DNA from: Muscardinus avellanarius
Lineage: Eukaryota > Chordata > Mammalia > Rodentia > Gliridae
Assembly (NCBI GenBank): GCA_963383645.1
Contig: OY726566.1
Coordinates: 100,121,802 to 100,185,801 of the forward strand
DNA: 64,000 nt
Reading direction: 5' to 3'
The notes under the pieces are model-generated. The model made no database searches. It was not told where the DNA came from and worked only from the letters and a program-made list of their open reading frames with translations. Position numbers and translations under genes: made by a program. This document shows positions 1-64,000 of the stretch, piece by piece. Within the stretch, counting starts at the first letter, position 1. Every line of letters begins with the position of its first letter.

Positions 1-44
1 CTGGCCCTTGCAGCACTCTCTGATTGGCTTCCCTATTCTCTAAT

Positions 45-190
45 CTCATTTCTTGTCAAAACAGAGTGATGCTTAAATGTAACTTTAATAATATTGTCAT
101 TTTGCTTAACCCCCCCCACCAGTGGATCTCCATGGCTTACCAGTCCAAATAAGGTCTATGATGCTTACCATAGCCCCATTGTGGTTGGTG
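45..190 (+). repeat. L2-class LINE fragment
   Basis: Resembles the L2 segment preceding the 3' end, with the order 'agagtgat...', 'ccagtggatctccatggctta' and 'aggtctatgatgcttaccat'. Old and diverged; assignment is from memory of the family. Confidence 0.45.
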
Positions 191-1740
191 AATGTTACTC
201 ACAGAAAACCATTCATCCCCTACGGAGGTACTGAGGAATAGTAAGATGTCTCAGTCAACTAGCGCACCTTTGATTATGAGGACCACCAAATTCTAGTTCA
301 ACAATGGATGTGAGAGATATGTTCACTCCTTAGGGTGAACAGACAGATTCTCTTCAGAAATGGCTATGGCTTTTTTTCAGGCTGAGTTGTCTCACAGGGT
401 TTTAGAGACGTCTTTAGCCATAAGATCTACTAAGGATACAGTCCATTGCCATCTTAATCTGGATAAGTAATTATTTTGCTTTCAGAAGATAAATATAGAT
501 GCAGTTGCATTGCTTGGCTCCCTAGACTAGGTTGAATTAATGATTCATATCAGGGAAATATTTTCTGTGACCACTACAACTCATGGATTTTTATTAGTTA
601 AGTTTATTTTGGGTTAATCCTGATAATGATTTCTAGCACTTTCTGTCCAAGTTGTATAAAGTGAAATCAAATTGAAGATATTATATTTACTAGCTGCCAT
701 TGGGAAAGCCTTTCAATTAAACTTGTGTCTTGAATAATTTTTAATAATAAAAATTATCAATGAGTTATATAGTATTGTGGGTTTCATATAATGGTAGGTA
801 ACCCTTACCTTGGATAACTCTTTTATTGTATATGTTTATTTTAAAACCAGTAGGAATCCAGAGGCTTATTTCAAGCTGGAGGTGGCATTTCATCTCTTTG
901 GGTCATCAGAGTTGTTAACATTTCAAAGGAAGACATTTATGCTCCTATGCCAGAAGCATGCCTGGATCAGCTTTTATTACACATATCCGTAGTGTGTGGT
1001 GGCTGGCCGGGTGCTTGTAGATCAATAAGCTGCTAAAAAGGGAGATGCATCAGAGACCATAATGGCTTCCTCACAGAAGACAGATTGTCTCCAGGTAGTG
1101 AAGTGCATTTAGGGATAGCAATGATATCTCAATACTGAGAACCTTATTATTTAGAAGAAAGAAGTAGCCTCTCTTAAGGTGCTGAGTCCTAAAATGGAGA
1201 CTTTAACATGTTAAATATACATTCTAGGAGGTTTTATGTCCACAGAGCTGAAATAAAAACAAATGCAGTTTGTTTTAATAAAATAATTCCCAGATAAAGA
1301 CAAGATCAGTTACCTTGGCTTAAAACATTACTTGATTATAGTTATTCCTGGTTGTCTATCAATTAAAATATTCTTGTAATCTGAACAGTGATTTTAAGAG
1401 ACTTGGGTGAGCTTGGGTCCAGCACCAGTGAGCAGCTGGGAAAGGTGACGAAGCTGAGAACAGTGTGGCGTGGATGGAGTTGGGATAATGGAAACCCACA
1501 GAAGATAGCATGAAACAACTTGGCTAAGGCTCTTGGCTTTGAGGCTGGGGACACAGAGTCTCTCTGGGCCAAGTGTATCTATGTCCAGGTGAGGTCTGAG
1601 GTCCATATGGGATGAGAGAGGATGGTGGCTTCTTCTAGGAGAGTAACAATTTCTACTGTTTTTCCTTCATGATGCTTGGGTAAATTACTCTGATTACATA
1701 TTCACTTATTTAGATATTTGGTGACTACTTTATATGCCAG
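191..1740. other. unrecognised AT-rich single-copy DNA
   Basis: No repeat, exon-like or RNA-like structure recognised. The longest open frames are about 60-70 codons and lack any familiar motif. Confidence 0.5.
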
Positions 1741-1768
1741 GATTTATTTAATTAATTAATTAATTAAT

Positions 1769-1980
1769 TTTGTGGAACTGGGGATGGAACCCAGAGACAT
1801 TCTACCACTGAGCTACACACCTACCCCTATTTTTTATTCTCTATTTTGAAACAGGGTCTCACTGAGTTGCAAAGGGCCTCACTAAATAGTAGCTGAGGCT
1901 GTCCGCGAACCGTGAACCATGATCCTCCTGTCTCAAATCCCAAATGTTGGGATTACAAGCGTGCACCACCATGCCTGGCT
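1769..1980 (-). repeat. B1-dID SINE
   Basis: Antisense copy. The dID tail comes first (tgtggaactggggatggaaccc), then the A/T linker, then the B1 body with 'gggattacaagcgtgcaccacc'. Preceded by a (TTAA)n stretch at 1746-1768 that is probably the expanded tail. Confidence 0.85.
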
Positions 1981-2385
1981 TAATGATAGGAGCTTAGGGT
2001 ACAGTAGAGCACCAAATGGGCAGAACTCTGTCTGCATGGAGCTTATATTATAGCAAGAGAAAACAAGTTATAAGAAGTAAGTAAAATATATGATATCTTA
2101 GAGAATAATGCCAAGGAGGTTAAAAACATCATGGAGAATGAATAAGAAATGTGAAGTAGTGGGCTGAATTGTGTCCAGGGTAGCGGGTGTGTCCAGGGAA
2201 ACCTCACTGGGAATGTAAAGACCTGGATTCCTTATAGAGCTCTCTGGGAGGGGAGGGAAGATTTCAGGTGAAGGAAATAACAAAGGCAGTGGCCCCAATG
2301 TGAGAAAATGCTAGTGCATGGGTGGAATGGACGGAGCAGAGAAAGATGAGGAGACATGCACAAGCATATCATATAAAGACTCACT

Positions 2386-2577
2386 TTTTTTTTGGTGGTA
2401 CTGGGGTTCTTGGAAGCCCTTCTATCTCCGGGCTATACTCCCAGACCTATTTTTACATTTTTATTTGGAAACAGGGTCTCCTAAGCCAGCGCGCGTGGCT
2501 GGCTTCGAACCTGCGCGATCCTCCTGTCTCTGCCTCCCAAGCGCGGGGATTACAAGCGTGCGCCACTACGCCCGGCC
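2386..2577 (-). repeat. young B1-dID SINE with 15-bp TSD
   Basis: Antisense, CpG-rich and little diverged: 'ggtggtactggggttcttgg' tail, 'cgaacctgcgcgatcctcct', 'gcgcggggattacaagcgtg'. Flanked by the direct repeat ATAAAGACTCACTTT (2373-2387 and 2578-2592). Same subfamily as the copies at 43344 and 44355. Confidence 0.93.
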
Positions 2578-3514
2578 ATAAAGACTCACTTTATGTGAGG
2601 TTTGAGGGGCACAGGAGTGAGTTGGGAAACCATGTTGGGTTTTGAGAAGTCATGTGATAAGAATTATGGTTCAAAAGGATCATTTGGTTTGCAGAATTGA
2701 TAATAGATTACAGTAGGGCACATTTAGAAGCAAGACCAGCCAATGTATAGATGCTGGCTAAAATTAGGATGATGGGAGAAGAGACTGGATTCTGGATATG
2801 TCTTAAATTGAAAGCTATTTGGGTTAGTTTGTGGATCAGATGCAGAGCAGGTGGGGAAAAGAGGAATCAAAGATGGCACCAAGGTTTTCAAACATGAGGA
2901 GCTGTTAGGGCAGAGTTACTATTAACGGTGATGGGTAGGACTGGAGGAGGATCTTGCTTGGGGGACTCACTATTTTGTATATGATACTTTGAGATGGCTT
3001 TAGATGCTCAAGTGGAAATGCCAGTAGTCAATTGGATCCATAGGCCTGGGTTCAGAGGAGAAGTCTCACAGGGGTATAATTTGAAGAGTCATCAGCTCAT
3101 GATATTTCAAGTTAGGAGACTGGAGAAGATCATTTAGAGAGTGAACATAAACAGAAGATAGATTCAGGAATGAAGCCCTGGTGAACACCGGCTTTAGAGA
3201 GCTCAAGGAGATAAGGAGGAGTCAGCAAAAGAGACTGAGAGCAACAGCTAGTGAGGTAAGAGAAATCAGCAAAGTGTGGTGTCCCAGTGTGCTAAGGAGG
3301 AAGAAGCAATCATCATTGTGCAGTGCTGTCCATGCATCAAGTAAGATGAGAACTGATTTTCAAACTTTGATTTCATAATATGAGATCACTGTCTTCACTA
3401 TCAGGGGCCAAAAACCTGAGTGTAATGGGTTCAATAATGAATAGAGGAAGAGAGGAATTGGAGACAATGAGCATAGATAAGTATTAAGGGAGTTTTGGAA
3501 TAAATTATAAAAAA

Positions 3515-3693
3515 CAAGAATCCCAGTATGTGGGAGCCTGAGACAGGAAGATCACAGGTTCAAAGCCAGCCACAGCAACTTAGTGAGCAACCTAGTGAGA
3601 TTCTATTTCCAAATAAAGAATACATAGGGCTGAGGGTGTAGCTCGGAGGAAGAATGCCCTTGGGTTCAATCTCTAGCACCACACACACACAAA
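3515..3693 (+). repeat. B1-dID SINE, 5'-truncated, (AC)n tail
   Basis: Starts inside the B1 head ('aatcccagtatgtgggagcc'), runs through the dID tail and ends in a short (AC)n repeat. Confidence 0.8.
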
Positions 3694-3904
3694 AATTACA
3701 GAAATAAAAGCATATAAATAGACCGACGAGAGTAGTTCAGAGGTAGATACAAACCTGATGGTGCAGGGGGAAAAAGAAGGATGAATTGCTGGACCAGAAC
3801 TGGAGAGATTGAAACAGGAAGGAAAGCAGATAAAGAGATGGGAGAAAAAGGAACATGGCCCAGAAAGAAACATGCTTTAGATGAGGCAGGGAGTGAAAAT
3901 CTGA

Positions 3905-5550
3905 GACTGTCTTTATAAGTGATGCAAGTGTCTATTCATTTTGCTCTCCCTGTGAGCTTGAAGTATAATTTGAGCAAAGAGCTTTGAGATTTTTAGCAGA
4001 GAGTTTCTATGGCATTTTAGCATCATATTATTATTGTTGAGTATTTAATGGAAGTCCTCTGAAGGAAGCAGAATGGGAGAGTGAACCTTACTACGTTCTA
4101 TTTATGTGTGGCGATTTTGCTTTCGGCTTTCTAAAAAGGAATTCTGGTCAGTATAGCCCAGCTGTTCTAGGTGACTGGTGGTTGGTGACATTTCTAAGAC
4201 ATTTTGCCCTCAGGTGTTAGCTGGAGTGTGACGTGCTATGGCTTGAAGTATGGTGCTCTGAAAAATGTAAAAATGGTTTCATTTTAAAAAGATAGGACAG
4301 TTCAACATCAGATATTTTTTATTGGCTGCAGCCTCCTTTAGGGATTCTTTAACCAATGGTTTTTGCAGCTTTGCATTTAATAGCATCACTCTAATTAGAA
4401 TTTTGGGGTACCAGGGCTCTGATGACATTCAGGTCATTTTTTTAGATAAAGCTGCTTTATTTTCAGGATGAATGGCCACATTCTTGCCTTGTCATTCTAA
4501 AAATGCCGCACTGTGTCTGCATTTCAAAGCCTGATTGAATGACTGAAGACCTATGGTGGTACAGAATTAGTCTTCTTTGTCTATTATACTGTAAGGTTCT
4601 CCAGAAAACAAAGCCCTAGAATTTCTGGTAGCCTCTCAGCAACAAATATTTTCCACAATTGATGTTGGAATAAGAGGCATAAAATCTTACATTCTTGGAA
4701 AAACAGGAAGTCTGGCGATTATACGAAAATTATGGGCCACATTTATAGGCAATCACTTTGCAGGTTTTTTGGGATGGTGTAGATGTCATTAATCTCTTTT
4801 ATTTCTTCCCTGGGGATTATAAAGACTCAAAAAAACCTAAGAAAAACCATTTAAGTTCTAAAGACAGAGTAATAGGTTCAAGTTAGTGAAGCAAGTGAGA
4901 TATAATTTCACCCTTGCCTCCTACACAGAAATAGGGGGGAGACTCGGCCCTAATTTGAAAACCATGTGACAAAAGCCATTCACTACTATCTGTAACTGCA
5001 CCTAACTCTTAGCTCTTTTTCTTTACCCTTCTGGCTTGTGTCTGAAAATATCTTTCATTCTCTCTGTAACAAGCAGGTCCCAAATTTCCATAAAATGTCT
5101 TTCGGGGTGGATGTCTTGAGCAACCTTATTTCTTGAACCTCTTGGAGACAATTTAGAGCATCCTTTCCCCTGTTATTGATCATAGTATAGAGGCTCAGTC
5201 AGTAGGTTGGGTTCCTTGATCATCTTCTGTCACCTACTCTCTCTCTTCTTTAGTAGCTGCTTATTTTCTCAGTCCTAGCCTTTCATCGATACATTTTTTT
5301 TGAAACAATCAAACCAGGAGCCATATCCCCAATATATCTGGCATATAGAGAAGGTTGATTATTTCCATTTTACACATGGAGGATCTGAGGGTCAAAAAAG
5401 TTTATAAGTTGTCCTTTGGCTAGTGGTACCAGATCAGAATGGTTGGCTTTTTCAGTGTTCTTTCGGCCACCACGCTCTCGGATGCCATTCCACAGTGCTG
5501 GGTTTAATTGGAAAGGTCCTGCTGTGTTTTCCTGTTTGGGACTCCAATCT
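3905..5550. other. unrecognised single-copy DNA
   Basis: AT-rich and free of SINEs, with no repeat family recognised. The absence of rodent-specific insertions over 1.6 kb would fit conserved non-coding DNA, but that needs an alignment. Confidence 0.4.
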
Positions 5551-5986
5551 GTTGCTGTAATCCAGATATTGGGTGTCCCCCATAGATCCACTTGTAGAAG
5601 ACGTGGTTCCCAACATAGCACTATTGGGAGGTAGAGGAACCTGTAGGAGGAGGATCCTCTTGGGAGGTCTGTGGTCATTTGGGGCTGGCCTTTGAAGGGG
5701 ATTGTGGGACCTCAGCCTCTTCTTTTCTTTCTCTTCTTGGCCACGAGGGGAATGTGAGACCTCAGCCTCTTCCTCTTTTCTTTTTCTCCTTGGCCACGAG
5801 GTGGGCAGTTTTCTTTACTACATGCTCCCTGTCATTGTTATCTGGCACCACATCAGAGGTCCAGTGTGATCAGTCTGCCTGATCTTGGGCCAGAATCTCC
5901 AAAACTGTGAGCCAAAGTAAACCTTTCTTTTGGTAAGTTAGTTATCACAGGGATTTTGTTATAGTGATGGAAAGGTGACTAACATA
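5551..5986 (+). repeat. MaLR-type solo LTR
   Basis: Typical MaLR LTR order: 'ccagatattgggtgtccccc' near the start, 'gcactattgggaggtagagg', a pyrimidine-rich block with 'ggccacgagg', then 'ccaaaactgtgagccaaagt' and 'ggaaaggtgactaacata' at the 3' end. A block of about 50 bp with 'acctcagcctctt...ggccacgagg' occurs twice (5709-5748 and 5759-5801). No internal ERV sequence is attached. Confidence 0.75.
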
Positions 5987-6466
5987 GCTACCTTTTGTTA
6001 CTGTATCCATAGGGGTGACTGGGTGGGTGAAGGGAAGTATAAGTGCTGACGGTGGTCCAACACAACTAATTCATGTCTCTCCACTGGCACTGATGGCCTC
6101 AGACATGGTGTCTGAGGGGAAGATACAGCATCATTACCCTCTCGGCCAGACTCTTTCTTTTTGCATCACAGTTGACATCCCCTTCTTCACCCAATTTGAG
6201 GGAGAAATAGTTTGACAGAGTGGTATTCCTGTATAAATATTTTGCTCTGCTATACTTTAAATTGTATTGCAGGTCAAATGACTGCCCATTGAGCAGAGAC
6301 TGGCTGTCTACTCACTAAACATATTTCCCTTTCCTTATGGGTGCACAAACCAATTTTCCTGAGCAGTGTCTGCAGTTAGATATGGCCACGTGACTGGCCA
6401 GTGACATGTGAGTACTAGTGATATATTCCACGTATGCCCCACAAAATCCTCCTGTGTGATCTGGTT

Positions 6467-6481
6467 TCTTTCTCTGCATTC
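6467..6481. repeat. left target-site duplication of the L1 composite
   Basis: TCTTTCTCTGCATTC, identical to 12199-12213. It is followed directly by a T-tract, as expected for the 3' end of a minus-strand L1-type insertion. Confidence 0.8.
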
Positions 6482-6808
6482 CTTTTTTTAAAAATTTATT
6501 TATTTTTTATTGGTGCAATGTATTCATACATCATAATGATATAAAGAAAATACTTTTGTAGACATACATGCACACATTGCCCAGTTAGCCCCTACCCGTT
6601 CCCCACCCCATTCCCTCCCCATCCCTCCTTCCCATGCTTGGCTTAGTGGTTGACATCTAATTTTATAGCAATTTATCCAATATTAACGATGATAATCTCA
6701 CAAAACAGTTTCATTTGTCTGATACCAAGCTTTTGATGACTAAAAGATAACAGTTCAATATTTCTTTTTGCTTTCTTTCTTACCAGATAATATTTTTTTC
6801 TTTTCTTT
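6482..6808 (-). repeat. L1 3'-end module, distal copy
   Basis: Begins with a T-tract, then 'attggtgcaatgtattcatac', pyrimidine-rich 'ccccaccccattccctcccc' and 'gcttggcttagtggttgaca'. About 310 bp, closely similar to 6809-7106. This is the L1 3'UTR read on the opposite strand. Confidence 0.8.
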
Positions 6809-7106
6809 TTTTTTTAAATTTTATTTTATTGGTGCACTGTATTCATACATCATAGTGGGATACAAACTTTTGTAGACATACATGCACACATCGCCCAGTC
6901 AGCCCCCACCCGATCCCCACCCCATTCTCTCCCCATCCCTCCCTCCCATGCTTGGCTTAGTGGTTGACATCTAGTATTATAGCAATTTATCAAAAATTAA
7001 AAATGATAATCTCACATAACAGTTTCATTTGTCTGATACCAAGCTTTTGATGTCTTAAAGATAACATTTCAATATTTCTTTTTGCTTTATTTCTTACCAG
7101 AGAATA
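6809..7106 (-). repeat. L1 3'-end module, proximal copy
   Basis: Second copy of the module, again led by a T-tract (ttttcttttttttttaaa) that corresponds to an A-tail on the transcribed strand. Ends in 'cttaccagagaatatt', matching the end of the first module. Confidence 0.8.
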
Positions 7107-7122
7107 TTTTTTTCTTTTTTTT

Positions 7123-7862
7123 AGGTGAAACTATCATATATTTATTTTTCAGAAAAAAATCTATCCTGATATGGAATATGGACTCTAGATACCCAAAACA
7201 ATCTCGAAGCAAAAACAAACCTAGAAGATGTATATTTTCTGATTTCAAACCATATAAAGCTACAGTAATTGAAACAGTGTAGTACTGTTCTAAAGGCAGA
7301 TATATAGACCATTGGAGTTAAATACAAGCCTAGAGCTAACTTCTTCCCTATATTGTCAAGTTATTTTTGACAAGGTTTCCACGAAGATTTGGTGGTGGAA
7401 ATAATAATCGTTTAACTAAATATTGTTGAAAAATAATAATTACATGGAAAAGAATAAAATTGGACCCTTACCTAATCCCACATACAAGTATTAACTCAAA
7501 CTAGATAAAAGACCTAAATATAAATCTTAAGACTATAAACTTTTAGGAGAAAATCTGGGTCATAAAACCTCACAACATTGAAATTGGCAGTGATTTCTTG
7601 GATATGATTTCAATGGCACAGGCAACAGAAGAATATACAAACTCCCTAAAAAATAAAAGAAAATATTGTATATCCAAAGACAATGTAAACAGAGTTAAAA
7701 GTTACTAATAGAATTGGATAAAATATTTCCAAATGCTATATCTGAAGGTATATTAATATTCCAACTAGAAATCCTAAAAATTAACAACAATAAAGGCAAA
7801 CAATACAATTTAGAGATAGGTAAAAGACTAACATAAATAATGAATCTCCACAGATAACCAAT
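7123..7862 (+). repeat. antisense L1 ORF2 3' fragment inside unit 1
   Basis: In plus orientation this reads as the 3' quarter of L1 ORF2: 'acccaaaacaatctcgaagc', 'agctacagtaattgaaacag', then 'gataaaagacctaaatataa'. It is broken by many stops. It lies opposite to the ORF1 that follows it and occupies the same place in unit 2, so it belongs to the mobile unit and is not a chance neighbour. Confidence 0.7.
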
Positions 7863-7863
7863 C

Positions 7864-8826
7864 TTAGTTGTCTGTTGGATGGAAACTCTTGTTTCTCTGG
7901 TTCTGGTGAGTGTTACCTATTTCTTCTTTGTAGTTAATCTCTTTGAGTATTTTCTCTAGCGCTGGTTTTGAAGACATAAATTCCTTCAGTTTCTGTTTGT
8001 CATGGAAGCTTCTTATTTCTCCATCTAATTTGATAGAAAGTTTTGCTGGGTAGGAAATTTTTGGCTGGAAGTTGTTTTCTTTCAGAGTTTGGAATATGTT
8101 ACTCCAAGCCCTTCTGGCTCTCATGACTTGGTTTGGGAAGTCTGGAGTGATTCTAATTGGTTTGCCTCTGAATGTCACTTGGCCCTTTGTTTTTGTTGCC
8201 TTTAAGATTCTCTGCTTGGCTTCCACATTGGTCATTTTGACAATTATATGGCGTGGGGATCTTCTTCTCGGATCCTGTCTAAAGGGAGTTCTATAAGTTT
8301 CCTGGATCTGTGTATCAACCTCTTGCTCTATATTTGGAAAATTTTCTGCTATTACTTCCTTGAAGAGATTGTTGATCCCTTTGGTATCACTTTCTTTTCC
8401 CTCCTCTATTCCAATTATTCTTAGGTTAGCTCTCTTAAGATGGGCCCATATTTCTTCAATGTCAGATTCCTGCTGTTGGATATCTTTTTCTAGATTAGAA
8501 ACTATGCATTCATTTTTGGATTGCTCATCTTCTAAGAGCGAGATTCTGTTCTCCATGTGGTCTAATCGGTTGTTTGTGCTTTGAATTGAGGCCTTTACTT
8601 CATTAATTGCATCCTTTATCTCTTTTTGGCACTCTCTGAGTTCTTTTCGAAGCACCTCTATTATTTCTACAGTTATTTTCCTGATTTGATCTTCTAGAAA
8701 TCTCTGATTTTCTGTTTTATCAGGTTCTGATGTTGTGGGGTTGTGCACATTCATTACTTCAGTGTTATTCCTCTTTCCCATGATTTCGGAGGTTTGTGCC
8801 TTCTCTGGGTTCTTCCCTTGGGTCAC
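7864..8826 (-). CDS. L1 ORF1-like RNA-binding protein, unit 1
   Basis: Open frame of 320 codons. The likely native start is the internal Met at 8781 (MGKRNN...), giving 305 residues, because the equivalent upstream extension in unit 2 is interrupted by a stop. Residues about 35-110 of the shorter form are a coiled coil rich in E, K, I and L. An RRM-like domain starts near 'NLRIIGIEE' and contains 'RSPRHIIVKMT'. The C-terminal domain has 'FQPKISYPAKLS' and 'FHDKQKLKEFM', which match the ORF1p family closely. ORF1p trimerises and coats L1 RNA in the cytoplasm. The frame has no stop or frameshift. The C-terminus ends where the antisense ORF2 fragment begins, so the last residues may be replaced. 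Probably not expressed, though it is coding-competent on paper. Confidence 0.85.
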   Translation of the reverse strand: MTQGKNPEKAQTSEIMGKRNNTEVMNVHNPTTSEPDKTENQRFLEDQIRKITVEIIEVLRKELRECQKEIKDAINEVKASIQSTNNRLDHMENRISLLEDEQSKNECIVSNLEKDIQQQESDIEEIWAHLKRANLRIIGIEEGKESDTKGINNLFKEVIAENFPNIEQEVDTQIQETYRTPFRQDPRRRSPRHIIVKMTNVEAKQRILKATKTKGQVTFRGKPIRITPDFPNQVMRARRAWSNIFQTLKENNFQPKISYPAKLSIKLDGEIRSFHDKQKLKEFMSSKPALEKILKEINYKEEIGNTHQNQRNKSFHPTDN

Positions 8827-9556
8827 TATGGCTTCACTTAAGGTGCTTTGGATCTTGAGTCTGTATTATCTCAGACCCTACTACTCCTTTACTGGGTTGT
8901 ATCACAGAGTCTCCGACCCAGGGAGTCGATAGAGGCTGCTTTAAACTATGGGGGGTGCCAGGTTGCACGCTCTCCTATGGTGTGATATCTCTGCCACCAC
9001 CACTCCCTCACTGGGTCAAGTCCCAGGAGGCACAATACTGGGATTTCTCCTCTGTGGCCCGCAATTTGACTCACTGTTCTTGAGTACGTAGATGTAGCTG
9101 TACTGGACTCGGTGAATTCACTGCTGCTGCCGCCGCCGGTGGCAATATGGCGCCTCTGCCACGCCCTCGGCCATGAGGCTGGCATATTTTTTCTTCTCTG
9201 GTTTTGATTTCCACTCTGAATCCCTGCAGCGTGTGCTGAGCTCAGCCACTGGGAGCTTTAAATGCTGTCTGCGCCGAAAGATCCCGCCTGGCTGTTCCGC
9301 ATCGGCTCACCTCGGCTTGCTGTAACCGTCCGCTGAGTTCGCCGCTGCCGCCGCGTCCTCGGGCACGTGTGTCTCCTCTGTGGCCCTGAGCTCTGTTCTC
9401 AGTCCGCTTTCTCTCTGGAGCCTGGTGGTTTTTTTGTTTTTCTGGTGATGGTGTTTTCTGGCTATGCAAGGCGCTCTTTTTGTGGTAATGGAGATTGGTT
9501 GTTAGCGGGACTCTTAATCCCCGCTTTTCTTAGTCGCCATCTTCCCGGAAGTCCCC
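8827..9556 (-). promoter_or_regulatory. L1 5'UTR/promoter, unit 1
   Basis: GC-rich and CpG-rich sequence upstream of ORF1, about 730 bp. It ends (5' side) in CTTCCGGGAAGATGGCGAC. The GCCATCTT at 9536-9543 (AAGATGGC on the transcribed strand) is a YY1-type site, as found at the very 5' end of many L1s, where it positions transcription start. Contains several 'atggcgcc' motifs. Confidence 0.65.
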
Positions 9557-9570
9557 TTTTCTTTTTTTTT

Positions 9571-10317
9571 AGGTGAAGCTATCATACATTTATTTATTTA
9601 TTTATTTTTCAGAAAAAATCTATCCTGATATGGAATATGGACTCTAGATACCCAAAACAATCTCGAAGAAGAACAAAGCTAGAAGATATATATTTTCTGA
9701 TTTCAAATCATATAAAGCTACAATAATTGAAACAGTGTAGTACTGTTCTAAAGGCAGATATATAAACCATTGGAGTTAAATAAAAGCTTAGAGATAAATT
9801 CTTCCATATATTGTCAAGTTATTTTTGACAAGGTTTCCACGAACATTTGGTGGAGGAAATAATAATCTTTTAACTAAATATTGTTGAAAAATAATAATTA
9901 CATGAAAAAGAATAAAATTGGACCCTTACCTAACACATATACAAATATTAACTCAAACTAGATAAAAGACCTAAATATAAATCTTAAGACTATAAACTTT
10001 TAGGAGAAAATCTGGGTCATAAAATCTCACAACATTGAAATTGGCAGTGATATCTTGGATATGATTTCAATGGCACAGGCAACAGAAGAGTATACAAATT
10101 CCCTAAAAAATAAAAAAATATTGTATATCCAAAGACAATGTAAACAGAGTTAAAAGTTACTGATGGAATGGGATAAAATATTTCCAAATGCTATATCTGA
10201 AGGTATATTAATATTCCAACTAGAAATCCTAAAAATTAACAACAATAAAGGCAAACAATACAATTTAGAGATAGGTAAAAGACTAACATAAATAATGAAT
10301 CTCCACAGATAACCAAT
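9571..10317 (+). repeat. antisense L1 ORF2 3' fragment inside unit 2
   Basis: Same segment and same two boundaries as 7123-7862, about 5% different by eye, with a (TTTA)n expansion at 9587-9607. Confidence 0.7.
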
Positions 10318-10318
10318 C

Positions 10319-11236
10319 TTAGTTGTCTGTTGGATGGAAACTCTTGTTTCTCTGGTTCTGGTGAGTGTTACCTATTTCTTCTTTGTAGTTAATCTCTTTG
10401 AGTATTTTCTCTAGCGCTGGTTTTGAAGACATAAATTCCTTCAGTTTCTGTTTGTCGTGGAAGCTTTTTATTTCCCCATCTAATTTGATAGAAAGTTTTG
10501 CTGGGTAGGAAATTTTTGGCTGGAAGTTGTTTTCTTTCAGAGTTTGGAATATGTTACTCCAAGCCCTTCTGGCTCTCATGACCTGGTTTGGGAAGTCTGG
10601 AGTGATTCTAATTGGTTTGCCTCCGAATGTCACTTGGCCCTTTGTTTTTGTTGTCTTTAAGATTCTCTGCTTGGCTTCCACATTGGTCATTTTGACAATT
10701 ATGTGGCGTGGGGATCCTCTTCTGTGATCCTCTCTAACGGGGGATCTATAAGTTTCCTGGACCTGTGTATCAACCTCTTGCTCTATGTTTGGAAAATTTT
10801 CTGCTATTATTTCCTTGAAAAGATTGTTAATCCCTTTATTTTCACCTTCTTTTCTCTCCTCTATTCCAATTATTCTTAGGTTAGCTCTCTTAAAATGGGC
10901 CCATATTTCTTCAATATCAGATTCCTGCTGTCGGATATTTTTTTCTAGATTAGAAACTATGCGTTCATTTTTGGAATGATCATCTTCTAAGAGCGAGATT
11001 CTATTCTCCACGTGGTCTAATCGGTTGTTCATGCTTTGAATTGAGGCCTTTACTTCATTAATTGCATCCTTTATCTCTCTTTGGCTCTCTCTGAATTCTT
11101 TTCGAAACACCTCTATTATTTCTACAGTTATTTTCCTGATTTGATCTTCTATAAATCTCTGAATTTCTGTTTTATCAGGTTCTGATGTTGTGGGGTTGTG
11201 GGCATTCATTGCTCCATTCTTATTCCTCTTTCCCAT
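10319..11236 (-). CDS. L1 ORF1-like RNA-binding protein, unit 2
   Basis: Open frame of 305 codons starting MGKRNK. A TAA codon lies just upstream in frame, which supports this Met as the true start. Coiled coil, RRM-like and C-terminal domains are as in unit 1. The two proteins differ at about 33 of 305 positions. All but one of the differences lie before residue about 205; the last roughly 100 residues are almost the same. No stop or frameshift. Function in the family: an RNA chaperone of the L1 ribonucleoprotein. There is no ORF2 partner in this locus, so mobility would need reverse transcriptase from another L1. Confidence 0.85.
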   Translation of the reverse strand: MGKRNKNGAMNAHNPTTSEPDKTEIQRFIEDQIRKITVEIIEVFRKEFRESQREIKDAINEVKASIQSMNNRLDHVENRISLLEDDHSKNERIVSNLEKNIRQQESDIEEIWAHFKRANLRIIGIEERKEGENKGINNLFKEIIAENFPNIEQEVDTQVQETYRSPVREDHRRGSPRHIIVKMTNVEAKQRILKTTKTKGQVTFGGKPIRITPDFPNQVMRARRAWSNIFQTLKENNFQPKISYPAKLSIKLDGEIKSFHDKQKLKEFMSSKPALEKILKEINYKEEIGNTHQNQRNKSFHPTDN

Positions 11237-12198
11237 GATTTAGGAAGTTTGTGCCTTCTCTGGGTTCTTCCCTAGGTCACTACGACTTCACTTAAGGTGC
11301 TCTGGATCTCGAGTTTGTGGTATCTCAGTCCCCACTACTCCTTTACTGGGTTGTATCGCAGAGTCTCAGACCCCGGGAGTCAATCGAGGCTACTTTAGAC
11401 CATCGGGGGTGCCAGGTTGGGCGTTCTCCTATGGTGTAATATCTCTGCCACCACCACTCCCCCACTGGGTCAAGTCCCTGGGAGTACAGTACTGGGATAT
11501 CTCCTCTAGGGGCCGCAATTTGACTCACTGTTGAGTGTGCAGATGGAGCTGTCCTGGACTCGGTGAATTCGCTGCTGCCACCGCCGGTAGCAATATGGCG
11601 CCGCTACCACGCCCTCGGCCGTGAGGCTGGCGTATTTCTTTTCTGTTTTTGAACTCCACTCTGGGTCCCTGCAGGGTGCGCTGAGCCCAGCCTCTGGGAG
11701 CTTTAGCTGCTCTCTGCGCCGAGAAATCTGCCAAATCCCGCCCGGCTGTTCCGCAGCGGCTCACCTCAGCTCGCTGTCCGCCGCTCCTCTCTGGAGCTTG
11801 GTAGGCTGTTGAGTGTGTTGGTCTGGTGCCGTCCGGTGAACTCGCCGCTGCCACCAGCAGTAAGGCGCTGCTGCCGCGTTTTCGGGCATGAGGCCGGCGT
11901 ATCTCCTCTCTGGTTTCTGAGCTCTGTTATGAGTTACCTTCCTCTCTGGAGCCTGGTGCTGCAAGGCAAAATGGCGCCCGCCACTTTTCGCCGCGGCTCC
12001 GGCTGCAGCACTGCTGTCTGGTTTCTGGTGTCTGTTTTTCCAGCCCTCTTTTTCTCTGTCCCTTAAAATTACATTTTTTGTTTCTCTGCTGATGGTGTTT
12101 TCTGGCTATGAAAGGCGCTGATTTTGTGGTACTAGAGATTGGTTGTTAGCGGGGCTCGTAAGCCCCGTTTTGCTCCGTCGCCATCTTCCCGGAAGTTC
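11237..12198 (-). promoter_or_regulatory. L1 5'UTR/promoter, unit 2
   Basis: About 960 bp, CpG-rich. The YY1-type GCCATCTT is at 12180-12187. Contains related GC-rich blocks, each with 'ctctctggagc' and 'ctctgttctgagc'-like phrases (about 11750-11990), that suggest internal partial duplication. Unit 1 lacks part of this. Confidence 0.65.
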
Positions 12199-12213
12199 TC
12201 TTTCTCTGCATTC
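12199..12213. repeat. right target-site duplication of the L1 composite
   Basis: TCTTTCTCTGCATTC, identical to 6467-6481. Confidence 0.8.
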
Positions 12214-12383
12214 TGATGATAATATCCTGGGTGACTTTGGAAGACAAGGAATTAAGATGATAAAAGCATTGGGAAGCCTGAGTATATGAATGAAAGAAAC
12301 TGTGGCCTTGTATTGGTGGCCAAATGGATGGTAGTGAGCAAGAAATAAACCCTAAATTAAGCTAGTGGTATTTTAGAGTTCAA

Positions 12384-12604
12384 CTTTTTTTGGGGGGATG
12401 AGGTACTAGGGATTGAATGCAGAAGTATTCTGTGTCCGATCTACACGTCCACTCCTCTCCTCTTTATTTTAAAATTTGAAACAGGGTTTCACTAAGTTGC
12501 TGAGGGACCTTGCTAAGTTCCTGGGACTAGTCTTAAACCTGTGATCTTCCTGTATCAACTTCCCAAGTACTAGGATTATAGGTGTGTGCTACCCACACCT
12601 GGCA
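12384..12604 (-). repeat. B1-dID SINE, old
   Basis: Antisense, diverged copy. dID tail with 'ggtactagggattgaatgca', B1 head with 'ctaggattataggtgtgtgc'. Confidence 0.8.
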
Positions 12605-12928
12605 TAGAGTTCATCTGTTATAGTAGCTAGTATGCCATTATTTGCTCCTGTACATAATAATTTAATCTATCCCCTTTTAACTCTAATATGAAAAGCTATA
12701 TTACAACTACCATTATGACAACCAGTAAGCCCTTTACATCCAGGTTAACACAGTAAATGTTAGACCCTTCTTTCAATACCAGCATTGAAACGGGAGTTTG
12801 TTCAATTATATATTCATCTACATGTATTTGTAACAAGAATTGAATACATAAAAGATCAGTTTAGTACTTTTCTAAGTTTTAAAGTATTGCCAGATTGCTT
12901 AACCCAATCATGTTCATTAAAAATTGAA

Positions 12929-13131
12929 GCCCGGCATGGTGGCGCACGCTTGTAATCCCCGCGCTTGGGAGGTGTAGACAAGAGGATCCCGCAGGTTTGA
13001 AGCCATTCGTGCTGGCTTAAGAGACTCTGTTTCCAAATTTAAAAAAAAAGTATAAAAATAGGCCTGGGAGCATATCCCAGAAGTAGAAGAGTTTCCAGGA
13101 ACCCCAGTACCACAAAAAAAAAAAAAAAAAT
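12929..13131 (+). repeat. B1-dID SINE, younger subfamily
   Basis: Sense copy starting 'gcccggcatggtggcgcacg', with 'tgtaatccccgcgcttggg', a shortened B1 3' half, 'ttccaggaaccccagtacca' and a poly(A). Flanked by the short repeat AAAAATTGAAG. Confidence 0.88.
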
Positions 13132-13254
13132 TGAAGAGGACTATGCACCTTGAGCCTTTCTGTCTAGTAGTGCATCATGGCCTCTGTCCGTCGTCCTGAA
13201 AGTATTAACTTTTTTTCCTACCCTTGGAGCTACATTCATAGACCTCCTGTTATA

Positions 13255-13384
13255 AAATTTTGAAACAGGGTTTTGCTAGGTTGCTGAGGGTCTAAGTTGC
13301 TGAGGCTGGCTTCTAACCTGTGATCCTCCTGTCTCAGCCTCTCAAGTAATGAGGTTATAGGCATGCAACACCACACCTGGCTTA
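13255..13384 (-). repeat. B1 part of a B1-dID SINE
   Basis: Antisense B1 body only, from 'ttttgaaacagggttttgct' to 'caccacacctggct'. The dID tail is missing or too decayed to see. Confidence 0.7.
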
Positions 13385-13391
13385 TTTTTAG

Positions 13392-14695
13392 CTTTGTAAA
13401 AGGTTCATATGGAAGCCCTGAAGACCCTGAATAGTCAAAACAATCTTTAACAAGTATGAAAGCATCCCAATACTTGATTTTAAGATCTACTAAAGAGCAA
13501 TAGTAATCAGAACAATGTGGTACTGATGCAAAAACAGACATATAGGTCAATGGAACAGAACAGATATCTCAGAAATAAACCCACAATCAAGTCTTGACAA
13601 AGTTACAAGAAACACATGTTAGGGAGAGGACAGCCTCTTTAATAACTAGTGATGGGAAAACTAGACATTCATATTTCAGAAGATTAAAACTTGGCTTGTT
13701 TCTCACTCTGTACAAAAACAACTCAAAATGGATAAAAGACTAAATATAAGACTTGAAATTATCAGAAGAAAACAGCGGGAACATTTCAAGACATTGATTG
13801 GTACAGGCATATTTTTAGGACATAACCCTAAAGCACAGGAAACAAAAGAAAAAACTGACAAAAGAAATTGTGTGAAGAGACAGTCTACGTAGTGGGAGAA
13901 AATATTTGCCCACTATTCATATGACAAAGGATTAACACCTATAATATAAAAAGTATTAAACAAACATAATACAACAATCCAATTAAAAATGGCAAGTGAT
14001 ATGATTAGATACTTCACAAAAGAAGAAATATAAGTGGTCCAAAAAGATATGAAAATGCTCAATAATCATTAGCCATCAAGAGAATGCAAATTAAAACTAC
14101 AACGGGATATCACCTTACCCCAGATAGAACGGCTGTTGATGAGGCTTTTTAAAAAATGCTAGCGAGGATATGGAGAAAAAGAAACACTCTACACTACTGG
14201 GAATATAAGTTAGTACAGCCATTAATGGAGAACAGTATAGAGATTCTTCAGAAAGCTAAATATTGTTCTACCATATGATCCAGCAGTTTTACTCTAAAAG
14301 AAATGAAGTCAGCATGCCAGCTCTCCACCTGCATTCCCATGTTCACTGCAGTACTGTGCACATTGGTTGGGACGTGGAATCAGGCTGGGATAAAGAATGT
14401 GTAGTGTGTACACACAATAGAACACGAGTCAGCCTTAAACAAGAATGGAATCCTGTCATTTGCAGCAAAATGGGTGGAGCTGGAGGACATTATGTTAAAT
14501 GAATAATCCGGACAAAGAAAGATAAGTACCACACATTCTTTCCCATATGTAGAAGCTAATTACTAGAAATTAGGGCAGGGTACATGAAGGGGGACTAGAG
14601 TTGATCAGCACATACTATATGTATTTGTCAAAATATCATACTGAATACCACTGATATGTAATTAATACATATTAATAAAATAAAATATTAAATAT
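13392..14695 (+). repeat. L1 ORF2 3' end, sense, degenerate
   Basis: Follows L1 ORF2 C-terminal order: 'gtggtactgatgcaaaaaca', 'ggtcaatggaacagaacaga', 'aactcaaaatggataaaaga', 'agagaatgcaaattaaaact', 'gctagcgaggatatggagaa' and 'gttaaatgaataatccggac', ending in an A-rich 3' end. Many stops; a dead 5'-truncated copy. Confidence 0.88.
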
Positions 14696-14784
14696 TTTTG
14701 GCATCACTTGGATTAAATGTGTAAAGTGGTTGGTCTAGGATACTGTTTTAAATATATTTTGTAAGTATATAGAATATGAGCAGT

Positions 14785-15010
14785 TAAGAGTGCAGATCCA
14801 GGAGTTAATATTGCCTCTAAACACAGCTTCACTGTTTATTATCAATGTGATTGAGCAAGTTACTTAATTGTTAATTGTCTCAGTTTCTTCACCTGTAAAC
14901 TAGAGGTTATATTTATAATCTGCTTTATAGATTTGTTTTAACAGTTGAACAAGTTAGTACAAATAAAGTCCTTGGGACATAGTAAATGTAGGCTATTACT
15001 ATCATCTTTA
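14785..15010 (+). repeat. MIR SINE fragment
   Basis: MIR-like order: 'gtgattgagcaagttactta', 'tcagtttcttcacctgtaaa', 'cttgggacatagtaaatg'. Confidence 0.6.
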
Positions 15011-15022
15011 AAATGTATAAGA

Positions 15023-15210
15023 AGCTGGGCATGGTACGCACGCTTGTAATCCCTGTGCTTGGGAGGCAGAGACAGGAGGATCGTGCAGGTTTGAAGCTAG
15101 CCACGTGCACTGGCTTAAGGGACCCTGTTTCCAAAAATAAAAAAGTATAAAATAGGTCTGGGAGTGTAGTCAGGAGATAGAAGGGCTTCCAGGAACCCCA
15201 GTACCACCAA

Positions 15211-15257
<47 letters not shown>

Positions 15258-15260
15258 AAT
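15023..15260 (+). repeat. B1-dID SINE with (AAAT)n tail
   Basis: Sense copy of the 'ttccaggaaccccagtacc' subfamily. The A-tail has become an (AATA)n microsatellite at 15207-15258. Confidence 0.88.
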
Positions 15261-15299
15261 GCATGAGAAGATAGTGTGGGTTGAAAAGAATGACTTAGA

Positions 15300-15515
15300 A
15301 GCCAGGCGTGGTGGCACACACTTGTAATTCCAGCATTTGGGAGGCTGAGACAGGAGGATCACGGTTCGCGGACAGCCTCAGATACTTATGAGGCCCTCTG
15401 CAACTCAGTGAGACCCGGTTTCAAAATAAAGAATAAGAAATAGGTTAAGGGGTATAGCTAGGAGGTCGAATGCCCCTGGGTTCCATCCCCAGATCCACAA
15501 AGAAAAAAAAAAAGA
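15300..15515 (+). repeat. B1-dID SINE
   Basis: Sense copy, 'gccaggcgtggtggcacaca' to an A-rich tail. Flanked by AAAAGAATGACTT-like repeats at 15283 and 15516. Confidence 0.9.
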
Positions 15516-15519
15516 AAAG

Positions 15520-16736
15520 AATGACTTTTATGTAGGTCCCTGTATGAGATAATTTCCAAAATTATTTCTGTTTCAAGTAGTGCCTCAACATCGGAAGGTA
15601 TCCACTGGTAATTTATTTTTTCCCTTTGGGTCTGGACCAAGGCCTGGCTTATGCTAGGCAACAACTCCACTACCATTGTCATTTCTTCTGGTTTTGCCTT
15701 CAGCTTTTGGATAAAGTTTTCTCTGTGAATAATCTGTATTCAGCCTCATCTTGGCCAACCTAATTAACAAAAATCAAGCAAAACCAAAACCAAACAAAAT
15801 ATCTATTATAACTCTCCCTTCCCCTACCCTCCACTTAACAAGACTTTTCTAACTTTGCTAGCCAATTTGAGCACCAATCATTATCATCCATGGTAGATCT
15901 GGATCTATTATAGGAAGCTATGAAGTTGGTCTTTGGAGATCCCAGTCTCCTCTATCAAGATCTTTTCTTCTCTTCATAGAATCTCCTTTCTGTGAAATAA
16001 AACTTTTTTTTGGCTCCTTCCTATCACAGCCCTTTATCTCAAGAAAGCATCTGAACAGATTCTTTACTTTCACTTGTCAATGATCAATAAGGCTCAATCT
16101 CTCTTTCTTCACAGGAGCACTTACTTCAGAAATGGAGACTAAGATTTATGGTAAAGAATCGCTCTTGTGATGTGAAATTTAAACTATTAGGTGGGATGAG
16201 TATTTCGTGGCCACATACTTCTTTTTAGTACTATTATGAATAGCTTCCTCTTTCACTTTCTTACATGTCTGCCTGTGATTAAAGGTTTACACATTAGTTA
16301 ATTCTGAGTTGAATCATCAACTTTCTAAATGTACTTAAATGTAGCTGGTGATTTATTGTTAAAGAACCTAGGCTGAAGCCATCAAAGAGTGATGTGGGTT
16401 AGGATAGAGCTCCAGACTTAGTAATGGTCTAACCTCTTGATTGGCATAGGGGCTTGATTTGCCCTAGTGTAGATCTATAGCAAATAACAGTTTCATATGT
16501 ATCAGCTCAGTTAACGTGTTACTGTCCTTAGTCACAGGTTTTCTGTCATTGAATTGAAAGATCACCATGTTAGGTTGAGTCAAAGCATTGACTCCTACTT
16601 CCAGATCTGCCCCCATTTGGAGATGTTGTCTATAAAAGGAAAATGGTATCTCTTAATTCAGGCTGTCTTCCTAATCACCTGGGCAGATATGCAGATTCTC
16701 AGACCTTAACTGTATATCTTAAAAGGTAAATTAAAA
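15520..16736. other. unrecognised single-copy DNA
   Basis: AT-rich, no recognised element except a possible hAT/MER fragment near 16660-16715 ('ctaatcacctgggcagatat'). Confidence 0.4.
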
Positions 16737-17190
16737 ATCTTTTACATTCTTTTTATTAGTGCATTTTAATTATACAGAATAATGGGTTTCATTGTGACAT
16801 ATTCGTGAAAATCTATATTTTGATCATACTCTTGTTGTCTTTCTTTGCCTTCCTCCTGGTTCCTCCTTCTTCTCGAATAGTCTCCCTGTTACTTTCATGT
16901 TGTCTTTTTCTCCCCTTAATCCCACATATGAGAGAAAACGTGATATATTTATCTTTCCAAAGCTGAATTATCTCACTTAACATTATGATCTCCAGTTCCA
17001 TCCATTTTCCTGCAGATTATATGATTTTTTCTCCATTATGGATGCATAATAGTCCATTGTGTGTATATACCATCTTTATCAACTCATCTTTTGATGGTCA
17101 TGTTGGATGATTTTATGACTTGGCTCTTGTGAATTGTGCAACAATAAACATGGGCATGCATGCCATCTCTGTAGTAAGCCAATTTTAATC
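16737..17190 (-). repeat. L1 3' end, antisense
   Basis: Antisense L1: 'attagtgcattttaattata', 'cccacatatgagagaaaacg', 'tctccagttccatccatttt', 'tagtccattgtgtgtatata'. Truncated, non-coding. Confidence 0.85.
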
Positions 17191-17206
17191 ACGAGAAGTG
17201 TTACTA

Positions 17207-17407
17207 TTTTGGGTACTAGGAATTGAACCCAGGGGCACTCTACCTCTGAGTACGTCCTCAGCTCTATTTTATTTTTTATTTTGAAATAAACAGGGTCTCA
17301 CTACGTTGTTGAGGGTCTTGATAAGTTTCTGAGGCTGGCTTGAACTTTGATCCTCCTGTCTCAGTCCCCCACGCACTGGGATTAGAGGAGTGTGCCACCA
17401 GGTAGCA
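17207..17407 (-). repeat. B1-dID SINE
   Basis: Antisense, diverged; dID tail 'ggtactaggaattgaaccca', B1 head 'gggattagaggagtgtgcca'. Confidence 0.82.
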
Positions 17408-17409
17408 TT

Positions 17410-19230
17410 TTTTGTTGCCAGCTTAGAGCAAATAGTAGGTTGGATTTTCTAGAGACAGGACAACTGGTCAGCCTCCCAAATATTTCTGATTTAATCTGTG
17501 TTTTTTGGTCAACATGTGGTTATGTTCTTTTAATTAACATACATTTATACTGATATTTTTACATAAACACAAAAGCATGTTCAACCTAATAGAAGTTACT
17601 TTTAGGCTCTTTACTCTCAAGTTCTTCTGCAGAAGTAAATGAGGTTTGACTATATTGTACATATGCATATATATAGTGAATGTATGTAGCTTATAAACTA
17701 ATTCTAAAACTTATCCCTAAAGAAAAAATTCAAGATGCATTTTGAGCAATGAGAGAATTATATAGATCTCAAATGTAAAGCATCACCTGTCTTTGGGGAC
17801 CACTCAGTTGAATGCATGTATTTTGGTATTTGTTTAAACAAACAGATGTCTTCATGTAGTCTATCTAATAGATATATTTTGACTTAAGTGCCCTCAAAGC
17901 TCTTAGTCTATTCCATGGGTCGTCAAAGAGAAGAAAAATCAATTTCCAAAGGCTTGATTTGAGTACTTTTCTAAGTTATTAAAATAACCCTTTGAGACAT
18001 GTCCTCTGGAACATTAAATAAGTCACCAAATTTCAAGTCTGTCACCTACAGATTTGGGAAAAAACATTTTGGCTCTTTCAAACCTAATTTTGATTTGGCA
18101 AAAGTTACTCTAAATCTGTTGTCTGTTGTCTAACTCATGATTAATTAATTAATGAACTACAATAAAATGTTCCATGCAGTCTTTTTGCTATTCCCTTAAC
18201 CTTAAAAACTAGAATAATAAAATAATAGATGTTTACCTCTTTCTGTCTTTTCACCAGTGTTCAAATGGTGAGCAAGATTCCCTTAGCTACCGGCCTGCTT
18301 GCTGAAGGAAGAGCCTTGGTTGGAATAGTTGAAGTGATTAACTCTGTCTTCTCTGGTACACGTGAGACTTTGGTGGCCTGGAAGGTGCCATGTTGGTCAC
18401 AGTTCAGAAACAAGCATGTCTGATGCTGCCTTAGGAAGTCTGTATTTGGTGATAGCAGCTGGTGAGACTGATTGATAACATATAACTACCTATGAATAAA
18501 AATACATGTAGTATATTCTATGTAACTGATTCTATTAGGTATCACATATTTTCATTGTGTCAGAAGCTTAGTTTTGATGGCTGTGGTATTAAAAAGAAAT
18601 CACATTTCCAATGTGCAGTGACCTGAAACCCTGCTCTTGCTGAATTAGCTGGTGCAAAGGAACAATCTGAATCCAGAGTCCTCTAGGATTCTTGTTATTA
18701 TCCCATTTTTCATCTTCAAGTTCTTGGACAGTGTGTGTCCATGTACACATGTGCATGTGCTATGCTTACTTATGTGTTGAGTGGATGTGTTTTTTAGTAG
18801 GTTCAATAGGGATGTTTGAGGTGAGATTCAGTGAAATAGAAGGTGGGCTGTGGAAGCCGTGGAAGAGTAATTGCTACTTGATGGCAGGACTAAGGCACCG
18901 TAAAGAGGTTAGCAACCCTTTCTTTTATTGCCTGCAATGCAGAGATTTTGTAATTAGTAGTTTCATTAGAGAGCATGAATGACTATTAAATGGTTCAGCC
19001 AAACAAAGCATTCATTGTATTGGAAAATTTACTGTAATCAGATAGAAAAAGTACTGTTTTGTGACTCATTTGTCAGGATGGGGAAAGGGTTTTCCTGTCT
19101 GGAGCCTTTCTCTTCTTAAGAGGGGTTTTCACTTCCAGGCCTTACCTGTTGAGGCCATGGTCTCTTTGCTGGAGGCCCTGTTTGCATGTACCACACCTGT
19201 GTCTCCTGCACAGCACTCCCCCATCTAGTA
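17410..19230. other. unrecognised single-copy DNA
   Basis: 1.8 kb of AT-rich DNA without recognised repeats. Frames at 18229 (64 codons) and 18692 (96 codons) show no motif and are taken as chance. Confidence 0.4.
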
Positions 19231-19249
19231 CTGTAGGGAGTATATATAT

Positions 19250-19451
19250 ATTTTTTTTAGGTACTGGGGGTGGGGCATTCTACCTCTGAGCTATGTCCTC
19301 AGCCCCATTTTTTTATTCTTTATTTTGTAACAGAATCTCACTGAGTTGCAAAGGACCTCACTAAGTAGCTGAGGCTGTCCGTGAACCATGATCCTCCTGT
19401 CTCAGTCTCCCAAATGCTGGGATTACAAGTGTGCACCACCATGCCCGGCTG
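19250..19451 (-). repeat. B1-dID SINE
   Basis: Antisense copy between imperfect repeats of 'gtagggagtat' (left) and 'gcagggagtat' (right). Confidence 0.88.
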
Positions 19452-19454
19452 CAG

Positions 19455-20570
19455 GGAGTATTTTATTTCATTGACAGGGGCTGGTGTTCGACACATTTCT
19501 TGAGAGTTGGGACAGTTGTGTTTGGCAGTGGTGCTGCCAGTTACAGATTTAATTTTGTGAGCTCTCCTACAGTGCTGCTATAAGGCCAACAGAAACGTGA
19601 TCGTTTCTAAGCATATGCAAGTTTCCTGGCATAGAAAATGCTTATGGGGCTTTGCCCACACACCAACTGTCTCTGTTTAGGAGTAGCTGTCCCTATTTTT
19701 TAACCATATTCACACTTTGTCGATCCAGAGGGGTACAGTGTATTTTAATCAAGCCCTCAGGCAGCTTTGTGCCTTGGTTAATTATAACCATCTTATATGT
19801 GCTTAGTGTTTTTCAGGCTTAAGAACATTTTCACTTATCATAGTTCCCTTGGTTTCCCGAGCTTTCTGTGAGGTAGGCAAGGTAGGTGACCCTATTTTAC
19901 ATAGGAGAAGGTCAAGGCTGATAGGATTAAATCCAATGTGGCCAGTTAGGTGGTTAAAGTGGGTGGGGCCAGGTCTCTGGAGTCTCCATCTGGAACTCTA
20001 TCCATCTCTATCCTCATTGTGCCCAAAGGCCCGTGCTGATGGGGAGGATTACTCTGGTCTGAACTAAGATCACGCAGGACTGTTAATCATTGAACAAACG
20101 AACCTTCAGTAGCAGTTGCATTGAAATGGTTAAATCCAGGAGCCTAAAGACACCCAGCATAGCATTTTCTTACCATCCAAGTTTCTTTCAAGTATGAAAA
20201 GACTAAAAGTAATTGTCTCCCTCCCCTTAGGTGGTGCCAACTCATGTCTTCTGAGGTTTCTAGTAGAGACCAGTCTGGATCTGCTGGATCACAGCTGTGG
20301 TGTAGACTGTGGGGGCAGGAAAGAGAGGAGCAGCTGGTTGTGGATGTTGTCAGTCTGAGTTGAGATTACAAAGCACTACCCCGAGTATGCTTTATGGCTT
20401 GTATCCTCTTTGATCAGAAGTTACAATTCAAGTGTTTTCAGAATCTTAAGTACAAGGTTCACCTTTTCCAATTACCAGCTCTTCCTTCACTTGTCTCTGT
20501 TGGAGCACGAATCATACCACACTATAACCTATTGATCTATGCGTCTGTCTATCTTACCTGGTAATCTCTT
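19455..20570. other. unrecognised single-copy DNA
   Basis: No feature recognised. A phrase near 19830-19880 is weakly MIR-like. Confidence 0.35.
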
Positions 20571-20572
20571 CT

Positions 20573-20665
20573 TTGAGGACAGGGACTGTATCTCATTTGT
20601 CTGTTTATTACCATTTCTATCACCTTGCCTGGCACATAGGTTTCTCAGTATTTTTTGACTGAGTC
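20573..20665 (+). repeat. L2 3'-end fragment
   Basis: 'gaggacagggactgtatctc' followed by 'ttgcctggcacataggtttctc', the usual L2 3' phrase order. Confidence 0.6.
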
Positions 20666-21670
20666 CATTTTAAACAAAGGGCTTAGAAGGAGGACTAGAG
20701 CTATTATTTGGGATCCATGTAGTTATACGGAACAAAATTTGACCTGGAAGAAGCCTGAATTTGTGCAATAAAGAGGTACATTGTTTGAATTTGTACCGTG
20801 TAATATGTTTTTACACCTATTGAACACCAGGATGGCTGACACAATTTTTTGAAGATTTATTGGCCGTTTTTACTAAGACTGTATTACTGCTAAGATTATG
20901 GATTTTCCCTGGTAAGCCCTTATCATTGCAAAGAAAACAGAGTTGATTGGATTCAGGATTCTTTCAGGAACCAGTTCCTCAGCATAATCATGGTCAAAAG
21001 AAGCATCTCTTCACTTAGGGCAACTGTTATTTAGAAAATAGAAAGTAGTTCTAGAAAGTTTCTTTGCCATCTATTCTCTGCCACATGCAATTAAGAACAC
21101 ATTTAGGCATTTTTTTAGAGCTCTTGCTACCAGTGTTTTAGTTGAATCTGAGCTAGATCTCTGAGTTCTGAATGTGAAGCCAACAGGATTTGCTTTTCTT
21201 GGGTATCCTGAGATGCAGGGGCTACGTCTTGGGCAGTTGGCAAAATCTTTGCCTGACCTAGAGGCTTGTGGGTTGTGGGCCGTGCTGGGTCCTCTGGAGG
21301 GGTGAAGGCTCCTCCATATTCGGCCCATAGTTGATGTATAGTGACTTATGAAGGGCTGATGTGGGTCTCCTGGGGAGCAAGAGAGGTGAGGTTCCTCTCC
21401 AGGTGGCAAAAATACATTAGTGTGTTTGAGAGGGAATTTCTGCATGATGAATCCAGTGTCCTTTTAAAATTAAAAAATTTAAAACTAAAAATAGAAATCT
21501 AAAAACTCAGTCATATTTGAAGGATTTTATTCTCTCTCTGCCTGCTGTTCTGCTTCTGCCCTTTGAGCACGGTCATCAACTATGCGATGCTCCTCAGTCC
21601 TTCCCTCCTCCCCATTCTTTCTTTCTGGGGGCAAGAAGGCCAAGATGAAGAAGTTGGCAGGGTTGGTTTT
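20666..21670. other. unrecognised single-copy DNA
   Basis: No repeat recognised. A minus-strand open frame of 124 codons (21071-21445) has no recognisable domain; see rejected items. Confidence 0.35.
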
Positions 21671-21675
21671 CTTCT

Positions 21676-21810
21676 TTCTTTATTTTGAAACAGAGTCTCA
21701 CTGAGTTGCAAAGGGCCTCACTAAATAGTTGAGGCTGGCTGCAAACCATGATCCTCCTGTCTCAGCCTCCCGAATGCTGGGATTACAAGTGTGCGCCACC
21801 ATGCCCAGCA
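21676..21810 (-). repeat. B1 part of a B1-dID SINE
   Basis: Antisense B1 body ('ttttgaaacagagtctcact' to 'gtgcgccaccatgcccag'). The dID tail is lacking. Confidence 0.75.
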
Positions 21811-21839
21811 GGGTTGTTTTTTTCCTAAGGCCCTTCTCC

Positions 21840-22425
21840 TTTTCTCATAGATGGTGGTCTCCTCCCAGAGTCTTTGCATGCTCTTCCTCCAGTACCTGTG
21901 TCCTACTCACCTCTTCTTATAAAGATATCACTCATATTAAATTAGGGCTCCCTTTAATGACTTCATTTTAACTTATCTCTGTAAAGACTCTATTTCCAAA
22001 TACAGCTGTGTTCTGAGGTAGTAGGGCTTAGGATGTTGTTATGGTTTGGATTTAGAATGTCTCCCTAGACCTCACGGAGTCATGTTGGAGGTGGAGTCTC
22101 ATTGCTAAGTAGGGGTCCCTGGGGGTGTGGCCTTGGTACTGTGCAGGTGTCCTTGCGTCCCCTTTCTGAGCTCTCTTTTGCTTCTGGCCTCTGTAATGTA
22201 AGAGCAGAGCCCATGTGATCTCCACTGTCTGTTCTCCTCACTATGCCCAGAACTCTGCAGACTTCATCTGGCCTGACATGGACTGAAATCTCCAGAACAG
22301 TGAGCAAATAGGTCTTCCTTCCTCTAAGTTGTTGTGGTCAGGTTTTTTTGGGTCACAGCAATGAGAATGCTGACTGAGACAGATTTAAACATGTGAGTTT
22401 GGGGGACACAAATCAGCCTATAATG
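21840..22425 (+). repeat. old LTR-like repeat split by a younger LTR
   Basis: 21840-22032 ends in 'ctctgtaaagactctatttccaaatac...gaggtagtagggctta', and 22382-22425 resumes with 'gtgagtttgggggacaca'. This is one ancient element whose end was interrupted by the MaLR LTR at 22036-22381. The same old family recurs at 59163-59981. Confidence 0.6.
22036..22381 (+). repeat. MaLR-type solo LTR
   Basis: Starts 'gttatggtttggatttagaa', has 'tgggggtgtggccttggtac' and 'gaaatctccagaacagtgag', and ends 'gaatgctgactgagaca'. Structure and length (about 345 bp) fit a MaLR LTR. Confidence 0.75.
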
Positions 22426-22429
22426 TGGG

Positions 22430-23700
22430 CTGAAAGTCTGAACTTTTCATGGAATTTAAGGAAAATCACACTATAGAAAATAATTGCTTCCAGTGCCAAT
22501 GTGAGCTTCTGTCCCAAAGTTAAGGCACAGTACAGGAGGAAGGGAGGGGAAAAAGATGAGTAGGAGGAGAAATCAGTGTGGGTGAGGGGAGTGCTAGCTG
22601 GCTAAACTGTAATGGTCTCAGTTCAACTTTTCTCCACTTCAGGGTTTTATCTAAAAGATGGAACATTTTATTCCTTTCCTTTTATGTAGTTACAACTGTA
22701 AATGCACATTAATATCATTTTCATTAAAAATATGCTTCTTGCTAATTTCTCTCATCAGTTGTAATGACTTCTTCCAAGTTACAGCTGCTAAAGATGTTAA
22801 GGGGAAAGCATAAAATTTGATGCACAGATGCTCTAAATAGCTCTGGAATAAAGCATTTGGTCATTACAAGACTATGAAATGAAAGCCAGAAAATTCCATG
22901 GGGGTCACTTAATTCAAAGGAGACTTTTTAATAAAACCTTTAAAAAATAGTCAATTAGGGTCAGTCAAGGAAAGATTGTGAAATATATGAGTTTGTATTA
23001 ATGCTTTAATTTGGCTTTACGTTCTGCATACTTACTGTTTGGTAGTTCCGAAGTAGCTGATGAGTCTGAAACTGGGGTTCCTCTGTTTACTAGGGAGTTT
23101 GTGATGTCAGGACATATATAGTACCCTTTCTGGCTTGTGTGTTATATTGTTCGTTTGTTTTGGAAATCAATGAATCAAGAAGTTGAACAGTTTAACATTA
23201 TTTATATATTAAAGCAAATAGCTGTATTTATGGAAAGTAGTGAAGAATATATGATTTTTAAAGCTAAAACATGATTTTTAAAAGAAATTTAGGGTTTGGT
23301 GGGCCATGCCTACATGTCATTTACCTAGAAAGTACAAGTTCAAAGTCATTTACTCCTTGGAGCTTGAGGGATTGTTGGAGAGTTTTAGAAGTACTTACAC
23401 TTTCTCAGGGATACCAGGTATTTGGAACTGTCTTCCTGCCTTGGGCTGTTTTCTAAAGTAACAACCAGATAATTTGATAAACACATTTGTGTTAATGTGC
23501 TAATAAATGCTAACCTGTTAATGGGAACGCAGTAGGCTTTCCCCATCATCACCATGAAAACTCCTGGGAAAACTATGCATATTTTAATTGTGACTTTTAG
23601 TGGTGATGTCACTGCCTCTCATTTAATGTCTTCACTCAGCACATATTTATTAGGTGCATGTAGATCTAGGTATCTGAGATACATGGGTAAAAAAATAAAC
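22430..23700. other. unrecognised single-copy DNA
   Basis: AT-rich, no recognised repeat apart from a weak L2/MIR-like phrase near 23630-23690. Confidence 0.4.
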
Positions 23701-23703
23701 AAA

Positions 23704-23915
23704 ATTGATGGGTGTGTTGGTGCATGTCTATTATCCTAGTACTTGGGAGGCTGAGACAGGAGGTTCTGGAGGATTGCAAGCCCGAGGCCAACCTCAGCAT
23801 CTCAGCATTTAGCAACTTATTGATACCCTGTTGTTTTAAAAAAGGGAGATGGGTATAGCTTGGAGGCAGAATTCACCTGGATTCAATCCCCCACAAATAA
23901 AAATAAAATAAAATA
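23704..23915 (+). repeat. B1-dID SINE, old
   Basis: Sense, diverged ('gggtgtgttggtgcatgtct', 'gtatagcttggaggcagaat'), with an (AAAAT)n tail. Confidence 0.8.
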
Positions 23916-23934
23916 ACACCACTCACAAAATTCT

Positions 23935-24321
23935 TGCCTACCCATGCCTATATTCTAATTGGAAGCAACAATCAGAGTACAGGCATAATAAACTATTTGA
24001 AGCTGATGAGTGTTTCAGAAAGAAAAAGGAACCAAGTAAGGGGCATAGAGAGTGTGGGGTTGGGGTGCTGGCTTGCAATTTCAAAAGGGCTGGAGAGGAA
24101 AGTAGTCACTGACAAGATGACATTGAAGGAGATAAAGAATTGAGAAATAGAGATTTCTGAGGAAAGATGGGGAAAAGTGAGAAAGCAGCTTGTGCAAAAT
24201 ATCTAAGATTAGATTGTTCCTGGCCTAATTGAGAAATAGCCAGAGTTCCATGGAGTGAGAGCAGTTGGTGGGGCCAGAGCGGTAGGAGATGTGTTCCTGT
24301 AGGGCCATTGGGAGGTCTTTA
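23935..24321 (-). repeat. L2-class LINE fragment
   Basis: Antisense L2-class phrases: 'tattctaattggaagcaaca', 'gcttgtgcaaaatatctaag', 'gagttccatggagtgagagc'. Runs into the assembly gap and may continue beyond it. Confidence 0.45.
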
Positions 24322-24521
24322 NNNNNNNNNNNNNNNNNNNNNNNNNNNNNNNNNNNNNNNNNNNNNNNNNNNNNNNNNNNNNNNNNNNNNNNNNNNNNNN
24401 NNNNNNNNNNNNNNNNNNNNNNNNNNNNNNNNNNNNNNNNNNNNNNNNNNNNNNNNNNNNNNNNNNNNNNNNNNNNNNNNNNNNNNNNNNNNNNNNNNNN
24501 NNNNNNNNNNNNNNNNNNNNN
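24322..24521. other. assembly gap (200 N)
   Basis: Exactly 200 N, a conventional scaffold gap size; true length unknown. Open frames crossing it are meaningless. Confidence 0.99.
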
Positions 24522-25395
24522 GGGGGTGGTCCAACACAGAAGGAAAATTTTTGATAGGAGAGAGTCCTATGATGTCACTGAATAGGCCCAAGGGGAGGGG
24601 AGGCAGTGTACAACTTTGCATTAGGGAGATGCATGGGCAGTTGATCTGTAGGAGAGAAGGCAGAATGTGTGGCAGACCCATGTTAGTAGGTAGATATATA
24701 TAGTAGTTGGAACTGATAAACATTCTATTAATTGCATAAATGCTCAGTGTTGGGGGACAGAAGATCATCACCCCACCATGAGGATGGGCTAGCAGGTAAT
24801 AGAGGGCTGAAGAGGAAGGGAGAGGTCTAGGTGCATGAGTAAGTGAGTAGGCCTGGATTTGCAATATCCTTGTGGGGAAGCCCTAGGGTCAGCTTAAAGG
24901 CTTCTAGTCCTAAATTTAACCAGTTTGGTCAGATTGTGTTTTTCTCCAGCGGTTGTTCTACTGTGTGAGCCAAAGCATGGAAAAAGCAGTGAGTTGGAGT
25001 TAACCAGGAAATTGCTAGAATAGTATATATAGAAGTAAAGGAGGCGCACAGCAGTGGATTGGTATGATGTTGGTGATAGAATCTAGGCTGGGATCTGTGG
25101 AAAGAACAGGAGATGGTGAGGGACAATGGAAAGGTGATGTGATCCATGGATTGCAAATCTTGGTGGGGTCCGAGGGCTGGTGAACGTTTGTTGCCAGAGG
25201 CAGCAGGCTGGGCACTCAGGAGGTGGTGGGCAGAGTGTGACATGAATTTGTGGTTCTGGGGTGGTAACTCACAGGGAGGGACAAGGCTTTTGCATTCTGA
25301 CCTGGCCTCTCATCTCAGTTTTCAAAAGCCCATGTTCCTTTTCTTCAGAACACTTAATTCAGTTTGTAATTTTGTCTTTGTTAATGGGACTGTTT
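24522..25395. other. unrecognised DNA, possibly more L2-class repeat
   Basis: Purine-rich, similar in style to antisense L2-class sequence ('ggaaggggagaggtctaggtg'), but no clear phrase order. Confidence 0.3.
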
Positions 25396-25399
25396 CCTT

Positions 25400-25530
25400 T
25401 GCTTGCATGTAAATGTCTCAAGGACAGAGACATGTCTGTTTCTCCTCAACATTAATTCCCTGGTGTCTAGGACAGTGCCTGGCAACTAGGAGGGGCCTGA
25501 TGAATAATTGTGGACTGAAAAGCAAACATT
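25400..25530 (+). repeat. L2 3'-end fragment
   Basis: 'ctcaaggacagagacatgtc', 'aggacagtgcctggcaacta', 'tgatgaataattgtggactga'. Confidence 0.65.
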
Positions 25531-25687
25531 GCTCTGATGGCAGTTCAACTGAGAAAAACCCACGGCAGGGAATGAGGCGGACACCATCCACCTGAGTGCT
25601 GTGACATTTGATAACACCAACGTAGAGAATGGAATTCTATGAAAATTTTCATCTATTCATTAAAAGACAAAAATTTATATTACTTTT

Positions 25688-25898
25688 TCTTTTTTTTTTT
25701 GTAGTCCTAGGGATATACCCAGGGGGCATTCTACCTTTGAGCTATACCCCGGCTCTATTTTCCTTTTTTATTTTGAAGCAGGGTCTCACTGAGTTGCTAA
25801 GGGCCTCATTAAGTTGCTGAGGCTGGTCTTGAAAACATGATCTTCTGGCTCAGCTTCCCAAGTACTGGGATTACAGATGTGTGCCACTGTGTTCAGCC
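25688..25898 (-). repeat. B1-dID SINE
   Basis: Antisense copy with a T-rich lead, dID tail and B1 head ending 'gattacagatgtgtgccact'. Confidence 0.85.
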
Positions 25899-26024
25899 TA
25901 TACTATTAGAAACTTGTTTGTGGGAGAAAAAAAGAGGAAGATGGTAGGAAAAGAGTGATTGGATTTTTAAGAGCTATTTATTTAGTTTTATTTAAAATGA
26001 TATATTTTAACTCTATGTGATTAT

Positions 26025-26110
26025 TTTACATATTTATTCATTCAACTTTTGTACAAATGTTTGTTATGTATCAGACATTGTGTAGGCTGTAAGTTTCAGT
26101 GGAACAAGAC
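26025..26110 (+). repeat. ancient repeat fragment (L2/MER type)
   Basis: 'tattcattcaacttttgtacaaatgtttg' and 'aagcccccaccctcaagg', typical of old mammalian repeats; family uncertain. Confidence 0.35.
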
Positions 26111-26605
26111 AAAGCCCCCACCCTCAAGGGCACAGATTATAATAACTGATTGAAAAAAGATCTTTTTTGATAAAAAAGTAGTGGAAACTCAGCAATACAA
26201 TTTGGAACATAGAATTGCATCAAAACTTGGGAAGAACAAACAAATATCTATCTGAATAGTATCTCCACCTGAGGCACCATAGTAATGTGTAGAAGTGCAT
26301 CTTGAGAGTCAATAAGTGTATACTTGATGGTTACTATACAAAAAAGATAAGAGAGGCATTCGTTAGGACATGAATGCTTATTCACACTTGCCCTTTTTAT
26401 AAACACACTCTCTTTTTTCTCTTTCCTTTCTCCATCAGGAAAATGTCTGGCACACAGTAGGTACTGGTATAGACTGAATGTATAATTCCCCAGGAATTCA
26501 TATGCTGAAACTCTTAACTCCCCAGTGTGGATGTATTGAGAGTAAGGACATAATTAAAATGCAATGAGTGTATCACTGTGAACTGCGGTGTTATATATAA
26601 TTACA

Positions 26606-26816
26606 GCCGGGCGAGTTGATGCACACTTGTCATCCCACCATTTGGGAGGCTTAGACAGGAGGATCACAGTTTGCAGACAGCTTTAGCTAGTGAGGCCCTC
26701 TGCAGCTCAGTGAGACCCTGTTTCAAAATAAAAAATAAAGAATAGGGCTGGGAGTGTAGCTTGGAAGTAGAATGCCCCTGGGTTCAACCCCCAGCACCAC
26801 AAAATATAAAAACAAT
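26606..26816 (+). repeat. B1-dID SINE
   Basis: Sense copy, 'gccgggcgagttgatgcaca' to 'cccccagcaccacaaaatat'. Confidence 0.88.
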
Positions 26817-27187
26817 CAAAAATATACAATTACAGTACACCAATAAAAAATTAAAACAACTATTTCAGAGCCATGAGAGAAATGAGATAGTCTTCTTTCT
26901 TTACATCTAACCCAGTAAACAAACTTACCAATAAGCCAAAGACTTTTTTTTAATCCAAATTGAGTATAGCTTTTGATATTAAGTAATGTATGTTAATTTT
27001 TGAAATCACAATGTAAGTATATAAACTTGAAGATTAAATGAGGTCATAAGGATGCGGTTGTGATCTGATAGGATACGTGTCCTTATGAGAAGAGACGCCA
27101 GAGAGCTCACTCTTGCTCTCTAAACACACCAAAGTTAGGCTAGGTAAGGACTTAGAAAGAATGCAGCCATCTCAAAGCCAGGAAGAA

Positions 27188-27595
27188 GCCGGGCATGGTG
27201 GGACACACCTGTAATTCCAGGATTTTAGAGGCGGAGAAAGGAGGATTGGAAATTCAAGGCCAGCCTCAGCAACTTAGCAAGACTCTGTTTCAAAACAAAA
27301 AATAAAATGGGGCTAGGGTTGCTGGGCATGATGACACACACTTGTAATCCCAGCATTTGGGAGGCTTAGACAGGAGGATCTGGGTTTGCTGACAGCCTCA
27401 GCCACTTAGGAGGCCCTTTATAACTCAGACCCTGTTTCAAAATAAAGAATAAAAAAACAAAGAGGACTGAAAGTGTAGCTCAGAGGTAGAATGCCCTTGG
27501 GTTCCGTCCCCAGTACTGCAAAAAAAGGGAGGGGTTGTTTAGGGTTACAGCTTGGAGCCAGAATGTTACTGGGTTCAATCTCCAGTACTAGAGGT
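27188..27595 (+). repeat. B1-dID SINE interrupted by another SINE
   Basis: Outer copy, 27188-27318 (B1 head and linker) and 27528-27595 (dID tail, 'ttacagcttggagccagaat'), ending in an (AATG)n stretch. The missing middle is replaced by the inner SINE. Confidence 0.8.
27319..27527 (+). repeat. B1-dID SINE nested in a SINE
   Basis: Complete inner copy, 'ttgctgggcatgatgacaca' to 'tccccagtactgcaaaaaaa', sitting in the dID start of the outer copy. Confidence 0.82.
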
Positions 27596-27794
27596 AAAAA
27601 TGAATGAATGAATGAATTAATAATTAATGCCAGGAAGAGAGTCTTCACCAGGAAAGGAGTCCTGCTGGGATCTTGATCCTGTATTTTCTAGTCGTTAGGA
27701 ACTATGAGAAAGTATCTGTTGTTTAATCCATACCAACTCCATACTAATTCAGGCTCTGTGAAACTGTTGACTGCAGTGTGAAGAATAGAGCCTC

Positions 27795-28414
27795 CACTAA
27801 CCTCCATTTATCTAATATGCAAATTTTCCATTTGTGTTATAGAAGATTGCTTCAAAAATGGCATCCACGCTGACAGGTCATTGGCCTAGGCAATGTCCCT
27901 TAAACATGGATGGCTGCTGCTTGTTTTTGCTGGGAGAAGTCAGCTTGCATAGATTAGCAAAGACAAACATTAAAAGGTTGGAAAGACACTTGCTGATGTT
28001 AATTTGAGATTAAAGAAAAATAGAGGGGAGAAGGGTCAGAACTGAAAAGACTTTCCATCATATCTTCAGATAGAATAGTGTTCAAACACTTTATAATAAT
28101 CCTGGGAGGAGGAAGAGTCAGACAAATCAATGCTGCCACGAATTGTGTTTATGTTTACTTTTCTATTGTCAGAAACGAGTGTTTGCTTATATCAATATTT
28201 TTTTTGTTCTGATTATACCCCTTAATAAACTAAAGTGTGTGCACTAATTTATAGAGGCAGTTGAAGCTAACAATCTTGGCATTTCACGACAAAGCCAGGA
28301 ACATAAGTCTCTAGATTAGGACCATGAAGGGTACCCAATTTACAAAGTCAATAATTGTTTTTCCTGCTATTTGCTTATATTTGATATTTAGTTTTTGCAT
28401 ATATGTGTGTATGC

Positions 28415-28415
<1 letters not shown>
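27795..28415. other. unrecognised single-copy DNA
   Basis: No feature recognised. Confidence 0.4.

Positions 28416-28420
<5 letters not shown>

Positions 28421-28450
<30 letters not shown>
28421..28450 (+). repeat. (GT)15 microsatellite
   Basis: Thirty uninterrupted bases of GT, followed by a pyrimidine-rich (TTCC/CTCC) tract to about 28525. Confidence 0.95.
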
Positions 28451-28454
<4 letters not shown>

Positions 28455-28525
28455 AGAATTAATGTTCATTTCCTTCCTTCCTCCCTCTCTCCTTTCCTCC
28501 CTCCCTTTTTTTCTTCCTTCTTTCC

Positions 28526-28732
28526 ACATTGGGGATTGAATTTATGTTCTTTTTACTTTACTTTATTTTATTATTATTTTTTTTAACTCTGGGCTACTCC
28601 CCTAGCCTTGTTTTATTTTTTATTTAGAGACAGGGTCTTGCTAAGTTGCCAAGGCTGTCCTTGAGCCTGTGATTCTGCTGTCTCAGCCTCCCAAGTACTG
28701 GGATTACAGGCATGTGCCACCATGCCCAGCTG
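28526..28732 (-). repeat. B1-dID SINE
   Basis: Antisense, with an expanded T-rich linker. B1 head 'tgggattacaggcatgtgcc'. Confidence 0.82.
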
Positions 28733-28863
28733 CACATAGACATAATTTCATATGCTTTTTGGGATGATTCTAATCAGGAAGATTTACTCATCTCAAAGTA
28801 GTTTATTTTTCAGAAACCACCTCACTGACTCTGTTTTTACCAGATTAGAATTCAACCACTTCT

Positions 28864-29092
28864 TAGCTGGGTGTGGTGGCGCACACTTGTAATCTCAGTA
28901 CTGGGGAGGCTGAGACTGGAGAATCCCAGGTTTGTGGCCAGCCTCAGCTACTTGTGAGGCCCTCTGAAACTTGGTGAGACCTTGTTTTAAAATAAAGAAT
29001 AAAATAGGGCTGGAGGTATACCTCGGAGTAGAAAGCCCCTGGGTTCAATCTCCAGTACAGTACCACAAAAAAGAAAAAAGAGAAAAAGAAGA
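28864..29092 (+). repeat. B1-dID SINE
   Basis: Sense copy, 'agctgggtgtggtggcgcac' to an (AAAAAG)-rich tail. 'agtac' is duplicated near the 3' box. Confidence 0.86.
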
Positions 29093-29094
29093 AA

Positions 29095-30985
29095 ATAAAT
29101 AACCTCTTCTTAATAGTTGTAGGTCAAAGAATGAGTAATTTCTCCTCTTCCCTGCTTTGCTACCTTTACACATTTAGTGAGGGCTTCTCTCCATCCTCTC
29201 CAGATGTGCTACTCTGGAAATACAAGAGGGTTAGTGTGGCTGGGTAAGCACAGGCAGGGCTTTCTCTCACTAATCAGAGAGGGAGAAATTCACTGAACAT
29301 TCTAGAAGCCATGTGTCCCATTTTGTAAACAGCCACTCACCCCCTTGGCCAGGATGATAAATGGTTTTTGCTATGTAAGTGTCCAAGAAGCATACTCCAT
29401 TTATCTTACTGTTCATGCCCCTCATGTGGGGAAGAGGAGTAAAAGGAGGTGAAATCTAGTGTGACTTGGAGCCTTCCTCCTATTTTAGCCAGAGGGAGAC
29501 CATAGGGGATTGGCAAATCCCTCACCAGGTGTCCAAATATTAAGTCGATCACTCTCAAGCTGTTCAACAATTGGTAGATGGCTGGAAGAGTTGGAGACAT
29601 TTGGAGAGTGGCTAAAGGATGGGAGAGAAAACCAGGATAGTACAGGGCTCTATGGCCATGCCCGTGTTCCTATCCCTATACCTGGTTGTGTTATGAAAAG
29701 TAAGAAATGATTTATGGAAATTTGAAATCATGGAGATGATTGACTGGGGAAGGAAGAGAAAGGCATAAGAGACCGCTGAGTCATGAAAGCCCTGATCAGG
29801 GCAGTGGGTGGCCAAGTTCAGTGAACCACTCAGTTGAAAGGCCATGGAGCATCCTCTGGGAGCAAGATTCCACCGAGAACCCCAGCCGCCTCCTCAGGGG
29901 TGCTCATGTTTGTGGCAAGAGGCCCGCCAATAAGGTTAGAGTAGGGTTAAAAGGCAAGGAATTCATAGGGACCCCAGAGTCATTTTAAATGACTTTTATT
30001 ATAATGTTATTTAAATATGTAGAAAATAATGCTAGGTATAAACTTCTAGCACTTAAAGCTCTTATAATCCATAAAAACAAAAGGGATTTACACATTAAAA
30101 ACAAATAAAATGACAAAACCAATAAAATTCAAATTAACAGCATTAATTTGATGCACAGTGGGTTTTGCTCAAGTGAAATTGCCATTGGCAAATGAGCTTG
30201 GGGCTGGCTGCTTGAGCATCGATGCTGAGTCTGAGATGTCTCCTATCTCTCGACCACCTCCTTTGGCCACCTGGCTTTCTCTACGAGCCACAGAGAAACC
30301 TTAGTCTGAACAGCTGGCCGTGACCGATTGTGTTATTTACCTACCGAAGCTGCACTATTTTGTTTTGACAAGCAGAGACAGTGACAACACTGTCATTTGT
30401 TCCGGTGTGGCCAGGCATGCAGGCCACGGGAGAGGCTGACATCGCTGGGCAGAGGGAAGAATGGAGCTCCCTGGAAGAAGCTCTGACATGGAGGTAGGTG
30501 GAAGACAGGGGCCCTGGAGAACCAACCGCATCTCCCAAGACTAAGAGGAATGCTACAATTAAATATCTACTGCAGCCAGGGAGCCGAAGCCAATTTCTTT
30601 GACTATTAAATTCCTGTAAAGTGAGAACTCAGAGATTTTATTTTCTGAATCAGGAGATACCTCTGGCATCCTTGGGTGGTAAAATATTGGTGAGATATGA
30701 CATTAGTTACTATCTCTTGTACCATTCTGTGAAATAATTGTATTGCAACCAACTACAGTGGAAGGAAGCTTGGTTGAAAAGTTTAGTGGCACCTGATCAG
30801 CCCTGCAAAGGTGTCAGTCTGTGGCTTGTTCCTGTGCCCCCTGTGGCCCCAGGCAGGCAAGGGCCTCTCTTCTGAGGCTGATTCCTAGACTTAGGAGGCC
30901 TCTCACCCAGACTGGACTCAGTTTGGAAGTCTGACCTCTGTCTTTGCTCTTAGACTCAGGCCCAGAAGCGAGAACTGTTAAGAGT
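29095..30985. other. unrecognised single-copy DNA
   Basis: No repeat recognised over 1.9 kb. 30150-30540 is more GC-rich than its surroundings and preceded by a T-rich antisense AATAAA (near 29995); see rejected items. Confidence 0.4.
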
Positions 30986-30989
30986 CCAG

Positions 30990-31185
30990 AGTCAGATGGA
31001 TGTGGCACACGCCTGGAATCCCAGTACTTGGGAGGCTGAGACAGGAGGATCACAGGCTCTCGGCCAGCTTCAGTGACCTGATGAGACCCTCAGTAACTAC
31101 ATGAGACCCTGTTTCAAAATAAAAAAATAAAAAGGGCTAAGAGCATAGCTCAGAGGTAGAATGCCTCTTGTTCAACAAGTACAGA
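30990..31185 (+). repeat. B1-dID SINE
   Basis: Sense, 'gatgtggcacacgcctggaa' to 'gaggtagaatgcctcttgtt'; 3' box damaged. Confidence 0.8.
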
Positions 31186-31189
31186 GTCT

Positions 31190-31425
31190 AGGATTAGGTG
31201 GCCCACGTTTCAATCTTATCTTGGCTTCTCCAGTTCCTGTGTGACATTAGTCAAGTTGCCTAAACGCGGTGTCTCAGTCTCCTCATCTGTTTAGCGGGGA
31301 GAAAAATAATGCCTGCTTCACAAGGTGACCCAAGTGAATGTGGGTGCAGTGTTTAGAACACTCTGTACAGTAAGCGTTGCATAACAGTAAGTGAGCATGG
31401 GGATGATGGTACTAGCTAATTTACG
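31190..31425 (+). repeat. MIR SINE
   Basis: 'gtgacattagtcaagttgcc', 'gtctcctcatctgtttagcg' and 'aagcgttgcataacagtaag' follow MIR order. Confidence 0.65.
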
Positions 31426-31429
31426 GCAG

Positions 31430-32250
31430 TGTGACTTCCGAGGACACTCTGGGCCTCCTCCTTAGGGTCTTGTGCAGGCTCTGTAGAAGGAATGAATGGC
31501 TGACAGTTCAGGAAAGCTGCTAGTGAGAGAAAAACATAGAGACAATGCACAAGTGATCAGGAACCCTCATTATTTCGGACCTTGTTAATTTGCTTATCTG
31601 GACTTTTTGGTCAGAAGCTTGCCTTTGCAAAGAAGGGATAATGAAGAAATGGTGTGAAGAAAGCAACAGTGTAAACAAAATTAAAAGGGCTTTGTTTGAG
31701 GCACTTCAGAAAGCCTTCCTTTCTAACAACATTTATTTTGCATTAAAAAACCAGATGTGCTAATTATGTGTTAGTCTTATCTGTTTATTTTAGCAGGTCC
31801 CAGGGACATAATTTGGCACAGTTGACTCTCATAAGGCATTTTGCTGAGTCAGACAGGCCTTGTAGTTGGAGTTCTCCCAGAAGTCCTGAGGATAGGATGG
31901 AGGAGGCTCTGGAAGGGGCCTGGTCGTGGGTGAGTCCTTAGGCAGGTTATTGCTGTGGGCAGCCAGTGCTCCATCGCCCGGGGTGTTCTGGGAGGTGATG
32001 CAGGAAACTTCTCAAGTTACTTGAACTGACCTGTGAGCATGCTGGGCTGTCCATCCTTTTAGCCACTGATTCTCGTCATTTGTGGAGGCCTGGTGAGGGT
32101 GGAGACATTAAATGCCTGCCATTTCCAGTCTCCTGCAGGATCCCCGCAGGCTCTGGGAGTCAGAGCAAGCTGTCAGGGGCTGGGAGGTAGCAGAGGAGCC
32201 CTTGGGATGTGGATGGGGTGTTGATAGGGGCTGGGCATTGCTGTGGGCTA
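31430..32250. other. unrecognised single-copy DNA
   Basis: No repeat recognised. Contains the MAF/AP-1-type motif TGCTGAGTCAG at 31842-31852. Confidence 0.4.
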
Positions 32251-32255
32251 TCATC

Positions 32256-32472
32256 CTGTTATTTTATTTTATTTTATTGGCATGGGGATGGAACCCAGGG
32301 GCACTTGACCTCTGAGCTACACCCCCTGCCCTATTTTTTATTCTTTACTTTGAAACAGGGTCTAAGTTGCGAGGGCCTCACTAAGTAGCTGGGGCTGCCT
32401 CTGCAAACTGCGATACTCTGGTCTTAGCCTCCCAAATGCCAGGATTACAAGGGTGCACCACCACGTCGGGCT
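32256..32472 (-). repeat. B1-dID SINE
   Basis: Antisense with a (TTTTA)n lead, dID tail 'atggggatggaacccagggg' and B1 head. Confidence 0.85.
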
Positions 32473-32624
32473 CCCTACCATCCTATTTTAGACTAGAGTG
32501 ATCTAGGTGACTTCACAAAATGTATACTTTGATGTCAATTGCTAAGTACACAGAGACTGTCAAATTTCCTGCTCTGTGCAACACCTACACCTTTGGGTGG
32601 CACTTTTATGAAATGTTTGGTGCC

Positions 32625-32826
32625 TTTTGGTACTGGAGTTGGAACCCAGGGGGCTTTCTACCTCTGGGCTACACTCCTAGACCTATTTTATATTTTTATT
32701 TGGAAACATGGTCTCACTAAGTTGCTGAGAGCCTCACTAGGTAGCTGAGGCTAGCTTTGAACCTGCGCAATCCTCCTGTCTCAGCCTCCCACGTACTGGG
32801 ATTATAAGCATGCACCACATGCCCTA
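32625..32826 (-). repeat. B1-dID SINE
   Basis: Antisense copy, 'ttggtactggagttggaacc' to 'tgcaccacatgccct'. Confidence 0.85.
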
Positions 32827-32829
32827 CTC

Positions 32830-33520
32830 CTTTGGTGTATTTTGAAGACTTGCTACGTGTCTTCAGTCAGGAATCTCCACCTTCTCAGCATGGTCCAGCC
32901 TTGGACTTGGGGTGGGGGTAGGATGAAGTGGAGGAGGGGCAGAAGAAAGGACCCAGGGCCCGCAGGTGGAAGGAGGCTGGTAAGGCCCGTGGAATGTGAG
33001 GGGTCTTGGGGTTGGCTCTCCTCTCACACAGGTGCAGTCTTCACCGAGGCAGGGAGGTCGTAGAGAGTCCCATGGCTTCTCCTTGCCTCCTGCTGCTTAG
33101 AGGACTGCTAGGCCAGGGCCCAGCTGTCACCATGGGGTAAAAGGGCTATTTGGCACAGTCTACTTTTACTAGGTCCTCCAATTGTCATATTTAAATGGCC
33201 AGAGTTTCGATAGGGATGGAAGGGTTAGGTGGGCAGAAATGGATTTTGTAACTGTGGCTTTGGGAAAGTCAGCATTGCTAGAACAGAGAGGCTCTATCAA
33301 GGGCTTGCTATGTGAAGCTGGGGTCAGGACCTTGGGGTGGCCTCTGCTATGTTCTTTAGAAGTCTAGAGCCTTGGGAAAGTTCTACCTTCGTTTCAACAT
33401 GGGCAGAAGGGAGGAAAATGGTGATATCCTACTTAATTATAGTGAAGTTGTGAAGATTAAATGAGTAAATATATCTGTTGAGAAAGCACTCATATACATG
33501 TAGTATTATGTTTGTTTTTT
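32830..33520. other. unrecognised GC-moderate single-copy DNA
   Basis: No repeat recognised; short open frames without motifs. Confidence 0.35.
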
Positions 33521-33540
33521 TTTAGCAGTGGAATATTTTA

Positions 33541-33745
33541 TTTTTTGTGGTACTGAGGATGGAACCCAGGGGCATTCTATCTCCGAGCTACATTCCCAGC
33601 CCATTTTTTATCCTTTATTTTGAAACAGGGTTTCACTAAGTTGCAGAGGGCCTCACTAAGTAGCTGAGGCTGGCCACGAACTTTAATCCTCCTATCTCAG
33701 CCTCCCAAGTACTGGGATTACAAGCGTGCGCCACCACACCTGGCT
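33541..33745 (-). repeat. B1-dID SINE with 16-bp TSD
   Basis: Antisense copy flanked by perfect GCAGTGGAATATTTTA (33525-33540 and 33746-33761), which fixes its ends exactly. Confidence 0.95.
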
Positions 33746-33764
33746 GCAGTGGAATATTTTAAAT

Positions 33765-34262
33765 GTTTACATTCAATAAAATGCTTTTAATAAAATGATG
33801 CAATAAACTACACTTAAGCTAACTCACAAGATAATTGCAGGTTTTGTAAAATATTAATTCAAAGTATGTAATGGGATACAAGTGTCTCAAATTTAGCTTT
33901 ATTTTTATTAATATTTTTAATCAAAGTAAAACAGTGCTAGTAAAATACAACTATAAGTATCCTAAAGAAAGAAGCCATACTCTACCTCCTATTTCGCAAG
34001 CCAGCTCTGTAGAGGCTGTGACTTTGGGTGTTTTTAGTTGTTTTCTCATATAATCACATATTTAAAATAATAGTCATGCTGCTATTTCTTGAGCAGCTTT
34101 AGCTATTGACTACTGACTTTCTGACACAGTTGATTGGAGTTTAGCTCTTTCACTCTGCCCTTCACCCACTTCCTTCTTATTTTCTCAGTATAACCATACC
34201 ACAATGTCTGGAAAATCCCTTGTCAGTAGTTATATTAATATGACCGTGTAAATAGTATTTAC
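33765..34262. other. unrecognised AT-rich DNA
   Basis: No feature recognised. Confidence 0.4.
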
Positions 34263-34264
34263 TT

Positions 34265-34400
34265 CTTTTCTTAGTGCATTTTAATTCTATGGAATAATGG
34301 GTTTCATTGAGGCATATTCATACATGCAAATATTTTGATCATACCCATCCCATTTTACCTTCTCTGTCCTTCTTTCCTGATCACCTTCCTTGTTTCTTTT
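34265..34400 (-). repeat. L1 3'-end fragment
   Basis: 'agtgcattttaattctatgg', 'ggcatattcatacatgcaaa', 'tttgatcatacccatcccat'; very similar to the start of 16737-17190. Confidence 0.75.
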
Positions 34401-34440
34401 TCTTTTCCTCCCTCCCCCCTCCATCTCTCTTTCTTCCTTT

Positions 34441-34653
34441 CTTTTTGTGGTAATGGGGATTGAACCCAGGGACATTCTACCTCTGAGAAACACCCTTGGC
34501 CCTATTGTATTTTTATTTTTTATTTTGAAGGGTCTCACTAAGTTGCCAAGGGCCTCACTAAGTTGCTGAGGCTGGCTGTGAACCTGCTGTCTATATTCCT
34601 TTCTCAGCCTTCCCTAGTACTGGGATCACAGACATGCGCCACCACACCTGGCT
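34441..34653 (-). repeat. B1-dID SINE
   Basis: Antisense copy following a pyrimidine tract. Confidence 0.85.
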
Positions 34654-34655
34654 CC

Positions 34656-34856
34656 TTTTCGCGGTACTGGGGATGGAACCCAGGGGCATTCTACCTTCAA
34701 GATACACCCCCAGCCCTATTTTTTATTCTTTACTTTGAAAAAGGGGCTCACTGAGTTGCAAAAGACCTAAGTAGCTGAGGTTGTCCATGAACGGTGATCC
34801 TCCTGTCTCAGCCTCCCGAATGCTGGGATTACAAGTGTGTGCCACCATGCCCAGCT
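34656..34856 (-). repeat. B1-dID SINE
   Basis: Second antisense copy directly abutting the previous one, 'cggtactggggatggaaccc' to 'gccaccatgcccagctg'. Confidence 0.87.
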
Positions 34857-34859
34857 GTG

Positions 34860-35930
34860 GCTTCTTTTTTTGAATAGTCTCCCAAATAACATTTACTTCT
34901 GAGTTAAATCATAAACTCTGATTGTGTTTGCTTGTAGCCCATTGTTTTGTTTTCCTAGTAGTAATAATCACCTTTAAAAATTTTGCTTAGATTTTTATGT
35001 ATCTATTGCTCAATTTCCCCAGTGATTCTAGTAGACGTGTCAATATTTTTCTCCAGACATCCCACACTGTCAGCTTACCTGAAGTTCCATTCCCCCCTTT
35101 GAAGTGCCGGTTCCCTTTTGAGTTCTTTTTTCTCTAAGCTGTTTGTGCAGTCCTGTTATCCTAGGATTTCACTGATCACCTTGCTGATTAGATCCCTTTT
35201 GTCATGGGTGCCAGGCTGTGTTTTCTTTTTTCTTAGTTCACTTCTTTTTTCTGCAGCACATCTCACATTTTTGAGTCCTTGTATGTACAAAAATGCTATT
35301 ATTCTCTTAATCTTGGCTGATGGTTTGGAGAGAATTCTGAGTTGAAGTTAATTATGTCAATTTCAACAACATGAGTCAGTTGTTTTCTAGGTAATGACAG
35401 CTGTGAAGAGCTTCTTTGTATGAGACCTGAACCCCCCACCCCAGCCATGGACTCAGTGCTGTCAAGTCCTGAGCCTTCCCTGGCTCTGGGGAGGTGCATT
35501 GTTTCCCACTCTTTAGCATCTCCTTTGATTTACGGAGGTCCTAGCTTCAGTCTGGTACCCTCTTCTGCCTCTTTCCTCTAAAAACATGTTGAAATCTCCA
35601 ATCTGCCAATGTCTCTTTTCCTGTTCTCTTCATCTTTGTGGGATTGCAGACTTTGCTTTTTCTTAATTTCTTTCCTTCCATTGGCTGAGTTCATGTTGAT
35701 AGCAGAAAAACAAATGTTATTTGATTTGCTCTGCCTACTTAGAAATTGTTATTATTGGAAATAAATGAGGACAGCCTGAAAAGCTCTCTGGAAAATGAAT
35801 ATAATATAGTCAAGGTCTTCTATTTAATAAGCAAATAAAACTTTTGCTGGGTAAGAAAAGAGAGGCAGAGTAGGTAAAAGGAATATAAGAATGAAGGAAG
35901 GAAGAGGGATCAGTAGGAAAAAGAGGCCTC
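34860..35930. other. unrecognised DNA
   Basis: T-rich in parts (34900-35340), which may hide an old LINE, but no phrase order is clear. Confidence 0.35.
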
Positions 35931-35937
35931 AAATGAT

Positions 35938-35990
35938 TCTCTCTTCCTTTCTCTCTCCCTCCCCTTCTCCCTCTCCCTCTCCCTGTTTCT
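35938..35990 (+). repeat. (CTCCCT)n pyrimidine tract
   Basis: CT-rich low-complexity tract directly upstream of the antisense ID element; probably its altered A-rich tail. Confidence 0.8.
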
Positions 35991-35998
35991 CATTCTCC

Positions 35999-36071
35999 AG
36001 AGCTGGGGATTGAACCCAGAGCCTTGTGCATGCTAAGGAGCACTCTGCCACTGAGCAATGTCCTCAGCCCC
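35999..36071 (-). repeat. full-length ID SINE (undeleted)
   Basis: Antisense ID element that keeps the segment 'ccttgtgcatgctaaggagc' between the A-box and B-box regions. The dID tails elsewhere have lost that segment. A stand-alone tRNA-derived SINE without a B1 head. Confidence 0.8.
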
Positions 36072-36074
36072 AAA

Positions 36075-37265
36075 AATGACTTTATAGAGACATATTAAGA
36101 AGGAAAAAAAGTTGAAATACAGACCAGTCTGTCTAATGTGGGTTGTACAGACATTGTAGATTAGAGAATCGTTATTGATAATGGATTTATCAATGGTCCA
36201 TTATTGCAGCATCTTTTAAAGTGCTATGGCATATAAGAGTTTTGTGCTTATTGGCCCGAGAGGGCCATAAGAACACAGGTTGTAAAGTAAAGAGCATTTA
36301 TTATGCAAAACACATTCTATCTTGTCAAGGAAGGGTGCCTTACATCCACCCTTCAGAGAAAATCCACCAGCATCGCCAGCATTATGGAAGATGAAACACA
36401 GGGACCAGTGGATGAACTGTGGGGAGACTGGATGCAACTTTAAATATGATTACATGAGTGTAATATATCATGATGGAAGGGAGGAAATTATGGATAAAGG
36501 CTTTTCCCTTTTTCATCTTGTCCATTAGTTTTCTTCTTTCTTTACCATTTTTCTTCTTTGTAAATCTGAAGGCTCTGAATGAAAGACAGTCATAATAGCT
36601 TGTTTGTTTGTGCTATAAAGATAACCATTATAGCTTGTTTGCTTTCATAGCCAAATATATTATCTCCTGCCCATTTACAGGTGGATCAAGACAGCTGGTA
36701 AGAAAAAGAACAGTCTAAACTCTGGAAATTTTAGCTTTTCTTAGCCAAGAGCCTCTGTCTGGCTGCAGGCTCTGTTCTATGCCCAACATCCTGATATTGC
36801 CCCTGCTTCTCCTTTATCTTTTTAATTGTACCTTTGTTTTAAGGTTCTTCTGAGTGCACCAAATGTTTTCTCCAACTGCCTTGCCTACTTAGTCCTCTAT
36901 CTCTTGATCCTCTGTCAAGGATACCCAGAGATATAGAACTTATACCCAAGTTGTGGGGGAGAGACTTTGAGAATGAGGGAAGTCCAGGAAGGCAGCAAGG
37001 AGCTTTGAGAGGTTGGGTGCTTAGGTGGCCTGAAGTTTCCCACCTTCCTTGTCTGTGACTAGTGACAGGTCCAGTGGTATCACCACCAGTCACCCTGAAG
37101 ATTCCCCTGGATCTGTGCTGCTCTCTGCATCCTTCAGCAGTAGATGGTGGAAGCAACAGGATAAAGGGTGGATCCTCTTCCTCTTATCCCTGTCACATCA
37201 GCCCTGGGCTCCTGGGGTCCATGGGAAGTAGTGCTAGCATCATGTAGAGGACAGGGCAGACGCTA
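36075..37265. other. unrecognised single-copy DNA
   Basis: No repeat recognised; minus-strand frame 36839-37156 (105 codons) lacks motifs. Confidence 0.35.
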
Positions 37266-37269
37266 GTGA

Positions 37270-37410
37270 CAGTGCACCTGCCTTAGACCTTTGTCTATAC
37301 TGGTGCCTGGTGATCACCATGAACTCAGGCAAAATTTGACCTTGCTGGGCCTCTGCTTTCTTCTCTGTGTAATGGAGGAGCCAAAGATGGCTGTTGGTCC
37401 CTGAACTAGA
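37270..37410 (+). repeat. possible MIR fragment
   Basis: 'atttgaccttgctgggcctc' with 'ttcttctctgtgtaatggag' is MIR-like. Confidence 0.4.
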
Positions 37411-37619
37411 ACATGCCCAGAAGCTAGAGGCAGATGTACAGGCTAAGGTTGTATGCTGGTTACTTTATTTCTTAAGAGTGGTATCAAATACTCAGTTTTT
37501 CATTAGTTCAATGAAGTGAACTTTGTAGATACAGATTAGTCTATCTGTTAATTAATGTAAAACCTTAAGATGCAAAGAATTTCCCTTTTTCTCCTCCTGT
37601 TCCCTATTAACATTGACAA

Positions 37620-37775
37620 GCACTGTCTGCTAGACTGAGCTCTGCAAGGGCAGGACCTTGCTTTGGGGGAAAGCACCTCAGGATCTGTCCATGGTGCTGG
37701 AAGGGAAAGTTGGTCACTTCTTAAAAGTTTTATTTCCCTAATACCTCGAATGGTACTAGAAAAGGAATAAATATT
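37620..37775 (+). repeat. possible L2 3'-end fragment
   Basis: 'tgagctctgcaagggcagga' and 'ggaataaatatttctttaat' resemble the L2 3' end. Confidence 0.4.
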
Positions 37776-37779
37776 TCTT

Positions 37780-38865
37780 TAATTGAATGTCCAACAATAG
37801 CCTTCTAAATATTGAGAATGTTTGAAATTACAACATAATCAAGGTAGGGATATGAATAGTGTATTTTTCCTAAGGAGGGCAAAAATACCATGTGAAATAA
37901 AAACCTGTCAAAGAAGAGTACAAAGCTGTTTTTTTTTTATCATTACTTATCACTTTCCTCTTCTCTAGAATTTCAAGTTGTTTTGTCTTATCAAACAGAA
38001 TTGAAAGAGAAAAATAAAAAGCAAACTTCTAGAATTACTAATACCTTTTTCTGTCCTTTCTGTACTTTGGTTTGTTGAAAGTTAACCGAGGATAAAAAAA
38101 TATCTGAGGCCCCCTATCAGGATGTTAATTAGTTGTTTCTTGTCCAAGGAATTAAAAACACTTCTGAGAGAATGTCTATGTTTGATTTAGAAGACAATCT
38201 CTCTCCTACCTCCACCCTAGTTTTGATCGTTGGCATTCTCAGGTGTCTCCAATTAGCTCAAGAGGTGTGAAGACATTTAGAAAAATTCTCAAAGCAAATT
38301 TCATTTTGTTTCCTTTGGTTTAACCAGGCATGTCATACAGCAGTTCAGGAGGAAGAATGCTGTTAAATAATCTGGCAAACAATAACAAACAAAACAAAAC
38401 CAACCAACCAAAACACACCAAACAACCCAGCTTCCTAACTGTTCAGGGAGGAAGTAAAGTCCAGTGCCACATGTCATCTAAAACCCATGAAGTTGCTGTT
38501 TTAATTACAGTTGGCATTTGCAACTCTCTAGGTGAGAGAAATCAGCTTGCTAGAAAATTTCTTTTGGCACAAGAAGCTCAGGAAATTAATAGAAATGAAC
38601 CAAAGACAAAGTTGCACTTAGCTATTAAAGCCCACCCCTGGAATTTCTCTCAGACCCTCAGGCAACCTTGCTTGTTGTCAGTTAGTAGACACTGTTTGTT
38701 GAGGGACCATTATGGGGAGGCCACCAAGCTAGGGGCTGGGAACTCCCTTCCCTAATGGGCATTGGGATACTCAGGAGTAGGCCAGGAGCATGATATATCA
38801 AGGGACAACCAGACTGTATGGCATGAGTGCCAAGTCCTCTAGTGTACGGGACTTCAGAGAATGGA
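37780..38865. other. unrecognised single-copy DNA
   Basis: Includes an A/C-rich low-complexity patch at 38378-38425. The 141-codon frame at 38330 reads through this patch and is not credible as a gene. Confidence 0.4.
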
Positions 38866-38869
38866 GAGA

Positions 38870-39120
38870 TATCTGTAGATTGGAGTAGAGAGAGAAGACA
38901 TCATGGAAGAGGGTTACTGATAGGACAGCTGGTTTTCAAGTGGGTGGTAAGAACTGATAAGGACATCTTAAGCTGAGGAATAGCAAAGCTGAAGGAGAAG
39001 CATGTCCCAGCACACTGGTGGCTGTGGGTGAGGGTGTGGTGCAGGTAGGGGACCAATGAGAGTGGAGTCAGGTGAGGTGGGTCGAGACTGGAAAACCTGG
39101 CACTCAGGGCTAATGTCTTG
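38870..39120 (-). repeat. possible L2-class fragment
   Basis: Purine-rich antisense L2-class style ('gtgggtggtaagaactgata', 'gtggctgtgggtgagggtgt'). Confidence 0.3.
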
Positions 39121-39124
39121 GTGC

Positions 39125-39860
39125 CTTATACCAGTGGTTTCCTTATTTATTTACCCTACAATGGACCTTACACGGAAGGCTTTTGTATAAAATGGTAGAA
39201 GTAGATATGTGCATTGGAATCTACTTTGTTCTGGGAGGAAATGGAAAACCTTTAGGAAAACAAGGCTATAGCAATGGGCTGTGGGATAACATGCAACATG
39301 CAGTAACTTGGGTTGGAAGATGACTATGTAGTAAGTTATTTTAAAATCCATTTATATCATTTTTCTCTTACAGTCAGAGGCATTTGGAGGAGATTTGGCC
39401 CCCTATGTTGGATTGATGTTTGATTTGAAAATCACATGGTCAGTGGGATGTTGGTCTAAAAAAACCCTGGGGAAATTTTGAGATTGAATCTACCTCATGG
39501 ATATGACTTGAGAGGGAGACCCATTTTTCTCTCTGGTATTGTCCCAAAGTATGTGTATATCGGCAGCCAGTATTTTTTGGTGACCAAAAAGTGGGGGTAT
39601 GAAAGCTTTGGGACCAGGAAGATTTGTGTCAGATTTATCACTTTCTGCTCAGTGACCCTGTGTGTGGCTGGGCTCCAATAGTGAACCAGGAAGAGCCTTG
39701 CAGGTGAGAGATGAGTGGCCATCAGCTATCCCAGGTGCTCTTCCATGGACACGGTAGCCACAAAAGTAGGCTCAGGAGCATTTGGTTCACTTATGTCCTC
39801 TCTCCTTCAGGAGATCTAGTTCTTCTTATTCTAAACTTAGCCTGGGAAGATGGTTTGAGT
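39125..39860. other. unrecognised DNA
   Basis: A short MIR-like phrase lies near 39600-39680; otherwise nothing recognised. Confidence 0.35.
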
Positions 39861-39867
39861 TATTTTT

Positions 39868-40075
39868 CTTTTTTTTCAGTATAGAAGATGGAATCCAGGG
39901 ACATTGTACCTCCAAGCTACACCCCCAGCCCTAATTTTTATTCTTTATTTTGAAACAGGGTCTCACCGAGTTGCAAAGGGCCTCACTAAATAGCTGAGGT
40001 TGTCCATGAACCGTGACCCTTCTGTCTCAGTCTCCCAAATGCTGGGATTACAAGTTTACATAACCACGTGTGGCT
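39868..40075 (-). repeat. B1-dID SINE
   Basis: Antisense copy, 'gaagatggaatccagggaca' to 'aaccacgtgtggctg'. Confidence 0.85.
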
Positions 40076-40141
40076 GAGTTTTTTTTTTTAAGTATTTGAT
40101 AAACTTTGACTCACCTGGACACACATTTATATTCACTCATA

Positions 40142-40595
40142 GTGGGTTGAATGGCTAAAAAGTTATGTCCAAGTCCTAATCTCTGGAACTTGTAAATGTG
40201 ACCTTCCTTGGAAAGATGGTCTTTGCAGATATAATTAAATATCTCATGATGAGATCATTCTGGATTTAGGGTGGGCCCTGAATCTAATGGCTGGCATTCC
40301 TATATGAACAGAAATCATCAAGCTAGGGACATATGCAGAGGGGAAGTCCACGTGAAGACAAGAGGCAGAGGTTGGGATATTGAAGTGCTGAGGATTGCAG
40401 GCAAATGATTAGAAGCAGGGGGAGAGGCATGGGACAGATTCTCCCTCAGGGCCTCCAGAAGAAACTGGTCCTGATGGCATCTTGATTCTAAATTTCTGGT
40501 CTCCAGAACTATGAGAGAATAGGTTTCTGCTCTTCTAAGGCACCCAGTTTGTAGTATTTTGCTATGGCAGCCCTAGGGAACTAGCACAACTACCA
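40142..40595 (+). repeat. MLT1-type LTR
   Basis: LTR order is complete: 'gttgaatggctaaaaagtta', 'aacttgtaaatgtgacctt', 'tttagggtgggccctgaatc', 'ggtctccagaactatgagag', 'ttttgctatggcagccctag'. About 450 bp, solo. Confidence 0.75.
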
Positions 40596-40599
40596 TGGG

Positions 40600-41930
40600 A
40601 AAGAGATCCTGTCTCCCTGGGGCCATGCCCCCTTAGCTGCCATGAGTATGTTTCTTTAGAAGTTTTTACTTTACCTTCTCTGTGGGGTTTTTTAATGCTT
40701 TCAGAGCAAGAGTTTTCATGTTTCAGGAACAATTCCTTGTACATTTGATTTTCTCCCAGTGTCTCTCTGCCCTGGAATCTGTACTTACCTGAGTGGGCTG
40801 AGGGTGAACCACAAGATATAAGCAGACCTGGTCTCTTTTCCCTAAAGACTGTGTCAATTCTGTTTGGCCACTCCTTGTTTCTGGCACAGATAAACTACCA
40901 TGTTGCTTACCATTTAAACTGTGATGCTTTTCAGAGCAAAAGAGTTTCCTGTTGTATTAATAACAGGTGTCCACTTGGGACTATCTCAGGAGCACTGGGA
41001 CTCTGGGTAGCCCTTTTTATAAGTTCTATTTAGATCTTGGGTACAAGCCCCCCTGTTGGGCCTCCGTTCTGAATGTGTTCATATTAAATCAGGAATAGTT
41101 GCTTGCTTGGCCGTGGAAGGAGCAAGGGCTGCAGCCATGCTCAGACCAGGGTCTTCTCTGGTCTCCTTCCTCATGCTGTTCTCTCTAGAGGTTGACTCTT
41201 TTTAGCTCAGGAGTCATCAGGCTTGTTTGGTCTTGAGACTTGTTTGGCATGGCAAAACAGCCCCCTGACTATCTTATTGTCCCACTTCTGCCATCCAGCA
41301 TTGTAAAAATGCTTCTCTATGGGGAGCAAGGAAATCAGGTTAGTTTGGCTGTGACATCAATTAACTTGGGTATTTGAAAAACCTAAATATGTTAAACAGG
41401 TTATTGCTTTATGCCATAAACAGAAGCAGAGAGTCTGCATGTTTTGTGTGTTATTACTGCGGGGGGCTATCTCTGGATCCACCTGTAGACCCATCAGGGG
41501 CCTATGATGAGGGTGGTGGCGTTGCTAGGATCTGATGATGTTTTGTGATTCCCACACCACTGTCTCAGCTGAGAGGGCAAAGACTGGTCTGTTGGGTGCT
41601 CTTTCTCAGGGGAGAAGCTGGGCCATGTTCTCTAAAATTATCCTCGTCTCCTCTGTTTTTGTCACAAAGAAGAAGCCTTCCAGGAGGATGTTTGCCATCA
41701 CCTCCAATGACCTAGAAATGTCAACTGCAATTAAACACCAGGATCCGAGATATAGAAACCATATTGCTCCTCAGGAGAAGAGGATGGCCAGGCATGATGT
41801 TTCTGTTGCTGAATTAGAGTTAGAGTCTAGGTTTGGAAGTCAGTGAACTCTTGCAAGACCTGTGGGCGCATTTAGAGAAGCTGCCACCAGTTGCCCCAAG
41901 GTAGTGGGTTCCATGGCTGACTGCCCATTT
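40600..41930. other. unrecognised single-copy DNA
   Basis: No repeat recognised. A 103-codon plus-strand frame at 41535 has no familiar domain. Confidence 0.35.
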
Positions 41931-41939
41931 CAGGGATGC

Positions 41940-42040
41940 CCTTGAGGGCGGGATTGTGTTGTCATGTTCATTCACGTGTCCTGGGCACTTAGCATGGTCC
42001 TGGCAGCTAGGAAATGCTTATTGAATGAATCAACTATTTA
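41940..42040 (+). repeat. L2 3'-end fragment
   Basis: 'ggcgggattgtgttgtcatg', 'ctgggcacttagcatggtcc', 'gcttattgaatgaatcaact'. Confidence 0.65.
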
Positions 42041-42218
42041 AGACAGAGAAGGCCAATATTCCCATTCACTGTAGATGTCGGTGCCTGAAAATATCTGAGA
42101 TACTATCTAACAAGTGTTCATACTCCTCAAAAATTCTTCTTTACTTTGCTTAGTTGCAGTTACATTCTTTACTTTTAAAGATTGAGGTATAAAATACATA
42201 CAGTGAAGAGCTCAGATT

Positions 42219-42408
42219 GAGCCAGGCGTAGTAGCTCACACCTGTAACCCCAGTATTTGGGAGGGTGAAACAGGAGGATCATAGGTTTAAGAGCAGCCTC
42301 AGCAATTTAGTAAGACTCTCAGCAATCTAGCAAAACTCTGTTTTAAAATAAAATAAAAATGGTCTGGAGGTAGAATGCCCTTGGGTTTAATCCCCAGTAC
42401 CACATAAA
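42219..42408 (+). repeat. B1-dID SINE
   Basis: Sense copy, 'gccaggcgtagtagctcaca' to 'taatccccagtaccacataa'. Flanked by GAGCTCAGATT/GAGTTCAGATC. Confidence 0.86.
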
Positions 42409-42461
42409 CCACCACCACCACCACCACCACCACCACCACCACCACCACCACCACCACCACC
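42409..42461 (+). repeat. (ACC)n microsatellite at SINE tail
   Basis: About 17 uninterrupted ACC units, grown from the 'accaca' 3' box of the adjacent SINE. Confidence 0.95.
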
Positions 42462-42544
42462 GAGTTCAGATCTGTAGTGAGAAACCAACTCATTTTGCAT
42501 ATGTGACAGCCATGTCCCTGGCATTCACATCTAGAATGTTCTTC

Positions 42545-42890
42545 TGTGCCTCCTTCCAGCTAACAACTTCTGCCAAATGTAACCACTCTTCTGACTTCTA
42601 TTGCCTAGGTTGGTTTTGCCTGTTCTTGAACTCCACATAAATGAAGCTACATACTGTGTGGGTTTTTTTTTTATGTCTGGCTTCTTTCACTCAATATTAT
42701 GTCTGTGAGATTCATTCAAGTTGTTAATTGCCAAATAGCAGCAGTTTGTTCTTTTTATTGCAGGGAGGTATTATAGTATATGGATATACTAAAATTTATT
42801 TATCCATTCTACTGTTTGGGTAGCTTCCAATTTTGGCTATTACAAATGAAACTATTATAAATGTTTTTGTTCATATATTTAATTGCACAT
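42545..42890 (-). repeat. ancient L1 fragment
   Basis: Antisense L1M-type phrases: 'cataaatgaagctacatact', 'gtctggcttctttcactcaa', 'ttatttatccattctactgt', 'ggctattacaaatgaaacta'. Confidence 0.75.
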
Positions 42891-43194
42891 ACATTCTCAA
42901 AGTTCATGTTTTTCTTATAGGAAGGGAGGGAGAGGGGAGAATAATAATGGTAATAATAATTATAACTGAGGCTTATTGAAAGCTTATGGTGTGTCAGGAA
43001 TTATAGTAGGTAATTAACTGAATGCTCTAAGCTGTAGCTTGTGCATCCTTATTGCTTTGCCATTCTTTCAACTTCTTACCTTAGACAAAACTTAAAAGCA
43101 AGATGACCTCTTACTTACAATTGGTCCAATTTTAACTTTTCTTTGTTTATTTCATGGTTGACCCATTCCTGCCCCTTTCCCTGCCCCTTGATGC

Positions 43195-43305
43195 CTTCCC
43201 TTCTCTCACTAGATTAGGAGCTCATCAGATTTGAGGCAGAATTCCTAACACCCAGTGTCATGCCTGGCCCTGATAGACTCTCCATAAATATTATTGCTTA
43301 TTTCT
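43195..43305 (+). repeat. L2 3'-end fragment
   Basis: 'agattaggagctcatcagat', 'tcatgcctggccctgataga', 'ctccataaatattattgctt'. Confidence 0.6.
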
Positions 43306-43343
43306 AAAGAGAGCCATTTTCTAAAAGATGATTTGTGAGCAAG

Positions 43344-43539
43344 TTTTTTTTTTTTGGTGGTACTGGGGTTCATGGAAACCCTTCTACTTCCTGGCTATAC
43401 TCCCAGACCTATTTTTTAAATATATTTTTATTTGGAAACAGGGTCTCTTAAGTCAGCGAGGCTGGCTTCGAACCTGCGTGATCCTCCTGTCTCCGCCTCC
43501 CAAGCGCGGGGATTACAAGCGTGCGCCACCACGCCAGGC
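43344..43539 (-). repeat. young B1-dID SINE
   Basis: Antisense, CpG-retaining copy, near-identical to 2386-2577 and 44355-44545; AGCAAG on both sides. Confidence 0.92.
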
Positions 43540-43589
43540 TTAGCAAGGTGTCTTTTAATACCAGAAAGCACTCACCACAAAATTCTCTT

Positions 43590-43910
43590 GGACCAGTCTA
43601 CTCAACTTTTTGCTACTGATCTTTTGGTTGAATTTGTTCCCCTCCCTTCTTCACCTCCCCCTCCACTCTACCCTCAGTCCCCATTCTCCATTCTGCTGGT
43701 CTTCCTTCTATTTTCATGAGACCCTCCCCACCTTTCTTTTCTTTTTTCTCTCTTCCATATATAAGAGAAAACATATGATCCTTGCGACCCTTGACTTTCT
43801 GAGTCTGGCTTATTTTACTTAGCACGATGCTCTCCAGTTCCACCCACTGTCTTGCAACTGATGTAATTTTGTTCTTCTTTATGTTTGAGCAAAATTTCTA
43901 TATACCATAT
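43590..43910 (-). repeat. L1 3' end, antisense
   Basis: 'ttttggttgaatttgttccc', 'gagaaaacatatgatccttg', 'ctccagttccacccactgtc', 'tgtaattttgttcttcttta'. Confidence 0.8.
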
Positions 43911-44354
43911 TTGCCAAGATTTTTTAAACTCTCTTCACTCGCTTGCTTGCTCTTATTAAAAATGTCAACTTAATAAAAATCAGGCCTTTACTAATATACA
44001 ATGAAATGCTCAGATCTTCAGTGTTCTGTTTGCTGTGTGAGGACAATTGGGTATAACTGTCATCCCAAATAACATGCAGAGTAGATCTACCCCATATAAT
44101 TCCGCATTGGTTCTCCATCTGTAGCCAACCTCCATCAAGGACAGACCTGGTTTCTTTCAGTATAGATTAGTTTTACCTGCTCTTATTCTACACATAACTG
44201 GAAACACAGTAGGTGTCACTTGGTGACCAAATTCTTTTATCATAGTGTGTCACTCAATGTATGCATTCTATTGCTGGGTGATATTCTGTTGTATGAACAC
44301 TTCACTCTTAGTTTATTTAAATATATGCTTTTATTTTTTACCTTTTACTTACTT

Positions 44355-44545
44355 TTTTTTTTTTTTTGGTGGTACTGGGGTTCCTGGAAGCCCTTCAACC
44401 TTTGGGCTAGACTCCCAGACCTATTTTATATTTTTATTTGGAAACAGCGTCTCTTAAGCCAGCGCGGCTGGCTTCGAACCTGCGCGATCCTCCTGTCTCC
44501 GCCTCCCAAGTGTGGGGATTACAAGCGTGTGCCACCACGCCCGGC
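44355..44545 (-). repeat. young B1-dID SINE with 15-bp TSD
   Basis: Antisense copy flanked by perfect ACCTTTTACTTACTT (44340-44354 and 44546-44560). Confidence 0.95.
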
Positions 44546-44961
44546 ACCTTTTACTTACTTAAATTTTTTTTTAAATTGGTGCATTGCAGTCTTATATCTT
44601 AATGGAGTACAAGATGGTAGAGGCATACATGCACACATCACTCATTTAGCTCTTTCCCAACTCCCACCCAGTTTCTCCACCCCTCCCTCCTTCTCATGTT
44701 TGGCTTAGCGATTGACTTTGACATGTGACTTTGTGCATGTGCATCATGTACATTCGGGAGTTTCCTCTTCCCCCAACCATCACCCCGAGTTAGGCTCCTC
44801 TATGGTTTCTCCTCCTTTGTCTCGTTCCTCCTATGACCCGTTCCCCCCCCCCCCCAGTTCCCACATATTAAGGAGAACATCCTGTTTCTTACTTTTTGTG
44901 ACTGTCTAATCTCACTTCTACAATATTCTCTAGTTCCATCCATTTCCCTGTAAATGATGTA

Positions 44962-45168
44962 ATTTTTTTGTGGTACTGGAGACAGAACCCAGGGGAATTC
45001 TACCTCTGAGCTGTACCTCCAGACCTAGTTTTTATTCTTTATTTTAAAACAGGTCTCACTGAGTTGCAAAGGGCCTCACGAAGTAGCTGAGGGTGTTTGG
45101 GAACCACGATCCTCCTGTCTCAGGCTCCCAAATGCTGGGATTACAACTGTGTGCCACCACGCCTGGCT
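44962..45168 (-). repeat. B1-dID SINE inside the L1
   Basis: Antisense, 'gtggtactggagacagaacc' to 'gccaccacgcctggctg'. Confidence 0.87.
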
Positions 45169-45205
45169 GTGCTTCTTTATTTTACTTTATGAGTAAAATT
45201 CCATT

Positions 45206-45361
45206 GTTGGCAAGTCCTAAGTTCCTTTAGGGCCTCTCAGGCCATACTGCCATTTTCTATAGATTTTTGGCTTTCACTAAATTTAACTAGAAAATAAGCT
45301 CTGTTAGATTATGGATGTTGTCTGATTTGATCACCATTTTCATATATTCTCAGCTTCCAGA
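45206..45361 (+). repeat. copied L2 patch within the L1
   Basis: About 156 bp matching 46739-46884 at roughly 90% by eye ('gccatactgccattttctat', 'gtctgatttgatcaccattt'), with L1 sequence on both sides. Replaces roughly 40-50 bp of expected L1. Confidence 0.7.
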
Positions 45362-45998
45362 TGGACATCTGGGCTGGTTCCATAGTTTGGAAATTGTGAA
45401 TTTGCAGCTATGAACATAGATATGCATGCATTAGTTTTGTATACTAACAAGAACTTCAATAGAGAGCTGCCAGAATGGGAGAAAATTTTTGTTAACTATT
45501 CTTCTGATAGAGGACTGATTTCTAGAATATGCAGAGAACTCAATAAACACAGTGCTAAGAAAAGAAATAACCCAATAAAAATGGGCAAGTGAACTAAATA
45601 TACACTTCACTAAAGAAAAAATTCAAATGGCCAATAAATATATGAAAAATGCAATTAGTAATCAGAGAGATGCAAATCAAAACTACTCTGAGATTTCACC
45701 TAACCCTAACTAGAATGGCAATCATTCAAAACAGAATCCACAACAAATGCTGGGGAGGATGTGGAGAAGTGGGAACTCTAACGCATTGTTGGTGAGATTG
45801 CAAATTAGCACAGCTACTTTGGAAAAAAGTATGGAGGCTCCTCAAAAGAATGGGAACGAACTTACCATATGATCTAGCAATACCACTTCTGAGTATCTAC
45901 CCAAAAGAATGGAAACCAAAATATCAAACTAAATATACACTATTGATGGACATTTGGGTACTTTCCAGTTCGTTCTAATTTGAATACATTTGTTATAA

Positions 45999-46331
<333 letters not shown>

Positions 46332-46559
46332 GGATGTTTTTGTATAAGTCTGTTTTTTTACATAAATTTTTCTTCCTCCTGGCTAAATTCCTAGGAGTGG
46401 GATTAGTTGGTAAGTTTTTGTTTAATTTTATAAGAAACTAGCAATTCTCAAAGTGGTTGAACCATTTTACACTCTCACCAACAGCGTTTGGAAGTTTCAG
46501 TTGCTTCCCATCTTTCCTGACATTTGCTGTTGTCAGGCAGCTGTTTTAATGAGCTCAGA

Positions 46560-46930
46560 TTTCCCCCTACAATTCCACTTCTCTTCCTCTCTCAACACAG
46601 ACCCCGAGCCTCTTTGCACAGCCCTAGTGACGATGCTAAGGACATCCTTCTCCCTTCCTACCTGGAACCCTTGCGCAGATCCAGTGTTCTCTGCCAGACT
46701 AAAAAGACTCTTAATGCCTCCGGCTGTCCTTGTTCTTGGTTGGCAAGTCCCAGGCTCCTACAGGGCCTCTCAAGCCATACTGCCATTTTCTATAGATCTT
46801 TGGCTTTCACCAAATTTAACTAGAAATAAATTATGGATATTGTCTGATTTGATCACCATTTTCATGTATTCTCAGCTTCCAGAATAGTGCTGGCACATAA
46901 TATTTGTTTAATGAATACATTTTGAAATGA
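46560..46930 (+). repeat. L2 3' end
   Basis: 46739-46930 follows L2 3' order, ending 'agtgctggcacataatattt' and 'tttaatgaatacatt'; 46560-46738 is probably the preceding L2 part. Source-like copy of the 45206-45361 patch. Confidence 0.6.
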
Positions 46931-47046
46931 TGAAAGTCAACATGTTACACTGTAATCAATATTTAGTTCTTTATTTATTAGGACTTTCTGATAGTTTCCA
47001 AAAGCTAATACTTTGTTATTTTGCTCCTGTGAAACCAAAACAGAGA

Positions 47047-47258
47047 GGCAGGCATGGTGGTGTACACCTGTTATCCCAGTACTTGGGAGGCTGAGACAGG
47101 AAGATCACAGTTTCGAGGCCAGCCTCAGCAATCTAGGGAGACCGTCAGTGATTTAGAAAGCCCCTGTTTCCAAATAAATAATAAAATGACGGTGTAGCTT
47201 AGACGTAGAATGCCCCTGGGCTCAATTCTTAGTATCAATCAATCAATCAATCAATCAA
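47047..47258 (+). repeat. B1-dID SINE with (AATC)n tail
   Basis: Sense copy ending in about five AATC units (47235-47258). Confidence 0.87.
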
Positions 47259-47259
47259 C

Positions 47260-48105
47260 CAACAACAAAATGGAGGGTGGTTTGGTGAAAAGGGTATGGA
47301 AATAGCCATATAAGATAGAGTGAAGTTATTGATCAAATGGAACTTCTGTATTGGCATGGTATTTAGCTTTCCCTATGGCACGCCGGAAAGGGAGTGCCAA
47401 AAGTTCCTTTACACAATCTCTCTCCCCACAGATTGGCAAAACTCCTAAAATGTATATTAGCAAAGACTTGTTTCTTGGCTTAAGGTATTCTACTTTTCAT
47501 GTGATCTCTTTTAAAGTTCACATTTTAAGAAAAAGCCATATGCATCCTTATGGAGAATTCATTTAACAGATTACATTGCCGGTTCCTCCATCAAGTCTGG
47601 AGAAAGAAGACACAGGAAAGGCACGGTGTGCTCAGCACAGGGCCTGGCCTCCTGGGGCGAGGGTGGGCGTGCATGTGTGTGCATGGGGGCGGGGGGATAA
47701 TGAATCCGGGTGCGATTTGGGAGGTAAATGTGGACTTAATGCTAAACTTGGTAAACAGTGTATGGGGAAAGCACTGAAAAAAATGAGCTGTTTCAAAATT
47801 CAGCCAGGCTATTAAAGATAAGACATATGTGTGGGAAATATAAAAGTGAATTCTTGCTTTCTTTCGTTCCTAACACCGTGTACAAAGGATGAGTTACGAG
47901 TTTTCAGGAGGGTTTTGTTTGCAGAGAGTCAACAGATTATGAGAGCCCAGGTTTCACATGATCTTTTAGGCATCATCTTCAGTGACATGTCCTGCACAGT
48001 TTCTAGATGTTCTTATTGTTTTCACTTACCGTCGCCCTACAATCAGCTTAAACTCAGTGAATGTCTAAGATGAGTTTGTCTTTGCCTTTAGTCTCCCCGT
48101 TGCAG
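47260..48105. other. unrecognised single-copy DNA
   Basis: No repeat recognised; a G-rich patch lies at 47655-47700. Confidence 0.35.
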
Positions 48106-48109
48106 GCTG

Positions 48110-48615
48110 CCCAGTGGTTTCTACTTTTGCTCAGAAGTGTTTCTGGGAATTCCAGTTTTTATCCCCAGCATTTCAATCCCATTTACTTTTATACAGTGAG
48201 TGATTATAACAAAATATCCCATAGTTTCACTGTACGGATGCAAAGATGCTCCTTGATGGCTTCTTATCACACGCAGAATAAGATTCTTCTCCCTAAGATA
48301 GCGCCAAGGCCTTGAATGGTCTGGTGCAAACACCCTCGGCCTTTGTTCAGCCCACTCTTCCCCCGGCCTCATTTCCTTTCTCTCTACTCTCGTTCATGGC
48401 TCTTCAGGCATGCTGGCATTCTTTTAGTTCCTGAGATTGATGGACTTTTTATCGACACAGGGCCTTGGCACATACTGTTTCCTAAGCTCTGAACATTCCT
48501 TCCCTCTCTTGGAGGAAAGTGGGTTCTTTTTGAAAGGATCCGCACTTTTAAGTTCAGGCTTAAAGTTACCTCCTCAGAGGGGCTTTCTCAGACCAACCTG
48601 CTTAAATTAGACTCC
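48110..48615 (+). repeat. L2 LINE fragment
   Basis: 'ccaaggccttgaatggtctg', 'cggcctttgttcagcccact', 'tctgaacattccttccctct', 'cctcctcagaggggctttct' follow sense L2 order. Confidence 0.65.
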
Positions 48616-48734
48616 TCTCTCCATTTACTTACTTATTTTAATGGATAGACTTAATTTTTTCCTATTTATTGGTGCCATTGTAATCCTACATCTTAATGAA
48701 GTTCAGGGTGATCGGCTTTATAAGTTTTAGATTT

Positions 48735-49974
48735 ACTGAAAAATGCAGCATATTGTACTGAGAATTTCTAGAGTGCCCTTACTTCTAGTTTCTTCTAGTG
48801 TTAACATCTTGAATTAGCATAGTGCATTTGTTTTAATTAATGAGCCCATACTGATACATTAATATTGACCTAAGTCCGCAGTTTATTCAGATTTCCTTAG
48901 TTTTTACCTGATACCCTTTTTTCATTGTTTGGAGATCCCACCCAGAACTCCGCATTGCGCTTTGTTCTCCTGTCTCCTTGGCTCCTCGCAGCTGCGATGG
49001 TTCCTCAGACTTTCCTTGTTCTCCATGGCCTTGACAGGGTCCAGGATACTGGTCAGGACCATTGTTGGACGTCTCTCCCTCTGATGTTTTTCTCAGGAGC
49101 AGACTGGATGGCGAGCTGGGGGAGAAGACTCGCGAGATAAAGTGCCGTTCTCACCACGTGGTATTTACGCTCCATCCTGTTGGTGTGATGGTGTGGTGGT
49201 TGTTCTTGACTTTGACCACCTGGCTGTAGTCATTTCTGTCAGGAGTCTACCCTAACCAGCTCCCTCCCTTCCATACTGTACTCTCTCTCTGGAGGGAAGT
49301 CACTGGGCACAACCGGCTCCAAGGAGCTGGGACTTATTCCTCCTTCTTTAGGTGGGAGTAGCTACATAATTTATTTGAAAAATTTCTGCATGAGGAATTT
49401 GTCTCTTTTCCATGTATTAATGTATTCAGCCATTTACTCATATTGGCATGAACTTGTGCATATTTATATTGTACTCTGGGTTACAGTCCGATACTCGAGT
49501 TGTTCCAACTCTGTCTATTGGNNNNNNNNNNNNNNNNNNNNNNNNNNNNNNNNNNNNNNNNNNNNNNNNNNNNNNNNNNNNNNNNNNNNNNNNNNNNNNN
49601 NNNNNNNNNNNNNNNNNNNNNNNNNNNNNNNNNNNNNNNNNNNNNNNNNNNNNNNNNNNNNNNNNNNNNNNNNNNNNNNNNNNNNNNNNNNNNNNNNNNN
49701 NNNNNNNNNNNNNNNNNNNNNGAACCCTTTCAGTTGTGATCCTTTGACTCTGCTCCGGCCATGTGACTTTTGGTGTTTTGTTTTTGTTTTAATTTTCTAA
49801 AGGACCTTCTTGCTTTCTGGGATTACATGATGCTCAGGAATCATCTTGTATGTTTTCTGCCCTGGTCGTAGAGTCAGCCAGCTCTCCAAGGAGCCCTGGT
49901 TCGTCTCATTGGAGGAAAGCATTGGAAGTCAAGATCTAGACCGTAGGCATACTTGTTGATGCCGGAGTGGGGTA
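48735..49974 (-). repeat. ancient L1 3'UTR, crosses assembly gap
   Basis: Antisense L1M-type 3' region: 'ggttcctcagactttccttg', 'tgatgtttttctcaggagca', 'tttgaccacctggctgtagt', and after the gap 'ctccaaggagccctggttcg'. Host sequence for the VNTR composite. Confidence 0.65.
49522..49721. other. assembly gap (200 N)
   Basis: Exactly 200 N. Lies about 250 bp from the VNTR composite; true length unknown. Confidence 0.99.
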
Positions 49975-49989
49975 TTTCCACTTACTTTA
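49975..49989. repeat. left target-site duplication of the VNTR composite
   Basis: TTTCCACTTACTTTA, identical to 54104-54118, followed at once by a long T-tract. Confidence 0.88.
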
Positions 49990-50182
49990 TTTTTTTTTTT
50001 CTTTTCTTTTCTTTTAAAAATGCTTTTATTGGTGCAATGTAATTATACATCATAATGAGCTATAGACTGATAATATATGTGTACACAACACTTTGTGTGT
50101 TTCCCTCCAGATCCTACCCAATGCCCTCTCCTCCTCTGCACATTACTGAGATTGGTACTGATAATTTTGTATATGTATATAG
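49990..50182 (-). repeat. L1 3'-end module, distal
   Basis: T-tract, then 'tattggtgcaatgtaattat', 'acatcataatgagctataga' and 'tttccctccagatcctaccc'. Confidence 0.75.
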
Positions 50183-50499
50183 CATTATTTATTTATTTAT
50201 TTATTTTTTATTTTTTTTATTTTTTTTAATTAATTTATTTTTTAAATTGGTGCATTGTAGTCATATATCAATCACATTGGAGTACAAGACTTGAGAGGAT
50301 ATACAAGCACACATCATCCAATTAGCCCTCCTCCAGCCCCCGTCCCATTCCCTCCCCCTCCCTCCATCCCACACTTCTTTGGTGATTTACTTTGATACAT
50401 TTGTTTATGTACCTCCTGCATTTTAAAGAGGCTCCGTCCTCCAGTATTACATACCCTCTGATTGATCACATTAGTTGCTTCACTATAGGGCCCTTTCTA
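50183..50499 (-). repeat. L1 3'-end module, proximal
   Basis: (TTTA)n and T-rich lead, then 'aattggtgcattgtagtcat', 'ccgtcccattccctccccct' and 'ggtgatttactttgatacat'. Closest to the L1 3' end at 44561. Confidence 0.75.
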
Positions 50500-50624
50500 T
50501 AGCTCAACCTCTTCCTGTTGCCCTTTTCCTCCTAGTTATTGCTGATTAAGAGAAGCGTCTGATTTATATTTTCTGCGATATTTCTCTGTGCATGCTGCGT
50601 TGCAAGTACCAATCCCACTCTTGA

Positions 50625-53110
50625 TGGTCCCAGTAGTGGCCTGGCTACTCAGTGGACTGATCCAGACCTCGCTGGCTCACGCAGCGGCCTTGCCTCATGG
50701 GAGGACCCAGTTCTGGTCTCACTGGCCCCTGAACCGGTCAAACCCCTAAGCTGGCTTTGGTCCCGACCTTGGAGGCCGCAGGAGTGAACTTGCCTCACGC
50801 CAGGCTCCGATGCTGGCCATTGGCCCCTGCACCGGTCTAACCCCTTGGCAGGATTCCAATCCCGGCCTCGGAGGCCCCAACACTGGTAATGCCTCACGGC
50901 AGGCTCCGATGCCGGCCTCACTGGCCCCAGCACCGGCCTAACCCCTTGACAGGCTCTTATCCTGGCCTCAGAGGCCCCAGTACCGGCCTTGCCTCACGGC
51001 AGGCTCCGATGCCGGCCTCGCTGGCCCCAGCACCGGCCTAACCCCTCGGCATGCTCCGATCCCGGCCTCGGAGACCCCAGGACTGGTCATGCCTCACGGC
51101 AGGCTCCGCTGCCGGCCTCGTTGGCCCCAGCACCGGCCTAACCTCTTGGCAAGCTCTTATCCTGGCCTCGGAGGCCCCAGTACCGGCCTTGCCTCACGGC
51201 AGGCTCCGATGCCGGCCTCACTGGCCCCAGCAGCGGCCTAACCCCTCGGCAGGCTCCGATCCCGGCCTCGGAGGCCCCAGTACCGGCCTTGCCTCACGGC
51301 AGGCTCCGATGCCGGCCTCGCTGGCCCCAGCACCGGCCTAACCCCTCGGCAGGCTCTTGTCCTGGCCTCGGAGGCCCCAGTACCGGCCTTGCCTCACGGC
51401 AGGCTCCGATGCCGGCCTCGCTGGCCCCAGCAGCGGCCTAACCCCTCGGCAGGCTCTTATCCTGGCCTCGGAGGCCCCAGTACCGGCCTTGCCTCACAGC
51501 AGGCTCCGATGCCGGCCTCGCTGGCCCCAGCAGCGGCCTAACCCCTCGGCAGGCTCCGATCCCGGCCTCAGAGGCCCCAGTACTGGTCATGCCTCAAGGC
51601 AGGCTCCGATGCCGGCCTCGCTGGCCCCAGCACCGGCCTAACCCCTCGGCAGGCTCTTGTCCTGGCCTCGGAGGCCCCAGTACCGGCCTTGCCTCACGGC
51701 AGGCTCCGATGCCGGCCTCGCTGGCCCCAGCACCGGCCTAACCCCTCGGCAGGCTCTTGTCCTGGCCTCGGAGGCCCCAGTACCGGCCTTGCCTCACGGC
51801 AGGCTCCGATGCCGGCCTCGCAGGCCCCAGCAGCGGCCTAACCCCTCGGCAGGCTCTTATCCTGGCCTCGGAGGCCCCAGTACCGGCCTTGCCTCACGGC
51901 AGGCTCCGATGCCGGCCTCGCTGGCCCCAGCAGCGGCCTAACCCCTCGGCAGGCTCCGATCCCAGCCTCGGAGGCCCCAGCACTGTTCATGCCTCAAGGC
52001 AGGCTCCGATGCCGGCCTCGCTGGCCCCAGCACCGGCCTAGCCCCTTGGGAGGCTCTTATCCTGGCCTCGGAGGCCCCAGTACCGGCCTTGCCTCACGGC
52101 AGGCTCCGATGCCGGCCTCGCTGGCCCCAGCACCGGCCTAACCCCTCGGCATGCTCCGATCCCGGCCTCGGAGGCCCCAGCACTGGTCATGCCTCACGGC
52201 AGGCTCCGCTGCCGGCCTCGTTGGCCCCAGCACCGGCCTAACCCCTCGGCAAGCTCTTATCCTGGCCTCGGAGGCCCCAGTACCGGCCTTGCCTCACGGC
52301 AGGCTCCGATGCCGGCCTCGCTGGCCCCAGCACCGGCCTAACCCCTCAGAAGGCTCTTATCCTGGCCTCGAGGCCCCAGTACCGGCCTTGCCTCAAGGCA
52401 GGCTCCGATGCCGGCCTCGCTGGCCCCAGCACCGGCCTAACCCCTCAGCAGGCTCTTATCCTGGCCTCGGAGGCCCCAGTACCGGCCTTGCCTCAAGGCA
52501 GGCTCCGATGCCGGCCTCGCTGGCCCCAGCACCGGCCTAACCCCTCGGCAGGCTCTTGTCCTGGCCTCGGAGGCCCCAGTACCGGCCTTGCCTCAAGGCA
52601 GGCTCCGATGCCGGCCTTGCTGGCCCCAGCACCGGCCTAACCCCTCAGAAGGCTCTTATCCTGGCCTCGGAGGCCCCAGCACTGGCCTAACCCCTCGGCA
52701 GGCTCTTATCATGGCCTCGGAGGCCCAAGTACCGGCCTTGCCTCATGGCAGGCTCTGATGCCAGCCTCGCTGGCCCCAGCACCGGCCTAACCCCTCAGCA
52801 GGCTCCGGTCCCATCCTCGGGGGCCCCAACACTGGCCTTGCCTCACGGCAGGCTCCGATGCCGGCCTCGCTGACCCCAGCACCAGCCTAACCCCTCAGCA
52901 AGTTCCGGACCCGACCTCGGAGGCCCTAGCACAAGCCTTGCATCATGGCAGGCTCCAATGCCGGCCTCTCTGGCCCCAGCATCGGTCTAACCCCTCGGCA
53001 GGCTCCGATCCCGGCCACGGAGGCCTCAGTAGTGGCCCTGCCTCACAGCAAGCTCCGATGTCGGCCACTGGCCCCGGCGCCCGCCTAACCCCTCAGCAGG
53101 TTCCGATCAC
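50625..53110 (-). repeat. 100-bp GC-rich VNTR (dimer of 50-bp halves)
   Basis: About 25 tandem copies. Each 100-bp unit is two 50-bp halves. Half A holds 'ccggcctaacccctcggc' and ends 'ggcctcggagg'; half B holds 'ccggccttgcctcacggc' and ends 'ggcctcgctgg'. Variants 'ctccgatcccggcc' and 'ctcttatcctggcc' alternate among units. The core (about 50900-52750) is very uniform; both edges are degenerate. One base is lost near 52371, which shifts the register. Because 100 is not divisible by 3, the many open frames here are by-products. Confidence 0.97.
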
Positions 53111-53596
53111 TGTCTCTGTGGTTAGTATTTCAAAGGTTCCAGTTGTAATGTATCAGATCTCTGCCTCCCCCGAATATTGGCCACTGGCATTGCCACTGCC
53201 TCCACCGTTTCAAATCCTTCCCAGGCTCTTTTTCCACTCTGAATGTTGTCCAGTGTTCCTAAGCATGCGTGATGGTAGCATTCGACATTTGGTGTAATTT
53301 CTCCAAAAAAAATAAAGTTGGTAAGATCCGGTTTCTGCTTCTCCTGAATACAAGTCTCTACCACCATCGCGAAGAACTCTTTCAACACCGCATTTCTCCT
53401 TGGTCTCCGCTAAACTCTCTCCTTATATGTGATGTCTGAGATTCTTAACAATATAGAGAAATAGCAGTCCTCTTTCACGGCGAATTTTTCCATAAGTTCC
53501 AGTGCATTTAGATAAGTTTTGTCTGCATCTCCAGTGTCCTGGCATCCATAACGGCTTTCTTACCACCTCTCCGATATTTTTCTTTATCTTTTTCTG
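53111..53596 (-). other. single-copy segment of the VNTR composite
   Basis: Not repetitive within this window and not GC-rich, in contrast to its two flanks. On the minus strand it has several coding-like stretches in different frames, the longest being the 88-codon frame at 53122-53388. Analogous in position to the acquired segments of SVA or LAVA; its source is not recognised. Confidence 0.6.
53122..53388 (-). CDS. 88-codon open frame of unknown origin
   Basis: Begins MLKEFFAMVVETC, contains 'FGEITPNVECYHHAC', ends 'DTLQLEPLKY'. Composition looks protein-like (mixed charged and aromatic residues, no low complexity). Upstream, on the same strand, another frame reads 'LELMEKFAVKEDCYFS' and ends at a stop about 25 bp before this Met. 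That pattern would fit a decayed gene fragment captured by the element. No family recognised; it may also be chance. Expression is unsupported. Confidence 0.3.
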   Translation of the reverse strand: MLKEFFAMVVETCIQEKQKPDLTNFIFFGEITPNVECYHHACLGTLDNIQSGKRAWEGFETVEAVAMPVANIRGRQRSDTLQLEPLKY

Positions 53597-54103
53597 TTCT
53601 GGGCCCGGTTTCTCCAGGGGTCTGGCGTGCTACTCGCAGTTCGGCAGGGACCCAGAGTCCCGCGATCCGGGCCCCAGCTGGCGTGCCCTGTGCTCAACCC
53701 CCGCCCAGAACCCAGCGTCTTACTGGGCCTTGTTTCTCCAGGGGTCTGGCGTGCTACTCGCAGTTCGGCCTGGGGCCCAGAGTCCCGCGACCCGGGCCCC
53801 ATCTGGCGTGCCCAGCCCGCGACCCCTGCCCAGAACCCAGCGTCTTACTTGGCCTGGTTTCTCCAGGGGTCTGGCGTGCTATGCGCAGTTCGGTCTGGGG
53901 CCCAGAGTCCCGCGACCCGGGCCCCATCTGGCGTGCCCAGCCCGCGACCCCCGCCCAGAACCCAGCGTCTTACTGGGTCTGGTTTCTCCAGGGGTCTGGC
54001 GTGCTACGCGCAGTTCGGCCGGGGCCCAGAGTCCCGCGACCCGGGCCCCATTAGGCGTGCCCCGCCCGCGACCCCCGCCCAGAACCCAGCGTCTTACTGG
54101 GCC
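53597..54103 (-). promoter_or_regulatory. four 125-bp 5' monomers, CpG-rich
   Basis: Four head-to-tail copies with spacings 125, 125 and 124 bp, measured from the shared 'cccagcgtct' at 53711, 53836, 53961 and 54085. Each carries 'ggtttctccaggggtctggc', 'cccagagtcccgcgacccgg' and 'cgacccccgcccagaaccca'. Placement at the 5' end and high CpG content recall the promoter monomers of mouse and rat L1, so a promoter role is inferred. Confidence 0.75.
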
Positions 54104-54118
54104 TTTCCACTTACTTTA
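54104..54118. repeat. right target-site duplication of the VNTR composite
   Basis: TTTCCACTTACTTTA, identical to 49975-49989. Confidence 0.88.
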
Positions 54119-54179
54119 ATACAGCACCCAACTATTTCATCCACAACATGAATTCACGGTGTGCTAATATTTATTTGCT

Positions 54180-54310
54180 TGTTTTCTTATTGTCTGTCTC
54201 TCAGCTATATTGTGAGCTCCATGAAGTCAGATGTGATGTTTTACCCACAGTGCCTAACACACCGTTAGCTTTCGAGGAACACTCATTCAAGAAAACAATG
54301 AATGAATACT
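54180..54310 (+). repeat. L2 3'-end fragment
   Basis: 'attgtgagctccatgaagtc', 'cacagtgcctaacacaccgt', 'aacaatgaatgaatac'. Confidence 0.65.
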
Positions 54311-54314
54311 AGCA

Positions 54315-54680
54315 GGGAAGCAGGACTTTCGTGAGCATGCTCTCAATATTGATTCAATAGTTAGTGAGTTCAGCCTGAGTTTAATGTATGAGCAGTGGTT
54401 TAAATATTAGGGGTGACTATGTGCAAAGGCTTAAAGAAAGGTTCGGTTAGCCAAAAGCTGACTGTGTTAATACTTTATGAGAATTCCCTTCATACATACT
54501 ACACTTACAAGTTCATTCATTGTGTTGATGTTTACGTGCTAATCCTCTAGGCAGCTTGTTACTCATGCTTTATGATCAAAAAGGTCTCTGTAAAGTCTAG
54601 CTGAGTATTTCTTTCTGTATGTGAGATATGTGGATAGTGGAAACTCATTTTTATTTGCTGGTAAGTATAATAAAGATGCG
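54315..54680. other. unrecognised DNA
   Basis: No feature recognised. Confidence 0.4.
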
Positions 54681-54683
54681 AGG

Positions 54684-54907
54684 TTTTTTTTTTTTTTTTG
54701 GTGTGTGTGGTACTGGGGATTGAACCCAGGGTTATTCTACCTCAGAGCTATACCCCCAGTCCTATATTTTATTCTTTATTTAGAAATAGGGGTTCACTAA
54801 GTTGCAGAGGGCCTCATTAAGTAGCTGAGGCTGGCTGTGAACCTACAATCCTCCTGTCTCAGCCTCCCAAGAACTGGAATTACAAGTGTATAGCACCATG
54901 CTCAGCT
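54684..54907 (-). repeat. B1-dID SINE
   Basis: Antisense with a long T-tract, 'gtactggggattgaacccag' to 'gcaccatgctcagctg'. Confidence 0.87.
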
Positions 54908-54909
54908 GT

Positions 54910-55770
54910 TTTTTCTTTTATGTAGAAAAGAAAAGCCATGGGCAAAGAAGTACAAATGAAGCCACAATAAGACACACATCTCTTCTTTCCGGTTGAAGAT
55001 AAAGTTTTGGAATAAAGCTAGAGAAGCCCAGAGTGCTGGGACGGGCTGGGTGGGGCTGGTGGGCCTTCTGCAGGCACTCTGGGTAAGAACCCCGACTGGA
55101 AGGCTCTCGAGCTTCCGGAGGCCAACAGGGGAGAACCTTTCCTGTGCCTATAGCACGGAACCCAGGCCAAGCAAGACAGGGAGGCCTGAGCACTCGGGCG
55201 GGGTTGGACGTCTTATCTGTCTGCAGAGAGCAAGGCCCCCAGTTCATCCAGGGAGGTGAGAAATCATTCTTCACTTAACAACAGAGCAGAAGTAGGCAAA
55301 GTGGGACCAGCAAAAAGGGCACCAAGAAAGTAGGAACTCATTCACAAGCAAGGGAGTTCAAGGGCAGGGCGTGGTGGCAGGACTGGGCGCTGCAGAGCAG
55401 GCTCAAGGCTCACTCCCATTGGGCCTGGGAACCTTGGTTGCTTCCTATTACTGACCAGGCTTAGGGCAGCTTGAGACTCTAGGGGCCCTGGGGTCAGGAT
55501 GGAGGAGGCTAGTATCATGACCCTAAGTCCAGGTAGAGGGGAAAGGGGGACCTGATGCTGGGGACTTTGTTTTCTATTTGACCTTTAGCTCTGGCATAAT
55601 TATTTTTCTGAGGAAATTACTTAAGGTCACTTTAGGTCGCATGCTGAGTCAGTCAGCAAGACTCCTCCGGGCCTGTGACTCAAAGCTTTGTTCCCATGCG
55701 ACAGAAATACCTGTGTTCATCGGGCTTCAGTAGACACTTGGTTTGCCCCGGCTCTGCTGTCTGCCTTGGG
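54910..55770. other. unrecognised GC-richer single-copy DNA
   Basis: No SINE or LINE. Contains a DR4-like nuclear-receptor site and a palindromic MAF/AP-1 site at 55624-55658. Splice-like motifs around 55078 and 55228-55257 were noted but not accepted as exons. Confidence 0.35.
55624..55658 (+). promoter_or_regulatory. DR4-like and MARE-like motif pair
   Basis: AGGTCA-CTTT-AGGTCG (55624-55639) is a direct repeat with 4-bp spacing, one base off consensus in the second half. TGCTGAGTCAGTCAGCA (55642-55658) has inverted TGCTGA/TCAGCA arms around an AP-1 core. Sequence motifs only. Confidence 0.3.
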
Positions 55771-55773
55771 CCA

Positions 55774-55989
55774 TTGGAGTGGAGTTCCCGGCCTGGCTCC
55801 TGAGGGCTGCTCCCCTCCCCAGGCTGGTTGGAGTGGAGTTCCCGGCCTGGCTCCTGAGGGCTGCTCCCTTCCCCAGGCTGGTTGGAGTGGAGTTCCCAGC
55901 CTGGCTCCTGAGGGCTGCTCCCTTCCCCAGGCTGGTTGGAGTGGAGTTCCTGGCCTGGCTCCTGAGGGCTGCTCCCCTCCCCAGGCTGG
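55774..55989 (+). repeat. 54-bp minisatellite, four copies
   Basis: Copies start at 55774, 55828, 55882 and 55936 ('ttggagtggagttcc'), a constant 54-bp period with only a few base changes. The period is a multiple of 3, so frames stay open on both strands, including an 18-residue repeat 'GWSGVPGLAPEGCSPPQA'. That is a result of the period and is not evidence for a gene. Confidence 0.95.
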
Positions 55990-56304
55990 CGCTATAGTCA
56001 GGGCTCATCCCCCAGGGTTGCCTCAGATCACGGTTAACCTTTTAGGTCTGGGCTGCATGTAGCTTTCCTGGGTTACAATCCAATACAACTGTATAATAAG
56101 GAAAGGCCACTGTATTTCCCTGGAAATTTTCCTGCATCTTTTAAGTTTAAGAGGGCCATTTCTTTCCAAGAAGAGAAAAATGGCCTTTGTTTATTTCCCA
56201 TCTTACATAAAAGCAACATCCAATGTTGGCAGTACTGCAGGTCAGCTCATCCACCCCTGAGCTATGCATCTTTCTGGGAAGCACAGTGTCTCTTTTCTCT
56301 AACT

Positions 56305-56480
56305 CAGTGGTTCTCAAATGTGAGTATGGACAGGAATTTAAACAGCACACCTGGGCCCTCCCTGGGAAAGTGGGATTGTGCAGGTCTGAAGCAGTCAATT
56401 TTGGGCTACCTTATTCTAATGCAGGAGTTGAGAACTCTAGTATCTCCAGGGGCTGGGGGAGACTGTTTTTAATTTTGGAG
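56305..56480 (+). repeat. possible MER20/MER5-type hAT fragment
   Basis: Starts 'cagtggttctcaaatgtgag', the terminal motif of these hAT relics; the rest is poorly conserved. Confidence 0.4.
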
Positions 56481-56548
56481 TTGCTAGTCTTGTGGCCATT
56501 AAAGCTTCTGCACCATTACTGTGCTCTTTAAAGTACTTACCGGTTAGA

Positions 56549-56775
56549 GCAGGGCATGGTGGTACATGCTTGTAATCCCCGTGCTTGGGAGGCTGAGACA
56601 GGAGGATCGTGTAGGTTCGAAGCCAGCCTCAGCTACTTAGTGAGGCTTTCAGCAATTTAGTGAGACCCTGTTTCCAAATAAAATATAAAAAAGGCCTGGG
56701 AGTATAGCCTGGAGGTAGAAAGCCTCTGGGTTCCACCCCCAGTACCACCAAAAAATAAATTAAAAATTAAAAAAA
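56549..56775 (+). repeat. B1-dID SINE
   Basis: Sense copy, 'cagggcatggtggtacatgc' to an A-rich tail. Flanked by AAAGTACTTACCGGT/AAAGTACTTACTGGT. Confidence 0.9.
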
Positions 56776-56904
56776 TAAAGTACTTACTGGTCAAACAGTA
56801 TACATGTCAAACAGCCATAATTTTCTCTTTTAATGTTTCTGAAAGGCATTAGGTTTGAGGAGTGGAGGAATAACTATTTGTTGGAGCAGCAAGAGTAAGA
56901 GATC

Positions 56905-57105
56905 CCTTATTTATTAATTGCTTATTGTATGCTAAGCACTGTACTTAGCATTTTACTGTGGAGTATTTAATCTAATGCCAATAAAACTCAGTACAGTAGG
57001 TATTAATATCTTCATTTGTGAATGAGAGAACTGCTGCTCAGAGAGGTAAAGCAACTGACTACAGCAAGTGAGTGGCAGAGCAGGGATATGAATCTAGGGA
57101 CATAT
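56905..57105 (+). repeat. MIR-family SINE
   Basis: 'attgtatgctaagcactgta', 'agagaggtaaagcaactgac', 'gtggcagagcagggatatga'. Confidence 0.65.
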
Positions 57106-57214
57106 GACTTCAGGGCCAGTCCTCCTTCTCCAATAAAGGATGGCACTCAACCCCAGCCTTCTCATGTGGATACTTAGTGGTCGGTGAGCTATTCCCATTC
57201 CTGGTCTTATATTG

Positions 57215-57470
57215 TGGGGTGGGTCAGAACACAGACTCTAGAATCTGGCAGTCTGGATGGGAACCCAAGTTCTGCCGATTTTTGTAGTGTGAGGTTGGTC
57301 CTGTCGCTTAACATTTTCTATCTCATTACGTCATATATAAATTGAAGGCAATTATAGTCTTTGCCCCATGAGATTGCCATGGAAACTGAAGGAATTAGCA
57401 AAAGTACAACACTTAGTGCCTGGTATATAATGATCACTATCATTAGTACTACCATTATCACCACTACTTA
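57215..57470 (+). repeat. MIR SINE
   Basis: 'gaacacagactctagaatct', 'acccaagttctgccgatttt', 'acttagtgcctggtatataa'. Confidence 0.65.
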
Positions 57471-57601
57471 GGGCCTCTGTATCCATCCCGCTTAGCAGCA
57501 TGGCGCTTGGCCTCATCAGGGTTGGGGACTGTTGGTGAGTGAATGCAGCCCACTTGTCTCGGTTGAAATTCTCACTGCTGGACCCAATAAGCCTGAACAC
57601 A

Positions 57602-57955
57602 CAACTTAGAGGAAGGGAGATTTATTTATATGCTTCCAGTTTTTGGAGAGATCAGGTTCTGTTCATGTGAAGCCAGGGTCTGCAGAGTTCAGGTTATGGC
57701 GGCAGGGAGAGAGCAAGGCTCTGCCCTCACGTCATGGAGGCCGGAAGCAAGAGAGAGCAAGAAAGCAAAGACATTCAGACAGAAGCACCGTCCCCAAGGC
57801 CACACCAGCCACACTCCACCTGCCTAGGTCACCACCCAGTAAATCCATTAGATTGGATCCACTGATGAGATTTCGATCCTCAGAACTTAATTATATCAAC
57901 TCTGAACATTAATTTCTGAGCTCTTCGGGGGACTTTCCAAATCTAACCATAACAC
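57602..57955 (-). repeat. MaLR-type solo LTR, antisense
   Basis: 'tcatgtgaagccagggtctg', 'ggttatggcggcagggagag', 'ggatccactgatgagatttc', 'caaatctaaccataacacc': the antisense of a MaLR LTR ending (its 5' side) near 57955. Confidence 0.7.
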
Positions 57956-58111
57956 CAGTTGACTCCTCCATAGTAATTTCTCTCTCTCCTGCCATTTGTC
58001 CTCAGCCCTTCTACCATCCTCTCCCACCTCTCCTTTTTATTCTCTGTCTCTCTAAACTGTGGAAGTTTTCTGCCTCCCCTTCTTTGGATATTTGTGACTT
58101 TGGGCTGTGTC

Positions 58112-58182
58112 TGTATAAGTGGGTTTTATGAGGAGTTATGGGAAGGCACTTATATTGTGTATAAGTGGGTTTTATGAGGAGT
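58112..58182 (+). repeat. 25-bp direct duplication
   Basis: TGTATAAGTGGGTTTTATGA plus five more bases, at 58112-58136 and again, identical, at 58158-58182. Confidence 0.9.
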
Positions 58183-59162
58183 GGTGATGAGCATCTGTCT
58201 GTATCTTCTGTATTTGTATTTCTGTGGGTGGGCATATCTATAAGGGAGTGAATATTACATGAATTTGCATTTGGGAGTGTGATCTTGCCTTTGTTGAGTA
58301 TGTCTGGAGGGGAAATGAGAATGTGTAAGAGCTGATGTAAATGTGCACAAGTATCTGATAAGGAGGGGGGTATTTCTCTTCCCCTTGAATAAAATGGAAT
58401 CCCCCTGGATCTTATTAAAGGGACATAGAGTTGATTGGGAATTCAGTCAAATTGGGGTTATGGAGAGAGGACAGTGAGTGAAGGAAAGATCTGGTAGCAG
58501 AAACTACCTCTTATCCTCCCTCCCTCATCTTCTAGCAGAGTAGTGCATGTGGGGTGGGAGTGAACATGGGCTTTGGTGCAGAGGAGGGGAGGATGGGGTG
58601 ATGGGGGCGGGAGGCAGACCGAGGGAAGCCATGTAATCCATGTTTAGCAACTTGACTTTTATCTCAGAGGAATCTATGAACAGAAGGATGTAGTGAGTTG
58701 TTCTCACTTTAAAAGGAAAAATTCAGCATGGAGATGGATTGAGAGGTTCAAAGAGAAGGCTAGGAGACCAGGGAGGAAGCTATGGTGGAAATCAAGGAAA
58801 GGGATGGCGAAGCTGTGATGGAGGCAGTGGAGGGCAGGGCAAGTTGGTGAGAGAGAAGCAGCAGGACTTGGAAGTCAAGTGGATGCTGGGCTGCAGGAGA
58901 GGGGTCCTGAGCACTGCTTAGGAGGATGGTACATGAAGCTGCCATCAGCTGAAAGATCATGGGTGAGAACAGTTTGGGTAGGATGGGATTGAGCTGGGGA
59001 TGTCTTGATTTTGAGGCACCCACAGGGTATCCAGTTAAAGATGTTAAATGGTCTGTTAGATATGGAGGTCTGGATTTTTGAGGAATTATAGATGGTCACT
59101 AATGCTATGGGTGAAGATGAACTTGCCCAAAGAGACCATGTATAAGGGGAAGAGAAAATAGC

Positions 59163-59981
59163 AGTATTAGTTTCCTAAGGCTAACAAATGTCCACAAATT
59201 TAGTGGCTTAAAGAAAAAAGATTTTTCTTACAGCACTGGAGGTCAAAAGTCTGAAATGGGTCTCATGGGTGTCATCAGGATGGTGTCCCTTCTGTAGGCT
59301 CTAGGGGAAAACCTGTTTTTTGCTCTTTCTTCAGGCTTCCCACATCCTTGGCTTGTGGCCACATCACTCTGACCTTTGATTTCATCATCATATCTTCTCT
59401 GACTCTTCTGTCTCCCTTTTGTAAGTGTCAGGGCCCGGGTCAGGGGCCAGTTGTGGTTGCAGGTGGTGAGATTCCCAACAGGAAGAATGCATGTGGAGCT
59501 GCCATCTGGAGGAGAACAACCAGTAAACAGCAACTTTCTCCTGTAGGCTTTTGCCTTATGTAGGGTTCTGCACAAAATGGCGCACGCCCACATCAGCGGG
59601 ACAGCCACATGCGTGTTACCTTTTTTCATACTCATTGTACATACATGTTACGTTTTGCTTACTCATCACACATAACTATATGTAATATGCATGCATGAGA
59701 TGTGTGTGCACCTGCTATTTCACCTGGGAGGTGCATGCACCTGCGACTCTGTGACTGTGGGATACACGAGTGACAGTGGCTGCATGGGGTCACGCCATCA
59801 CTACCAGACTGTACAGTTTCTGGGCCCCCAGTCAGGATCCTTTTTATTAGATTGGGTCTACTCAGATGAGTCAGGATAATCTCCCTCGTGTGAATCCTTA
59901 ACCACATGTGGGAACATATTTATGGGTTCCAAGGATTAGGGCCTGGGTATCTGTGGGGGTCCGTTATTCTGTCTGCTACAA
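59163..59981 (+). repeat. old LTR-like repeat carrying a nested LTR
   Basis: 5' part 59163-59425: 'tattagtttcctaaggctaa', 'agtggcttaaagaaaaaaga', 'cttggcttgtggccacatca'. 3' part 59831-59981: 'gattgggtctactcagatga', 'gggttccaaggattagggcc', 'gtccgttattctgtctgcta'. Same ancient family as 21840-22425. Confidence 0.6.
59426..59830 (+). repeat. probable solo LTR (405 bp)
   Basis: Starts TGTCAGGGCC, ends GGGCCCCCA, and is flanked by GTAAG (59421-59425) and GTCAG (59831-59835), a 5-bp target duplication with one mismatch. It interrupts the older element cleanly. No AATAAA seen, and the family is not recognised. Confidence 0.45.
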
Positions 59982-60284
59982 GCCCTAAACAGAACCCCAA
60001 GGATTACCAACATTAAAGGCACAGATAGAGGAAGGGGAGTGAGCAAAAGAGGGCTCTGGGGGACTGAGAAGAGCTCAGTGTGTCTGTACCACAAGGGTAA
60101 GGAGAAAGGCAATGGGGGATGGGTCTGGGAAAGGCTACGGAGGTCATGGGTTTGGGATTTGAATGCCTGGTATGGAGTTTAGATGTTCTAAAATTTAGTT
60201 GTGGAGTCAAGAGTAAAACAGACGGATAAAATGGGTGACTGCATTTGGAAACAGTGTTGGCTTAGACTGTGATTATAGTAGATT

Positions 60285-60705
60285 TTATGTGTTGAATTTT
60301 GTCTCCCATAAAGATATGTTGAAGTCCTAACCCCTGGTACCTGCAAATGTGACCTTATTTATAAGAGGGGCTGTACAGATGTAAGGAGATGAAGTCATAC
60401 AGGATTAGGGGAAGTCTAATATAATGACTTGTGTTCTTATAAGAACAGGGAAATCTGGACACAGATACAGAGACACTCTGGGTGAAAATACCCCAGGCAG
60501 AGAATGGAGAGGTGTGGCTGCAAGCCAAGGAAAGCCAAAGCTACCACAAAAAGGGAGGAAGAGGCAAGTAGGATTCTCCCCTACAGGTTACAGAGGGACT
60601 ACGGCTTCGTCTCACCTTGACTTTGGACTTTTGCAAGGCAGTGCATTTCTGCTGTGTGAAGCCACCCAGCTTCAAGTGGTTTGTTATGGCCGCTGAGGAA
60701 GCTGA
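60285..60705 (+). repeat. MLT1-type LTR
   Basis: 'gttgaattttgtctcccata', 'gttgaagtcctaacccctgg', 'gtgttcttataagaacaggg', 'gaagccacccagcttcaagt', 'gtttgttatggccgctgagg'. Confidence 0.72.
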
Positions 60706-60719
60706 TTTGGTAGTGGAGG

Positions 60720-61010
60720 TGGGCGGGGGTGGCATGGAAGTAGGGCTGACAGGCTCTGCGGATGGATTAAAGTGGGAGCGAAGGAAAGAGGGCACTTGAG
60801 GACAAGACTGTGGCCTGAGCGCTGAGTGGCTGATGAGCCTCCTTTCGGGGCCTGGAAAGACGATGGATGCAGCAAGTTTGGGGAAGGAAATCAAAAGTTG
60901 GATATGTGAGTCAGAAGCTGAGCCCGAGGTAAAATGTGAAGGTCATTAGCATATAGATGGCATTGGAATAATGAGAGTGACTGAAATCACCCAGGGAGCG
61001 GAAGTTGCAG
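60720..61010 (-). repeat. L2-class fragment
   Basis: 'ggtcattagcatatagatgg' and 'gactgaaatcacccagggag' match antisense L2-class phrases. Confidence 0.45.
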
Positions 61011-61014
61011 GCAG

Positions 61015-61455
61015 CCCTGGCTGGCCTTGAAAAGTCCTAGTGTGGAGACAAGGGATTTTCCAGTATCGGAGACTCTGGACTTCTTTGTGGGTCCAAGCGG
61101 GAATGTGTAGACTTCTTCCAAATCTCCATGGGCTAAGTTAAATGTGTACTTCTTTGACCTTAGTGAGACCACCTTGGGCCAGTTGCATTAGCTGCAATCT
61201 CACTGTGACCAAATGAGCGAGTCCCAGTGGGATGAGCAGAATTGACTGGTCATCCCATAGAACTGGGGGAAATAATAAAACTGTTGTTAACTACAGTTAT
61301 GGGAGCTTCCAGACTTTACCTCCATTATCACCTCATTTTGCTTCCTCATATGCATTTACAGATGGTAGATCTCCACGAGTCTGGGACTCAAGGGCAGGAT
61401 GTGACCATATAGCCCTTCTGCATCTTTAGAGAACAGGTTTTGTCCTGACTGGGAG
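61015..61455. other. unrecognised single-copy DNA
   Basis: No feature recognised. Confidence 0.35.
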
Positions 61456-61459
61456 ACTT

Positions 61460-61536
61460 AGAGTCTTGCTGTGTTGCTGAGGCTATTCCTGAATCTGTGG
61501 TCCTCCTGTCTCAGCCTCCCAAGTACTGGGATTAAC
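61460..61536 (-). repeat. B1 fragment
   Basis: Antisense B1 piece, 'gtcttgctgtgttgctgagg' to 'caagtactgggatta'. Confidence 0.65.
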
Positions 61537-61539
61537 GCA

Positions 61540-61935
61540 ATTTCAGGGTGGTTGGTTGGACAAATGGACAGCTTGGGAGAGAGCTCATATCCATGGAGGC
61601 AGGAGAAGATGGAGGAAAAGAGCTGTATGCTGTTCAGGGTCACAGACATAAATCAGAACTTAACCTAGATGCATGATTAAGTGGAAACCCAAAAGGTCAT
61701 GGAATAAAACATCACTCAAGGAATGATAGAATATAGAAGGTGCATTTCAGAGACCAAATGACATCCACTAAGCTATTCCTTTATCAAATATTTTGGAGTC
61801 TGTGCTCTACAATCTGCCTGATGGGGCGGCAGCTGAGGGACACAGGTGAGTAAGATGAGTGCTGCCAACCTGGCACTAACTCATGGGGTTCATTGTTGAA
61901 CAAGTAGCATCGCTGTGCTGGGAATGATGGAGACC
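61540..61935. other. unrecognised single-copy DNA
   Basis: No feature recognised. Confidence 0.35.
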
Positions 61936-61954
61936 GGAAGTGGGCTCATGATAA

Positions 61955-62105
61955 CAGTGTCACAGCTCTAAGTAGGCCCCCTGCACTTTACACTCATATC
62001 TTACTTAGACCTCCCACACCCCTATGGAGTGGGGATTATTCTTCATTCCACAGATGAGGAAACTGAGTCTTGAGAAGGGTAAGTAGTTGGGCTGGGATTA
62101 CACAG
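61955..62105 (+). repeat. MIR-family SINE
   Basis: 'ctatggagtggggattattc', 'cagatgaggaaactgagtct', 'gggctgggattacacagtta'. Confidence 0.7.
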
Positions 62106-62109
62106 TTAG

Positions 62110-63090
62110 AAGGGCTGGAGGAGCTCTGAGTGGTGTCTGAACACCAGGCTTATACCCTTTCCACCAGGGTGTCTATTGGCCATGCATCCTTCACCTGACT
62201 CCAACGCACTGTGGATCTGGATTATAGGTTGGGCTTGGCAGATCTTGTGGTCTGATGGAGTTCCTCTACCAGGTGGACAGTTAGCACTGAGAGGATGGTT
62301 AATCATTGTTGAGACATAGTGCCTAATTCTTGCTGTGCATGAAGAGCATCTGGACCTCAGCAGGGAGGGAAGGCCAAGGCTTGTACCATGGAGACTTGAC
62401 CCTGTGAAGTCTTGAAAGGTCCCCTCAGCCCCACCAAGTCACCCTCAATGGGGAGGGCGGCCCTCTCAAGGCAGTTTTTCATTGTACCAGACTCATGGTG
62501 GAGCCACCTGGGTGGTGGGGGTCTGCTGCAAGGGGGAGGACCTCTCAGAGTCAGTGGTAGATCTCTAAGTGACCTCTAAGAGGGCAGTCCTCTTAGAATC
62601 CTCCTGGCCACAATGGCTGCATCCTGTGGGTTCCACAGCATAGACATAGCAGCCGCGTTCCACCTGCGGAGCCTGCTCTGTGGTGTCCACGTCACCTGGC
62701 AGTGTGCTCCCATGGGGCTGAGAGCTAAGAGAGAGGGTGTGCATGTCACCGTGACTCTTAGGTAAAGGGCTCCGTGGCCAGCGAGTCAGCCTGTGTGCAA
62801 AGGAATGGCCTTGTGCAGAGTTGGAGGGATTCTGTGGCAAGGACTGTCCTGAGAGTTAGACTAAGAGGAGCACTGACGAGAGTACTCCTTGCGAGCAGGG
62901 AGATGGGAGTCAGAGTTCCTGATGGGATGCGGGCACATGGGCCACACCCAAAGGGCAGAGGGTGGGAATGGTTCTCAATGCTGGGCATGGCTAGGTGAGA
63001 TTTTCAGCCCCCACCCCTGTGGGCTGCTCTCTGCAGGGAACAGTAACAACAGCAACAACAATGACAACAATACTTCAACAACTTCTTTCT
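62110..63090. other. unrecognised GC-richer DNA
   Basis: No repeat recognised. Ends in an (AAC)n-like patch at 63041-63075. Confidence 0.35.
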
Positions 63091-63095
63091 CCTCC

Positions 63096-63200
63096 TCTTT
63101 GTATTTTTTGTGGTACTGGGGACTGAACCCAGGGGCATTCTGCCTCTGAGCTCCACCTCCAGCCCTCCTGAGTACTGAGGTTACAGGTGTGTGCCCAGCT
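63096..63200 (-). repeat. B1-dID SINE with internal deletion
   Basis: dID tail ('gtggtactggggactgaacc') joined directly to the B1 5' end ('gagtactgaggttacaggtg'); most of the B1 body is missing. Confidence 0.75.
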
Positions 63201-63324
63201 GAACACATTTTTCTTTTTCACTTGGAGGCAATACTAAGAAGTGCTCAGGCCTTGGTTACACTCCTCATTCCATGATTTACCAGCCATGTGACTTAGGATT
63301 AACTATTTTCTCTACACCTCTACT

Positions 63325-63515
63325 TCAGGATCGCAGGTTCATAGACAACCTTAGCAACCTTATAGGGGCTCAACAACTTAGACCCTGTTAATAAATAAAA
63401 AATAAAAAATAAAAATAAAAAATAAATAAAAATAAAAATAAAAATAAAAAATAGGGCTTGGAGGTAGAATGCCCTTTGGTTCAATCCCAACTACCACAAA
63501 CAAACAAATAAAAAA
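63325..63515 (+). repeat. B1-dID SINE, 5'-truncated
   Basis: Sense copy whose central A-rich linker has expanded to an (AAAAT)n/(AAAT)n block at 63389-63452. Confidence 0.78.
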
Positions 63516-63524
63516 TATAGAAGG

Positions 63525-63738
63525 AAGCTGGGCATGGTGGCACATGCTTGTAATCTCAGCATTTGGGAGACTGAGACTGGAGGATCGCAGTTTGCAGACA
63601 GCCTCAGCTATTTAGCAAGGCCCTTCACAACTCAGAGAGACCCTGTTTCAAAAAATAAAAAGACTAAAAAATAGGACTAGGGGTGTAGCTCAGAGGTAGA
63701 ATGCCCCTGGGTTCCATTCCTAGTACCATTCCTAGTAC

Positions 63739-63741
<3 letters not shown>
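63525..63741 (+). repeat. B1-dID SINE
   Basis: Sense copy, 'gaagctgggcatggtggcac' to the doubled box 'cattcctagtaccattccta'. Confidence 0.88.

Positions 63742-63802
<61 letters not shown>
63742..63802 (+). repeat. (AT)n microsatellite at SINE tail
   Basis: About 30 AT units directly after the SINE 3' box. Confidence 0.95.
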
Positions 63803-63804
<2 letters not shown>

Positions 63805-64000
63805 TATAGTAGAAAATTTTGAAAATAAGCGCCAACTTGTACATACTAAAAAAATTACATGTGAAAAAGAGCCAAAAAATATAAGTTTTTCTATCTATAG
63901 GTAACTACTGTTAATATTTTTTTCCAGTTACATGTATGTATAGGTTTTTAAAAAATGGAGTTACTTTAAAGTATTGATTTATAGACTAATTTTCCCCACT

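Follow-up and report, generated by a model that had tools for sequence, protein, structure and literature searches.

The DNA analysed here, a stretch of 64 kb that we call the window, raises the question of whether a dormouse genome carries a mobile element built like the SVA retrotransposon of hominoids, and, if so, from which parts it was assembled and by which machinery it is moved. The preliminary description of the locus had proposed a single insertion, bordered by a perfect 15-bp target-site duplication (TSD), which joins CpG-rich monomers, a single-copy segment, a GC-rich VNTR and L1 3' ends. The insertion stands: the exact 15-mer TTTCCACTTACTTTA occurs twice in the window, each time adjoining the element (Table 1). 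The window holds 70 collapsed exact 15-mer direct-repeat pairs spaced 2-8 kb apart (VNTR-internal pairs omitted); the TSD pair adjoins the element, and nearly all other pairs lie, as judged by eye, inside SINE or L1 repeats. The element is oriented on the minus strand (49990-54103) and reads, from 5' to 3', monomers, single-copy segment, VNTR, L1 3'UTR-like end (hereafter end1), A-rich tail, second L1 3' end and terminal A-tail.

Table 1. Features of the composite element and its target-site duplication, in window coordinates.
Feature	Position	Strand	Basis
Target-site duplication, left copy	49975..49989	.	Exact 15-mer, two occurrences in the window
Second (outer) L1 3' end and terminal A-tail	49990..50184	-	L1 homology; not found in 24/24 fetched copies
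A-rich tail after the family's 3' end	50185..50244	-	Sequence; A-tail at the same position in fetched copies
Family 3' domain, L1 3'UTR-like end (end1)	50245..50600	-	Near-identical in fetched copies; L1 alignment
Central GC-rich VNTR, alternating 50-bp A/B units (100-bp dimer)	50601..53105	-	TRF and unit parse; end1 boundary approximate
Single-copy segment, ~490 bp	53106..53598	-	486 bp of the segment in 40 scored genome matches
5' domain of four CpG-rich 125-bp units, probable promoter	53599..54103	-	TRF
Target-site duplication, right copy	54104..54118	.	Exact 15-mer

The joining of monomers, single-copy segment and GC-rich VNTR was likewise borne out by the TRF arrays and the base composition. 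The monomer array comprises 4.1 x 125 bp (53599-54104), with a GC content of 0.71 and a CpG observed/expected ratio of 0.72. The VNTR was detected as 22.1 x 100 bp at 50685-52888 plus a second array at 52715-53105, with values of 0.70 and 0.58, to be compared with 0.40 and 0.31 in the left flank and 0.46 and 0.21 in the right flank. The 50-bp A and B units of the VNTR alternate; the interior ones mostly show 0-3 differences from the A or B unit (7-9 in some B units), and the units at both array ends are more divergent. The single-copy segment was rejected as a protein-coding candidate, the frames tested having no match in Pfam (best value 0.14, below the cut-off), in PDB or in the protein collection. 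A GTAAG lies on the boundary between monomers and single-copy segment, but splicing there is not claimed, as a 7-bp microhomology (GGCCCAG) explains the junction equally well. Exact patterns of the element were absent from viral contigs (0 matches), and in genome_contigs they gave two 19-mer matches in bacterial MAGs, about the estimated chance number.

As the following searches of the genome (2.497 Gb in 104 contigs) show, the window element belongs to a large and young multi-copy family. The single-copy segment gave 40 scored matches among 1,450 first-look candidates, 14 of which (the window's own copy included) are identical over 486 bp. A 30-mer from this segment, with three mismatches at most, occurs at 2,556 places (1,290 + 1,266), and its reversed control at 0, so that the family counts roughly 2,500 copies of the segment. 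End1 (356 bp) gave 1,319 first-look candidates, and all 40 scored ones are 100% identical. On contig C1, 13 of the 20 end1 matches have an exact copy of the single-copy 30-mer no more than 6 kb away, among the first 100 places of that 30-mer, all on C1; the remaining seven may be mutated or shortened family copies.

We fetched 24 copies, namely the 20 best of the 39 scored matches other than the window's own, and four copies along contig C1 from the exact 30-mer list; being picked by similarity or by an exact 30-mer, this sample under-represents old or truncated copies. The order of the parts is constant in 24/24 copies: 125-bp GC-rich monomers, single-copy segment, 50/100-bp VNTR, one L1 3' end and A-tail. 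End1 is 99.1-100% identical in 20 of them and 98.6-99.7% in the other four, and the length up to the end of end1 varies from 3.6 to 8.0 kb, with 2.2-11.3 monomer units and a VNTR of 1.35-6.4 kb. An own, distinct TSD of 10-17 bp was found in 23/24 copies. The check that the preliminary description had proposed for a mobile family, i.e. several full copies with the same part order and different TSDs, thus gave the answer expected of such a family.

The claim that L1 3' ends are parts of the element holds for one of the two ends. Both align with L1 ends: the inner one (50245-50640) with the L1 end at 44549-44960 (score 146 vs a best shuffle of 42 in 200 shuffles), and the outer one with the L1 ends near 6.8 and 6.5 kb (scores 95 and 93; best shuffles 42 and 64). 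When the upstream portion of the inner end (50420-50640) was aligned by itself, its score was not significant (33 vs a best shuffle of 42). None of the 24 fetched copies contains a match to the outer end (49990-50184) at E 1e-8; this end therefore belongs to the window copy, being private to it among the copies examined, and is not a family part. This outer end is probably a 3' transduction; alternatively, it may be a later L1 insertion into the A-tail.

L1-driven mobility, also put forward in the preliminary description, is supported by A-tails and by the following lines of evidence, all read from sequence. First, the TSDs and their target point to the L1 endonuclease. A TSD was seen in 19/20 of the best copies (10-17 bp, median 14), L029 having no clear one, and in all four C1 copies (13, 15, 15 and 16 bp). 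The 5' and 3' sides of the same copy share at least 12 nt at the junction in 18/20 cases (10 nt in L026), against 4/380 mismatched pairs, of which the longest (15 nt, L028/L018) lies in low-complexity sequence. Over 19 sites, the target consensus on the element strand is TT|AAAA (-2 T 11, -1 T 15, +1 A 13, +2 A 17, +3 A 16, +4 A 18), which is complementary to the TTTT/AA site of the L1 endonuclease. Second, one additional G separates TSD and element in 6/19 copies, as well as in L037 and L040. In seven of these eight copies, this G is untemplated, because the copy's own further monomers carry another base at that position (L037 could not be checked in this way); an untemplated 5' G is expected from reverse transcription that reaches a capped 5' end. 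Some 5' junctions are less clean and speak against this picture, with 2-3 odd bases (L025, L027) or 9 bases outside the monomer match (L021). The copies begin at different phases of the monomer, most often at (C)AGACCCCTGGAG (6 of the first 20 copies), and this variety fits transcription start sites inside the monomers.

Third, several copies carry 3' transductions, seen as extra DNA at their 3' side. The TSD follows end1 at a distance of 430 nt in L016, 209 in L017, 94 in L027, 823 in L030 and 88 in L040, with non-A sequence in between. Over 809 bp, the extra DNA of L030 is 99.5% identical to L020's 3' side, with its A-tail, target and flank, and is followed by a new A-tail and by a TSD of L030's own; the 5' flanks of the two copies do not match each other. 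As far as the assembly shows, L020 is the source of L030, the pair having been made through RNA, because L030 carries the 3' side of L020 and then its own A-tail and TSD. The VNTR measures 1.35 kb in L020 and 3.47 kb in L030, and the array length has therefore changed in one of them.

The family is young. For the 20 best copies taken together with that of the window (21 in all), the mean pairwise divergence is 0.00135 in the single-copy segment, which is the part used for choosing the 20 best copies, and 0.0055 in end1. When the window copy is compared with the four copies from C1, the corresponding values are 0.0095 and 0.0118. With the mammalian rate of 2.2e-9 substitutions per site and year, the copies would be about 0.3 to 3 million years old, both samples favouring young copies.

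As regards the machinery, a reverse transcriptase (RT) profile search of the genome gave 26,731 first-look candidates, of which 150 were scored. A hand count placed 72/150 of these scored matches in stop-free frames of exactly 1278 aa, so that a helper L1 is available in this genome. We fetched two young L1 copies (L035 and L036), which are 99.945% identical over 7,232 bp; in one of them ORF1 (305 aa) and ORF2 are both open, and in the other the open ORF1 frame is shorter.

We regard it as highly probable that the element is a copy of a non-autonomous VNTR-composite retrotransposon family, presumably mobilised by L1 in trans at TT|AAAA sites. In the mechanism that we propose, Pol II would begin transcription within the 125-bp monomers at the 5' end, the expected mode being at CAGACCCCTGGAG, and the transcript would run on across single-copy segment and VNTR as far as the L1-derived 3' end, sometimes continuing into the flanking DNA. 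ORF proteins of an active L1 would then capture the polyadenylated RNA in trans, and target-primed reverse transcription would insert it at TT|AAAA sites. That the monomers act as promoter, that the family depends on L1 in trans and that it is active today are features that we infer; mobilisation by L1 is indicated indirectly, by the open L1 frames and the insertion hallmarks.

Three other explanations were weighed. As the 3' end is L1-like, the element could be an internally deleted L1, in the manner of a half-L1, with 5'UTR monomers and an L1 3' end between which a VNTR has grown. The young L1s do have a 5'UTR (GC 0.61) with internal repeats 68-79% alike, the L1 of mouse has tandem 5'UTR monomers, and the window itself carries a real ORF2-less L1 derivative (6482-12198). 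However, at E 0.01 neither of the two full-length young L1s matches the monomers, the single-copy segment or the VNTR, the best monomer match to their 5'UTR spans 13 nt (E 0.025), and no second match of these three parts better than E 0.08 was found in the window. Moreover, end1 is just 72% identical to the young L1 3' end over 135 bp. From this lack of a 5' match and this low identity of end1, we conclude that the composite is, by sequence comparison, not a deletion product of the young L1 examined (two copies of one L1 lineage), and that end1 comes from another L1 lineage than these two copies. We judge an origin from a deleted L1 to be very unlikely.

Still less probable is that a host gene for a long RNA, with a CpG-island promoter and a VNTR, was retrocopied into processed pseudogenes that do not constitute an element. 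The single-copy segment could indeed be a host exon captured once, but its 30-mer occurs at 2,556 places, the 5' monomers are kept in the fetched copies, and one copy, L020, itself acts as a source. A segmental duplication or satellite expansion, which the proneness of tandem arrays to unequal exchange and the VNTR range of 1.35 to 6.4 kb might suggest, can be practically dismissed, as distinct TSDs adjoin the ends in 23/24 copies along with A-tails, the 5' flanks of the 20 best copies share just stretches of 48-226 bp at 67-88% (a pattern of interspersed repeats), and long near-identical 3' sides occur, among these 20, in the L020/L030 pair alone.

Returning to the composite itself, we compared it with known systems. 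Like SVA, it is composite and non-autonomous, with 5' repeats, a central GC-rich VNTR of ~50-bp units, a 3' end from another retroelement, an A-tail, TSDs, 3' transductions, low divergence and thousands of copies, human SVA also numbering in the thousands. Its VNTR falls within the 30-50 bp GC-rich units of the SVA, LAVA, PVA and FVA elements (50 bp, GC 0.70), as judged by unit length and GC, and the TSDs, A-tail and L1-type target sites that characterise these elements were all found. In contrast to SVA, the 5' side consists of the CpG-rich 125-bp monomer array and the 490-bp single-copy segment, and the 3' end derives from L1, that of SVA from an endogenous retrovirus. As the preliminary description had stated, the parts differ from those of hominoid SVA and LAVA: a CT-hexamer run (at least two tandem CCCTCT or TCTCCC units, in two registers), our test of SVA/LAVA/PVA/FVA membership, was found in none of 25 copies (24 fetched copies and the window element), from the 5' end to the end of the single-copy segment. 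In a search of Rfam, which includes 7SL/SRP RNA, the first three parts of the element (50600-54110) had no match up to E 1 that would suggest an Alu-like 5' region.

The mouse L1, with its monomeric 5'UTR of variable monomer number, resembles the element in the GC-rich 5' monomers and in 5' ends at varied phases, but the element has no recognised L1 ORF, and its monomers are missing from both young L1 copies that we examined. HAL1 (half-L1) is also non-autonomous and L1-dependent, but it keeps ORF1, whereas the tested frames of the element match no known protein family; no 5' match was found to L035/L036, which represent one L1 lineage. The gibbon LAVA, PVA and FVA elements have the same general architecture, with the hexamer/Alu-like 5' region of SVA in place of the 5' domain found here; the 3' part of LAVA includes an L1 fragment (PMC4432496). 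Hominoid VNTR composites are characterised as having the VNTR and a CT-hexamer/Alu-like region at the 5' side in common, and as differing at the 3' end (PMC4432496), and two papers describe them as hominoid-specific (PMC4432496; PMC7353768). The titles and abstract openings searched announce no VNTR composite outside hominoids.

In its way of working, the element thus appears to be like SVA and LAVA, and by the hexamer test it is not a member of the SVA type, because no hexamer run occurs in 25/25 copies. An element of the SVA kind may have arisen more than once. We consider it likely that the family represents a second, independent origin of a VNTR-composite retrotransposon. With ~2,500 copies and probably mobile to this day, it would inhabit a non-hominoid genome, whose SINE and L1 types look like those of a rodent, probably a squirrel; its CpG-rich monomers would be the promoter, joined to a captured single-copy segment, a minisatellite and the 3' end of an L1. 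If this is true, 5' CpG-rich repeats, a GC-rich VNTR and an A-tail would be a recurrent way to hijack L1. The same build from other parts makes it testable which SVA features L1 trans-mobilisation needs: those common to both kinds (5' repeats, GC-rich 50-bp VNTR and A-tail) are candidate requirements, and unshared ones may be dispensable. In the host, the ~2,500 CpG-rich copies could serve as regulatory elements and as targets of silencing.

As a separate observation on the window, the L1 block at 6482-12198, which lacks ORF2, had been considered to carry an inverted ORF2 piece; this reading was dropped, since the comparison with L035 identified the piece as L1 3'UTR in the sense orientation.

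The L1 derivative lacking ORF2 that lies in the window is a half-L1-like, ORF1-only dimer, in which a 5'UTR-ORF1-3'UTR unit occurs twice, in tandem, inside a single pair of target-site duplications (TSD), with the main block being 92% identical between the two units. The dN/dS ratio of its ORF1 pair is 0.62 (p 0.18).

Components of the ORF2-less L1 derivative
Feature	Window position	Strand	Description
L1 derivative without ORF2	6482-12198	minus	single TSD-flanked insertion
TSD	6467-6481 and 12199-12213		TCTTTCTCTGCATTC
Open ORF1 frame	7867-8781		305 aa; Pfam PF02994 and PF17490
Open ORF1 frame	10322-11236		305 aa; Pfam PF02994 and PF17490

The 3' end of this derivative (window 6482-7122) is also tandemly duplicated, with 88% identity in a 326-bp alignment. 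As for full-length young L1 copies of the same genome, the 5'UTR (586-1347 of copy L035 and the like stretch of L036) is GC-rich (0.61), contains internal repeats and harbors long open frames of 210 aa (sense) and 223 aa (antisense).

In L038, a copy of the SVA-like composite family, the 15-bp TSD was found at 32 nt and again at 598 nt past the L1 3'UTR-like 3' domain, i.e., 566 bp apart. The gap between these two 3' occurrences contains, as judged by eye, L1-like sequence, and the repeated TSD perhaps reflects a second insertion into the same target. Apart from the composite element, the window contains a minisatellite (55774-55989; 4.0 copies of 54 bp, 96% match), which by eye differs from the VNTR of that element.
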